Below, piece by piece: positions 1 to 64,000 of a stretch of DNA of 64,000 bases. Source of the stretch: Collybia mongolica. Its lineage: Eukaryota; Basidiomycota; Agaricomycetes; Agaricales; Clitocybaceae. How positions within the stretch are numbered: the first letter of the stretch is position 1; each line of letters begins with the position of its first letter. Below the pieces are notes generated by a model. The model ran no database searches. It was not told the origin of the DNA and saw only the letters and a program-made list of their open reading frames with translations. The DNA lies in NCBI GenBank assembly GCA_013420905.1, contig JAAXNY010000016.1, forward strand, positions 124,001-188,000, in the 5' to 3' direction. Made by a program: the position numbers and the translations under genes.

Positions 1-2760
1 AACCATTCAAGGGTGCTGGATTACACCATTTTCGACACAAGTAATCTGAAGTACGATGATTCTTATAATGATAAACATCAACAATTAATCTTGATGTATC
101 CAGCCAATCATTGTAAATGGGATTGGCAAGAGCAGTTCGAAGTACCAAGCAAGCTTTGTCAATGCAGATATAGGATGGTCGAGTTTCTTTCTCAGGATAA
201 ACTTTATTTAAAAAGTTGAGAATATTGGTTGGAGATTCAGAACGAGCAAATTTTGTCCAAGCTACCACAACACCACAAGGTTTGCATATAGTTTCAACAC
301 AGTAGAACCGAGCAGCAGTAAAGTAATTTGATTGTATAGTGGTATCATTATTATCTTCATCATGTGGCTGAATATAAGATCTTTGTTGTGGTTGCCAAGG
401 TTGATTCTCATTTGCAGCTCTTTGCAATACTCTGCGAGCACCAGAAAAGTTATCCCGAGTTTGTCTTTGAACATGTCTCTGCCAGTCTGGCTGATGTTCA
501 GCACAAGCCTGAGTGCCATGAATTTTTCCAGTATTACAGTTTTTAACACGACATTTATCACCATATTCAATGTCATGCTCATGGCAAAAGACACCTCCAC
601 GCATGTTGAACAGTAATTGTGAACAATTTTCAAAAGCACAATGTTGTACACCCATAACAATGCCATCCATGACAATCATATTACATATGCCAGGATTTCC
701 AAGAGGATTAACAAAGTTAACAAGTGGTAGATTTTGATTGGTAGCATTTTCCACTGCACGTTGTTGATCAAGAGCAGCATCAAGAGCAAATTCACCCATT
801 AGAACAGGAACAGGAGCATTTTCATCAACATTAACAACAGCAGCAGGATCATCTCCAGTTAGAAATTCAGCATGTTGTTTATATGGTTGAGTACATTCAG
901 TACAAACATGATCAGTAGCCAAAGCAATTTTTCCATCTGAGCATAGTTCTTGATATGCTTTTTGAGTTACTTCTTCAATAGAAAAATTATCATCCAGAAC
1001 CAAGGTTTGGTCAGATGCAGCGGCAATCATGCGAGTGGACTCTTCAACAAACACTTTCCAGACCTGCCAATGGCTCAGATTTAGTCCAGAATTGGCAAAG
1101 CTATTGTTCCAAAACTCCATATAAGCTGCAGTAGATCTATGAAAGCTATATATGGCATTTAGAACTGTTTTGCCAAAAATGCGATCAACCTAAAGTGCTT
1201 GACCAGCTTTAAGATATGGAGCTGACTCCAAATATAATCGTTTAGCTGAGTTGTTGTCAAGTGATCGTTCATGATCAGCATAGTATATAGTGTTGCATTT
1301 GAAACATTTCCCAGAAACAATATAGGCTTGATCATGAATAGTAGTGCCTTGATAAGTTTAACATGAGGAATATCAATGTTCCGAGTTTCACGTTTGAGTA
1401 CATGAAAATTGCAAGATTGTAATATACTACTAAAAGTTAAACAAAAATACAAACAAAAGTTTATCAAATTGTATCAACTTACTACTTCTTTGGTTTTACA
1501 GCTTTTGAACTTTGACCCTTCTTCCCCACTTTAGGTATGTTCTCTGCATCACGCCCTCCAGAACTTGGTTCCACAGCCTTAGACTTGCCCTTCTTTTTGC
1601 TAAACTGTTTCTGCACTTCTTCAACCTTTTCATCATCCTTGGACTTTTTCAAATCCTCCCCCTGCCCACGCAAAAACTTGTGCAGTGATCCAAGGTTATA
1701 ATCATCTGCAGAAAATCCCCAAGTTTCTTCATCAGAAAGACGGTCTTCAGTATTTTCCAACCAGTCTATCAGAGCTGGATATTTCTCAACAAACTTGAAT
1801 GGTTCATAATTTGAATAGAAATAAGAGGTTGAAGCAAAGATTCCTTTCAAATCAGCCAGTTTGGCAGCACCTTTCCAGGTGAGAGCATCCTTCATTTTCT
1901 TCATCATTGTATTAGCACGACAGAATTCTTTGTATTTTGCATATGCATAACGCAAAGTATGGTTGCCACGATCCAGATAGAAGTGTTCAATCTCCAACTG
2001 CATAATCATAGATTGCTGAACAGATGTGAAGCGAGCAACTATGTCAGACTCAGATGTGTTGTTTGATGTAGATAGTTCAGTTTTAGAAGGCACAGAAACA
2101 GTTGGAACAGAAGAAGTTGGAACTTGTGTAAAAGTTGAGGATTCAGATGATTCAGTCTAAAAGTGTTTTTATCAGAGATATACTTCAATAAATAAAAGTA
2201 GTAAAACTTACAGATAAATGCAAAACATATCCATGATCATCATACTTCCAATCCACCATATCATCATCTGAAAGTGCAGCACTGTAGCGACCCTTAATGT
2301 CCCAAGTTTCTTGATTTGTATATACATAAATCCGGTGATTGTCATTCTTAATAGGCGAGTAGAGATTGCCCAATTTGTAAAGAACAGGACCAAGGGAACT
2401 GTTAACTGGAATCTGGATGGTCATAGAAGACTTCATAGCCCTTGGATTACTACGCTCAGATTCCATAGACTTATACACACGAACAACACCATTGACATTG
2501 GGTTGTGCAACAGGTTGGTTATCTTCAAAATCAGCATGGTTCATAGCATTCCCCAATGCCTGACCACGAATGAAACCACCCACAGTATGAGATGCACCCT
2601 GCAGAGAATTCAAGTCTCCACCTACAGTGTAAGACGAACTCAAATCTGCACCATGAGGAGACATATCAATATCCTGGGGCTCAACACCACCTGGAGATTG
2701 CATTTCTATGTCTACACTATGCTTAGGTGGGGTATGTGGTTCTACATTCTCAGATGATGG

Positions 2761-2910
2761 GGGTAGAACATCCCCAGACACAGAAACTGGGGGCACAGCC
2801 TCCCCAAGACCAGAAACTGGGGGCACAGCCTCCCCAAGACCAGAAACTGGGGGTAGAGCCTCCCCAAGACCAGAAGATGGGGGTAGAGCCTCCCCAAGAC
2901 CAGAAGATAG
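2761..2910 (-). repeat. Five 30-bp coding repeats (SGLGEALPP type)
   Basis: Five consecutive 30-base units, each like GGGTAGAGCCTCCCCAAGAC plus CAGAAACTGG or CAGAAGATGG, lie in the fourth exon of the CxC5/CxC6 gene. On the minus strand each unit encodes ten residues of the type PPVSGLGEAV, so length change by whole units keeps the frame. The fifth unit (2761-2790) is the most diverged. Confidence 0.85.
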
Positions 2911-3140
2911 GGGCAAAGCCACAAAAGACTGATCTAAAGAAATAGAAACTAAACATATGATTTATAGAATCAGAGTAAGTTTAACAGGTGTTATAAAATA
3001 AAATCTTACTGTTAGTACCAGCAGGTGACGGGGCACGGGAGACGGCACAGGATGGGGCAGCCGACGAAATATGAGAGACACCATGGGAGGAAGGGCCGCC
3101 GGCAGAGGCAGCGCGGGAGGGGGCATGAGAGGCCGTGGCG

Positions 3141-3279
3141 GAGAGGCCAGGGGGGGCACGGGAGGTGGAGGGGGCACGAGAGGCCGTGGTGGAGGGGGCG
3201 TGGGAGGCGATGGTGGAGGGGGCGCCGGAGGCTGTGGTGGAGAGGCCAGGGGGGGCACGGGAGGTGGAGGGGGCACGAG
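3141..3279 (-). repeat. Two 40-bp direct repeats 99 bp apart in the Ser/Arg/Ala/Pro-rich exon
   Basis: The 40 bases at 3141-3180 (starting GAGAGGCCAGGGGGGGCACG) recur at 3240-3279. On the minus strand both encode the same segment of the form TSRAPPGLS. The surrounding exon is made of related purine-rich units, which suggests growth by slippage. Confidence 0.75.
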
Positions 3280-4278
3280 CGCCATTGTCACCGCCCTGGG
3301 CATTCTCGTTGTCATCCCGGTCTTCCTCAGCATCCTCCTCATCCCCATCTTCCTCGTCCCCGTCTTCCTCGTCTTCCTCGTCTTCTTCGTCTTCCTCGTC
3401 CCCGCCTTCCTTGTCCCCGCTGGCCTCGTTCCCGTCCTCCTTGTCCCCGCTGGCCTCGTCCCCATCCTCCTCATCCCCGCTCGTTTCGTCCCCACTCACC
3501 TCGTCCCCACTCGCCTCGTCCCCGCTCCTGTCCTCGTCTCCGTCCTCCGCTCCTCCCTCCTTTTTCCCCTCGTTCTCCTCCGGTTCGCTGTCGCTGGCAG
3601 TCGGGGGTGCCACCTGGCAGGCACGACCAGTGCCCCCCGGCTTTGACGCTTGAGGCCCCCGGGAAACGGCAGCGGCTGCGTGCGGGGGCGGCGCAATTGG
3701 CATGCCGCTTTCTTCGAGCATGCGCTCGGTCCTGGGGGGAGGCCGTTTTTGTGAGAACAAGAAAAGTATATGAATTGAAAGACTCACTTTGTGAGGTGAG
3801 ATAAGGCGGGGCTGGCCTTGCCCTTGACGCCCGTTTTACCGCGGGTGGTGGCCTTTCTGGTGCTGCAGGTGGTGTGAGTAAGAATGAACATTTAAGAGGT
3901 GGCTGGGTACGCACCCTGCCTTCGGCTTGGCGGCACTTGCCTTGACGGCGGCAGCGGCTTTCGTGCGCTTGCGGGCTTCGTCATCCTTGTCGGTTGCTGA
4001 GGTGGCACGCTTGCGACCACGGGTGGAAGGCGGGGGCGTCACACGGACGTGGCCGCTCCTTGTCGTCGGGCGTTCGGCTGCTTCGGCAGCGGCAGTGGTG
4101 GCGGCAGATTTGCAGGTTGTTGGCATCGTGTTTTTGCAGAAACTTGATGGGTTGCTGGGTGCTGGGTTGCTGGGCCTCGGTGTGGTTGAGGTTGACAATG
4201 TGCCCATTGTTGATCGATGAGGTGGCCAATAAGTCACGTGACTAGACACATGACCACAACACATCATTACAACGCTCC

Positions 4279-4460
4279 GGAATTCCGTCCAGGAATTCCG
4301 ATAGAATTCCTGTGGACTCTGTCGGAATTTCAGTGTTCTGAAGCCGGAATTCCTGTGGAATTTCATTCCGCTCAGAATCTGAGCGGAATCCGATCGGAAT
4401 TTTTATCAATTTTTACAGCCATTTTCTATTACTTCTGCAGCCGAAATTCCAACAGGAATC
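4279..4460. promoter_or_regulatory. Cluster of GGAATTCC palindromes upstream of the CxC5/CxC6 gene
   Basis: Immediately upstream of the start at 4207 the sequence holds perfect GGAATTCC at 4279, 4292 and 4346, and variants (AGAATTCC at 4303, GGAATTTC at 4324 and 4357, GGAATCCG at 4385, GGAATTTT at 4396, GAAATTCC near 4443). That is about nine related sites in 180 bases, some spaced 10-14 bases apart. The spacing and symmetry suggest a protein-binding array, for example a subterminal transposase site or a promoter operator. No such factor is known to me for this gene, so the role is inferred. Confidence 0.5.
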
Positions 4461-4482
4461 CGCTGGAAGATGTGGGGGAGTG

Positions 4483-5696
4483 TAAAGACCTCCTCAGGTG
4501 CGGCTGTTGTAAGGCTGTTGTAGGAGGGGGCATTATTGGGTAGTGAGCAAGAGTGGCGGCGGGGCTCACATACTCAACAAAATCCAAAAAAACATCGTCC
4601 AGTCCGTTCGCTCGAGGATTTTGCGGGATTGACTCAAACGAAGGAGCATAGGCGAATCACTGGTGCTGAATGATATTGATAAAGTGTTAATCTCCGAAAG
4701 CCACAACAGAGCACTGAGAAATTACCTGTTAATATGACTGGCGAGCTTCCCCCACGGGTCGCCGAAGTCTCAAGACAGAGTACAGAAGCCCATATAAGAA
4801 CTGATCGAGCTCTATGATACCGTACAAACAAGAGTTCCAACCCATAGGCTGCCAGCCGCACGATGAAATGCAACTGACACTTTGAGGAACCCCCGAATGC
4901 AGAGGGTAACACACCCTGGGGGGTGAGTAATCACACTGCTGCTCCCCCTTACGCCTTCACAGGCGATCCTCAGATGCAGCGGACAGCATTGGTGCCCACC
5001 ACACCCTCTGGGATTGTGCTCATCAAGGTCTACAATGGGAACGTACTCGTCTGGAGAACCAGAGCGCCTGATGCAGGGTACTGGTTTTCAGAAAGGCGAT
5101 TGGGCCAAGGCGGGTCTAAGGCGATGGTCGTGCGGCATGGCGGGCGTGGCGAGACCGGTGTGGCGTATTCATAGTCTTGCGCGACCTGACGATGACTCAG
5201 TACAAAGGAGTGATTGCTGGTGAAATGACTGACAGTGTACGTTGAGGCGCACCCATATAGAGTCGATGATGTAAGGTTTATAAAGGTAGGATGGAACTCG
5301 AGTAGTGGGCGGGTCCGGATTCGAGTCGCGTTTAAGTAACCGGGAGCACGTGACCGGAAATTGATTCGGGTCAGCCTCTCGATGATTAGGATAGAATAAT
5401 ATATTAATAAGTATTCGCCTGTGATTAGACTGAATATCCTATTGGTATTTCGCAACACATATGGTATGTAGTTATAAGCAATAACGTATTTCTGAAATAT
5501 CGATATTTAACTTGGATGCGGACAAGATGTGTCTAGTGTGTCGTTTTGTGATTGCTCGTGATTATCCGAGGCGAACTTAGGTATCGTTATTTTTTGCGGT
5601 GTGTTCTGAGTGCTTCAAGTAAATTTATTCAGTTGCTTGCGATAAAAAAAAAGAGAGAGAAGCGAAAAATTTGAGTCGTATTACTCCCACCGGCTA
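4483..5696. other. Intergenic stretch without an assignable gene
   Basis: The sequence returns to host-like composition after about 4480. Short open frames exist on both strands (for example 4634-4912 and 5030-5458 on the minus strand) but none has a recognisable motif or a convincing chain of exons. The right boundary of the AT-rich transposon-type sequence is probably near 4480-4560, but no terminal repeat partner is visible in the window. Confidence 0.4.
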
Positions 5697-7851
5697 TCAA
5701 GAGCGGAGTGGGATTCCCTGATCCTCCACAGGCGGTGCCTTTCCGTCCCCGATAATTACTTGTGCCCCGACGCTCGTCACCCCGTCGATTGTCAAGAAGA
5801 TGTAGCCTATTCATTCCAAGATCAGCGAACATTCGGGTATGAATTACGAGAAGGGCACACCAGGGCCTGGAGGGAAGACGCGGTTATTTGGTGGAGTTGT
5901 GATAGTGATCGACTTGCGGTTGTCCGCAAGTACAGCGTCCATAAAGACGAGGCGTGAGCTTGAGTGGAAGCCGTGCGAGGAGAAACCAAGATCCATCAAG
6001 GCGACTAGATGTTGCGACTACTTAGTGTTCAAGTTGATGACATGTGCGACAGTTGGACAATACCTTGTACTTTAGCAGTATCGATACTAGCAGGGACATC
6101 AACAGGAACCGTGAAAGCATGATTAAACGGGATGATTGCTGGAACGTTACGCAGGGCGGGGCGTGCGACGCTCATGTATGGGGGGTTGAGGTATTCGACA
6201 CGGAATTCTCTGTATTGGAGATAAAGTTAGGGAGAAGCTAGATGAACATTGGATGGAACTGACGAATGGAAGAGCGTGTCATTGACAATACCACTATTTG
6301 GGTTCGAACCTGCAATGAAGATATTTCTGGGAGGTGTTCAGAATTGATGACAAGGCCATTTACAGCAGTGGAACAACCCACCCGTTTGGAGTCAAAGTTA
6401 CTGCTGAGTGGTACAATCGCGCGATTTCTGATGCGGGCATTCCCTGATTGCTAAATCTACTCCCAAGCGGTGCATCAGGCGTGTACAGCACGGGCGTAAA
6501 TCTACAAAACAGCTATTAGTTACCAGAAGGCATGTGTAAATTCAGGAAACGCTGTTACATACGCAGGATGATCTGCATTCGACTTTCCGGCGGGATCCTT
6601 GGCTGTACCAAAGCCTGCATATCCAGTCTGCGCGCCATTTATGATCAGTACTTTCCCATCAGGCATAAGTAACATCTCAAGCAAGACCCTCCCCTCTAGC
6701 ATCCTCTCCACGACCCAACCTTGAGCAATCCCTTCCGGCGTGAGAGTAATTCGGCTGCACTGATCAGAGGCTGGGTCCTGTGCAGACAGTTCCTCGGGTG
6801 GGATGGTATCACTGGAATTCGTCCCCCCGCACACGAGGACCTCGGGAGTAAAGTGAGGTGGGCTCAGAGGAAGGAGAGTTGCAGTGCCATCAAAAGGATT
6901 CGTGATGCGCACGCCGTTGGGGAGATCAGGGAGACGGGTCTCGGTACCTGCTTCGATATCGTAGATGATGGATTGGTTGTTCGAAATCATGAAAACTTTG
7001 CCATCAGGAAGGGCAAACACTCTAGTCAGATGTATTGTCAGTCCTACCGGGTTCTATACAAGAGGACGGTGACTCACCGAGGGAAAAGGTTTACGGGGAG
7101 AGTGCGTTCCAGGAAGGGAGAAGGGCGAGGGACTCCGCCATCCTTTTTCGGGAAGAACTCAATGCTGTTCTCCGGGTCTACGTTATAGAACAGTGTAAGT
7201 ACGTGCATACCGCCTACCACCATCTATGACGGCACGGGTTCACATAAGGACATATGACTTTTTTATAGCAGACAAACGAGCTCACCAATGATCCATCGAA
7301 GATGCGCACTGAAGAAGGATACCATCTGTTCTCCGCGAGATGCAAGCTCTGAGAGTCCTCAAATACAGTGCACCCCGTCCCAGATGGGTTTGTACATGGT
7401 TCGAACACCCTGATGGTCATGCGGCCGTCTGTGTCTGGTTCGGTCTCTGGACTCTCTACATCCTGTCCTCCGAGGCTAACCTTTTGGTTAATAAATCAGT
7501 GGCCCGAGTCTACCACAAACATGTGATGGGTACGCCAGATAGACAAGAAGTTCTCACCATGGTGCCGTTGCTCAAGTGCCCACCACTCGCGCAGAAAGTG
7601 TCCGAGCGCAGGTCCAACGGTGTAGCTTTATTTGTTTCAAAGTTCCACAGGACACCCCAGGCACCATGTCCTTTGATTTGGAGCGGGTCATCTTGCACGC
7701 GGTCAAAGAGGATTGCAAGAGTGGGAGATACAACAATGGCTTCGAGGGCAATGATTCCTGTGGTTCCATTCTGAACGAAGTGCCATCCTGGAGGATTTGG
7801 ACGCCCGAAGACCAAGAGAGGAAGGAGCAGGAAACTTAGCAAGGAACGCAT
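5697..7851 (-). CDS. Copper radical oxidase, glyoxal oxidase type (copy 1)
   Basis: Glyoxal oxidases (AA5 copper radical oxidases) oxidise small aldehydes outside the cell and release hydrogen peroxide for peroxidases. The first exon (7851-7558) starts with a signal peptide, [16 protein letters not shown], followed by [10 protein letters not shown]. Later exons give the segments expected for the family in order: FCASGG with the cross-linking Cys, [13 protein letters not shown] with the radical Tyr, [21 protein letters not shown], the copper ligands Tyr-His in [13 protein letters not shown], and [10 protein letters not shown] with the last His, ending IPLRS with TGA at 5697-5699. All catalytic residues are present and about eight exons join in frame. 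It heads, in transcription sense, a tandem array of four same-strand paralogues. A TATATAAA box lies 60 bases upstream. Substrate cannot be told from sequence; glyoxal oxidase versus another AA5_1 member is open. Confidence 0.92.
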
Positions 7852-7910
7852 TGGACCAACGATGAGTTCGCAGGTAATTCTCTTACCTTTAACCCCGTAC
7901 AGGGAGTCTC

Positions 7911-7918
7911 TTTATATA
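7911..7918 (-). promoter_or_regulatory. TATA box of copper radical oxidase copy 1
   Basis: TATATAAA on the minus strand, 60 bases before the start codon at 7851. Copy 4 has an ATATAAAA box in a similar place. Confidence 0.55.
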
Positions 7919-8105
7919 CGCCACATTCAGGTCACCTCATACATACATGCGGCTTTTCGCCTTCAGTTTCCACACCTGTGGGGGCGGCACACCAAAGAAA
8001 GGAAAACTTACGGAATAATACATAAGCGTGGTTTTTTCGTCGTTTCTTGAGTGGGATCGACATGCTACTCGTGGATTAAGACTTGTCAAGAGAGGACGGA
8101 GAAGA

Positions 8106-8175
8106 TAGCTTGAGGGCTAAGATTCCCGTTCCACTTTGAACATAGTGCCAACCTTGGGGAACGGGACAGCAGTAG
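8106..8175 (-). pseudogene. Relic of a fifth glyoxal-oxidase first exon
   Basis: Minus-strand translation of this piece gives PQGWHYVQSGTGILALK, which lines up with [18 protein letters not shown] of copy 1. Neither a signal peptide nor the next exons follow in frame, so only the start of a former gene copy remains. It sits between copy 1 and copy 2, where an additional array member would be expected. Confidence 0.7.
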
Positions 8176-9227
8176 CTTATAGCGGAGAAGCGAAAGTTTG
8201 AGAGAACAAAGCAGTTACGTCATGACAACAAAATTAATTACCCTTTGCGTCTCAGCGTCTCCTCCTCCCCCTCAAACGCCGTCGGTATATGTATCAATTC
8301 AATTTCCCTAGCTGTGAAAGAATGAAAGATAACAAACAAATTAGGGCCGGAGTGGGAAGATATGTGCAACGTTCGTGTACTTTATGACTATATTTAGAAT
8401 GCGACCTTTCTTCTGCGATTCTTCTGCTATAACTGGATGTGCCGTGCTATTATTATCCTACTCGGTGTCCTGAATCTGAATAAGTATACCAGCAAAGCCC
8501 CTCGAACTCACCACTTCAGTACATGAGGTAGTACGTTAGACTTCGATGGTTGAGTAGTTTTCTGGGATTTCCGTCGAGTTTCGGGGTATAACCCTCAGAT
8601 TGAACTGCCGAGGCGAAATTAGTCAATATGCAATTAAGATGTTATAAAAAAAGCGCACTGGCACATGCCCACTCTGACTTGGAACTCATGACACACAATG
8701 AGATATCATATACAAATGGAACCATTGCTACCGGGTATCCAACCTGAGCGAAAAGGACCGCTTATTGAGAAAAACCGGGGAGAAAGTGCACCGTGACCGA
8801 CAGGAATTTCAAGCCGAGCAAACGGGCTTGGGGAGCTCGAAACTCACGCGGATTTCATTACTGCTGATAGACCGGTTACCCGGTTGAAAGCCAATGCATT
8901 CGTTTCTTGAGGAGAATTTTGAATGCTGTTGGAAGAACATAATTCCGAGTCCTCGAAATTGTACGCCATGGCCGGCCATGAGAAAACCTGGCAAGAATAA
9001 CTCTGTCCTCGAAATCAATGGTAACCGAATGGCGTGCGGGAAACTGTCAAAGGGTTAGAAAGATCGAGAAGTAGTTTGATCAGGGAAAGTATAGCGAATG
9101 CGTTATAGACCTTGAATGTAAAATATACATAGGTGATATAAAAAGTCGGAAAAAAAAATGAAAGTGAAAGTGAAAGTCCCCACGATTGCGCTGGGCAGCG
9201 GCTCGTGTACTGCTTATTACTGGCCGA
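8176..9227. other. Spacer between copper radical oxidase copies 1 and 2
   Basis: No gene is recognised beyond the relic at 8106-8175. The frame at 8809-9018 on the minus strand has no family motif. The last part (about 9120-9227) is AT-rich and should hold the 3' end signals of copy 2. Confidence 0.4.
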
Positions 9228-11372
9228 TTATAGTTGGAGTGGAATACCTTGATCTTTTACGGGTGGTGCCTTCCCGTCTCCCACCAAGACGTGTACCCCA
9301 GTACTTGTTACACCATCGATGGTCAAGAAGATATATGCTATTTTGGGGATTAATGAAAGTGCACATAGAAGATGAAAATCAAAGAGAGTTGTGGCAGAGA
9401 TTAACAATGATTGACGCACCAGGGCCGGGAGGGAACACACGGTTGTTTGGAGGGCTGGTGATCGTAATCGACTTGTGGTTGCGCGCGATTATAGCGTCCA
9501 TGAAGACCAGGCGCAAGCTTGAGTGGAAACCATGTGATGAGAAGCCAAGATCCATCAACGCAACTGAAAAAGACTTAAATTCAAATTTGGCTATCATTCC
9601 TCGTAAACGAACCTTTCACATTATCCGCTCTGATCCCGACCGGAATGTCCACGGCAACGGTGAAGGCGTGGTTGAACGGAATAATTGTTGGTACCCCATG
9701 CAGAACAGGACGTTCAACGCTCATATATGGTGGATTCAGGTATTCTGCACGCAATTCGCTGCATTTAAGAAACAATGAGGAAGAATATAAGATGTAATGT
9801 CGTAAATAACGAACGAGTGATATTTCGTGGTGTTGACGATGCCATCATTAGGGTTTGAACCTGCTATGAAGACATTACTGAGGAAAATCACAGAGAATGA
9901 GGGATAAATATGTTGATGAGCGGCGTTATTATTTACCCGTTAGGCGTCAAAGTCACAGCAGAGTGGTACAGCCGAGCAATGTCTGTCGTGGGCATGCCCT
10001 CCTTGCTGAATCTGCTACCCAATGGAGCATCGGGAGTGTACAGAACAGGCGTGAACCTTGATTCAGGTATCAGCACCTAGTGATGTCATGTGAAAATCGA
10101 CGAATGCATCTACTCACGCAGGATGGTCGGAATTCGACTGTTCTCCAGCAACCCGATTCAAGACTGAATTAAACGCACCATAGCCCGTCTGTGCGCCATT
10201 TATGATCATGACTTTCCCATCAGGCATGAGAATCATTTCCGACATGACCCTCCCTTCCAACATACGCTCCACAACCCAGCCTGTTTTGATGCCCTCGGGT
10301 GTGAGTGTAATCCGGCTGCACTGATCCGATGCCGGATCTTGGGCGGAAAGTGCTTCAACAGGAATACCATCGCTCTTGGTGCTCCCGCCACACACAAGGA
10401 CCTCAGGTATGAAGTGGGGTGGGATCAAAGGGAGGAGTGTTGCAGAAGCATCAAATGGATTTGAAACACGGACACCGTTCGGTACGTCTGGAAGGCGGAT
10501 CTCGGTGTTCGTCTCGATATCATAGATTGTGGATTGGGTGTTGGCTATCATGAAGATTTTCCCATCGGGGAGCGCAAACACACTATGGAAAGGGGCTTGT
10601 CAGTATTGGCTTCTGAAAATGAAGGTAACGTTACCGAGGGAACAGATTTGCTGGGAGGGTGCGTTCAAGGAATGGTGAAGGGCGAGGAACTCCATTGTCT
10701 TTACTTGGGAAGAACTCAAAGCTATTGGCAGGGTCAACGTTATAAAACTGTGCCAGCTCGTGCATGCCCCCCACCACCATCTATAATATCGTTCATGATG
10801 TAAATAGCGGCTCAGACCTTCCAATAAGTGAGTGTACCAATGATCCATCGAAAATGCGCAACGAAGAAGGATACCACCTGTTCTCAGCCAGGTGCAAATT
10901 CTGAGCATCTTCGATCAATGGGCAACTTGCGCCAGATGCGTCCGTACATGGCTCGAATAATCGGATCATCATACGTCCGTCAGTGGTGTCAGGAGTCTCT
11001 GCAACATTTCCCGCAACGCTAACCTACCGCAAACATAGATGAGCATATAATCTATACGAGCATGCATTCTTGATTCACCATGGTTCCATTACTCAGAAAT
11101 CCACCGCTTCCACACCAAGTATCCGAGACAACGCGAAGGGCCATTGCCGTGTTTGTTTCAAAATTCCACAGGGCACCCCAGGCATTGTGTCCATCAATTT
11201 GAAGAGGGTCATTCTGCACGCGATCAAAAAGGATGGCTAGTGTGGGTGACACGACGATGGCCTCGATAGGTATAACCCCCGTTGATCCGTTTTGAACAAA
11301 GTGCCAACCTGGGGGAGACGGGGCTGCAGAAACTAGGAGAGGAAGAATCCAAAGGGGTAGAAGGGAAAGCAT
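9228..11372 (-). CDS. Copper radical oxidase, glyoxal oxidase type (copy 2)
   Basis: Second member of the tandem array, with the same exon order as copy 1. The signal peptide reads [16 protein letters not shown] and is followed by [10 protein letters not shown]. The family landmarks are WCGSGG (cross-link Cys), [13 protein letters not shown] (radical Tyr), [34 protein letters not shown] (copper-binding Tyr and His), [11 protein letters not shown] and [10 protein letters not shown]. It ends DQGIPLQL with TAA at 9228-9230. Copies 2 and 3 share more detail with each other than with 1 or 4 (for example IDGH, WCGSGG and the acidic [10 protein letters not shown] stretch). Expected product: a secreted, copper-dependent, peroxide-forming aldehyde oxidase. 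No frame break was seen in the exons followed. Confidence 0.92.
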
Positions 11373-11710
11373 AGCAGTACTATTGGAATTGCCTTCTTGT
11401 TGTTTTGTAATCTCCCAAAGGTCTCTTTATGCTTCACTTGAAAGCCATATCGTCGGTAGATATACTGCCCTTGGAATTTTATTTCCACACCTGTGGGGTT
11501 GACGAAGATATGGGGAAAGGAGATGCTAATATCATTAACGTCACTACCAATGTACCAGATTTTCCGCCATTCATGTGAGGGCCGCCAACCTTCTCCGGCT
11601 ATGTTATTCCCAGAAAGATGTGTTGGTCGCATGGAAGGATCCCGGCATCTGTCCATCCTGGGTGCTTGGTATGGATATAGATGCAGCAACTTGAAGAGGT
11701 GAAATCACAT

Positions 11711-12560
11711 CATACAACTCAGCGGGCCGAGATGGTTTCACTAGTGGTGTGTGGGTTTCCGCGAGCAGCGGCGAAAATCTACCTGCGAACGGATAGGCTA
11801 AAATGGTGGTGGGTAGGAGTCAGCTAGCATTTGGATAGTTGATCCAAAAAATTAGTATGTCTGTGCATTCCGCAATGCGGTCCCCAAGCACATGGCGATA
11901 AGCATGTTCAGCGTGCCCAGGATAAGCTGGGGGGTAGTGTTCGGCGAGAGTACAATGTATGCCAAAAACCCCGCTGAGTATCGTGACCGGCATAGACAAA
12001 GATTCATAGGCGTCCGCTACGTTGAAATAGCCGACGCGGATAGATGGACGCGGAGCACTTCCTAAATTCTGAGATTATTTCCCACCGAGATGGAGGACAT
12101 ATAGGTCGCTGCAAAAGTCCTGGTAAGTCACATAAAAAGGCAGATCTAGATGGTTCGAGCTGGTGGATAGTAGACTCGAAGTGTTATGTAATTGAAGCCA
12201 AACAAACACACATTTAAGGATATCGTTTCGAACGAGGGACCATTCGCGTGGGTCGAATATGGCTTAGAATAGACACCCTGAATTGCGAGGAATCAAGTTT
12301 TGGTAAGTGTTCCGGCCAAAGGGAAGCCAAAGCCACCCTCAGACGCCACTGGAGGCTTTGTGGCGTGGTTTCTGCTCCAAGCCTGAGGCTGCTGACATGG
12401 ACATGGGGTCTACGCGAAGCTCCCAACCGCATCCACAAAAGGTACGATGAGGAGTGCGCTTGACCAAATGAGCCCGTGAGAATCCTCACGGAAGGACATC
12501 GCCCAAAGTATAGGTGGTGGAGTACGAAACTGAGAAGTAAATTTGTAAGGGAAGCAAAAT
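11711..12560. repeat. Array spacer, diverged copy A (partner 15266-16090)
   Basis: This spacer between copies 2 and 3 has recognisable partners in the spacer between copies 3 and 4: 'GGGCCGAGATGG' near 11725 and 15280, 'ATAGGCGTCCGCTA' near 12008 and 15550, and 'GGTACGATGAGGAG' near 12440 against an ACGATGAGGAGG segment near 15967. The order and spacing match, so the duplication that built the array included intergenic DNA. The spacers have diverged more than the genes. No extra gene is recognised here. Confidence 0.65.
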
Positions 12561-12786
12561 TCTATAACACATGATCGAAGACATGACAACACAAATCAGT
12601 CCAGTTCCTTCTCCCATACACAACGTCCTTTACGACAGAGGGGATGGTGGGAAATTTGAAAAATAGCTTGATCTGAGGAAGTACCGTAGACATGCGTCCC
12701 AGGGTACATAGTCAACTTCAGAAATAAAATTGGAGAAAATGAAAGTGCATAGAGTGAAGGTGCCAGAGTATTAGGCTAGGCACTGA

Positions 12787-14911
12787 TTAAATTCGCAGCG
12801 GGATGCCTTGATCCTTGACGGGCGGTGCCTGCCCATCCCCAACCATGACATGTGTCCCGACACTCGTCACATCGTCAACAGTCAGGAATATATAGGCTAT
12901 TTTATGTATCAGTGAGAGGGCACACATGGGAGTGTGTCATAAGTGATTGACGCACCAGGACCAGGAGGGAATATGCGATTATTTGGAGGGCTGGTGATCG
13001 TAATCGATTTGTGATCGGGCGCGAGTGTAGCGTCCATGAAGACGAGACGCGAGCTCGAGTGGAAACCATGCGACGAGAAGCCGAGGTCCATCAGCGCAAC
13101 TAGGAAGGGGTCACATTCAATACCCGGGTATTCTTCATGAGGTACAAACCTTTCATATCATTCGCTCTGATTCCGGCCGGAATATCCACAGCGACAGTGA
13201 AGGCATGGTTGAAGGAAATGGCTGTCGGCACGCCACGCAGAACAGGACGTTCAACACTCATATATGGCGGATTGAGGTATTCCGCGCGAAATTCACTGCA
13301 TTGGAAAATATAATGAGCAAGAGCGTAAAATCTAATGTGTCGTAAACAACGAACGAATGGTATTTCGTAGTGTTAACGACGCCAGTATTGGGATTTGAAC
13401 CGGCTATGAAGATATTACTGGAGGGAAACCATGGAGAATGAGGAAAAATATGTTCATTCATTTAATAGCGTGGTTACTCACCCACTAGGCGTCAGAGTTA
13501 CAGCAGAGTGGTACGTCCGAGCAATGTCTGTAGTAGGCATGCCCTCTTTGCTGAATCTGCGACCCAGCGGTGCGTCGGGAGTGTACAAAACAGGCGTGAA
13601 GCTTTGAGTCAAGTATCAGTGCCTGACGACAGCATGCGAGAGTTACTGAACACATCTACTCACGCAGGATTGTCGGAATTCGACTGTTCTCCAGGAACTC
13701 TATCCAAGACTGTATTAGAACCACCATAGCCCGTCTGTGCGCCATTTATGATCATGATCTTCCCGTCAGGCATGAGTAACATCTCTGACATGACCCTCCC
13801 TTCCAGCATACGCTCCACAATCCAACCTTTTCTGATGCCCTCTGGCGTGAGCGTGATACGGCTGCACTGGTCTGACGCCTGATCTAGTACTGAAAGGACC
13901 TCAACAGGAAGGCTATCATTCTTAGTACTCCCGCCACACACAAGAACCTCGGGCGTGAAATGGGGTGGGGTCAAAGGGAGGAGTGTTGCGGAGGCATCAA
14001 ATGGATTTGAGACACGGACGCCATTGGGGATGTCTGGAAGGCGGGTCTCGGTGTTTGTCTCAATATCATAGATTATGGTTTGGGTGTTGGATATCATGAA
14101 AATTTTCCCGTCAGGGAGTGCGAATGCACTACGGAAATGACCCGTCAGCGGGAGCCTCTGAAACAACAAAGGTATATTTACCGAGGGAACAAATTTGCTG
14201 GGAGAGTGCGTTCAAGGAACGGTGAAGGGCGAGGAACTCCATTATCTTTGCTTGGGAAGAACTCAATGCTATTCTCAGGATCAACGTTATAAAAGTGGGC
14301 TAGCTCATGCATGCCCCCCACTATCATCTATCCATAGTGTAAGTGGTGGCTCGGGGCTTCCAATAAAGAAGCCTACCAGTGATCCATCAAAAACGCGTAG
14401 CGTAGAAGGATACCACCTGTTCTTTGCAAGGCGCAAATTCTGAGCATCTTCGATCAATGGGCAACTTGCGCCAGATGCGTCCGTACACGGCTCGAACAAC
14501 CGGATCATCATGCGCCCATCAGTGGTATCTGGGGTCTCTGCAACATTTCCAGCAACGCCAACCTATCACAAACATAAATGAGCATATAATCTATACGAGT
14601 GTGCAGTCCTGATTCACCATGGTTCCATTACTCAAAAACCCACCGCTTCCACACCAAGTATCCGAGACAACGCGAAGCGCCGTCGCAGTGTTGGTTTCGA
14701 AACTCCACAGGGCACCCCATGCGGGGTGTCCATCGATTTGGAGAGGGTCATTCTGCACCTTGTCAAAAAGGATGGCTAGTGTGGGTGATACAACTATGGC
14801 CTCGATCGGTATAACGCCTGTTGATCCATTTTGAACAAAATGCCAGCCTGGGGGAGAAGGGGCTGCAGAGACCAGAAGAGGAAGGAGCCAAAGATGTACA
14901 AGGGGAAGCAT
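12787..14911 (-). CDS. Copper radical oxidase, glyoxal oxidase type (copy 3)
   Basis: Third array member. The signal peptide is [16 protein letters not shown], followed by [10 protein letters not shown]. Landmarks: WCGSGG with the Cys of the Tyr-Cys cofactor, [13 protein letters not shown] with its Tyr, [31 protein letters not shown] with the copper-binding Tyr-His, [11 protein letters not shown] and [10 protein letters not shown] with the last copper His. It ends DQGIPLRI with TAA at 12787-12789. The start-to-start distance to copy 2 is 3,539 bases and to copy 4 is 3,376 bases, so the array has a near-constant unit length. The product should be secreted and form hydrogen peroxide from aldehydes; nothing in the sequence separates its substrate from those of its neighbours. 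Confidence 0.92.
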
Positions 14912-15265
14912 GGCCGTAACAACGAAACTCGCCTCCTTGCTGTTTCATGGCCTTCCAGAGATCCTTTTATGCTTCACTCGAACTCCACAGCTTCGGTAGA
15001 TGCATCAGCTCTTAGAAAGTCTTTTCCACAACTGTGGGTCCAACAAGAGAAGTAGGAACGGGGAAAGTCAAAATCATCAGCGTCATTACCAGTTGCCATG
15101 TTTTCCTTCGTTCATGTGGTTTAAATTTAAATTCAGAACCACTTATTATCGCCGCCATTATTCCCAGAAGGAGGCGTTTGTCGCACGGAGGGGTTTCGAT
15201 ACCAGTCTCGTCCTGGGTGGCCGGTTGTTTCGAATCTAAATGTAGAATTAAATCATGAAATGACA

Positions 15266-16090
15266 TCATGAGCTCGGCGGGCCGAGATGGGTTCGTTATC
15301 AGTGTGTGATGTTTCCATGAATACGGGGCGAAGGTCAGTGCTCGAACACTTTAACGGCGGTGAGTATGGGTCCGTCAGGAGTTGGACAGTCAGTGCAAAT
15401 GACCAGTTAGTTTTCACATTCTGCGACGTGGCAACTGAGTCCACGAGCAATGAGCATGTTTCGAGGGGCCCGGGAGGGGATCGTGGTGTTCGACCAAGAT
15501 ATGACGTTTCCGCTGGCCGTACCGTGGAGGGCATGAGCTAGGATAGCCTTATAGGCGTCCGCTATGTTGAAAGAGCCGACGCGTGTACGAATGGAATGGT
15601 GTAGTGTACTTGGTAGTTCTTGAGATCATTTCCCACTGCCAGTGAGAAGTATGGGATAAGCACATATTAGCCAAAGGGTTTAAGCCTGTGGGATAACAAA
15701 GCGTTAGATATCGGAGTCGAAACAAATTGAAACATACACTTTCCACGCTGAAATGGATATCATTTCAGGACCACCCCACCTGTTTAATAAACTGTGTCCA
15801 TTGTAATGCTAGCAAACAGCGCTCTAAAGTGAGAGGTGAGAGGCGCTAGACTTGAAGATTTGAAACTTATTCTGATGGGGGGGTGACAAGTCACCCTTGC
15901 CGAAGGTGGCTTCGACTTGAGGCATAAGCAATCCCTCAAAGCTTCAAATTATGTCTACAAAAACATACGATGAGGAGGTGCGTGGCCAGTGAGGTAATGA
16001 AGATCTTTGCGAAAAGATATCATCCAAATACATAGCGAAGTATGGAACTGAGAAGAGAAGAGAAAGTGACATAACACATATTCTCAACCA
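15266..16090. repeat. Array spacer, diverged copy B (partner 11711-12560)
   Basis: Spacer between copies 3 and 4, related in order and motif content to 11711-12560. Both contain a near-identical 'AGGCGTCCGCTA.GTTGAAA.AGCCGACGCG' line and a shared piece around 'AACTGAGAAG' close to the 3' end of the downstream gene. No gene of its own is recognised. Confidence 0.65.
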
Positions 16091-16125
16091 CATGAAACAC
16101 AATGAGACCCCTTCCTGTTCCTCAT

Positions 16126-18287
16126 TTAAAATGGGAGTGGGATGCCTTGATCCTCTACAGGTGGGGCCTTTCCATCACCAACTAAGACATGGGCTCCAAC
16201 ACTCGTCACACCGTCAATAGTCAGGAAGATGTACGCTGATGCGAGGAACAATTAGAAAGCGGGTAGTTGACAGGTGTGGACCAGAGATATTGATGAAGAT
16301 AACGCACCAGGACCAGGAGGATAGACACGGTTATTTGGGGGGCTGGTGATTGTAATTGTCTTGCGGTTGGGCGCAAGTGTGGCGTTCATAAAAACCAAGC
16401 GGGAACTTGAGTGGAAAGCGTGTGATGAGAACCCAAGGTCCATTAGTGCAACTAAGGATTTCGTTCAGTTTGGACTGATTGTGCGACCTCCCTCAACCCC
16501 ACCTTTCACATCGGTCGCTCTGATTCCAGCGGGTATGTCCACAGCGACGGTAAAGGTTTGGTGGAAAGAAATAGTCGTTGGAACGTCGCGTAGGGCAGGA
16601 CGGGCACGATTCATATAGGGTGGGTTAAGATACTCTACGCGGAATTCACTGCGTACGAGACATTGATAGTAAGTATAGTTTGAATGGTCTATATTATTGC
16701 AAATAGAACGTACGAATGGAACCTTGTATTGTTCATGATGCCTGGATTAGGGTTCGAACCCCCCAAGAAGACGTTACTAATTCAATGCCGCGAAACATCA
16801 GACAAGACGTGTTACAACAGTGATGGCGAGGCCCACCCGTTAGGCGTCAAAGTGACTGAAGAGTGGTACAGCCGCGCGATGTCAGTTGTGGGCATGCCTT
16901 GATTGCTAAATCTATGTCCTAAGGGTGCGTCGGGTGTATACAGAACTGGCGTAAACCTTTTAAGAAGTATCAACCACCAAAAAATACGGTGGCGGATTAT
17001 AAGAGCTTACACCGGATGGTCCGCATTTGACTGTTCCCCATCGGGGAACCGATCCTGGGCTGTTCCGAAGGATGGATAACCCGTTTGTCCGCCATTTATG
17101 ATGAGCACCTTCCCATCAGGCATGAGTATCATTTCAGACATGATCCTTCCTTCCAGCATTCGCTCCACAACCCAGCCTCGTTTAATGCCCTCTGGGGTGA
17201 GTGTAATCCTGCTGCACTGGTCCGATGCAGGATCTTGCGCGGATACCTCCTCGAACGGGGTAGTATCGCTGATAGTGCTGCCACCACATACGAGGACCTC
17301 CGGGGTAAAATGGGGTGGGTTCAGGGGGAGGAGCGTCGCCGTACCGTCGAACGGGTTTGAGACACGGACGCCATTGGGAATACCTGGAAGGTGAGTCTCG
17401 GTGTCTGTTTTAATGTCATAAATTATTGACTGAGTATTGGATATCATGAAGACTTTTCCATCCGGAAGTGCGAATGCGCTGATGGATGCATGAGTTTAGT
17501 TGTTGTTTCGTCTGAGGAAACGAAACTAGCTCACCGAGGGAACAAATTTGCTGGGATAGTGCGCTCAAGGAATGGCGAGGGACGAGGAATTCCATTGTCT
17601 TTGCTTGGGAAGAACTCAATAGTATTCTCAGGGTCTGTGTTATAGAACAGCGTGAGTTCATGCATGCCACCCACTATCATCTATGATTTTATCCGCAAAA
17701 TGAGTAAAAACTCATATTTATTTATAAGTGAACGACCGTACCAACGACCCATCGGAGATACGTAACGTGGTCGGGTACCATCTGTTCGCCGCGAGGCGCA
17801 GATGCTCAGCGTCCTCAATGATAATGCACCCTACACCAGATGCATTTGGGCATGGCTCAAACAGCCGGACCATCATGCGCCCATCAATAGTGTCTGGAGT
17901 CTCCGCAACATTTCCTGCGACGTTAACCTAGATAACGTTGAGTATATGTCCCGGCACGAGCCCACAGGAGCGTGTAGAAAACAGCCGATTTACCATGGTT
18001 CCATTACTCAAAAACCCTCCACTCGAACAAAATGTATCCGACACCACATCAAGAGGCGTTGCAGTGTTTGTTTCAAAATTCCATAGGGCACCCCAGGCAC
18101 TATGCCCGTTAATCTGAAGTGGGTCGTTTTGCACGCGATCGAAGAGGACAGCGAGGGTGGGTGACACAACGATGGCTTCAATGGGTATGATTCCTGTCGT
18201 TCCGTTCTGAACAAAGTGCCATTCTTGAGAGAACGAAGCTGCAGTAGCTATAAGAGGAAGGAGTGAAAGCATTAGGATGGATGGCAT
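16126..18287 (-). CDS. Copper radical oxidase, glyoxal oxidase type (copy 4)
   Basis: Fourth array member and the first in map order from the right. The signal peptide reads [17 protein letters not shown]; a second in-frame ATG at codon 6 could also start it. The mature part begins EWHFVQNG rather than PPGWHF, a small difference from the others. Landmarks: FCSSGG (cross-link Cys), the WYPxS-type segment with its Tyr, [25 protein letters not shown] (copper-binding Tyr-His) and [10 protein letters not shown] with the last copper His. It ends DQGIPLPF with TAA at 16126-16128. ATATAAAA lies about 52 bases upstream of the start. It is the most diverged from copies 2 and 3. Role as for the other copies: secreted copper enzyme oxidising aldehydes with release of peroxide. 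Confidence 0.92.
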
Positions 18288-18338
18288 TCTCGGGGAATGA
18301 GGCTCCAGTTACCTCTTTACTAGGTTTCCCAGAGGTCC

Positions 18339-18346
18339 TTTTATAT
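18339..18346 (-). promoter_or_regulatory. TATA-like box of copper radical oxidase copy 4
   Basis: ATATAAAA on the minus strand about 52 bases upstream of the ATG at 18287, at a distance like that of the copy 1 box. Confidence 0.5.
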
Positions 18347-18349
18347 GCG

Positions 18350-20057
18350 GACGTCAAAATTATCATCGGTCCACGTGTCATTATCAACCCCTCGACATTC
18401 TTATCAGTTGTCGATGACGTCGAAAGATAGGAAGGTACTGAAGGAAGTAACACAATTCAATTATTGAATATGGTTCCTGGCTACATCCACATCATGAGAC
18501 CCGGTTCCCCGGCATGATTCTTCTACTTACCGCCAAGGGATGGGTTGCTGCCGTGCCATAAGCCCACTCTCCTACCCGAATGCAACGGTAAGTTCGTGTC
18601 GTGGGATGGCATAACCCTAACTCAAGAAACTGATACGGCTCCACCTCAGAAGCAGCTGTTCTCACGAAGGAGTGTTGACGATACCGTCTGGGTCTTAAGG
18701 TGTCCATTATGGAACGATTTGACTTGTCCGTCGAAATGGCACCTAGCTAAGTACGGGAAGATTGATACCATGGCTGAGGTATAGATGATGAGAAAGTACA
18801 TACCCAGGAAGAGGCCTTGTAGCAACATTCCTAATTCCCAAGACGACTGTCTAAATAGACGTATATATGTTGCAGAAGTCTGTCAAATAGCCAAAGGACA
18901 TGAGCGAAGACCGTCGGTAGAGAGTCGAAAACATTGTCACGGGGCAAGCAAGCACATCCATACTTTCCCATCAAACAAACGCGGCCGTTTTCGGGCCGAA
19001 GCCTCCGGCAGCTCGGACAACACGGTACACCTCGACGCGATCCTCATACTGGTCTTGCAACACAATACATGGCCGATGACTTGATACTGCTACTTGCACG
19101 CGGCGTCCCCACCGTAACGCTTCAGCACAGATATTCCACCGACCCTGGCAACAATAGCCCGACTTAAGGACAGCAAAATGGATGTATGACACAAGGGCCG
19201 ACGTAGGGCTGGAAGCTGGAAATTGGAGAAGACTACTCTGCAGTAACGACCGATCTGCTTATTCTCACTGGTACTAAAGCCGATAAACTTTGCGTTCGGG
19301 ACAGTTTTCAGCAAGAGCTCCTGCTATGAGTCAGTCCGCTTCAAACCCGAACGACGGGATATTGCAGGCATTTCGGAGTAGGGATCGTTCTGCTCGTTCC
19401 CGGGTCATTGTCAATACGAACTTCACCCGGCTACCAAACAAAAGCTTGAAAAAGGCCCAAAGAATGGATGAGTAAAATGGTGTTCCGGAGGCCCGCCGAG
19501 TTCTAGTCAAGACTCGCCTTCTTTTTCAAGAGGGCGTACAATACTACTGTGCCCCATGAGCGTCAAGTTCGGTTTGAAGTGAACATCAGGTTTCAATCAG
19601 ACCAGGAGCGATAGGACTGGCAACAATCGCGGATTGTTCACAATCAGACTGCTACCACATAACACAACACACCATCTCTATGTTTCAATCGGACACCGGT
19701 CGCAACATCACTTTCTAGGCCCTATAACCCCTTCCTCATGGCAGTTAAATATCTTTCCAGGTTCAAAGAATTCAGTTCAAATCAGCCAAGCCGCCAAGCC
19801 CGCCGACTGCCAGGGCGCATCCCACCATTCAATCCCGCCAAGCTGGAAACGATGCCCACGTTATCTTTTGGCGAAAAAGGCTTGACAACAATTTACTTGA
19901 ACTATGCGCATGCAAGAGTTAAAAGGCCTGCAAACAAGAAGCTATCTCTGTCTTCTCGTCCATAACTTCACGTTCATTTTTTTCTTTTGCTCTCAAATTT
20001 GACGCAGGCGTCTATTAGATATTTTTTAACGACATCTATCTCTGAATTTCTGACATC
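18350..20057. other. Intergenic region left of the carbonic anhydrase gene
   Basis: No coding exon chain is recognised. Short frames on both strands (18545-18784, 18785-19084, 19634-19885) lack motifs and good splice context. The stretch about 19970-20000 is pyrimidine-rich (TTTTTTTCTTTTGCTCTC), typical of a fungal core promoter, and precedes the ATG at 20058. Confidence 0.45.
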
Positions 20058-21300
20058 ATGATTCCCCTACTCATCTTAGGTGCCTCGGCATTCTTGGCAC
20101 CTCTCGCGGTATTCGCCCACCCTGTGCACCCGCATGGTGTAGCCGCTCGTTTTCATCGCCGCGAGACACCCGAGCTGGACATCTTGTTCGAGGGCAATAA
20201 ACGTTTTCGTGCCAATATCGAAGGGTCCGACCCAGGTTTATTGAAGAAATTGACTGATGACGGACAAGGTCAGTCCCATATAATCATTTCTTCAGTGTGA
20301 CAATAGTTCCAATACATCTCGCATGTGTTACCAGCTCCGCCATTCATGTTCATCGGCTGCTCCGATAGTCGCGCCAGTGAAGGGACTATCTTCAATGCCA
20401 AGCCAGGAACTTTTTTCACTGAGCGCAACATTGCGAATCAGTTCCATAGCACTGATGCAAACGGGTAGGTAGAATATGAAATCGCGCGCCCTGTAGTATT
20501 GACTACTGCTTTGGATTACAGCTTGACTGTTTTATCTTATGCTGTATCGGTTCTCGGAGTGAAGCATGTTGTGGTCATGGGCCGTTACGGATGCGGGGGA
20601 GTCGCGGCCGCCATTGCAACGCCACCGTCAGCACCCATCGATGCAGCAAATGGTGCTGTTCAAAATTGGATTGATCCAATTCGGGATCTATTCCGAACAT
20701 CTACGAGGTATATACCTAATTAATTAAGTTGATGGATTGCTCAAGTACTACTCTCTCTTAGACCGGAAATTGTGGAACTTCGCGAAAGGAATGGGAATCT
20801 CACAGTCGTGGAGGAGCCTGATATCAAAGAACGTAAGTACAACACTTCCTTCCCTTTTTTTAGTATCTAACAACCCTGCGTAGCCGGGTTCCGTGCGCTT
20901 GTTGAGGAAAACGTCAAGGAAAATGTCCGTCGCATCGCATCTGATACCGTCCTCTCTAACGTGAGTAGCTAGATCAATCCGCGGGTTTCCGACAATGATC
21001 TAACGGCCACCATAGCACTACGCCCTCATTGCCACTACCGGTAATTCAACCACGAAGCGCGCAGACCATCACGACGGGCCACCTGCTGATGTCTTCATTC
21101 ATGGCTGGGTCTACGACATTGAAAACGGCCAAGTAACCGATCTAGGGGTTTCAGTCGGACCACCGGGAGTGGTGATTCCCCCGACACCTTTTGCTGCTGG
21201 TATCAAGCCTACAGTAGAGGCTGCTGCCGCATCATCACAAGCTCGCTGCGAACAACTCTGCAAGGCCAAACGGAGCCTTCTTAGCAAACTTCCTTGGTAG
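20058..21300 (+). CDS. Secreted beta-carbonic-anhydrase-like protein with a changed zinc site
   Basis: Beta-carbonic anhydrases interconvert carbon dioxide and bicarbonate with a zinc held by Cys, His and Cys. Six exons join in frame: 20058-20268, 20335-20464, 20522-20707, 20762-20832, 20884-20960 and 21016-21300. A signal peptide (MIPLLILGASAFLAPLAVFA) precedes LDILFEGNKRFRAN. The second exon carries CSDSRA with the first Cys and the Asp-Arg pair. The third carries KHVVVMGRYGCGG: the second Cys is there but the family's HxxC histidine is Arg (codon CGT, one base from CAT). The rest is intact and the tail is Cys-containing (RCEQLCKAK). The product may therefore be inactive, bind metal differently, or have another task. 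Export is also notable because most fungal beta enzymes are cytosolic or mitochondrial. Confidence 0.9.
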
Positions 21301-21539
21301 ACCACCCGTCGGCACCCTTCCTTCAGTCGTTTCGTTCCCTCCCCATCTTTTCGCTTATTTGTTATCTCGACCCTAGTCCTATGCCATGATAAGGTTTTCA
21401 GGTTTGGATTTAGGATGGGCCTACCACCAATCATTTTTTCACACACCAATAAAAGTCAGGAAGATGTGGCAGATTCGTTCCATGACAACTGTCATGCCAG
21501 TGACCACTAACAAGGTTGTGCGACAATAACAACAAGTGT

Positions 21540-22187
21540 GATAACTAGATGACTATAGCGTCCAGCACCGATCACACGGGCTAGGTGACCAGGGGTGCAC
21601 ATTCTGAGAGGGCTGCTAAAAAACCATGTGTGCATTGGCACCGACGCTCAAGACAATGCCTTGAGGCGACGCCTGTAAGTGGAATCATCCACTGTGCTCA
21701 CATGTCAATACGCGTATAGGAGCTCCGCGGAGTTCCAGGAGAAGCCTTAGTCGACAGCATCTTGGATTTGTCATCCCAAGAGGGATATTTTTTTCGCGCT
21801 TAAATAACTCGAGCTTGGGTTGTGGGGGGGCCCCATCTTATTCCGTGATGCCGTCATATATTTGATAACTAGATGACTATAGCGTCCAGCACCGATCACA
21901 CGGGCTAGGTGACCAGGGGTGCACATTCTGAGAGGGCTGCTAAAAAACCATGTGTGCATTGGCACCGACGCTCAAGACAATGCCTTGAGGCGACGCCTGT
22001 AAGTGGAATCATCCACTGTGCTCACATGTCAATACGCGTATAGGAGCTCCGCGGAGTTCCAGGAGAAGCCTTAGTCGACAGCATCTTGGATTTGTCATCC
22101 CAAGAGGGATATTTTTTTCGCGCTTAAATAACTCGAGCTTGGGTTGTGGGGGGGCCCCATCTTATTCCGTGATGCCGTCATATATTT
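21540..22187. repeat. Perfect tandem duplication of a 324-bp unit
   Basis: The unit starting GATAACTAGATGACTATAGC at 21540 is followed directly by a second copy at 21864-22187, and I see no difference between them. No coding potential or terminal inverted repeat is visible in the unit; it holds a G7 run and an AT-rich part. It is either a very recent duplication or an assembly artefact. Confidence 0.9.
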
Positions 22188-22843
22188 AGCGGTGTTTAGC
22201 TTGGTCCGTACGTCGAGGAGCAAGGCAATAAGGAACTCCCATGGGGCATGATTCCAAATAGGAGCCACCATCAGCGCCCGCCCCATACCAATCCCCACAA
22301 CCCCAAGGCCAGACCGACATATTCGGTGCTTTTGCATGATGCCGAAGAATTCCTGACCAACGTCTAGCTGTTGCTTCTGATAATGATTTGTAACATGGCG
22401 GGATAAAGCTTCTTATCCGATTCTAGTAATCTTAATGAACTCGATGATAATGTTACATACAGTTTCTCTTTATCTTTCTGCTGTGGTGCGGGACGGGCGG
22501 TTCGATGATTACAGCGGTACTCGCAGATCCAGGCGAATAAGGAACGGGAACCGAATTTTTGAACGTATGCTCGATTATAAGTGCAACGAGTAGCAAGAAA
22601 GCTGGTGGGAATACAATATTGTTCCCCTATGACGATGGGTATCATGCGAACGACCTAAGATGGAAAAATGTCTGTGGATGCGATGGTGAGAAGTGACGTG
22701 AAAACGAAGGGCTGATCCCCGATCGGATAAGATATGGTGCCTGGGAAATGGCAATGCGGCATGGGGAATGACCCGTGTGTGAAGGTGTATGCTATTTTTT
22801 GGGAGCTGCCAGGGCAGGGAAGCGAAGTGGGCATGCAGCTTTT
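22188..22843. other. Intergenic stretch
   Basis: Nothing recognised. It should hold the 3' untranslated region of the membrane protein gene whose stop codon is at 22844-22846. Confidence 0.35.
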
Positions 22844-24579
22844 CTAGTACGGCGGCCGTTTGAATTCGCTGCTGATGACAAGGGCTTCCGGGTCGTAATC
22901 GTCGCCCTTCACGATCTTTCCCGAAGCATCATATTCCATGTACGACTTATCTGAGGGGCTCTCGAAAGTATCCATCTATGGTACTGCTGTCAGAGAATTA
23001 GGAGTATTTGGCCGAAATAGACGCACCTGTACATGAACTCCCTCGGCCGGCGCCGCGGTGGATAACTTTGTCGAAATCTTAGGGCGAAGAACAGTCCCCC
23101 CTCCGGAACGGAAGGCCAACGTAGAACCTTGAGTCGTAGTGCTGATGGCGTCGGCTTAGAGTCTGTGGGTAATGAAGTACTAATTTGATAACGTACGCGA
23201 AGACTTCGGGTCCCCGGGACGTGTATTGGGTTAGGCGTCGGACGGCGCGGCATGCTACAATCTGTTCAAGAAAGGTATCAGGGAGTTGGCCGTTTGTATT
23301 GATGATAGGGCCTACTGACAGTTGACGCGATTGCAGCGGGTACATTGGCGATAATAGACATCACCGGATTGAGGTTCAGAAGCATAAAAACCTAGGAGCC
23401 AAAGTATAAGGTTAGTTGCGCACAGAGGCTAGGACCTAGCAAGATAACTCACAGTTGCGATCAAATTCGCCAGGAATCTGTTCAAACTTTCAGGAATGAC
23501 TTTGTGTAAAGGGGGTGTAAAGGGCTTACGCAATAGCGAAGTAAATAAGACCATCGTTGAAGATAAGCGAAACGAGGCGCGAACGGGTAGAATTGCCGAA
23601 GAAAAGCTTGTAGGCGGTCAACGATAGAACAGTGAAGTCAAAAACCATGGTGTAGATAAATGTGATGGCGAGCAAGTGGTTGTTTGTCGAAGTGATTTGA
23701 CAGCCCTGCCCGGGTATCCAGTCTGCTTTTAACAGGATACCTGAGATAACGGAATAAAATAAACAAAGGAGTTGAGGTATACGGAGATTCGAGGACGCAC
23801 CATGCAAAAGCAGCGACCAGTGTCCAAGGATGACACAGATCAAAGGAACTACGATGTACACCTTTTGTGACCATACAGCCATGCTATATGCATAACCACG
23901 TGAGGGGGAATGCCGTTTTGGGGCTCAGATAAACTTACGTTCTAAGGGACAAGTTGATACTGGCGAGCCCAATAGCCGCATTCCCGAAACACTATGAGAA
24001 CATCAGACGATGCAGTCGGGCGTATGAAAATCATATTGGACATACTTGGTTGAATGTGTACAAGCCTTGACAATTGATTTCGCTGTTGCATGAGTTAGCA
24101 ACCCCATCTTGTTTCAAAAATAGCGCGCGCATACGTCGTAACATTGGAGGCGATCGCGCTGTGATATTACCACTATCAGTGATTTGTTCATTTAACAATG
24201 CTTGATACTCACATGCCGATCAGCGCAAACAATAGAACATAGCGATTCAAAAAGTAGAATATCTATGATCTCAAGGTCAAAAAATGTCGAATGGCGAACG
24301 GGCGCGCGTACCAGTGGCCAGCGGAACGGTTTCTTGCCCGAGATATATTGCCAATCGAAATCCAAAGATGTGAACCATTCCCAGCTATGGATTTGTCAGG
24401 TGCCTGATACTTGTATAATATCCAGAGGAAATACAACACACATGTAAAGACCCAGCAAGGTGTGCATGAACTTTGAGAATGCAGCTGAGAAGAGGAAGGT
24501 CTATATCACATTGATGAGATCGTATTGTTCACTTACCACCATCCTTGAGAATCTCCTCATGTGAATTCCAGTCAACCAT
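22844..24579 (-). CDS. Multi-pass membrane protein of a basidiomycete family, paralogue 1
   Basis: I do not know a function. The gene has about twelve exons on the minus strand: MVDWNSHEEILKDG, AAFSKFMHTLLGLYM, WEWFTSLDFDWQYISGKKPF, a membrane segment FLNRYVLLFALIGM, NVTTEINCQGLYTFNQ, NAAIGLASINLSLRT, MAVWSQKVYIVVPLICVILG, GCQITSTNNHLLAITFIY, FNDGLIYFAIA, NLNPVMSIIANVPAAIAST and VACRAVRRLT. The tail is soluble and acidic and ends EFKRPPY with TAG at 22844-22846. I count about seven hydrophobic segments, which resembles a receptor-like topology, but no known receptor motif is visible. Its paralogue at 26717-28374 has the same exon plan. Pieces such as EINCQ.LYTFNQ and VACRAVRRL are typical of uncharacterised agaricomycete membrane proteins that I recall; the exact family name is uncertain. 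Confidence 0.75.
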
Positions 24580-26716
24580 GATTGCAAGGATAGGAGCTCA
24601 AGCAGTTGGTATGGTCGAGGAGCGGAAAACCTGACGGGCGATTTTATAGAGTGACCATGTGGAGCTCAGGCTGAATGTGGTGTGGTTCTTAGCCAGGGCC
24701 TTTTCTGGCTGGCTTCGACTTCGATGTAGCTGCATTATAAATTCAGGCAACGTCAGTACTCGTCTCAGGACCGTTTTCCTACCAATAATCATCCCAAAAC
24801 GGGAGATTTCTCCCCAATTTGTAACGGCATGCCCTCAAGGCGTGCATCAAAAGAGTTGAAATCATTTCTCCAATGTATGGGGTTATCCCATCGGGGTTAG
24901 ACATAACATTTAACCATAGAGAAATCTTTCACCACAAAGTTATTCCGAAAGCGGGGGCAGGTTTGTTAAAGGCACCAGACACAAGCTACTAGCCAAACTT
25001 GCCTTGGACCTTTAAGCTATTGTCGTCTTCATCTTAAGCCTGATACCCGAATACGAGACGCACATCAGAAGCATCTAAGGTCATACTCGCCATAAGACTG
25101 TGGAAAGAACGGCATCGCAATCACTCCTCTATTGAGGGTTCCAAGCAAGCTGTTGAATGAGGCCTCTTATTTTATCATGGGAGGTGGGTTATCAGACAGG
25201 AATTTTTCCGGAGTTTCCAGGCAGCCCATCGGGTGTCCTTTCAGCTTCCAAGAGATCGGTAAATTTCTACTGACAAGTGGCACACCTTCATAAAATGCCA
25301 TCTACGCGTTTTTTTCTTCGTGAAGACGTTCGTCTTGGATGACGGAAGTTGCCGCGAACAGCGTTTTTCACGCCTGGCACGTGGAGATTTCGTTTCTGTC
25401 CGTCCTTTATCAACGGAATCAAATTTCACCGCTTAGTACAACTTTCGCCGTTGTGTGCGGTGAAAACGACAGGTTTGAGTTCTCTGAGAGCGAAAGCTGC
25501 TCAACCTCAATGTAATCATCAACGGACAGCCCGGCCAGCCAAACTTATTCAGTTGATCATCTGATACCGAGTGGATTGTCATCATGCATCACCTCCCATC
25601 GTTCTTCTTACGTTTGCATCTGACAAGATTTACATGTGTATTCGGGACCTTCAACGATACCAACGGAACTGTCTGGGTGTCAGAATTTTCTTGTCTGCCT
25701 TGAGAAAAAAAGGAGGAAGAAATTTCACTTTTATTCTCAGTTAATGGAGCAAGATATAGAGATCAAACATATGTGGAACTTTCAGGGCTGTGGGGAACCC
25801 TTACCTTCAGCCTTCCAACCCTCGAACCTCGAATAGAAATCATGTAGTGGTCGCAAAGCAACGCGGGATACCTCTAGTGCATAAAGGGTGATACCGGTTA
25901 CTGACCCTTGTCTTATTTTTTCACACCATCGCTCGCTAACTCCACAGCCATCTGCTTGGTAAGTTATGACCTTCCGTTTGGTAACTCCTATGCGCCGTTC
26001 CCAAAATAAATCTCTTCGAAATTTTGTTACAGTAATCCGCGGATGATTGCGAGTGTCGTGAGCTACAGGAAGCGTTTGTATATGTATACCCAAATCGAGA
26101 GCTTAAATGTTAAGCCTGTTTGTTGGACGGCGAAATTGGAGTGTGTGAGCTTCAGTATCCAGAGCCTGGAAAGATCTAAAATCAAAGTGGAAGTTTTCAG
26201 GGTTGATTAAGGGTCGATACCCTCGGCTCGCTTATCGAAAACAGAAGAAAGGCATGCACAAATTCAGAGAAGTTGCAGATCCCCAACCTCGAATTTAAGA
26301 GCTACATCTTGAGTTTGTTTAAAATTTCTGCGCCATCCTGTCACAGAAACTTTGACTTTCAAGCGAGACATTTGTCCGAGACGGAATTTCGCCGCTGCTC
26401 GCCTGATTGAGGGACACCATACTTGTCCAAGACTCCTACATGACAAGAGGACTAAAGGCATGATTACTCTCCATGCCTGTGGCGTTGTTATCTGTCCTTT
26501 GATTCTAAACTGACATGATAAGTATTATTGAGCATTTTATTCATTCAGGTGGCTCTTCCCTTCCGGAAAAATGTACACGACTGGGAGGCAAATGAAGTGG
26601 AGGCACATCAAGCAGCCAAATTCGATGGCCAAGATTAGTCCATAGTTCCAGAAACATTAGGATTATCTCAGATGTGGGTATACGTATTGACAAGTACGAG
26701 ATGGTATTAATTTTCG
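24580..26716. other. Spacer between the two membrane protein paralogues
   Basis: No exon chain with recognisable motifs. Frames such as 25782-26093 (minus) look accidental. Promoter of paralogue 1 and 3' end of paralogue 2 are expected here. Confidence 0.4.
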
Positions 26717-28374
26717 TTATATTGGGCTTCCCTTTGACTCAATATCGGTGTCCGTTTCACTCCCATCTCGAAGCGTTCGTCTCGATTTGGTCTCGTAATC
26801 AATGTTCCGCTCATGTCCAAGTTCTGCCTGTGTGAAAGTTTCCATCTACAAACAGGGTTCAGTGTCGTCCGCCACGAGCAGCGGCAAAAATATATTTCAC
26901 CTGGACATGAACGCCTGCCTGGGGTCCGCCCTTGAACGAGGCGATGGCATTGATCCCCCGCGTACCACTAACTTGACCGCTGCGGAAATTGACGTTACCG
27001 CCTTGGGACGTTGATCCGCCGCTATAGTTATCGGGGGTTTAACGATGACCCCCGGTAGAGCCCAACAGAAACGGACGTACTAGACTTCGGGACCTTGATT
27101 GGTGAAATTTGTCAGTCGCCGGACAGCTCGACATGCTACAATCTGCGAGGAGAAGAACGGACGGTCTTTAATCCACTCGCCATAGTAATGAAGAATCGAC
27201 TTACGGTAGACGCGACGGCGGCGGGGACATTGAAGATAACGCTCATGATCTGGTTTAAGTCCAGGACCATGAACACTGTTGCTAGGAGGTTAGCCAAGAA
27301 TCTAAGAAACGGCAGATGTCAACTATAGCACGGTCACGGTGCCGCGATTTCTTGCGTACGCGATGATGAAGAAGATCAAGCCGTCTTCGAAAATCATTTT
27401 CGCAATTCGGCTCGCTCCGAAGCCTTGATTTTTTGAGTTAATTCCGAGGAGCTTGTAAGCATTGAGGAGGAGGACAAGTAGGTCGAAACACATGGAATAA
27501 ATGAATGTGGCGGCGAGAACTCTGTTGTTCGTTGATGTTATCATGCAACCGACATCTGGAACCCAAACAGCAGATAGGAGAACGCCTAGTCAATTTGCAT
27601 TGATTAATGCTATACCGGAGTAGAAAACCTCCGAGGCGCACCTTGAAGAATCAAAGACCAATGTCCCAGAATGATCAGGACAAGCATGACGATGATGTAC
27701 CGATTTTGTGACCAGACTGCCATCCTGGAAGGTGTCATTCAGGCCGTGCTCAAAATTTTTCGGGGCATGCATTTACGTACGTCCTGATGGAAAGGTTTAT
27801 GCTTGCAAGCCCCACCGCAGCATTTCCGGCAAGCTTGGGAAAATGCCGTCAATCAACATGTGGTGAAGACAGGAGTAAAGAAGTCGTACTTGATTAAAAG
27901 TATACAACGCCTGGCAATTGATTTCTCTGGCAATTATATTAGATTCAAGAGCATTTGCGGGGAACGATGGAGGAAACGTACGAGGTGGTATCAAGGGCGA
28001 CAGCACTAGAAATTTGGGTATGGTCAGAGGCGGTAGTAAATTAGGACATATGAGGCATTTACATTCCAACCATCGCGAAGAGCAAAAGATATCGTCCCGC
28101 AAAGTAAAAGATCTATGGCGCTTCCTGAGTACCTTACGCAGCCATGAAAGAGGGGGGCAGAATTACCATCGGCCATCTGAACCTTTTTTTCCCAGAGACA
28201 AAATCCCAGTCGAAGTCGAGGGAGATGAACCACTCATAGCTACTAGCTGTCAGTTTATTAGTCGAGATCGGAGGAGAGAACCACGAACGCGTAAAGGCCA
28301 AGAAGCGCATGCATAAACTTAGTGAACACGTCCGCATCTTTCTGCAGCTCTTCAAGAGATTTCCAGTCCGGCAT
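26717..28374 (-). CDS. Multi-pass membrane protein of a basidiomycete family, paralogue 2
   Basis: Same family and exon plan as the gene at 22844-24579, in the same orientation. The start MPDWKSLEELQKDADVFTKF is followed by YEWFISLDFDWDFVSGKKRF, YFAGRYLLLFAMVGM, TTSEINCQALYTFNQ (formed across an intron of about 50 bases), LAGNAAVGLASINLSIRT, MAVWSQNRYIIVMLVLIILG, VPDVGCMITSTNNRVLAATF, FEDGLIFFIIA, FLANLLATVFMVLDLNQIMS and VACRAVRRLT. A glycine/serine-rich loop and a charged tail rich in Glu and Asp end it, with TAA at 26717-26719. About seven membrane segments are seen and the tail is probably cytoplasmic. The two tails differ strongly while the membrane core is conserved, as expected if the tails contact different partners; that is inference. 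Confidence 0.72.
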
Positions 28375-29385
28375 ACTTGTCGAACGGCACGAGTATGACT
28401 TTTGGGGTGTGGCGGGGTGAAGGAGAGACCTGGACGATTCCCGAGGACTGGGAATCGACTGGTCGAGTAACAACCGCTTATAAGTTAAAATCAAGGAAAA
28501 GAAGCGGGCGTGGTAACGTACCTTGGGAGTAACGATCTAGACGAGGCAAAACACTAATTGCCACGGGAAATCTTCTAGAGTTATATGCTCAGGCCTCATA
28601 TGAGGGATAAGGGAACATGCCAAATTCCAATCAGGATTAACGGAGGCAGAAGCATCATACCCATGGAGATAGCTTTGAAATATTATAATTAGATGGGCAG
28701 CTGGTAAAGTTGCACTGGCACGGCGTTTTCCAACCTGAGTGCCTGAACTTTGCGTACTAACCCGAATTCGGCCTTTGGTTTGTGTAGGAGAGGCGGGGAG
28801 GTCAGCTATGCTGAGCTCGAGGTATATTGCGCCTGTAACGAGAGTTCGCATGCCGAATTTCACCTCGTCCGAGAACCACGCCGACACGTGCTGACTGAAC
28901 ATCCGGTGAGGGCGGGCTACATGTATTGCTCCACTTGACATTTCAGCGCTCGGTGGACAGGACAGGAAGAAGCACATTGAATGGCCAACCCATCCATCCA
29001 CTGACATGATCCCAGAGCCGGGACCGGGTACAAAGCACTCATGATTCTTCGGTCTTCTTTGATAAAATTTAGACACCGAAGTTCACCGATTGCTAATAAA
29101 AGCTGAGAGATAACGAACTAGAGGCCGGTAATAGCGTAGTTAGCAAAGCCTTGACGTGTGAGCATACCTGGGAATACTACTCGACGAGGAGATATATCAT
29201 ATACGCACTTGAGGCCTTGAGGGCTCACTGGACTTGGGCTAGCCCACAAGCGGGTTCCCATGTTACGAGCGCCAAGCATTGAGGAAAAGAGAAGGCAATT
29301 AGAGGATCCACCTAAGCGATGACGCTAAGATATATTGGTGGCTTGACGAGACGACTATTTCAGCTTTCAAAATCTCCCACAAAAA
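28375..29385. other. Spacer left of the TIR transposon
   Basis: A minus-strand open frame at 28537-29076 could encode up to 179 residues, but only from a non-ATG start, and it has no motif I recognise. It may be chance. The rest shows nothing assignable up to the target duplication at 29386. Confidence 0.35.
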
Positions 29386-29391
29386 GGCGAT

Positions 29392-29422
29392 TACCGTTGC
29401 CCTCCAGGACCATGGTCTATTT
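29392..29422 (+). repeat. Left terminal inverted repeat
   Basis: 31 bases identical to the reverse complement of 36290-36320; the 32nd base differs. It contains the internal palindrome GACCATGGTC. Confidence 0.95.
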
Positions 29423-30660
29423 CGTGTTTTTCAATTTGATTCCATTAATTGGGGTCCACGGCTTGGCGTGACGTGACCGTCTCTGAGTTATTTATTAAAT
29501 TACTGCTATGATATACGCACTTAGCTATGTAGCCTGCTCCACCTGGGCTAGGGTCGGTTTTTCACAATCCACTTACAACTCACATGTCGTCGACCATTCA
29601 TCACAAAATTCCCCGTGCAAATATTCAAAGCAGCCCCAGTAAAGGTATGTAACACATTGAACATTGAGTATCAGGTGTTGAATGTTGGGCCAGCAACAAA
29701 CAAAGAGACTGTTTGTTTTGCTGCAGATCCACCTAACCCACTGCCAAAGAAAAATGATGGCACATCATTCTGGATGCCATTCATCAGAACCAGTATGCTT
29801 TGCAGGTGAGGATACTTAATGAAAAAGTTTTCCACTTCTGACCTTTCATATTGCCAGCACACACAATGACAAGATCAGGTGAATATGGGCTTGCATGGAA
29901 AGTGATGTATCAGCTATTACTTGAATATCTTTCCACTGGTCCAGTAGCATTGGAGGAGAAGATAAGGCTTATCTTATCATACCTTTGTACAATCACATGA
30001 CCAAATCTGTCATGAATTTTGGGACTCTGGTCACATGAAAGGACAAGATTTGGATGCAGAATTGTGGGAAACTTGAGATCCTCATTACTGACTTGCTGTA
30101 TTCAACTTGAAGCCACTACACACAGGTTATGTGTCTCTTTTTTGACATTGCACTAAAGTGCATGCAAATTTGTGTCACCTCAGTTGAGTTTAGTACTTGT
30201 ACCATTGATAATGGGTCTTCAAATGATTGCACATTGCACATACTGTCTGCCCAGTAGTGAGTCTTTGGTTCACAAAAGACACCACCAGTATGCCTTCAAT
30301 ATATATCTAGCAAGTAAGTACACCAATTTTCTAATGAATACAATTGTTGTCCAAAAGACCATGGCTGTACCTGAGTTGCCCAAAGGCCCAAACTTCGTGT
30401 ATCATGAGTTTCTCAATTTGTGTCTAATCCAACCAGGCAAGAGCATGATCATTGTGTAGTCTCAGTCTTCCCTACCCTTGCTTCAAGTTCTGCACCCAGG
30501 ATCCTTCTTAACTGGCTTACTTAATGACAAATTGGCCTGGAAACTCACTATGTTACAATCAACCTGCAATCAACCCCCCAGGACTATGGTCTGCTAGCGC
30601 ACTTCTTTCTGGCCTATTGGGGCTATACTGCACCATGTTACACCACCATTCTTTCCTAGA

Positions 30661-32693
30661 ATGCCAACCTGCCCCAACTGTAGTGTTGCATTCCCACTGA
30701 TGGAGTCTAGTGACAGTGTCTGTAAGAAGTGTGTGATGCTTGATGGGAAGTCTGCAGTCAAGAAAGTTGTGATCAAAGTAAGTGAAAACATGCTTCTTTA
30801 TCATCTGTAGTCATAGAAGTGACCTATTATTTTTCAAGGCAAAAGGACAATGTAAGGGTTGTTCTCTTGTGTACACAAACCTTAAGGATCTGCTCTGCAA
30901 CAGATGCTGTACTTTTTTGGGTAGGCACTTAATTGATGCATATATATATATATATATATTGATGAGCTAATGTCTATTTTCTGTTATAGTTGACTCTGAT
31001 GCAGTCCCTTCAAGCATAGTACAACTCAAAGGTGCCATAACTCAGCTAGCCAAGTTCCAAAAAAGTGATTTTTCCACTGAAATTCTTTGCACAACCAATA
31101 CATAGGTGCGAGGTCTGTTTTAATCCTAAATGTGTGATCAGCTCACTATCTATTTTTAGGCAAAATGTTGATATCTTTGCTCATGAAAGTGCAACCAAAG
31201 CCAAGCATCTGCCTAAACAAAGCATTCAAAACAGAACAGTTGGAGACCTCCTCAAGCAATTTTGGGAGTTGGAATACATATCTGCATCAGCTGCAGCCAC
31301 TAAATTTATGGAGATCCGGCTGGTATGTGAAGAGGCCAAGCTGGTGAGTTGAGAACTGACTGCATCACATTTTACCACCAATTTACACTATTCCAAGTAT
31401 CCTAGTACATCAGGAATGATAACTGGGGATATCTGTAACAGTATTTTTTTGTCTGTTCCTGCTCCTTCATCAAAACAGAAACTGCTGAGTGTAACACCAA
31501 ATCCACAGGATTCAGGAGTTTGAAACCTGAGAAAAAGTGCATGGCCACCCAATATTGCTGCTCACCCAAAGTTTGCTTGAGATTCCAAGATGGTAGCTTG
31601 TTCTTTTACATAGCAGATTGCTAAACTTGATGGGCCTATCGTCACATTTAAAGCTTACACTGTTATTGAGACAATCCTCATTGCAGAAGACTGGTTGGAG
31701 GGTTGGGGAATGTCACAACAAAAAGAGTTCTTTGGTGATACTGGCTATATTGGATGTGGATCTGCAAAGCATGTAATTTATGTAAGTCCCATTGTGCTGA
31801 GGCCAGTCTTCTAATCAGACTTTCATGTAGGCACAATTTGGTGGCAAAGAATATGCACTTGGTCAAACTTTCCAAGGGGATATGTCCAATAATGATAACA
31901 CTGCAATGTTAAAGGCTGAGTTTGAAAACCTTGAGCAAGGTGAAGCATTCCACAGAAATTTTGAAGAACTTGCTCTTGAATATAGTACCTCCCTTCCATG
32001 TCTCTTTATCCCTTCCCACCTATAAGATTAATGATTATTGATGCATCACTGGCAGGATTCTGCTTCAATCTAGGTGGTACCATTCTTGGCAGATTTGAAA
32101 ATGCCAATGCTGGAAGTCTTTTGGACCTGGATTCCCTGCTGTGTCATCTCACTCATTTCAATTTCATTGCTACTTGTTTGTTGCTATGTAGTCAGATTGA
32201 TGCACTAGTCCAGAAATTTACAGGAAACCATGATGAGGGTGGGGCCCCTGGAATAGGCGACTATCTTACTGTCATGTTACATGCCTTTACTCATTATGTT
32301 GGGGTGTTTTCTCATGGGAACCTCTTACTTTGTGATCTACAAGGTGTGAGAAGGAACCTTACCTATATGTAATATATCTTAGTATATTGTTTAGGCATGC
32401 ATGGTAAATCTGGAACAATGTGTTTGATTGATCTGCAGTCCCACTTGTGAGTCGTTTTCATAAATCCAGTTACCAGGGGTATTACTCATGTTTAATTTAG
32501 CTCTGAACCTCATTCCATGCAGTGCCAGTATTGGGATTGTGGGCCCAAGGCAATCCAGACTTTTCTGGACCATCACAGCAAATCATGTCAAAAAAATTCT
32601 GTATGCACTGCACTTTCCCTGGAAACAGTAGAGTTTCTTGACAACAATGATTTGGAACCCAAATCCCTTTCTGCCAAAAGCAAGTACAAGTGA
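30661..32693 (+). CDS. Alpha-type (MHCK/eEF2K-like) protein kinase carried by the transposon
   Basis: Alpha-kinases are serine/threonine kinases unrelated in sequence to ordinary kinases. The likely start MPTCPNCSVAFPL opens a first zinc finger (CPNC and CKKC); the next exon (30839-30920) adds a second one (CKGC and CNRC). The kinase core follows in separate exons: YAQFGGKEYALGQ, then NLGGTILGRFENA, ALVQKFTGNHDEGG, the HAFTHY-to-LLLCDLQG helix and motif, GMHGKSGTMCLIDLQSH, and GPKAIQTFLDHH. The tail ends KSKYK with TGA at 32691-32693. Cys and His residues in the last exons fit the structural zinc module of the family. One junction (about 31105-31160) does not splice cleanly in my reading, so an intact product is likely but unproven. 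Exons 5' of 30661, back to an ATG at 29584, could also belong. It lies wholly inside the transposon and points towards the transposase gene. Confidence 0.8.
30940..30959. repeat. (AT)n microsatellite in a kinase-gene intron
   Basis: About ten AT dinucleotides directly after an intron donor at 30921. A shorter (AC)7 run lies at 33363-33376. Confidence 0.8.
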
Positions 32694-34546
32694 AATACAG
32701 GTTTGGCTGCCAATGAAGGGGCCAATGCAAACAGGTGTGGGATTTCCCAGGTACCTATTTTTACCAGGCTAAATTTGATGCAATATTTCATGTAGGGTGG
32801 GACAACTCAATGATGGGGTAGTGCAGATACAATTTGATTAGATGAACCCATCCCTGTTTGGGTATCACTGTAACTGATGTAAATCAGGATACCTATGCCC
32901 CAAAAGCCATGTGCTTCCACCCTTCCCAGAGCCTTTGGGCTGTTAAATGAATGGAAATCTACCTCTGTAAATCAATTGTATGAGCCTTTGAGAGGTTTTG
33001 TGATACAGAAGTTATACCCAATGATGTATCCAGCTCACCAGCCACATGCCTGAGCCATGGGTGGCCCATGACTCTCACATAGATGTGGGATGCCAGTGAG
33101 AGCCCAGAGCATGTGCTGGATGACTCTATATTGCCTTATCAGTTGAATTGGGTAATGCAGCAGAATGTCAGGTGGATAAATTTTCATGTGCAAGATATAA
33201 GTATGGGACTAGGCAAATACTAAGGGCATCATTGTAGTGAACATAACCCACACATTGTCCATGGTAAGGTTAACTATATTCAGTGAGTCATACACAGCAT
33301 GGGCATGTTGAAAGAGGGCTCCTGGGCTATAAGCATGCTGATGCTATGAAATGTAATCTCTTACACACACACACACCAAATCTAACAATCAACACACAAA
33401 CAGTAGGAATCGCCTGATTTGAGTTCAGGTTTGAGTGCATGAAAGCACTAAGTTTTTAATAGTGCTAGTCAAGGCCTTTCTCACTGACCTCTTGACAGGT
33501 TTGATTTGGACAAAGTCTTAACACTTGTGTTAAGACCTTAGGTATATTTTTATAATATCTTTCAATCCAATAGACTGAGTACCAAGTGTACATTCAATTA
33601 TTAATGATCCCAAATGGATCAATAAGTCTAAGTGACTTTTAAAACAAAAGTGCCAAGTGCACCAAAGGCCAAGTGCCTAATAATTCCAATGGACAATATG
33701 AGTACTAAGTTCCAAATGAACTGAACTCTTCAATTCTGTGATCTCCTTAGCCAAATGCTTCAAGACAATTCTAATCAAGACAATTGAAGCAATCTGATCC
33801 TTAATTTGTGTGTGCAATAGTGTTTCAACAAATATGATTTGTACATATATCCTATAATAACACAAAGTGGGGGCAAGATTCCTGACCTCTGCACTACCTA
33901 TCTACAGTCTATTTATAGTGTACAAAATTAATATTATAAAGAATCATAATTTTATGCAGAACAAGGCCCTTCTGCACCAAGGGCTTGTGTTTTAATGCTG
34001 ACTCGTCCTCTACAACTTGGTGCACATGCCATACATGCTAATTATGTCATTACTTATTACTTGGCCAATATCAAGAGAGCTGGCTAAACTCTTATCAACA
34101 CTCGGCAGCACGCTTAGTTATTTTTAAAATAGTGTGGTACTGTCTTTTACTTCTCCTGATCATTCCAGTTGTTATTTACAGTGTCCCATCTTTCCAGTAG
34201 TTAACACCAAGCGCCCCTGATTAGACTCTGGCCTCAGGTTGTGTGAGTCCTGAATTTACAATTACTTCTCCTATTAATGATAATCCCCAGACTAATGATA
34301 TCATACTACAATGGTTACTTATGGTTTAAGATACCGAGGTTGTAACCAGGCATGGTGAATAGAACTAATAATAGTCTGTACTCATAGTCCTCTGTACTGA
34401 TAGTGTATTCATCATTAGACTAGTTCACTCTGATTTGCCATCTCAGAGCTTGACTCTAATCCTCTATTACTGTTTACTTGGTTATTAGAAATAATACTAA
34501 TAGCCTTACTTGTTGACTTTACAAGTGCAAACAATTTTGGGCCCTA
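32694..34546. other. Transposon interior between kinase and transposase genes
   Basis: AT-rich sequence with an (AC)7 run at 33363. I find no exon chain on either strand. It must hold the 3' ends of both convergent genes. Confidence 0.4.
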
Positions 34547-35505
34547 TCAACATGATGCAAATTCTGGAGTGGTAAATGCAATAACCTCCAGGCCACCAAG
34601 CTCTTCCTTCATATGATGGATTACACTCATATTGTTGATTGGTAAAAGGCAGTTCTTTCCTCCCCACTCTTCCAGCTAAAGGCATGATTGTGAGACATAT
34701 GTACCTGAGGGGCCTGGCTTCTCTTTATCCTTCCACATCTTACATTCATTGCAAAAATCTATGAATGTGTTGAGTTCTTGCTGGAGGAGCTTAGGCCACA
34801 GCCATTGGCATAATTCACTAAATAATGATCATATGTATTAGTTATAACCTGAAGCAGTGTGGACTCACTATTGATCTGGGTTGTTTGAATTGTAGACACC
34901 ATCTTCAATACCCTTGTTGAAGCATAACACTGCACTATCCCCAAGATCAAGGCATAGGCGGAGCCAAGATTGTTCAATAGAAATGTTGTGAACAGATTGA
35001 AGGTAGACATGTGGGGGTAAGTCAACAATGTCAATATCATTGCGAAATGTGAGCCTAAAACAGTTCTTAGCTTCATGAAACACTGAAGCAAAAAATCATT
35101 AACTGAAGCGCTGTACTGATGCCAAACAGTTGGGTAGTCTCTGAACTGCAATCCATTGTTGATTGTAGGGGTATGCCTAAGAAGGTGTTTTAGTGCTTCT
35201 ACAAAAGCATTGGAGATGGAAAACTACCTCCAAACTCTTTGACAAGACATAGGAACAGATATGTAATGACAACTCCCATTCTGTTACTCAGGACTACCCA
35301 AGCATGGAGCCACTGTCCCATTGCATCATCTACCATTGCCCAGATAAGAAAACCAATACTGTATAGTTTATCATGCCCATTGCTGGACCATCGCTGATGT
35401 ATCCCAAGTGGATACTTCTTGACACAAAATATATGCTTAGATGTTGGATCACACATGGCAAATGCATCACCATCATGGGTATGCATAACATCAGAAACAA
35501 AATTT
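34547..35505 (-). pseudogene. Integrase-type DDE transposase of the element, degenerate
   Basis: Minus-strand exons give, in order, DVMHTHDGDAFAM, then HQRWSSNGHDKLYSIGF with a candidate first Asp, VDDAMGQWLHAWVV, SNRMGVVITYLFLCLV and, across an intron of 51 bases (35177-35227), GGIPLQSTMDCSSETTQLFG with the second Asp. HVYLQSVHNISIEQSWLRL follows with a candidate Glu, then FNKGIEDGVYNSNNPDQY. A second 51-base intron (34818-34868) leads to ELCQWLWPKLLQQELNTFID and KPGPSG, and EEWGGKNCLLP ends near TGA at 34547-34549. About 55 residues separate the two Asp. The arrangement matches integrase-core proteins common in agaricomycete genomes, recalled from memory. The frame breaks at about 35080-35105 and around 34690-34715, and further N-terminal exons are not found. 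So this copy is probably inactive and the element would need a transposase in trans. Confidence 0.65.
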
Positions 35506-36289
35506 CTAGAACACTGTGTCTAATTAAAGTAGGAATGAACAGGAAAAAAAAATTACCATGGAAGGTGAACCCCCCAGTGATAGATATGCAACCTTGCTCT
35601 GTATAGTTCTTACCCCTGATTACTAACAAACCTCATTGCAATTCCATGATCAGCTTGCAATGATTTTGAGATCCTTGTGTTATTTATAAGCTTTTCATGG
35701 TGATATTTTTTAGTGCACTGTGTAGTGTCAGGTTGTCTGCATCAGCTATACAAGGATCAGCAACTGGAACCCACAAAAGAAATCTGGATCACATATGCCT
35801 CCATGTTGATTCTTCCCTGTGGGATTATGATTATGGGATGAGCTTGCCATAGGTGGTGGGGTTGAAAAATGGTGATAATATGCTCCACAGTGCAGCCACT
35901 AGTACTTGAAAAACACATGTATCACTGTACAGCATCAGACAAATGCACATTGAATCAGGGTGTCATCTGCAGTTAACACCTTTCAAGTGCCAGCCAAGAT
36001 TCACCAGAATCACTACTTTGGAATTGAATCGACTAAAAAAAAAACTACCTCCCCCCACTGTGGTTCATCTGGCTGTGCACAATCCATGTGACTACATCTA
36101 AAGAACCGTTCGGGCATTCCCAAACATGTACACCAATTCTGCACCTGTCATCTCCGGGAACAATGATAATGTACACACTTATTAATCCCTATAAAGATAA
36201 GGGTAAACTTAGTTGCTAATTGTCATGTCAGGTTGTCACAGAGTGCCAGGACCCCAGCTAACACCTATGATTTATAATTGTTTTTATTA
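35506..36289. other. Right part of the transposon, probable 5' region of the transposase gene
   Basis: Upstream exons of the minus-strand transposase should lie here but I could not join any with confidence. Sequence next to the right TIR is AT-rich. Confidence 0.35.
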
Positions 36290-36320
36290 AAATAGACCAT
36301 GGTCCTGGAGGGCAACGGTA
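36290..36320 (-). repeat. Right terminal inverted repeat
   Basis: 31 bases, perfect reverse complement of the left TIR, followed at once by GGCGAT (36321-36326), which repeats the six bases before the left TIR. Confidence 0.95.
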
Positions 36321-36430
36321 GGCGATGATAAACCGCATCACTAATTTGGACTAGCGCAACAGGGTGCGACTCGGGACAGTTTCAAATTTTTACCCTTCAA
36401 AATTACGACAGTCCGGGAACATACATTTGA

Positions 36431-38065
36431 ATGACGTTCAAACTTGAGTCTTGCCTTGTGCTCCTCACCGCTTTGCTAAGGCAACGTGGAACGTGGAGTG
36501 TCTTCGACTTTGTGCACCGAGTCACTTTGGGAAAACACTCACCTCCCTCAGCCCGAGTATCTGTAAGCCTCAAGATAATCACATATCAGGATGACTTGGT
36601 TGGCCCTACCCGACTCGGAACACTAGCTAGTACGAGGGGAAGGTGTCGAGTGTTGTGGTTGATTCAATGACTGGTCAGGCTGAGTCGTTTTAGCGGAAGT
36701 GCGGGCCGCTCATCAAACTATGATAAAATTTCCCACCCTTTCGGGACTCTCCAAAGGCCCCCACTTACTCTGGTCGCGAGTGACAACCGAAGGCTGCGCA
36801 GATGCACTTTGTCGCGGCACCAAGCTTCAATTTTGTGGGTGAACATGCTCAAGAGAGCCTCCCGAAAGTATGCGCTTACGGAAGACCAACGACGGATGTA
36901 TGCTTCCGAAAAATTAGTTAACTTTCGGTGGATCTCCAAAGTTTTCGCAAAGCACTCAACTTATGTCCTCTCGGACGAAGACCTGGCGTCTGCCACTTTG
37001 AACGTTGAGTTGGGTGAACTTGGTGTGTTTTCTATATCCTCTGAGTTCTATCTGTGGTGAACTGAGAACATGTGTGTTGGTAGGGCAGTTTGCGGAGGTG
37101 GCCTACAGTGTTGTTCCCCAGGCATTTCTGCTCCAGAATTTCATGGTCCTCGCAGAGCATGGCTACCCTCTCGAAGGCTATACCGCGCTGCGAGGCTCTA
37201 TATTGGTATCCTCGTTCAAAGGCCGTACGGCCAAACTACCAGGATATGTCGCATATCGCCCATCAATGAAACAGCTAGTTGTCGCAATATCTGGTACCTC
37301 GTCAATACAACAGGCCTATCACGATATTAGGACGTTGAAGCATCGCCATCCATCAGGACGCGGCCACGTCCACTCAGGGTTTTGGGACCTGTATAAAGGT
37401 GTGAAACCGTTGGCGCTTGATGCGATTCGGAAAGGTATCGAAGAGCATGATGTGTCTGAGCTCTGTATCACGGGGCACAGTATGGGTGGTAGCATGGCAT
37501 ACCTTCTCTGCATGGACCTTTTATCTCCAGATAATACATACAAAATTCCCCTCTCGGCACGCCTGAAACTTAAAATTGTCGTTTTCGGTGCACCACGGAC
37601 AGGAAGTCACGAGCTTGTAACGTACTGGCGGGAGCTCTTGGAATTTCACCAGGACACGTATGGGAAACACGCTGTGACGGAGTACTCTGTCAAAGCGTAC
37701 AATGACGGTCGGCTTGCGTTTCACTGCACATAGTGTCGAAGCTAATGATGTGAACCACAGGTGTACCTGCTTTGCCACCAGTAGGATTTGGATTTCAGCA
37801 TTTCTCTCAGCGACCCTTATATGTTGCCATGGGAAGAACATACCAAGTACCCACAGCAGAGTCTGAGCATGCACTATTCACAGTCTCGCCGCCAATCACT
37901 GGAGAACTAGTAGCACCCAGTTTTCCACGCGGTGGTCACAACTATTACAACGACCGCGACATCGAACGACTCGCTCGCCGTCTTGGGTGGCTTAAGCAAG
38001 CAGAGCCGGAAAGGGATGGCTGGGAAGATCGATATCAAATACTTATGCACAAACGTCAAGGATAG
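36431..38065 (+). CDS. Class 3 (Rhizopus-type) lipase / alpha-beta hydrolase
   Basis: Hydrolase of acylglycerols or related esters. The exon ending at about 37019 (SDEDLASATLNVELGELG) splices in frame to GQFAEVAYSVVPQAFLLQN (from about 37085). The core shows LPGYVAYRPSMKQLVVAISG, HSGFWDLYKGV and the nucleophile elbow GHSMGGSMAYLL, followed by FGAPRTGSHEL. An intron (about 37708-37761) joins AYNDG to VPALPPVGFG, placing the catalytic Asp; GGHNYYNDRDIE near the end supplies the His. TAG is at 38063-38065. The N-terminus is uncertain: an exon in the frame YDKISHPFGTLQRPPLTLVA begins after 36670, and an earlier ATG at 36431 with a donor near 36559 could provide a first exon. No clear signal peptide, and an intracellular or membrane-linked enzyme is possible. 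The gene starts only 105 bases right of the transposon target site. Confidence 0.82.
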
Positions 38066-39586
38066 TTCGATGTAGCCTCCGCCGAGAACTCCTTTCCTGA
38101 CGTGGGTCGGGCAGACGTGGTAATGATGAGTATTGGCGTTCGTTTTTCACCCAGACGATGCACCAATAGTGGTCAAATGATCACGACAGTTGATGGTTCA
38201 CCCCGTTTCTACCCATCACAGAGGGTCCTACATCTTTGATTTTATGTGTCTCATGCGGTGCGAGGGGTATGTCAGACGGGGAAAACTCGCCCCTTTCTAC
38301 CTCCCGCAAACCCAATATGCTGTACATCGTAGAATCTCTTAATCATTTCCGATTATTGAGGAGACATCAGCATATTTTTATCCCCTTGACGTACTTGAAG
38401 ATTATCGAACAAATATTTGACATGTAGTCAACTGTCCATCAAATGTGTACATCTGAATTGTTCCGATTCCCACTGCCCTTTCCCCGCATCTCTTTTTTAT
38501 ACTTCTAAGTCCGGCTTTCCCCAGAGGTAGGAGAGCGTTCGCCTACTTGCGCGCAGGCGTTTGGCTAGTTCACTCGGACATGACGACCAAATTGAACGGA
38601 GAACCTAGGTCTCATGTGCACGATGGTAACGTAGAGAAACCTGCATAGCGTATATCAGCAGATGTCTTGTCAAAGAAAAGTCCTATCAGATACCCCGGGA
38701 TGATTGTACGACGCTTGTGTGTATCTATGCACAGATAATCCGGTAAGCGGTTACAATCAAAAACGAATACATCACACTGGGAACAAACGTTGTATGCTCG
38801 GACCTCGTAAACTGAGATTTCATCGTGTTGGCGTTACACAGGGATTCAGGTTTGGTTAGAAAGGACGTACTGAAAGCCCATTTTGAAAGCTAGCTGGATG
38901 TCAGGAACAAGAATGAATGTGGGTCAAAGAAGAGTAGCGCGGAGCTGGCTTCCAATATTGGAGTAGACGACCTATTGTTCTTCAAGTTGACGTCATCATA
39001 TGTCGCTCGCTCCACAGTATTAGATCTCGGATCTTCATGATTGGCACTTCATTTACACAAGTACTATGCAAATAGGCCCGACTCATATATATTTACTCAA
39101 ATACAAGTGCCCAGATAAAGGCTGTCAAGGATATTTCAGTCATTTTTATTACGAAAAAGAGAGTTATAAATAATTCAGGAACAACAAGGTATGTAGTGCC
39201 CGCCAGAAGGCTGGAGAGCTAGATACGATCACGAGAATGGTCTTCCCATGCTTACCGCTCCTATGGCCTTGGATACTGTCGAACCAGCTATCATCTTCTA
39301 ATTGTTGGCAGGAATGGAAGCATTACGCCTCCCCTATACAAGCGTCGTGAAACTCCTACTAGACCTGGTTCCATAGGACTCAAACGTATACTTATTAGTA
39401 TATCTTTCGAAGTCATGCATATTTAAAGATCAGGCAAATTTCCTCAATATTCCCTATTCCCTAACCCCTGTTGAGAGGGGATCATAGGTAGAAACGTCAG
39501 AAAACTGACAACCGACAATAATGCGATACCATGGTTTCGTATCTTCTCTGTCGAAAGATCCCAAAAAAGGCGCCCCAGGAGAGGCA
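38066..39586. other. Intergenic region between lipase and GEgh16-like gene
   Basis: No gene recognised. Open frames are short and without motifs. The last 200 bases are the promoter of the GEgh16-like gene. Confidence 0.45.
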
Positions 39587-39592
39587 TATAAG
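39587..39592 (+). promoter_or_regulatory. TATA-like box of the GEgh16-like gene
   Basis: TATAAG in the context GGCATATAAGTTGG, 183 bases before the ATG at 39770. Between the two lies a strongly pyrimidine-rich stretch (TTTTTTCCTTC and similar), as in many highly expressed fungal genes. Confidence 0.45.
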
Positions 39593-39769
39593 TTGGTGGT
39601 GGAGGAAATTCACCTCCCCAGCTTCTTGTTTCCTCAGTTCTACTTCCCTGACTCAGGACCGGTTCCTTGTTTTTTCCTTCAGACCCACCACTACCGTTCC
39701 AATTTTCCTTCTCATTTTTCACTCTCCACCCAATCAAATTGTTTACACACATACCTTTCTATTGCTGAG

Positions 39770-40748
39770 ATGTTCTCGAAAGCCTTCGCAGCTGCAATTC
39801 TTGCTTTGACATTTACCGTGCAGGCACACGCGCATGCTGCAATCGCCCCCGTCCTCGGTGTTGCTGGTGCCCCTAAACGATCTGATGTCGAAAGGCCTCG
39901 CGATGCGAAACCGTGCGGAAATGTCGACATCGCAGCAAACCTCGATACCTCAACGCCGGTCGTTGCTGCCGCGGACGGTTCCTTCACGATGACGATCACC
40001 AACTTTAATCGGTTTGATTTTATTTTTTCCTGACGCATCGACGATGGTCGGCTGAAAATCTCGTAGTCTCCGGGATGGATCGCGACAAGTAGAAATGACA
40101 GTCGACGCGACGGCTACGGGCCAAAATTTCGTCGCTGGAACAGTCACCAAAAATGGAGAGGCGGTAAGCCATATACTGATAGTCAATAAGTATTTTACCT
40201 GACGTAGTTTTCATTTCATTCTTTAGCGACCCCTCAAATTGGGTTCGGAGCAGATCACCGCGTCCCTGCCGGCTGGTACCACTTGCACCGGAGGAAAAAC
40301 GGGTAATCTGTGCCTTGCGGTAAACTGGGGTCCACCGACTGTGAATTGCAGTATACTAATTAAACCGGTTTAGTCGTTTAAGTCTCTTGGAGGATTTGGA
40401 AACTGCGTCGTTGTTCAACAGGGTGATGCTACTGCTGCTGCCGCCGCCGGGGATGCTACTGCTGGAGGTGCTGCTGCTGGTACTGCCGCTGCAGGCGGGG
40501 CTACTGCTGGTACAGCTGGAGCAGGTGATGCCGCTGCTAGTACTGCCGCTGCAAGTGGGACTGGTGCTGGTGCTGCTGGAGCAGGTAATGCCGCTGCTGG
40601 TACTGCCGCTACAGGTGGGGCTACTGCTGGTACGGGTGGGGCTACTTCTGGTACTGCTGGAACAGGTGATGCCACTGCAGGTGCTGCTGGTGCCGCCATT
40701 GCCGGAAATGCTGCTACTGCTAAGGGCGCTACTGGAAATGGAGTATGA
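39770..40748 (+). CDS. Secreted GEgh16-like (DUF3129) protein with a Gly/Ala-rich tail
   Basis: GEgh16 proteins are small secreted fungal proteins linked to surface penetration in plant and insect pathogens; their biochemistry is unknown to me. Start at 39770 gives a signal peptide (MFSKAFAAAILALTFTVQAH) ending before HAAIAPVLGVAGAPKRSDV, the usual mature start. The open frame continues upstream to 39521, but that would bury the signal peptide. Four exons: to about 40011 (FTMTITNFNR), then DGSRQVEMTVDATATGQNF, then RPLKLGSEQITASLPAG with TTCTGG and NLCLA, then GGFGNCVVVQQ. After this the last exon runs into roughly 115 residues made almost only of Ala, Gly and Thr with some Asp, Asn and Ser, ending NGV with TGA at 40746-40748. 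Four Cys of the core are present. The tail is unusual and could be an extended wall-binding or spacer region. Confidence 0.85.
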
Positions 40749-42852
40749 GATTTATTGTAGTCAGCTTGATCTGGATCTCTAACCAAGACCGTTCTAGGCA
40801 ACAAGAAAAGGGGGGATCGCCCAAGCAGCGAAGGATTTTCTCGGCAAGAATGCTGTGAGTAATTTGATGATTATATTGGACGCCCATTGAGCGCGACCAC
40901 ATGCAGGGCACTCGTGCGCCTCGCGCTCTTCGAGCTGAAATGAAGGTTCGTGGGGAGGATGCTGTCAAGATGTCCAAGCGAGGCCTTCTTAGCTGGATGT
41001 GGGTATAATGGGAACCACGAATCATGAGCTTACGCGTTCAATGGTGGTGATGGTCCGGTTGTCAAGTTCCTGGGTCACGTTATACATTACTTTGACCACA
41101 TCGACTGCGGTCTATGGAATATATATCAAGGGATTGACTGAAATTCATCGTCGTGACTCGTCGCGTATAAGCGGTTTGCGTAGATATGTTTAATTAGACG
41201 GAGTTGGAGGTGTTGTTCGTGAAATACGGGAGGCAAAATGGAACCGAGTCTCCTGATCAGACCCCAGACACCCATTTGACATTTTGGCTTTCGTCTCCGC
41301 ATCGCACGGCCCAAGTATCGTTGTAAACATTTTCACGAGGGCGAGATAGGATATGTGAAACCATCACTCTTCAAGAGATACCTAAGATGTAAGCAGCTTG
41401 ATCTCAGTATTGCCTGAGATAAAGGCCATCCCGATGTTCATGGGCGATACGTGTTGAGACTTGAGACTAATCGATCAATTAATCCAATCAGATCGCTGAA
41501 AAGGCAAACCCAGAAGGATGTGCCTTACAGGCCTTGTGGTGGCGTTTCTTGTTTTGTTCTCCCTCTGAACAGATTTCGAACAAGATCGTGATCCATGACT
41601 TATTCTAGGAAAAAAAGCGTGGGTGGCCATGGAAAACGGTTGGGTATGCCCATGGATAGCAGACGAAGTGTATTGTCGCGGTCATAATGAGGTACCCGAA
41701 ACTCCGGAGAAAACATAGGCTGGGGTAAATGTCGAGTATTGAATTCACGACGTAGAACAAGGTCCGCGATCTAGATGGACAAAAATACTTTTAAACGATG
41801 TGAATTCAAAGGGGCCACACTTAGGCTTTCCGAAAGCAGTTGTTTCCCAAGAAAAAAAGGCGAAAAGCCACACGTCAATGTTGGATGACCCTGCTTCATG
41901 CGCCGACGTTAAGTACCGATTCGATGTGGGAGCATGTCTACATGCCAGATATTCGGTAGCGTGCATTCACGCTTACTTGCACCGCAGATTGTAGTGGATG
42001 AGGTACAAATTGCAAAGGAATCGGCTGAAAGTGGCATCCTTAGCCCGATCGGGGACCCCGGAACTCCTCGTAACCGAATGCCACACACCTCAAACTGAAT
42101 TCTCTTCATCCGCAATTTCTCCTTCATGTCGCGACTCATAAGGTATCGATACTTATCAATTCTTGTTGATCGAACGTGTTATTTTGGTCAGAACCTGTCA
42201 AACGGACGCTTTGACGATTACTGGGCCTGATCTTCCAGAATAACTCTCGGAGTTTGGGCGGAGGCTTCACGTGAATTTGCAGACATACAGTTGTTCAATG
42301 CGTTTGCCGAGTACTGGGGATTGGGATGACCAGAACTCGACAACCGAACTCCCCGGGCCTGGGGGGGGGGGGGGGGGGCTTTCACCAGAGGCGGGGTAGT
42401 TTCTGAGAGGAGGGGGACTGGGCAGGTCCAGTTGGGGTTTTTTCTTCGATATGTCGTTTTCGACCCACCTCGATCTCGCATTCATCACCATACCAGCTAG
42501 GACGCGTACAACTCGCTCCTCGGGGTTAAACTCCCCTTGGCCGAACAGAGCGAAGCTCGGTTTTGATAACACACGTCTATCAGTCAGCTGAACGACGAAT
42601 TGGGACTCCAAGGTGGTTCCTCTTGCTGGGAATCTCCCGCCTTCATGCGCAACAATGGTGGCAATATTTGCCGATTCTTCAATCGCCCACATGTTCCAGT
42701 GAGGCACATCCTTCTCTCCCCTACCGAGACATCTCTACACCTGAACATAATCTACCCTGTGTATAATGGCTTGCCGAGGACCCCTGCGCTGGTTTTTCTC
42801 GAGGATATATAAGCTGTAACACTTGTGCTCAAGTTCGTTACACAGCTGGACA
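40749..42852. other. Intergenic region with a G18 run
   Basis: No gene recognised. A minus-strand frame at 42267-42707 reaches 146 residues but crosses the homopolymer of 18 G at 42361-42378 as a poly-proline stretch and has no motif; I treat it as doubtful. The end of the region is the promoter of the GMC oxidoreductase gene. Confidence 0.4.
42806..42812 (+). promoter_or_regulatory. TATA box of the GMC oxidoreductase gene
   Basis: TATATAA, 47 bases before the ATG at 42853. The short distance implies a very short leader. Confidence 0.6.
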
Positions 42853-45335
42853 ATGGGTTTCCTCTCCACCTCCGTCGCAGTACTTGCTGCAATTTCTCTC
42901 TCTCGAGCTTTGTCGACGTGTCCATCTTCATCACTTATTCAATATGACTACGTTGTTGTCGGCGCCGGAGCGGGTGGTGGCCCCGTCGCGGCCCGCCTCG
43001 CAGAAGCTGGTTTTTCCGGTAAAATTATTTCTGAATGTAACCACCAGGGTTCATTAACAACTATCTACAGTGCTAGTGGTCGAGGCTGGACATGTTATCG
43101 ATAACAATCCCAACTCAACCATCCCATTGTACTTTGGTCGTGGTGTTGAAGGTTTGTCAGAATAACATGTCCTTGAGCTCATTTATAGACTGCCCTTCAG
43201 ATCCTCAGATGCAGTTAAATTACACATACAACGAATATCCGGCTGGTTTCAAGTATTCGAGGCCAAATGGCTGGTGGGTATCAATGGGAAGGCAATCTAT
43301 GCGTGGTTCTGACCAAATCATTCTAGGTATCCACGAGGTCAAGGCGTAGGAGGATCAACGGTAAATCTTTCAAGGCTTATATTTTTTGGGTCAATGCTGA
43401 AAACTACCACCCAGCTGAACAACGCTGCGATTAACATTCTAGCGGGTACTAGGGGTGACTTTGATGGTCTTGCCAAAACATTCAACGATGACTCGTGGTC
43501 GCGTGACAACATGCAGAATTATCTTAGGCGGATTGAAAACAACCATTACGTAGCAAACGACCCGGACCACGGCTACAATGGGTGGCTTCACACCAACACC
43601 AATCCTGATCCATCACTTGTCGATCCGAAATTTTTTGGTTTGTCTATCCACTTTCAATATACAGCACAGATCTCATACGCCTAATGTAGACGCACAATTC
43701 GTTGACCTCGCGGTTGGGCTAGCTACGAGCGGCGAACAAGTCTCTGATCTCAATACCCTTTCAGGGGATGCCGCTGCGGGTGTCAACTCTCCGAGTTTTA
43801 CCAAGGACGCCCAATTTCATCGTTCACACATTGGTCAAAGGCTCGTAGCTGTTCAAAATTCAACTACTACCTCGGGGAAACTCGAAATTATCTCGGATTC
43901 ACTGGCAAGCAAGATCCTCATGTGTAATAGCACTACCGATGGGCGTCCGACGGCTTATGGTGTTACTATCGCCCTCGGTGCAGCCCTGCCGGTGTCCAGT
44001 AGATTCAGAGGAAAGACGTCATCATTGTTGTTGAACATAACCGCCAAGTATGAGGTGATCGTCAGTGCGGGAGTATTCCAAAGCCCCCAACTTGTGAGTG
44101 TTAGGCTTTATGTTGAATGAAATTTCATTGACAAGTTATCCCCACTTCAGCTTATGGTGCGACACTTCGAACAAAACAATCTAAAAGAATAACTGACAAA
44201 TATAACTCAGCTTTCTGGTATTGGTGACGAGACCCAACTGACTAAATATGGAATCACGCCAATAGTGCACCTGCCGGGTGTCGGTTCCAACCTTCAAGGT
44301 CAGAGAAATCTTTGTTCCAAGCTCGCACGCGCTCTGAATCTTTCTATGAAGATCACGACGAAGTTACCGTTGTATGGAAGCTGAACGCCAACTATTCAAT
44401 CTGGGACGGCTGCTATTTACTCACGGATGCTAATAAGGATGCTTGTCTGGCCTACTGGCAAACTGGCAAACTGAATTTGTACTCTTTCGGCCCAATCTTC
44501 AGTGCCATAACTGCAAAAGCTTCGTCGACCCTTGCAGCACCGAATATGTTGACGTATTGGGCCCCAGCACGCTTCCTTGGTTTCTTCCGAGGTAACGCAG
44601 GTCGAATGAACCTCGGTTCAACTTGGCTGACTTATTCCGTCAGGGTTCCCCGATGCACTTGCCGAACATGATGGCTTGGCAGCCACCGTTCTCAAAGCCC
44701 ATCCTTCTTCAATAGGCACAGTTCGACTCACCGGCAATCATTTCCAGGATAAACTAGACATCCAAAAACAGCGCTTCCAAGCCTCAGGCGCTGCTCAGGA
44801 CATAATAGATCTGCGAAATGGTATCAAGGCCGCCCGTGCTGTTGTTGCTAATGCAAACATAACAAAACATATCAAATCAGAACAACTACCAGGCGCAGCA
44901 ATTCAAACGGACGCACAAATCGACGATGATATCTACAAACGGGCGTTCGGTAAGAATCATAGTACGTTGTCTTAAAAATACACCAAACGATGTATCTTGT
45001 TTATAGGTCATCACGCTTGCTGCACGAACCCCATGGGAATAGGTATGTTTGGAAGATTCATATCTACCAGTGAGTAATCCTTGACACGATTCATTGCAGA
45101 TACGAACGCCGTCCTCGATGGTGATTTCCGAGTTCGTGGCGTAGCGAACCTGAGGGTCGTAGATGCGAGTGCCTGGCCTAAGGTCCCAGGCTTCTTCTTG
45201 GCCACACAGACCTACCTGGTAAGGCTCAACCAGTTTAATATATTGGTCAATTCACGCTAAACTGAAAATGTTCATCAGCTGTCGGAAAAAGCAGCGGACG
45301 TCATTATAAAGGCGGCCAAGGAGGTTGCTGCCTGA
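42853..45335 (+). CDS. Secreted GMC oxidoreductase (AA3 flavoenzyme)
   Basis: GMC enzymes use FAD to oxidise alcohols or sugars; in wood fungi many release hydrogen peroxide or reduce quinones. About twelve exons join in frame. A signal peptide ([20 protein letters not shown]) precedes the FAD-binding motif [20 protein letters not shown] and, after an intron, VLVVEAGH. Then [28 protein letters not shown] across an intron, GGTRGDF-like [50 protein letters not shown] and finally [19 protein letters not shown] with the catalytic His region, [20 protein letters not shown] and [13 protein letters not shown] is at 45333-45335. Neither a cellulose-binding nor a cytochrome domain is present, so it is not a complete cellobiose dehydrogenase. 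All motifs are intact. It may work with the glyoxal oxidases in peroxide supply, but the two loci are about 25 kb apart. Confidence 0.92.
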
Positions 45336-46145
45336 AAATCTGACAAAATATACCCAAGGAATGCACAAACCATTCCAACACTGTACTTCTGTAGACTGTC
45401 ATGTATTTATTATTCATTGTATGCGTGTGAAACAGCTTTGGAATATCGAATTTCCGCGAAGAGCCAAGGGGTCTGACTATACATGTGTACATTGGTACTG
45501 TTCAGTCTCGAATCCAGCCCTTATGGTATGGGCGTCCTCCAGAACGCCACGTGAGCTAAGTTTCAAGGACTTGTGTCTACGTTGTATAACTTGCTCTGCA
45601 GTATGTTTTGAAACTCCGCAGAGCATTACACATGGCTACAACGGCTGGATCCGAGACTGGTACTGTTTGTCTGGATACACTCTTGCTAATTGGGAGCTTT
45701 TAGTTAGACGTATGGGGATGGTACCAAGCATAAGTTTTCCTTGTTTCACGTAACATGGCGAGTCGTTGATTGGAGTTTACGCGAGGTGAGAGTCGACTGG
45801 TTTTTATAGGATCTGCTATGCCTGGCGGCCCCTTCTTTTAGTGTATTGTTGTACATGTGGTCCTCTGGCTATAAGGTTTCTCTTCCAGAAAAGAAAAGGC
45901 AGTTGACTCACAGATGAGATATCATACATGATAGTAATATTCTGTGCACCTCCAACGACATTTGTATGATTCGGGTTGAAGAAGCTGCCAGTGGCGCCGG
46001 TCGGGATCTCCGGAGTTAGTGCACTACTTAATCGAGCCTTGCGGTCATATGTGGCCGCCGAAGGGACGGAAGTCCAGTTGCGGTAAACCTTCGAATTCCT
46101 TCCCCCGTCGGTCAACATATGCCGCGATCTGGCTTTCGAATTTGA
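45336..46145. other. Intergenic region with an orphan exon-like frame
   Basis: On the minus strand an open stretch ending at a good GT donor (exon end about 45912) reads ...TGATGSFFNPNHTNVVGG and AQNITIMYDIS. The composition looks coding, but I do not recognise it and cannot find partner exons. The frame runs right up to the MITE-like insertion at 46154, so it may be a gene remnant cut by that element. Confidence 0.3.
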
Positions 46146-46153
46146 ACAACGGC

Positions 46154-46775
46154 AGGACCCCCAAAAATGCCGGTGGAGGCCTGATCCCAAAATGTTAGAT
46201 TGGGGCGATTTTTATCCGGACAATTTTGGCCAGACTCTTATCCGGATGGGCATCAGTCCTCCAAATATCCAAGTTTTTTTATGCGCACCACGGCATGTTT
46301 GACTGCCTTTTTCTTTCGACCACCCACAGAACCCACAGTCTTGATAACATTGACAAGCCTGGCTTGTAACACTTTCACAAGCAACCTGTCTGTGAAACCT
46401 TGTGGCTGACTTAGCCAGATGCCATGATTAAACTGTGGTGTTGGGTCGTTGGCTTGATTGATGAAGTTTGGGTCTTCTTTTCATGACATGTTCGATGGGT
46501 TGAGGTCATTTCATGCCCTAAGTTCCCTATCGAGGAGGTTTAATATTGCACGCGTTACATTTATCAATAGTCTAGTGGCAAAGCGTAAGCCTACAAACAT
46601 TCACGCAGCTCAGTGTTCGAACACTGAAGCGCCTATATTTTATCCGGACCCACCTCAGGCATTTGACCATCTTTTGGCCATTTTCTATCCGGATAGACCT
46701 CAGGGTTTTCGAAAAAATTTGCACGATTTCTATCCGCACAAGGATCAGGCCTCCACCGGCATTTTCGGGGGTCCT
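46154..46775. mobile_element. MITE-like 622-bp element with 34-bp TIRs
   Basis: The ends 46154-46187 and 46742-46775 are inverted repeats of 34 bases with one mismatch, starting AGGACCCCC. They are flanked by ACAACGGC (46146-46153) and ACAACGAC (46776-46783), an 8-bp target duplication with one difference. The interior has no gene. It holds TATCCGGA at 46213, 46239, 46642 and 46686, and TATCCGCA at 46731; the last three lie in units of about 45 bases. It also holds TAGTCTAGTGG (46569-46579), like a tRNA A box, and GTTCGAACA (46616-46624), close to a B box. Short length, TIRs and no coding capacity fit a non-autonomous DNA transposon; 8 bp is the usual duplication for hAT and KDZ elements. Confidence 0.78.
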
Positions 46776-46783
46776 ACAACGAC

Positions 46784-47455
46784 GCCTAATCAGAGGAAAA
46801 AGTGTGGCGGTGCTGTATGCTTAGCCGGCAACAGCCCGCAATTTCATATTTTGCTCGGTATTCAAATTTTCTTTGTGCCAAGAAGTGGTCAGGAGAGGGG
46901 CGTCTGCACCGGTCTTGCGGACGTATTACTTCCTATAAGCGAATACCAACATATATGATTGTACACTTGTCACAAGTGTTTAAACGGTATAGACGAATAC
47001 GTACTACAGCAGTGTATAACTCGTAGTTTTGGCGTGTCCCGGAGTGATGTTTCAGGGTGGATTGATGATCCGCTGGCTCGGGCGGCTTCGCAAAAATACT
47101 TCTGTACACAACGCCATGCTCATTTTTGATTCTAATGGCTATGTTGTGTACGTACTCCCTAAGTCCTGTGAGAAGCCATGTGAATGGTATGGATTACGGG
47201 TAAGAGGCTGTGGCAAATGTTTCAGTCGTTGCGATGTTTTGAAGAGATGCAGTGCAGGTGTATTTGCTCGTGTTTACCATTCTGGATTCAATATAACCGT
47301 GGCGTTTATGTCGACTCGAAATCCCTATCCTCTCTCCAATCTGCAACGCGTTTTGTTGCTCTTTTCATTGCCAAATCGGTATGTCTATCCTACGTTATCG
47401 TATCGAAGCGCAGCAAGCTCACCGATCCATAGTATAACAGTTCCCCCTCTATATC
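46784..47455. other. Promoter region of the GFAT gene
   Basis: No separate gene. A plus-strand frame at 47029-47589 overlaps the true first GFAT exon in another frame and is a shadow. Confidence 0.4.
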
Positions 47456-50109
<2,654 letters not shown>

Positions 50110-51597
50110 ACGATACGGGTACCTTGAAACTGGATGTAATATGTTTTGAAACAAAATCATGGACAGAAATTAGTGTAATTATACGTTTACTTCTACAATT
50201 CGTACGCGTTACGGACTCTCGCTATGAAACCAGGCCCTTAGCTTAGATACATACCCACTGCCAGTTTGTAACCCACACCTTGAAATGTTGGAATATTCTA
50301 TGGTTAATGTCTGTCTCATGATCGCCCTTTGTTCTTCGAACTCCGAACGATCCTCGTCATACGGAGGCCCTTAAGGAGGTTCACAACGATAAAATTGCGC
50401 AGTTCGTGGTACTCAGTGTATGTATGTCGTAGTATTGCCAACGTCATCCTAAGGTTATTTACATTTATTTAATCGACCCGTAATGCCATTTACTGACATG
50501 ACAGCTGATAACCCCACCGCCGAACAAGCCTACAAGAGAATTCGGTAAATGTTAACTTCAGAGGTTCTCTATTTTACGCCGTGTGGTATACCTATCGAAA
50601 TCTTTAACCACTACTTACGGTGGGTTCATGAATGTCTGACTCAGTCAAGTCCGAGTCTAAATATACGCCTGGCCGGGACCCGCGAGCCATAGCATTTCTA
50701 ACGTACCACAGTGAGACGGGACGGTGGACTACCGCGTCACCATGTCAAATAACGGTAATGTTGGAAGACATGTCGAAGGGTAACGGGCGCTAAACATCGT
50801 GGTGGGTCGAAGCAATGAGCGCAACACCGGGTGAAGTTGTACCATTTCGAAAGTACTCAAGCACGGAAGTCCAGAAAAACAAATGGTTGTTTCAAATTTT
50901 GGAAAAGTCTGTTCATTAAGTAGAAGAACTGGAACATAACTACAACTGCAAATCCAATACTGACCTGAGTTTGCTGCGTACGAACCAATTCCCATCGAAA
51001 GCACAGATTCCCCGCGGGTCAGGGAGGTGTTATAGGTTTCTGTGAGAAGTCGCTTTCTTCCCAATGGTTGTGCCTCTACGCCATTATTTGAGTCCACACA
51101 GAAGAAAATTAGCAGAGTTGGTGGCGCGACAGGAATGATCTTGAACGGAGTGCCTGTGAGGGCAATGTTTTAACCTTCGCTTGAAAGAGAACGTACACAC
51201 ATATTTGCCCTCTACTTCGACCCACTGGTTGCTACAATCGACACATGATTTAGAGCAGTTAACCCTGAGAGACTTAAGAAAAATATATGTTTCATAGGTT
51301 GACAGAAAGCGTCTGCCTATGACACCACCAATTAGGACAGCAGAAATAGTACCTTTGTCCTTGGAGAGCCCTTGGGCCCAAAAACTAGGGGCACGCGTCG
51401 TGGACTTCGGAGACACTTTTAGAAAAACAATAGGTTGGGACCGCGGTGTCAAAAATGTTGGCATTTTCAGAGTCTTGGTCAACGGGTGCATGGCATTCTT
51501 TACTTGGTATTTTCATCCCGAACGCTCGCGTCGAGCACCGTAACAAACCTTATAGGTGGTGCCGAGATGCGGAGGCCAAGAAGGTAACTGTTGGGGG
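50110..51597. other. Intergenic region between GFAT and hydrophobin 1
   Basis: Minus-strand frames at 50729-51097 and 51084-51491 have no motif and no good splice linkage. I see no gene here. Confidence 0.4.
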
Positions 51598-51604
51598 TAT
51601 AAAA
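51598..51604 (+). promoter_or_regulatory. TATA box of hydrophobin 1
   Basis: TATAAAA, 89 bases before the ATG at 51687. Hydrophobin 2 has the same heptamer 96 bases before its start. Confidence 0.7.
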
Positions 51605-51686
51605 GACATACGAAAAGCTAGTTCTTCAGTTGAACAGCTGGAAGAATTCCAATTCTCACTGAACGACCTCTATCTCCTCAATTTAT

Positions 51687-52246
51687 ATGTGTGCCTCTGC
51701 TGCCTTTGTCCTCGCCCTTCCCCTTCTTGCAGCCGCCAGCGCGGTTCCCCGCACCGAGTCCAATGGCCACTGCAATACTGGCCCTATCCAGTGCTGTAAC
51801 TCTGTTCAGGCTGTAAGGTTTATCTTCTGTATTAGAGAAAAAATCGCGACCAATTTGGGGTATCTTTACAGGCCAACACTCCACACATTGGTGGTCTCCT
51901 TGGCATTTTGGGCATCGTTCTCGGTCCTGTTACTGGCCTTGTTGGATGCAAGTTATCGAAGGTGAACAGGACCATAGTTGGAGCTGAAATTCTCTCACAC
52001 AATGAACTGCAGTCCTCTTAGTGTTATCGGTATCGGAGGAAATTCCTGGTATGTATAAACCCTGGTACTGCAGAAAGCCTTTCCAGGTGCTGACCTCCCG
52101 TCAAGTACCGCTCAACCCGTCTGCTGCACCAACAACCATTTCGTAAGGACTAGCCGCTTATCAACTGGAACCGATGCTTACTCACCGAATTATTTCAGAA
52201 TGGCTTGATCAATATTGGCTATTCTCCCATCAACATTAACCTTTGA
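51687..52246 (+). CDS. Class I hydrophobin lacking the eighth cysteine
   Basis: Hydrophobins are small secreted proteins that self-assemble into amphipathic films on hyphae and fruit bodies; four disulfides join eight Cys. Five short exons: 51687-51812, 51872-51951, 52013-52048, 52106-52142 and 52199-52246. The signal peptide is short (MCASAAFVLALPLLAAASA). Then come CNTGPIQCC (Cys 1-3), a Gly/Leu/Ile-rich loop LLGILGIVLGPVTGLVGC (Cys 4), SVIGIGGNSC (Cys 5, its codon split by an intron) and PVCC (Cys 6-7). The end reads NGLINIGYSPININL: where the paralogue has Cys 8 (ALGCTPINVNV) this gene has Tyr (TAT for TGT). One disulfide should be lost, so the gene may be decaying or changed in function. 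The spacing is class I. Confidence 0.88.
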
Positions 52247-53202
52247 AGGAAACATCGTATAACTATCTCACGTCGGAGATAGGTCCTAGTGTGAAGAGGT
52301 ATGGCCGCGTTGTACGACTCATAATGTGTTTTTTATCGCGACTTGTGACGCTCTGTTCTGCTTTTAGTAATGGGGAAAATGTGTCAGGGAACCTTGATCT
52401 ATTACTTCAGAATTTTGCCTCATGCTTGTGCCAGGTAGCCAGCGCTAAATCCGCTGGAGGTTCCGCGCTGCAAACAGAAACCCCAAGAAGATACGGGGAT
52501 TAAAGCCGAGTTCGAGCTCGAACGGTGCGAGGACAGACAAGTGGTCGACGAGATAACTATACTTGACACTGGAAGACCTAGATCCCGGTTGCCACAGTAT
52601 TCAATTCTAGAATAACTCGTTCGACGGATGCTTCAGAGTGCCGCACTAGCTTTCGTAGTAAGCATTCAGGGAAAATTGGGTTGAGAAAATCTCGGCCAGC
52701 CGATTATTACACCCGCCCCGGGTATGAGGGCCTAGGACTTTGAGCCCATGCGAAATTGGTGGGGAAACAGCCAAAAACGTATGGATAACGCATCTGTGTC
52801 CGTTATAATACGAGAAGGGTATCAATGAAGGACGCGTTATCTATGCGTGCTTAAGGCCCAGACGTTATATGTCGTTTTTCGTGAGTCGCCACCAATAGAA
52901 AAGAACCAGTTGCCTGAAATACATCACCATCTCCAGGATTATATTTTTTCGGCTCCACTTCGTAGAATGACCCAGATGACTATCGAAGGGCGGAAATGAT
53001 GGTCCGCTGTACGGAATACCGCGATCGATCGTGCGACTTATATATTTCTGCGATAGGAAAGGTCGTGAAAAAGAATAGACGTAGTGCCGCGCTTTCCATA
53101 CCTACAGGCTTCTCGCCTTCTTTCCAAGCTCCAAGGCGAAACACCGCTGGAGCCTTCCGCCTGACGACGGCGTGCGGAGTCCAAATGGTGGTTCAAAGGG
53201 TG
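52247..53202. other. Spacer between the two hydrophobin genes
   Basis: No gene recognised. The right part is the promoter of hydrophobin 2. Confidence 0.4.
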
Positions 53203-53209
53203 TATAAAA
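53203..53209 (+). promoter_or_regulatory. TATA box of hydrophobin 2
   Basis: TATAAAA in the context GTGTATAAAAGCC, 96 bases before the ATG at 53299. Confidence 0.7.
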
Positions 53210-53298
53210 GCCTGGCCCGCCAAAGGACATTGCTCCTCAGTCGAAAACCCTACGGTACAACGCACCACAATCTCAGCAATCCACCCCTCCCTAACAAA

Positions 53299-53858
53299 AT
53301 GTTTTCTCGCACCTTTGCTTTGTCTGCTCTTGTCCTCACCCTCCCACTCCTCGCAGCTGCTGGTGCTGTTCCTCGAACGGATCCCGTCAACCAATGCAAC
53401 ACTGGGACCCCCCAATGTTGCGAATCTGTCAAAGATGTAAGATACGCGTCGCAAATAACTGTGATAATTAACCTGATAGCATACGTATAGGCAAAGGACT
53501 CGGATCTTTCGGGTAATTTAGGCCTCGACCTTGGATCTATCATAGGCCTTGTCGGTAGTGAGTGCATGGGACCGACCACAACGTAACTATTTGCACTTGG
53601 CTGACACCTTTCCCAGAGAATTGCAGTCCCATCACTGTAATCGGCACAGGGGGCAAAAACTCTTGGTACGTGGTTGTCTGGCTCGCCCATCGCTTGCTTG
53701 GGTACTAACTCGTCGTGATAGCTCATATCAACCAGTCTGCTGCACTAACAACTCCTTCGTGAGTACTGCATATCTTTGTAAGGTTGAGGGTTTGTTTGAC
53801 TCGTATTTAGAATGGTGTCATCGCGTTGGGTTGTACACCCATTAACGTAAACGTTTGA
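53299..53858 (+). CDS. Class I hydrophobin
   Basis: Paralogue of the gene at 51687-52246 with the same five-exon plan and total length, in direct orientation 1.6 kb away. The signal peptide reads MFSRTFALSALVLTLPLLAA. All eight Cys are present: CNTGTPQCC, then KNCSPITVIG, GKNSC (codon split by an intron), YQPVCC and ALGCTPINVNV at the end, with TGA at 53856-53858. The loop between Cys 3 and Cys 4 is shorter than in hydrophobin 1 (about 23 residues rich in Leu, Gly and Asp). Expected role: surface coat of aerial hyphae or fruit bodies. The second exon contains the NLGLDLGSIIGLVG stretch, typical of the amphipathic loop. Confidence 0.93.
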
Positions 53859-54544
53859 ACGGAGGAGTGCTGTCCTTCGAGTTCAAGGAGCAGTAGGAGT
53901 GCGGGAGTGCGAAGCGGTATTTCATTGCTAGATCTGTCATTGGGCTGAATACGAAGTTACCGCGCATAATTTTGCAACATCATTCTGCACAAATGAGTTT
54001 CTAGATTGTCAGGATAAACCTCGTTGGCGGGTACTGGTCGATTTGAGCAGTTGGCAGCCCTCACTCACTCATTAAGCACTACGGGGGCATATAAACTCCG
54101 TAAAAAGACGCCTGACGACGAGGCATACTGCTGCTGCCTAGGGATATGCGCATCGACCAATTAAATGGAGGAAAACAGACAAGAAGGTTCAATTTGTGTT
54201 TATGGCACTGCCACTGTGTGATCGGGCAGTATCCTAATTCGGAATAGTTTAGGGCTAATTTGTCCCTGTCACTGCCCTAATCACTATGTATGATAGATCA
54301 TAACCTCTATATTAGCGCTCTGAAGATTTAGAAACTATACAACGCAACTGAACGCGAATGTTCCAACTGGGCACTCAGAATCTAGAAAATTTAGGGTAGA
54401 TATGTGTTCGCCGAGTCTCCGACGCGTAGTCATACCTGCTGACATAGCTCGTGCCGACATCACTGGCATGGCATCTTGGGAAGTCTCAACATGTGCTCAT
54501 CCGCATAGGATGCGCAAGTAAATCTCTCCCATAACCATACGACC
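53859..54544. other. Intergenic region left of the P450 gene
   Basis: No gene recognised; it should hold the 3' end of hydrophobin 2 and the P450 promoter. Confidence 0.4.
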
Positions 54545-56888
54545 ATGGCCCTCCATTCCCTTGGAGACCTCTTTTCCAATTACTCATTCTCGCATATTCA
54601 GCTACGGTTTTTGGGTTATGAAATCACTATTCTCTCCGGGTCTCTGGCCATCCTGATCGGTTTTGTGGTGTCGAGGATCATGAAGTTGATGGATGGTATA
54701 GAGGTTTGTTTATCCTATTTTAAATCGATTTTTGAAGCCTAGAGAAGTTCATCCTTTGCAGGCCGTAAATCATATGCCCGGGTATCGCGTCCCATTCCAA
54801 CCACTGAATTTACCTGGGGTAATCCTACCGACTACTTGGTGGAATCCCGGACTTTCGTTTCCGTGGCTATGGCGATCACATAGTATGTTCTCCACCCCGT
54901 ATCAGCACTTATTGGGACTTACTGCTGGCGGGAAGTGTATAAGAAATTTCAGAGCGAGACTGTGTCCGTCGTTCCCTTCCTCAGAGGGCTTCCCGGAATC
55001 TACACTTCCAACCTAGATGTAGCCCGACAGGTTGCAGGCGGTGGGCACAAGTCAAGTTTTGTGAAGCCCGAGGCGGCTAGTCAAGCTTTACTGTGAGCAT
55101 CGCACTCCGAGGGGATATACAATTTCGAACTTCTCGTTTCAGGTTGTGGGGCATGAATCTTGTTGCAGCAGATAGAGAGACATGGAGGAAGCACAGGCGC
55201 ATCATGGGCCCCGCATTCAACAATACCCTGTAACTCAAACTGTTTGCTTTCAGGTTTAGGTGCCCCGTCTGATACCTCCACAGGTACCAAATGGTATGGT
55301 CGGAAACGCTGGAAACATACCGTGAAATGATTTCTGCAGAGGGATGGGACAAGGGAGACACCATTGATGTGCCCGTCATTCAAGCATTGACCTTCAAGGT
55401 ATATGATCCCAACCAATACGACTCCTAGTCTAACTCTCCCTTCTGTGTCCAGCTCGCCTTGCTAATTATTGGAAAATGTGGTTTCGGGTTCTCCTTCAAC
55501 TGGACCGCCCCACCAAGAGCTCCTGACGGCAGCATATCTGTCCAAGAAGCCCTTCGCATTGTGGCTGATACGCACATGTGGGCTATCGCTGCCCCGAAGT
55601 GGGTATTACGCCTGCCCTTCCAAAAGTGCGCATTCCGGTATTATGCGGGTATGACAATATTAAGGACGCATCTAGGTTCAAAGTAATGCGCGAAGCGCAC
55701 GATCAGCTGAGGTCGTTCATGCAGGCCCAGGTCGCGGAACGTAAAACTGAAATCAAGGGCCAGAATGCGACGGACGAACGGGATGCATTTACTATGCTTA
55801 TCAGAGCCAATGAAGATGAATCTGGGAAACTGCAGCTCAGTGATCAAGAATTGGTATGCGCTTTTAGTGAAAACAAACAACGTGGGATCTAGCTGATGTC
55901 CAACCACAAAACAGATCGGAAATGTTTTCGTCATGTTGTTCGCCGGACACGGTATACAAAGGAAATTCTCCATCGAAACCCCTCGCTGATGAGTGGACAT
56001 ACGCAGAAACGACCGCACACACTCTAGCAGCGACTCTAGGATTCCTCGGTCTCTACGAAGAAATTCAGAACGAGGTTGTGGAGCAAATCCTTTCCGTCGT
56101 TGGATATGATCGCGATCCTGTATGATTCCCATTTTCTGTAATAATTTCTTGTTAATTCATTCGCTTTGTACACAGGCCCTCGAAGACTATTCCAAACTCG
56201 ACAGGGTCGTCGCGGTATTCTATGAGGCGCTACGACTGTTCCGTGAGCCCCAGCCCAGGTCCATTGGATGCGGGTGGGTCATGCTGATCGTTTTTTCATT
56301 GCTCTAGCTGCTGGTCATATCTTGATTCGTGAAGCATATGAAGACACAGTTCTCCAAATTCCCAACCCACCCGGCCAGGACGGTACTACGACATTTCCCG
56401 TACCGAAGGGGGTGCAAGTTGTAGTCGACATGATCGGCGTCCGTGAGTACTTGTATAACCAACGTCTAGGTTGCGCCTCATTGCGTGATCACCGCAGAAT
56501 ACAATCCTCGTTATTTCGATGATCCTGAAAAATACAAGCCCTCGCGGTGGTACGGCTCTGTCAATGAGTCCGAGGCGTTTTCCGCCTTCAGCATTGGTGG
56601 GTATTTTTCCTTTCCAATGACCCTTCCGCCCAGTATCCACGCCAACCTCCCATATATGAATTGCTCATATTGTTTATAGGACCTAGAGCATGTATTGGGA
56701 GAAAATTTGCCACGACAGAATCAGTAGCATTTCTTACCATGCTTCTGCGCGACTGGAAGGTGCAGCCGACGCTCCGGCCTGGGGAGAGCCGGGAGCAGTG
56801 GCGTGAGAGGGTCTTGGACGCAAGGTTGGTGTTGACCTTGGGAGTTGCGGATGTACCAGTGAGGTTTACAAGGAGGTCGAGAGAATGA
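54545..56888 (+). CDS. Cytochrome P450 monooxygenase
   Basis: Haem-thiolate monooxygenase anchored in the endoplasmic reticulum; the substrate cannot be told. The N-terminus has a membrane segment (ITILSGSLAILIGFVVSRIM). About eleven exons join in frame and give LWGMNLVAADRETWRKHRRI (C-helix WxxxR), the I-helix oxygen motif AGHETTAHTLAA (its Glu codon split by an intron), YEALRLFPAGHILIRE, where the ExxR Glu-Arg pair lies, PKGVQVVVDMIG, RYFDDPEKYKPSRWYG (PERF-like region) and FSIGPRACIGRKFA with the haem Cys. It ends FTRRSRE with TGA at 56886-56888. All diagnostic motifs are intact. Length, about 550 residues, is normal for basidiomycete P450s of the fatty-acid or terpenoid type, but family number needs a database search. 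Confidence 0.92.
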
Positions 56889-57517
56889 GTGGGGAGAATT
56901 AAGAGCCATCTTTGGAAGGAAGTAGGGGTGGTGGATCCGTCTCTTCCGGGTTTCTTTGTTGTGGATAGTGCTAACTCTTTCGTCACTGCTTTTCCACCAT
57001 TTTTAAATGTACCATCATGATCACGCCAATAATCATGTAGGGGCTGGAGACTTGGGAAGGTATTTGAGGCTGTGGTCAATGTCCTCGGAGTGGGACTCAT
57101 CTGTTTTTGATCCTTCCTCCAGCGCGTCACGCGACATTGTTTTCGCTTCTATGCTGTCAAAGACTCTCCACATCCAAGCCTCAATCCATCACTTAGAAGC
57201 CCATGCTAAGGCCCCTGAATACACCCTCGAAAGTTGAACCCCGCGTTCGAGACGAGCACCATCATCCATGATCCTACCTACTACTGAAGCTACCGTAGAA
57301 GTAAGCTGGCAGGTGCTGTCATCGTTTTTTGGGTAACGTTGGTGCTGCGGTCTGCCTGCGGATGGCAGTGGTGTGGAGAAGCACTGCCAGGGCGCCAGGG
57401 GTTGTCCGAGCCCGCATCATGCTATAAGGGGGATGTTCGCCTCCAGGCAGTAACATTAAAAAGCCCAACGTGTACAGTTTTTTGCCAACCCAACCCCCTC
57501 ACAACTACCCCACGTCA
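56889..57517. other. Intergenic region between P450 and syntaxin genes
   Basis: No gene recognised in 629 bases; a plus-strand frame at 57007-57237 has no motif. The promoter of the syntaxin gene ends in a C/A-rich stretch before 57518. Confidence 0.4.
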
Positions 57518-58836
57518 ATGGACCGTCTAGCCGCATCTCAAGTGCGTACATCCTTATCTCGTTTATTCTTGCCGAGCTGGAATATCGTAGACTCAACGGC
57601 CGCAAGTCCATGAGATGTCCGCCCGGGACCCACATATGCAGGATGGAGGCGCTATCTCCGATTTCCTTTCCGAGGCAAGGATATTTTCAAGTTACAGACA
57701 ATTCGATAGTGTTTCTTATGTGTCCACCCAGAGTATCTCGATTCAACAGGGAATTAAGCGAATCAATGCCAACATTGCAAAAATCTCCACGCTGCACGCG
57801 CGCTTAATGAATGCTATCGACGAACAGCAGAAGGAGCAAGACACCGTCAACCTAGACAACCTCACCAACGAAACGCGAAGCCTAAGCAACAGCTTAAAGG
57901 ATAGGATCAAGGGTCTGGAAAGTTTGCCACCAGGGCCGGATACGCAGATGAGGCGGAATCGGGTGCGTGTCATACTTCAACCCGATTTCAGAGAAAGGTT
58001 TTGTTTCCTAACCGAATGTTTAGACTGCCCTTCTCCGTTCGAAGTTTCTTGAGGCTCTACAAAACTACCAACGGGTCGAGAAAGACGCCCAAGTCAAGTC
58101 CAGGCAGCGCGTTGAGAGGCAGCTAAAGATTGGTGCGTATTCTATGATACCGCCGTCTTTAAGTTGCGTGTCCCTGAATAATACGAAAAAAAAATGTAGT
58201 GAAACCGGATGCAACTGCTGAAGAAGTAAACACCGTGCTTGAGGGTGGAGGACAGCAGATATTCGTAAGTACACATGTATGGGCCAGGTGATTGGGCGCT
58301 GATATTATTTGCAACTAGTTTTCATCAACAGGTCGATATGGGGAATCACGGAGTGCATACAAGGAGGTTCAGGAACGACAACAGAGCTTGAAAAAGCTAG
58401 AGCAAACCCTTGCAGATCTCGCTCAGCTAGTTGTGGATGTACGTGTATTCCCTCTCATTGCTGAGTACCATATTCCATCTTATTTATCGCCCTTGCCATA
58501 AGATGGGAATGCTAGTCGAGAAGCAAGATGAAACCTTCAATGATATTCAGGCTACGGCGCGAGCCGTGGAGGATGATACGGAGAAAGCGTTTGTCCACTC
58601 CTTTTTTTTTCACTGCTTCCTGACGATGCTTACGTCCAATTCGTAGTGTTGGCCACACACGAAACGCGGTTATACATGGTATGCATTTTGGCTATCTATA
58701 ATCTTTCCGAGATCACACTGATCAGAGGACAGCTATCTCGTATCGCAAAGGGAGGCGAATATGTTTCTTCATTGCCCTTTTCGTCGTGATAGTTCTAGCG
58801 ATCGTTCTCGCTGCGGTATTTGGGACTCGGAAGTAG
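57518..58836 (+). CDS. Syntaxin, plasma-membrane Qa-SNARE (Sso1/2-like)
   Basis: Target SNARE that pairs with SNAP-25-type and synaptobrevin-type partners to fuse secretory vesicles with the plasma membrane. Short exon 1 (MDRLAASQ) splices to TQRPQVHEMSARDPHMQDGG. Then ISIQQGIKRINANIAKIS starts the Habc helices, with LRSKFLEALQNYQRVEKDAQ and SRQRVERQLKIVKPDATAEE. The SNARE motif begins GRYGESRSAYKEVQERQQSL and carries the central-layer Gln in LVEKQDETFNDIQ. The last exons give VGHTRNAVIH, the basic KGRR and a membrane anchor (FFIALFVVIVLAIVLAAVF) ending GTRK with TAG at 58834-58836. The intron after FLSE (about 57676-57732) seems to begin with GC instead of GT; without it the protein gains 19 residues not usual in the family. 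Nothing else odd was seen. Confidence 0.9.
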
Positions 58837-59430
58837 TTGCTTTTTCGGTTATGGACTTCATTTTGTTCCAATATGCCGCCTTCAGGACTAGCTTTAGAAC
58901 TAGATCGCGTTCACTCGTCACCGCTAACATAATGGTGCTTCGAAGCTCCAAGTTCCAAGTAATATATATCTATGGTTACATGTTTTTATGATGTCGGTTA
59001 CTTCTTCACCCAGTGAAGTAAAATCATGATAAGATAAGAAATAAATTGGGTCTCCTGCCTGACCTTGTTCGTTCTTCCATCAGGAATATATTGACTAGGC
59101 CTGACTCTTTCCTACCTGCCAAGGGCTTTCACTCGAATCTCCCTCGATGGAACTAACGACATGCTAAGGCCTTACATTACCTACGTGGAACTCATCTGTT
59201 TATAGGTCGGCCCCTCATCCGTATTCTCCAGACTCGAGCTTTACTGGAGCCCGCATACAAAGCGTCATAGATGTTCATCGCAAAAATGGCGCTTCACACG
59301 GTCGCGGTGGATCATGGATTCCTGTCATCGATCAGGCTCAGGAATGAGTGTCTTGGAGTTTGAGGCGTGACCAACTATGAATCGATTCGATTGTCCCATC
59401 GTCATCGTGTTGGAGAGTTTGGAGAGGTCA
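58837..59430. other. Intergenic region between syntaxin and alcohol dehydrogenase genes
   Basis: No gene recognised; frames are short and without motifs. Confidence 0.4.
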
Positions 59431-59437
59431 TATATAT
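59431..59437 (+). promoter_or_regulatory. TATA box of the alcohol dehydrogenase gene
   Basis: TATATAT, 71 bases before the ATG at 59502, followed by a C/T-rich leader. Confidence 0.55.
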
Positions 59438-59501
59438 TTGGTGTGTTTTACTCTGCCTCTCCTAATTCTTCTTTCCCCTCACACCCAAACTTGCGCCCCT
59501 C

Positions 59502-61077
59502 ATGTCCCAAAAAATTCCGAAGACTCAAAAAGCCGCGATTGTTGCATCAAGCGGCGAAGACATCGAAGTGAAAGATGATCATCCAGTCAAATCACAAGCG
59601 GATCTCGCACCAGGCGAATGCCTCATAAAGCTTCATTGTACGGGCGTATGCCATACCGATCTCCACGCAGCACTGGGAGACTGGCCTGTAGAAGCAAAGA
59701 CTCCGCTCATTGGCGGACACGAAGGCGTGGGCGACATTGTCGCTATTGGCTCACATACCTCAGCAAGCCCAGTCAAGGTTGGGGATCGTGTTGGAATCAA
59801 ATGGCTTGCAGACTCGTAGGGTTTGCCTCCTTTATTCCTTGGATGAATGTTCATATATGCATAGTTGTCTCCATTGCGAACAATGTCGTAAAGGTCGGGA
59901 ACAAAGTGGGCTTATTCCGCTCGTTAGTTTCTAGCTCGCAACTAATTGCATGGGCTTTAGATTGCCTTGATGCAAAATTAAGCGGCTTTAACGTCGATGG
60001 GACGTTCTCGGAATATGTCGTATGCCTGAAACATGTATCAAATCTCTACACTCTTGACAATGAGCTTTTTGTTAGGTATCTTATGTACACCATGTGACTC
60101 CCATCCCGGACGGTCTTGACAGTAAAGAGGCAGCGTCTATCCTCTGTGCTGTGAGTGCTCGTCGTATGTACAAAGTCGTGACTGAGACCTACACTATCCA
60201 GGGTTTAACGGTCTACCGTGCCTTAAAATACAGTCAAACCACCCCCGGTGACTGGGTGGTTGTTCCCGGTGCGGGAGGTGGCCTTGGACATCTCGGTAAT
60301 TGACACTTTCCCATACACCCGCTTCTTTAGTTCTAATAACACATATTCAGCTATTCAATACGCAAAATACATGGGCCTACGTGTGATAGCAGTTGGTATG
60401 TTTTCAGCTTTCCTGCTTCCAAGATCGGCTTCTAATATTCTTTTAAATTTTGGCTAGATTCCGGAGAAGAAAAGAAGAAGCTTTGTTCAGATCTCGGAGC
60501 TGACCATTGGATTGATTTTAAGGAATGCAAAGACATAGTTGCTGATATCACAGCTGCGACTGAAGGCCTTGGCGCACATTCAGTTGTGATTACCGCACCC
60601 GTGAGCATGTTTCGCCTTCGCCAACAAGGCCTCTCTTCTGACCCTTTCAAAGGGTTCTAGTTACCAAGACGCTGTCGGATACATTCGCAAGGGGGGCACC
60701 ATCATGGCAGTCGGGCTCCCTGGAAAAGCCACATTGGAGGCTTCCATCTTCTTTACCGTTTTCAAGGTACCAACAGTACTCTTACCTTTTTGGGCCTCCT
60801 GAAGCTTACACATCCTTGTATGCTATTTGTTCGTAGAGCATTAGCATCCTTGGCTCCTATGTGGGAAACCGACAGGATGCGATAGAATCCCTTTCAATCG
60901 CTGCGCGCGGTGGGGTAAAATGCCACTTTGCTGTGAAGAAATTGGACGATATTCAGGAGTCAGTCAAACCGTCTTGTAATGTCCGTAAACAACCTAACAC
61001 CGCAATAACCTAGAGTGTACAAGGAATTTCAAGAGGGAACCGTCGCAGGCCGTGTCGTCGTTGACATGACACTGTAA
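59502..61077 (+). CDS. Zinc alcohol dehydrogenase (medium-chain, ADH1 type)
   Basis: Interconverts alcohols and aldehydes with NAD; cytosolic. About nine exons join in frame. Exon 1 carries the catalytic zinc ligands in TGVCHTDLHAALGDWP and GGHEGVGDIVAIG, then GDRVGIKWLADS. The next exon opens CLHCEQCRKGREQ and is joined by a further intron to NC, giving the four Cys of the structural zinc. Then FSEYVVSYVHHVTPIPDGLD, SKEAASILCAG, TPGDWVVVPGAGGGLGHLA (dinucleotide-binding glycines), AIQYAKYMGLRVIAVDSGEE (Asp after the second strand fits NAD), GSSYQDAVGYIRKGGTIMAV and SISILGSYVGNRQDAIE. It ends GRVVVDMTL with TAA at 61075-61077. No defect seen; length about 350 residues is normal. Confidence 0.94.
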
Positions 61078-61703
61078 ATTTATAAACGACGGGATTAGAC
61101 TCTTGTATTCTAGTGAGGCCTAACAAACTATGTGTATAATAGCATTACAACAGGACAAAAAATCTAGTACCTATAAAATAAACATGAGTATCATCAACGA
61201 CAAAAATAAGGTGTAGGTTAGAAGATGCATTGAGTGGTGATATGGAGCCAGAGTTTAAAGGTAAACGACGGTCCATGAAACGAAAAAAAAAAAAAATTGA
61301 TCGAGAAGTGAAGAAGAATTGAACCCACGTGAGATGCGTCTCGTCTATACTTACGTCCTCTACACCCCCATAGAACGAACATGTCGATGAGCCCAAGCGT
61401 ACCAAGTCAGATACCATAAATGCCCAAAGTCAGCAACCTTGAAAGCACTGTAGCACCAAACCGGGTAGTACAGTAGTGAGTTGCAAATCATTGTCTCTCA
61501 ATCCTAAGTTAACGGTCAAAGCCGACATCGTTGCTAGCGCTATCAGCGCTGAACCCCAGTGAGAAATGTGTTGACGTGCGTCGACACCATCCGATCAAAA
61601 CCGATCTGTCAGATAACGTCACGCTGAGCCACTCATTGGCAGTAATGCTGACCTTCTCTGGCGCCATCTGATTGTGACATTTGGAAACAGAAAAACCGAT
61701 GTT
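61078..61703. other. Region between alcohol dehydrogenase gene and LINE insertion
   Basis: No gene recognised. A run of 14 A lies at 61283-61296. It could be a tail of an older retroposed fragment, but no target duplication was seen next to it. Confidence 0.4.
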
Positions 61704-61717
61704 ATTCGTCTATCTAC
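61704..61717. repeat. Left target-site duplication of the LINE
   Basis: ATTCGTCTATCTAC at 61704-61717 recurs exactly at 62917-62930, directly after the poly(A) tail. Confidence 0.85.
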
Positions 61718-62467
61718 GACGATGCAGAGGCGTGCGCAATCTCGAAGGGGATTGACCAGGCCTTTAGCATCCCGAACGTGAACATCACCAATATCGATGT
61801 GTTCTCAGACTCCGTCAATGCTATGGATCTAATCTTGGACCCATACCATCACACAGCGCACAAATGGGTGGCAAATGTGTCGGCCAAAGTTGCATTTTGG
61901 CTCTCGGCGAACCCGGAAGCTAAACTCACCCTCAATCACACGCTGAAGGCGTGTGAAGCGAAAGAACACTTGTTAGTGGACCAGGCAGCCCGACACCTAG
62001 AGGTTGCCCATGGCCCCATCAAGCACACGACCCTCGCGAAAGCAAGGAAGGACGCGGTCACACGTATGACGGACGCTTGGAGCATTCTGGCCAAGCAGAA
62101 GGAGTACATAGGATCGAACTTCCTGCACCTCCATGAAAGGGGAAAGCGGCTCACGCCAAGCCACCTGAAAGGGGGGACTTGGATCGGCAAGATCTCGAAG
62201 GAGACCAACACCACGGTCCGGCTAGCACGTGCCCTCATGGGCCATGCGCCAATCGGAGCATACAGGCAAAGATTCCTAAAGGAGAAGGAGTCCTACAAAT
62301 GCGACTGCGGCCTCGGAAAAGAGACTGTAGATCACATCCTGAGGCATTGCCCTCTCCATGAGAGGTGAACCTGCCCCGGGAGGAATCTGACTCTCCCCTG
62401 GGTCAGCAACTTCCTACATGACAACCCGGAAGCCTTTGCGGTGTTCCGGGAACCACGCACAGAATAG
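61718..62467 (+). pseudogene. C-terminal remnant of a LINE polyprotein: RNase H and zinc knuckle
   Basis: The frame opens at the 5' truncation with DDAEACAISKGIDQAF, an RNase H helix of the ExxA type, and IDVFSDSVNAMDLI, which holds a catalytic Asp. A long helical linker follows (VRLARALMGHAPIGAYRQRF), then a C-terminal zinc knuckle, CDCGLGKETVDHILRHCPLH. TGA interrupts at 62366-62368; after it the same frame continues with NLTLPWVSNFLHDNPEAFAV to TAG at 62465-62467, so the terminal 30 or so residues were cut off by a stop mutation. The endonuclease and most of the reverse transcriptase are missing. Confidence 0.85.
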
Positions 62468-62916
62468 ACTGGGTCGCACCAATAGGTAAGTGGGTACTTG
62501 CGGGAGGGTAGCCGCGATACCAGTTGCAAGAGTGCATGCGTAGGCCGGTCCCTCTGGACTAAGTCGGCCCTTAGGGGCTTCCAATGGGGGTATGCACCCC
62601 CCGGTGAACCTGATGAGAAGTGGTCGCGCTGACCGCTTACCGAGTGGATTGAGAGGAGTGGAGGGCGATCCCCTCTATGACGGCGCCCAGCCAAGTCCCG
62701 GCAATGGGTCTGAACCAGGGCCCCCTAACGGGGGCCGACACATGGAGCGCTTTCGCCCAGGAATGGGGGAAGCTATCTTACGATGCCACGCGCGACGGCT
62801 CATAATGCGACGCGACAGACAATTGATTACGTAATTACGCTACCACGTGACTGCACCCATAGGGTCTGTACTACTGTACGGTGGTATATAAATTGTTGAA
62901 GGAAAAAAAAAAAAAA
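61718..62916 (+). mobile_element. 5'-truncated non-LTR retrotransposon (LINE)
   Basis: A 1.2-kb insertion that ends in 15 A (62903-62917) and is flanked by a perfect 14-bp duplication (61704-61717 and 62917-62930). The 5' end begins inside the coding region, as is usual after incomplete reverse transcription. It holds only the end of the reverse-transcriptase polyprotein plus about 440 bases of 3' untranslated region. Confidence 0.87.
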
Positions 62917-62930
62917 ATTCGTCTATCTAC
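62917..62930. repeat. Right target-site duplication of the LINE
   Basis: Second copy of ATTCGTCTATCTAC; its first A is also the last A of the tail. Confidence 0.85.
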
Positions 62931-63034
62931 CATCTACCGACTACTCCCCCATCCTTTCCCCTCCGTTCCCACATTTCTCTTCTCATCCAAGTCCCTAGAC
63001 TCCCTACGGCCTCGGTTTGCGCTCACAACTATGC

Positions 63035-63813
63035 TCATGTTTTCGACACCTATAAGGCATGCAGATAAGTTGCATGTTTAGATACTAGATAACGAGGGCA
63101 TACCTTAGCACAGTCAATATAAATCTGTTTCTTGTTGTTATCCTGTTGCACGTCCTGCCAAAACGCCTCGAAATCCTTCAAAGTCTCGGTGGGATGGGTG
63201 GTTTTTCCATTCACGAGCACATTCCCATCTGGGGGATGACCATGTTAGTGATGCGAGCGCAGAATGCCGGGATAAGTTACTTGGGCATTTTAGCCTTGGG
63301 AGGAGTCCACGAATGTCGGCCGCCTTTTCCTATCTGAGAACTTGCTCCGTTCGGTTGCTTGGATGTACTCGATGTCGCTGGCTGACTCTGCCGGTCTGAA
63401 GAACTGGATGCATTCTCGATACTGTAAACAGAACTGGGATGTCAATGAGAGAAACCGTAGATAGATAAAGAACTACCCAGATGTCGGTTTCCCCTGCTGT
63501 CCGTTGAAAGGGGCTGGCATGTTCATGTCAAGTTCAACAACGCTAATGAAACCAGACATCAGTAACACAAATCATAGATACAGTAAACATACACATCGAC
63601 TGCGTCCATAAGACGCTTCATTTTGCCCTCCAAAAGTCCCTCATCCAATTTGCGGTCATTAACGAGATGCTCGAAAAATTTGACTAATCCCACCAATCCG
63701 AATTCTCTGCGCACGACGAGTTGCTTCAGATCATCTATACTATGTGGGAGAAGCATGTTAAGCTTCGGATCCCAATCCTCCCAGACATCCGCATCGTGTA
63801 AGGGGAACTCCAT
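63035..63813 (-). CDS. Unrecognised small protein, probably complete
   Basis: I cannot name a function. Five exons on the minus strand join cleanly. The first starts MEFPLHDADVWEDWDPKLNM (ATG at 63811-63813) and continues LPHSIDDLKQLVVRREFGLV, KFFEHLVNDRKLDEGLLEGK and MKRLMDAVDV, a mainly helical domain. Exon 2 gives VELDMNMPAPFNGQQGKPTS; exon 3 is Ser/Gln/Lys-rich and disordered, ending GKGGRHSWTPPKAKMPK; exon 4 encodes GNVLVNGKTTHPTETLKDFE and FWQDVQQDNNKKQIYIDCAK. The last splice gives VSKT and TGA at 63035-63037; another reading at that junction would give a longer tail. Such helical proteins recur in agaricomycete genomes, but I do not know their role. The right LINE target site lies about 100 bases past its 3' end. 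Confidence 0.6.
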
Positions 63814-64000
63814 TTCCGCCTTACTTCGCCGATCTAGCCTTACTTCGCCGAATCTCACTCCGCCGACTTCTACTTCGCGCTCACTCGATTACATTCACTA
63901 CATCGCACGTTCATTACCTACGCCCACACGCACCCCCACTCTCTACTTCGCGCGCAGTTCGCCGCCGGACTTCGCACTTGTTCGGACTATCAAGGGCACG
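63814..64000 (-). promoter_or_regulatory. 5' region with repeated CTTCGC words
   Basis: Between the ATG at 63813 and the window edge the plus strand repeats TTACTTCGCCGA, CTACTTCGCGC and similar words at least six times. It is upstream of the minus-strand gene and may be a promoter array or the edge of a repeat that continues outside the window. Confidence 0.35.

Follow-up and report, generated by a model that had tools for sequence, protein, structure and literature searches.

Complete families of the IS3EU superfamily of DNA transposons have TA..TA termini and usually 6-bp target-site duplications (TSDs) (PMC10045372). For example, the IS3EU/GingerRoot elements (Kojima 2023, PMC10045372) resemble the element described here in their TA..TA termini, 6-bp TSD and integrase-like transposase, whereas the word "kinase" is absent from the main text of that paper and our element possesses a kinase gene. 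Styx of Zymoseptoria, an IS3EU-related element, likewise has a long TIR (36 bp), a 6-bp TSD and further coding sequences; however, its host and its genes are different, and the sole kinase mentioned in the relevant passages on Styx is a duplicated neighbouring gene (PMC10853768). Among rust fungi, IS3EU families contain a transposase and an alpha-kinase gene in opposite orientation (Kojima 2025, PMC12730594), and those described there with TET/JBP and alpha-kinase genes share with our element a 6-bp TSD, TIRs longer than 30 bp, TA..TA ends and opposed genes. The preliminary description of the locus, according to which no described element had such a pairing, was therefore wrong: the pairing of a transposase with an alpha-kinase is already known from rust IS3EU families, and the element belongs to that kind. 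The two differ in host, a mushroom-type fungus in our case, and in several structural details reported for the rust families in PMC12730594. The rust termini read TAYGG..CCRTA, from which our element deviates (TACCG..CGGTA), whereas a sister element described below, C6, fits them (TACGG..CCGTA). The rust TET+ families have the TET/JBP gene between the transposase and the kinase, whereas our element has no TET/JBP match, and the single Tet_JBP match in the genome (C5:4428003) is located outside all five two-gene elements. Finally, the rust genes are opposed, whereas one sister lineage here has both genes on one strand.

The window analysed is a 64,000-nucleotide stretch of Collybia mongolica contig JAAXNY010000016.1 (positions 124,001 to 188,000). 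Its element is bounded by 31-bp TIRs at positions 29392–29422 (plus strand, TACCGTTGCC...) and 36290–36320 (minus strand), which are complementary at 31 of 31 positions, and by the duplication GGCGAT on both sides (29386–29391 and 36321–36326), confirming the ends originally proposed. The length of 6,929 bp was also measured as claimed, although this total includes a nested repeat of 1,247 bp. We scanned the window for inverted arms (exact arms of at least 14 bases, 1.2–15 kb apart), and this pair is the only one of five with a matching 4–9-bp duplication. The 31-bp TIR occurs at nine places in the 46-Mb genome, compared with none for a reversed control (up to three mismatches), and hence the pair cannot be attributed to chance. 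With its TA..TA ends, 6-bp TSD and opposed kinase gene, the element fits the IS3EU superfamily and is very probably a decayed IS3EU-type DNA transposon; this assignment is based on structure, the kinase and the published description.

The alpha-kinase gene, delimited by eye at 30660–32690 on the plus strand, is decayed and consists of several exon-like pieces with weak tblastn matches. As the preliminary description held, it encodes an alpha-kinase: a PF02816 match with a DLQG motif is located at 32193–32363 (+), scoring 30.9 bits in the genome profile search and 32.6 bits for the ORF alone, and the kinase of the C6 element also exceeds the PF02816 cut-off. The layout read by eye comprises two N-terminal cysteine clusters followed by the kinase domain. 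The zinc fingers suggested earlier were borne out insofar as CxxC pairs are visible by eye and the clusters recur in the majority consensus built from 17 related kinases, whereas Pfam zinc-ribbon matches to the N-terminus remained below threshold. Conserved kinase motifs are widespread among the relatives; the window copy, for its part, has DLQ in place of DPQ and a changed C-terminal cysteine motif. Profile matches link the element kinases to TRPM7/ChaK, myosin heavy chain kinase A, eEF2 kinase and ALPK1, and the predicted model of a relative (P0122) matches the TRPM7 kinase fold in a structure search (E = 6e-9), with a fold match to ALPK1 as well. Unlike these four proteins, the element kinase has two N-terminal cysteine clusters and adjoins a transposase gene.

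The transposase gene lies on the minus strand, convergent with the kinase, in agreement with the preliminary description. In tblastn searches, the mushroom relatives P0084 and P0086 yield fragmentary alignments within 35841–34553 and a further one at 33310–33212, delimiting a degraded gene body (34553–35841) and a 3' end (33212–33305) severed by the nested repeat (33306–34552). This high-copy repeat has TGTTGA..TCAACA ends and at least 50 matches in the genome. Together with at least one in-frame stop it interrupts the transposase gene; the window copy has lost the ability to produce a functional transposase, and could thus be moved only with the transposase of another copy. The ORFs at 35199–35519, 34759–35223 and 34676–34828 have no transposase family match in Pfam. 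The exon-joined transposase of C6 matches the Pfam family rva_4 "Integrase core domain" with 32.6 bits (cut-off 26). The transposase alignment has no significant match among PDB sequences (best E = 0.93), nor does the transposase model in Foldseek (best E = 1.6), TnsB and HIV-1 integrase being among its weak hits. An rva_4 integrase locus at C8:3084380–3085013 was considered as the source of the window transposase and rejected, as it appears by eye to be a different integrase.

What is new here is that four further TIR-bounded elements in the same genome contain both a kinase and a transposase, namely (i) C5_680 (C5:680016–686522; 28-bp TIR, TSD CCGGTA); (ii) C6 (C6:727634–733384; 116-bp TIR, TSD ATCTGG); (iii) C5_170 (C5:170067–181736; 116-bp TIR, TSD GACTGG); and (iv) C5_3265 (C5:3265793–3271984; imperfect TIR, flanked by ACAATG/ACAACG with one mismatch). 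C5_170 and C6 are 99.9% identical, with six mismatches over 5,631 bp, and share the TACGG..CCGTA termini, whereas C5_680 has the TACCG..CGGTA termini of the window element. Kinase and transposase are convergent in the window element, C6 and C5_3265, and are found on the same strand in C5_680 and at C4:1259/1262 and C4:4877/4880. The kinase has a constant slot in the window element, C5_680, C6 and C5_3265, with the far TIR on one side and the transposase 3' end on the other.

Short copies of the window family also exist. Two of them, of 1,352 and 1,509 bp, lack the kinase and the transposase and look like internally deleted copies. Segments common to the short copies correspond to the left end of the window element (29392–29652, 86% identity to the C4 copy), a segment upstream of the kinase (30062–30305, 75%), an intergenic segment (32875–33065, 71%) and the right end (36159–36320, 88% to the C4 copy). 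TSDs of 6 bp flank the copies C4 (GCCGAT) and C10a (GATGCT); in C20, C10b and C5:1102k one end is damaged and the TSD is missing, and the C8 match covers part of the left end only, its right end not being found. The observed/expected CpG ratio is 0.12 in the window element versus 0.90 outside, the element's ends being less depleted. The interior of four short-type copies retains CG at 7 sites, differs between copies in TG versus CA at 5 and has uniform TG or CA at 159; since the uniform sites may never have been CG, the only conclusion to be drawn from this pattern is that these copies lost little CpG once they had spread.

Element-kinase queries identified eight loci in the genome, all within 3 kb of one of 12 transposase places, and no free-standing relative except a weak fragment (C4:4874523), itself 3 kb from a paired kinase. 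Four of the 12 transposase places have no kinase match in the Pfam profile and element-kinase searches; one of these, C1:1083141, possesses a kinase N-terminal remnant. The earlier proposal that part of the genome's alpha-kinase set spread by transposition is supported, as 6 of 13 PF02816 places (8 of 15 with the two added by element-kinase queries) have a transposase match no more than 3 kb away. Among 25 database relatives of the kinase, ten have a transposase relative among the best 120 of 237 transposase matches, either with neighbouring locus tags (eight) or apparently on the same short contig (two); 14 have no partner among the matches listed, and for a Mycena floridula kinase the sole link is an apparently shared contig of 3.49 Mb. 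The pairing was found in ten annotated species, and two predicted database proteins are transposase–kinase fusions.

Kinase and transposase diverged together. Their distances agree over 15 pairs (Mantel r = 0.71, none of 10,000 permutations as high), an agreement partly expected from common host history. Both gene trees group the window element with C5_680 and C6 with C5_3265, although the kinase tree includes one row less than half filled and one very long branch. The preliminary description had treated the kinase as transposed cargo. Capture of a host kinase by one transposon family might account for the short copies without a kinase, which that description had named as evidence against its proposal, and for the seven other PF02816 places without a nearby transposase match. 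However, the short copies have lost the transposase too, the kinase has no free-standing relative beyond the weak fragment, and the pairing recurs across ten annotated species and across families of this genome whose transposases are only 41–45% identical (the window element or C5_680 versus C6). Given the database pairing, the distance agreement and the common deep split of the two trees, we rejected a one-off capture as quite improbable; in all likelihood, the kinase is a standing, long-term partner of the element.

Assignment to another DDE superfamily (Ginger, Dada or KDZ) is slightly less probable still. Dada transposons have 6–7-bp TSDs and target small-RNA genes. The 6-bp TSD and the integrase-like transposase would be compatible with such a placement; however, TSDs are 4 bp in Ginger1 and 4–5 bp in Ginger2, and TA..TA termini with usually 6-bp TSDs characterize complete IS3EU families (PMC10045372), whereas Zisupton has 8-bp TSDs (PMC12730594). 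Least probable is a kinase gene forming a separate mobile unit nested inside the transposon, as could be suggested by its opposite orientation in the window element and C5_680 and by short copies aligning on either side of the kinase region: its slot is constant, an in-place inversion is enough to explain the orientation, no kinase-only insertion with its own ends and TSD was seen, and, among the matches listed, TIR scans (exact arms of 11–14 bases; C5_3265 judged on the best 15) revealed no duplication-flanked inner TIRs enclosing the kinase in any of the four elements sharing that slot, on which grounds it was rejected.

A decayed IS3EU-type transposon of a mushroom-type fungus, with a standing kinase gene beside its transposase, is thus with high probability the best explanation of the locus. 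In a plausible scheme, the transposase would bind the TIRs, excise the element and reinsert it via a 6-bp staggered joint; the kinase, expressed from the element, might phosphorylate the transposase itself or host proteins of chromatin, silencing or repair, which may favour movement or escape from silencing. Any particular role for the kinase is tentative at best. A more specific scenario, which we regard as rather unlikely, is an ancient clade of mushroom transposons with an obligate protein combining a zinc cluster, a ubiquitin-like fold and an alpha-kinase, which would target host proteins involved in chromatin, silencing or DNA repair for the benefit of the element, as a phosphorylation counterpart of the TET/JBP enzymes of related rust elements.

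The preliminary description also took alpha-kinases to be multiplied in Agaricomycetes. This could not be confirmed: a literature search by title found no paper on alpha-kinase expansion in mushrooms, and the passage found, in which the family is called highly expanded, concerns rusts (PMC4469406). Our results indicate that, in one group of mushroom transposons, a conserved kinase gene is part of the usual gene complement, raising the question of why a transposon would retain a protein kinase over such long evolutionary times. Part of the alpha-kinase count in genomes of this kind therefore reflects transposons and not host signalling genes, as in the Collybia mongolica genome, where 6 of the 13 Pfam-detected alpha-kinase places are transposase-associated.

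The preliminary description gave the element perfect 31-bp terminal inverted repeats (TIRs) and a 6-bp GGCGAT duplication, and the sequence bears this out, with the TIRs at 29392-29422 and 36290-36320 and GGCGAT adjoining both ends. Allowing up to three mismatches, this TIR was found at nine places in the 46-Mb genome, versus none for a reversed control. The alpha-kinase is confirmed by a Pfam match (PF02816, 32193-32363, plus strand). On the minus strand, the opposed integrase-type transposase gene is recovered by aligning two mushroom relatives, P0084 and P0086, which match piecewise from 35841 to 34553 and once more at 33310-33212; neither two of its ORFs examined singly nor a third, short ORF gave a transposase family in Pfam. 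The gap between these pieces is filled by a high-copy 1,247-bp repeat (33306-34552; at least 50 matches in the genome, many full length at 85–92%), which splits the transposase gene; in addition, an aligned stretch of that gene contains an in-frame stop. The repeat has TGTTGA..TCAACA ends and, by eye, a CATG direct repeat at its borders, and is perhaps a solo LTR. Without it, the element measures 5,682 bp, similar in size to its relative C6:727634-733384 (5,751 bp). The window element is a dead copy of an already known kind of transposon. Passages of Kojima 2023 (PMC10045372) describe complete families of the IS3EU superfamily, to which it very probably belongs, as having TA..TA ends and usually 6-bp target-site duplications (TSDs). 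The earlier statement that no described element combines these two genes does not stand, since passages of Kojima 2025 (PMC12730594) report the pairing of transposase with alpha-kinase for IS3EU families of rusts, where the two genes are opposed; the pairing is therefore not new.

Four other elements in the genome contain both genes. Perfect TIRs and TSDs delimit C5:680016-686522 (28-bp TIR), C6:727634-733384 and C5:170067-181736 (116-bp TIR each), whereas C5:3265793-3271984 has an imperfect TIR with a 31-bp perfect run and a TSD matching at 5/6 positions. The C6 and C5:170067 elements differ at only 6 of 5,631 aligned bases, implying that a kinase-bearing element moved recently. Sequence matches place both genes at the C4:1259-1263 locus as well. 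Two short copies, of 1,352 bp (duplication GCCGAT) and 1,509 bp (GATGCT), possess the window element's TIR with one or two mismatches per arm and perfect 6-bp duplications; they lack kinase and transposase and retain the ends plus two segments flanking the kinase region. Three larger places (C20, C10:3234885 and C5:1102k) have one damaged end and other sequence inside, with no target-site duplication found, and a C8 place has just part of this type of left end. Repeats of ~1.6 kb with long inverted arms beginning TACAGTGGCTCAAAAAACTGCCCC occur at C12:540281-541892 and C5:3263508-3265109.

Within the genome, the window element's transposase core matches 12 places, its own included, and Pfam identifies 13 alpha-kinase (PF02816) places, of which six have a transposase place no more than 3 kb away, all such counts being lower bounds. 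Two queries comprising the kinase-domain parts of element kinases (15 and 18 rows returned) match eight loci and a weak C-terminal fragment at C4:4874523. Each of the eight loci has a transposase place within that same 3 kb, so that Pfam's six are joined by C13:2479180 and C4:4877607; paired alpha-kinase places thus number 6/13 by Pfam or 8/15 overall, and a kinase is present at 8/12 transposase places. At a ninth, C1:1083141, a 132-residue remnant of the kinase N-terminus adjoins the transposase (6,001 bp inspected), while C1:7969198, C4:4909267 and C15:357940 gave no kinase match in Pfam or with either query. The seven other PF02816 places were matched by neither query, and no transposase match lies near them.

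Some further features were noted. The PF02816 place C12:546116, one of those without a neighbouring transposase match, lies inside an inverted repeat (C12:545426-554224) whose arms span several hundred bases. The sole Pfam rva_4 matches in the genome form one three-piece locus (C8:3084380-3085013) whose integrase is of another type, and the sole Tet_JBP match is at C5:4428003-4428410.

The pairing extends to other species. The exon-joined C6 transposase retrieved 237 database proteins, 120 of which were listed; the named species among these are, by genus, presumably all Agaricomycetes. The exon-joined C6 kinase retrieved 25. Between these 25 and the 120 listed transposases, adjoining locus tags join matches in eight cases: Lyophyllum shimeji (0409960/0409970), Termitomyces T32 (005461/005462), Hypsizygus (007391/007390), Tricholomella (002423/002422), Arthromyces (003660/003661), Paramarasmius (018299/018300), Marasmius crinis-equi (014215/014216) and Laccaria bicolor (303846/303845). 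Two further pairs lie on short contigs of equal size (Phlegmacium, 35,425; Pluteus, 6,134), so that 10/25 kinases have a partner among the transposases listed and 14 have none there; in Mycena floridula the two proteins have in common only a 3.49-Mb contig size. Among 13 proteins retrieved with the exon-joined C5:680016 kinase, two are predicted transposase-then-kinase fusions, from Arthromyces (942 aa) and Tricholoma matsutake (911 aa), with gene order and strand as in that element.

In 15 pairs (11 from databases, Mycena included, and four elements from this genome), kinase and transposase distance matrices correlate at r = 0.71, a value reached by none of 10,000 permutations and inflated by shared host history. 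In both gene trees the window element groups with C5:680016 and C6 with C5:3265793, as an own-genome check, and the former two split from the rest at 100/100. The remaining forks are mostly poorly supported (starred inner branches, 4/12 for transposase and 2/12 for kinase); in the kinase tree, the C5:680016 kinase fills fewer than half of the aligned columns, and one of the branches is very long. Although both genes group these two elements, the kinase opposes the transposase in the window element and shares its strand in C5:680016, which is likely explained by an inversion within the element.

The motifs GYxxKGxxK, DLQ, DPQAHS and HKC...C are widespread but not universal among the 25 database kinases and three own copies, several database models being truncated or lacking one motif. 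Invariant columns number 24 in 17 kinases and 10 in 27 including the C5:680016 type. The kinase profile matches TRPM7, myosin heavy chain kinase A, ALPK1 and eEF2 kinase, and the predicted model of the database relative P0122 (mean pLDDT 79.9, pTM 0.49) matches TRPM7 kinase (1ia9, E 6e-9) and ALPK1 (E 1.6e-7). Weaker matches include ubiquitin-like folds, e.g., the C-terminal domain of RING1B (E 0.012); these may correspond to P0122 residues 130-254, as a lead only. In the transposase model (mean pLDDT 79.2), the predicted N-terminal domains are helical and the core is mixed; no PDB entry matched this model significantly.

The CpG observed/expected ratio is 0.12 in the window element versus 0.90 elsewhere in the window, compared with 0.78 in C6, 0.54 in C5:680016, 0.40 in C5:3265793 and 0.24 and 0.17 in the short copies. 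In the window element and the short copies, the interior is more depleted than the ends. Across four short-type copies, interior sites comprise 5 mixed, 7 residual CG and 159 uniform, the last of which need never have been CG. So few vary as recent loss predicts that little CpG was lost after these copies dispersed, and the family interior would already have been CpG-poor by then. The pattern fits old, trans-mobilised, putatively methylated copies. Window 1-3000 is also CpG-poor, around a minus-strand open frame (2-1189) with a CxC6 domain (PF18721, 57.4 bits), a domain associated with KDZ transposases; this frame is probably part of a further DNA transposon lying at the edge of the window.

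In literature searched largely at title level, outside Repbase and the Kojima 2025 supplements, we found neither TET-less kinase-bearing IS3EU elements in mushrooms, nor a same-strand kinase/transposase lineage, nor kinase/transposase co-inheritance. What this analysis usefully adds is evidence that such mushroom elements include the kinase as a standing part.
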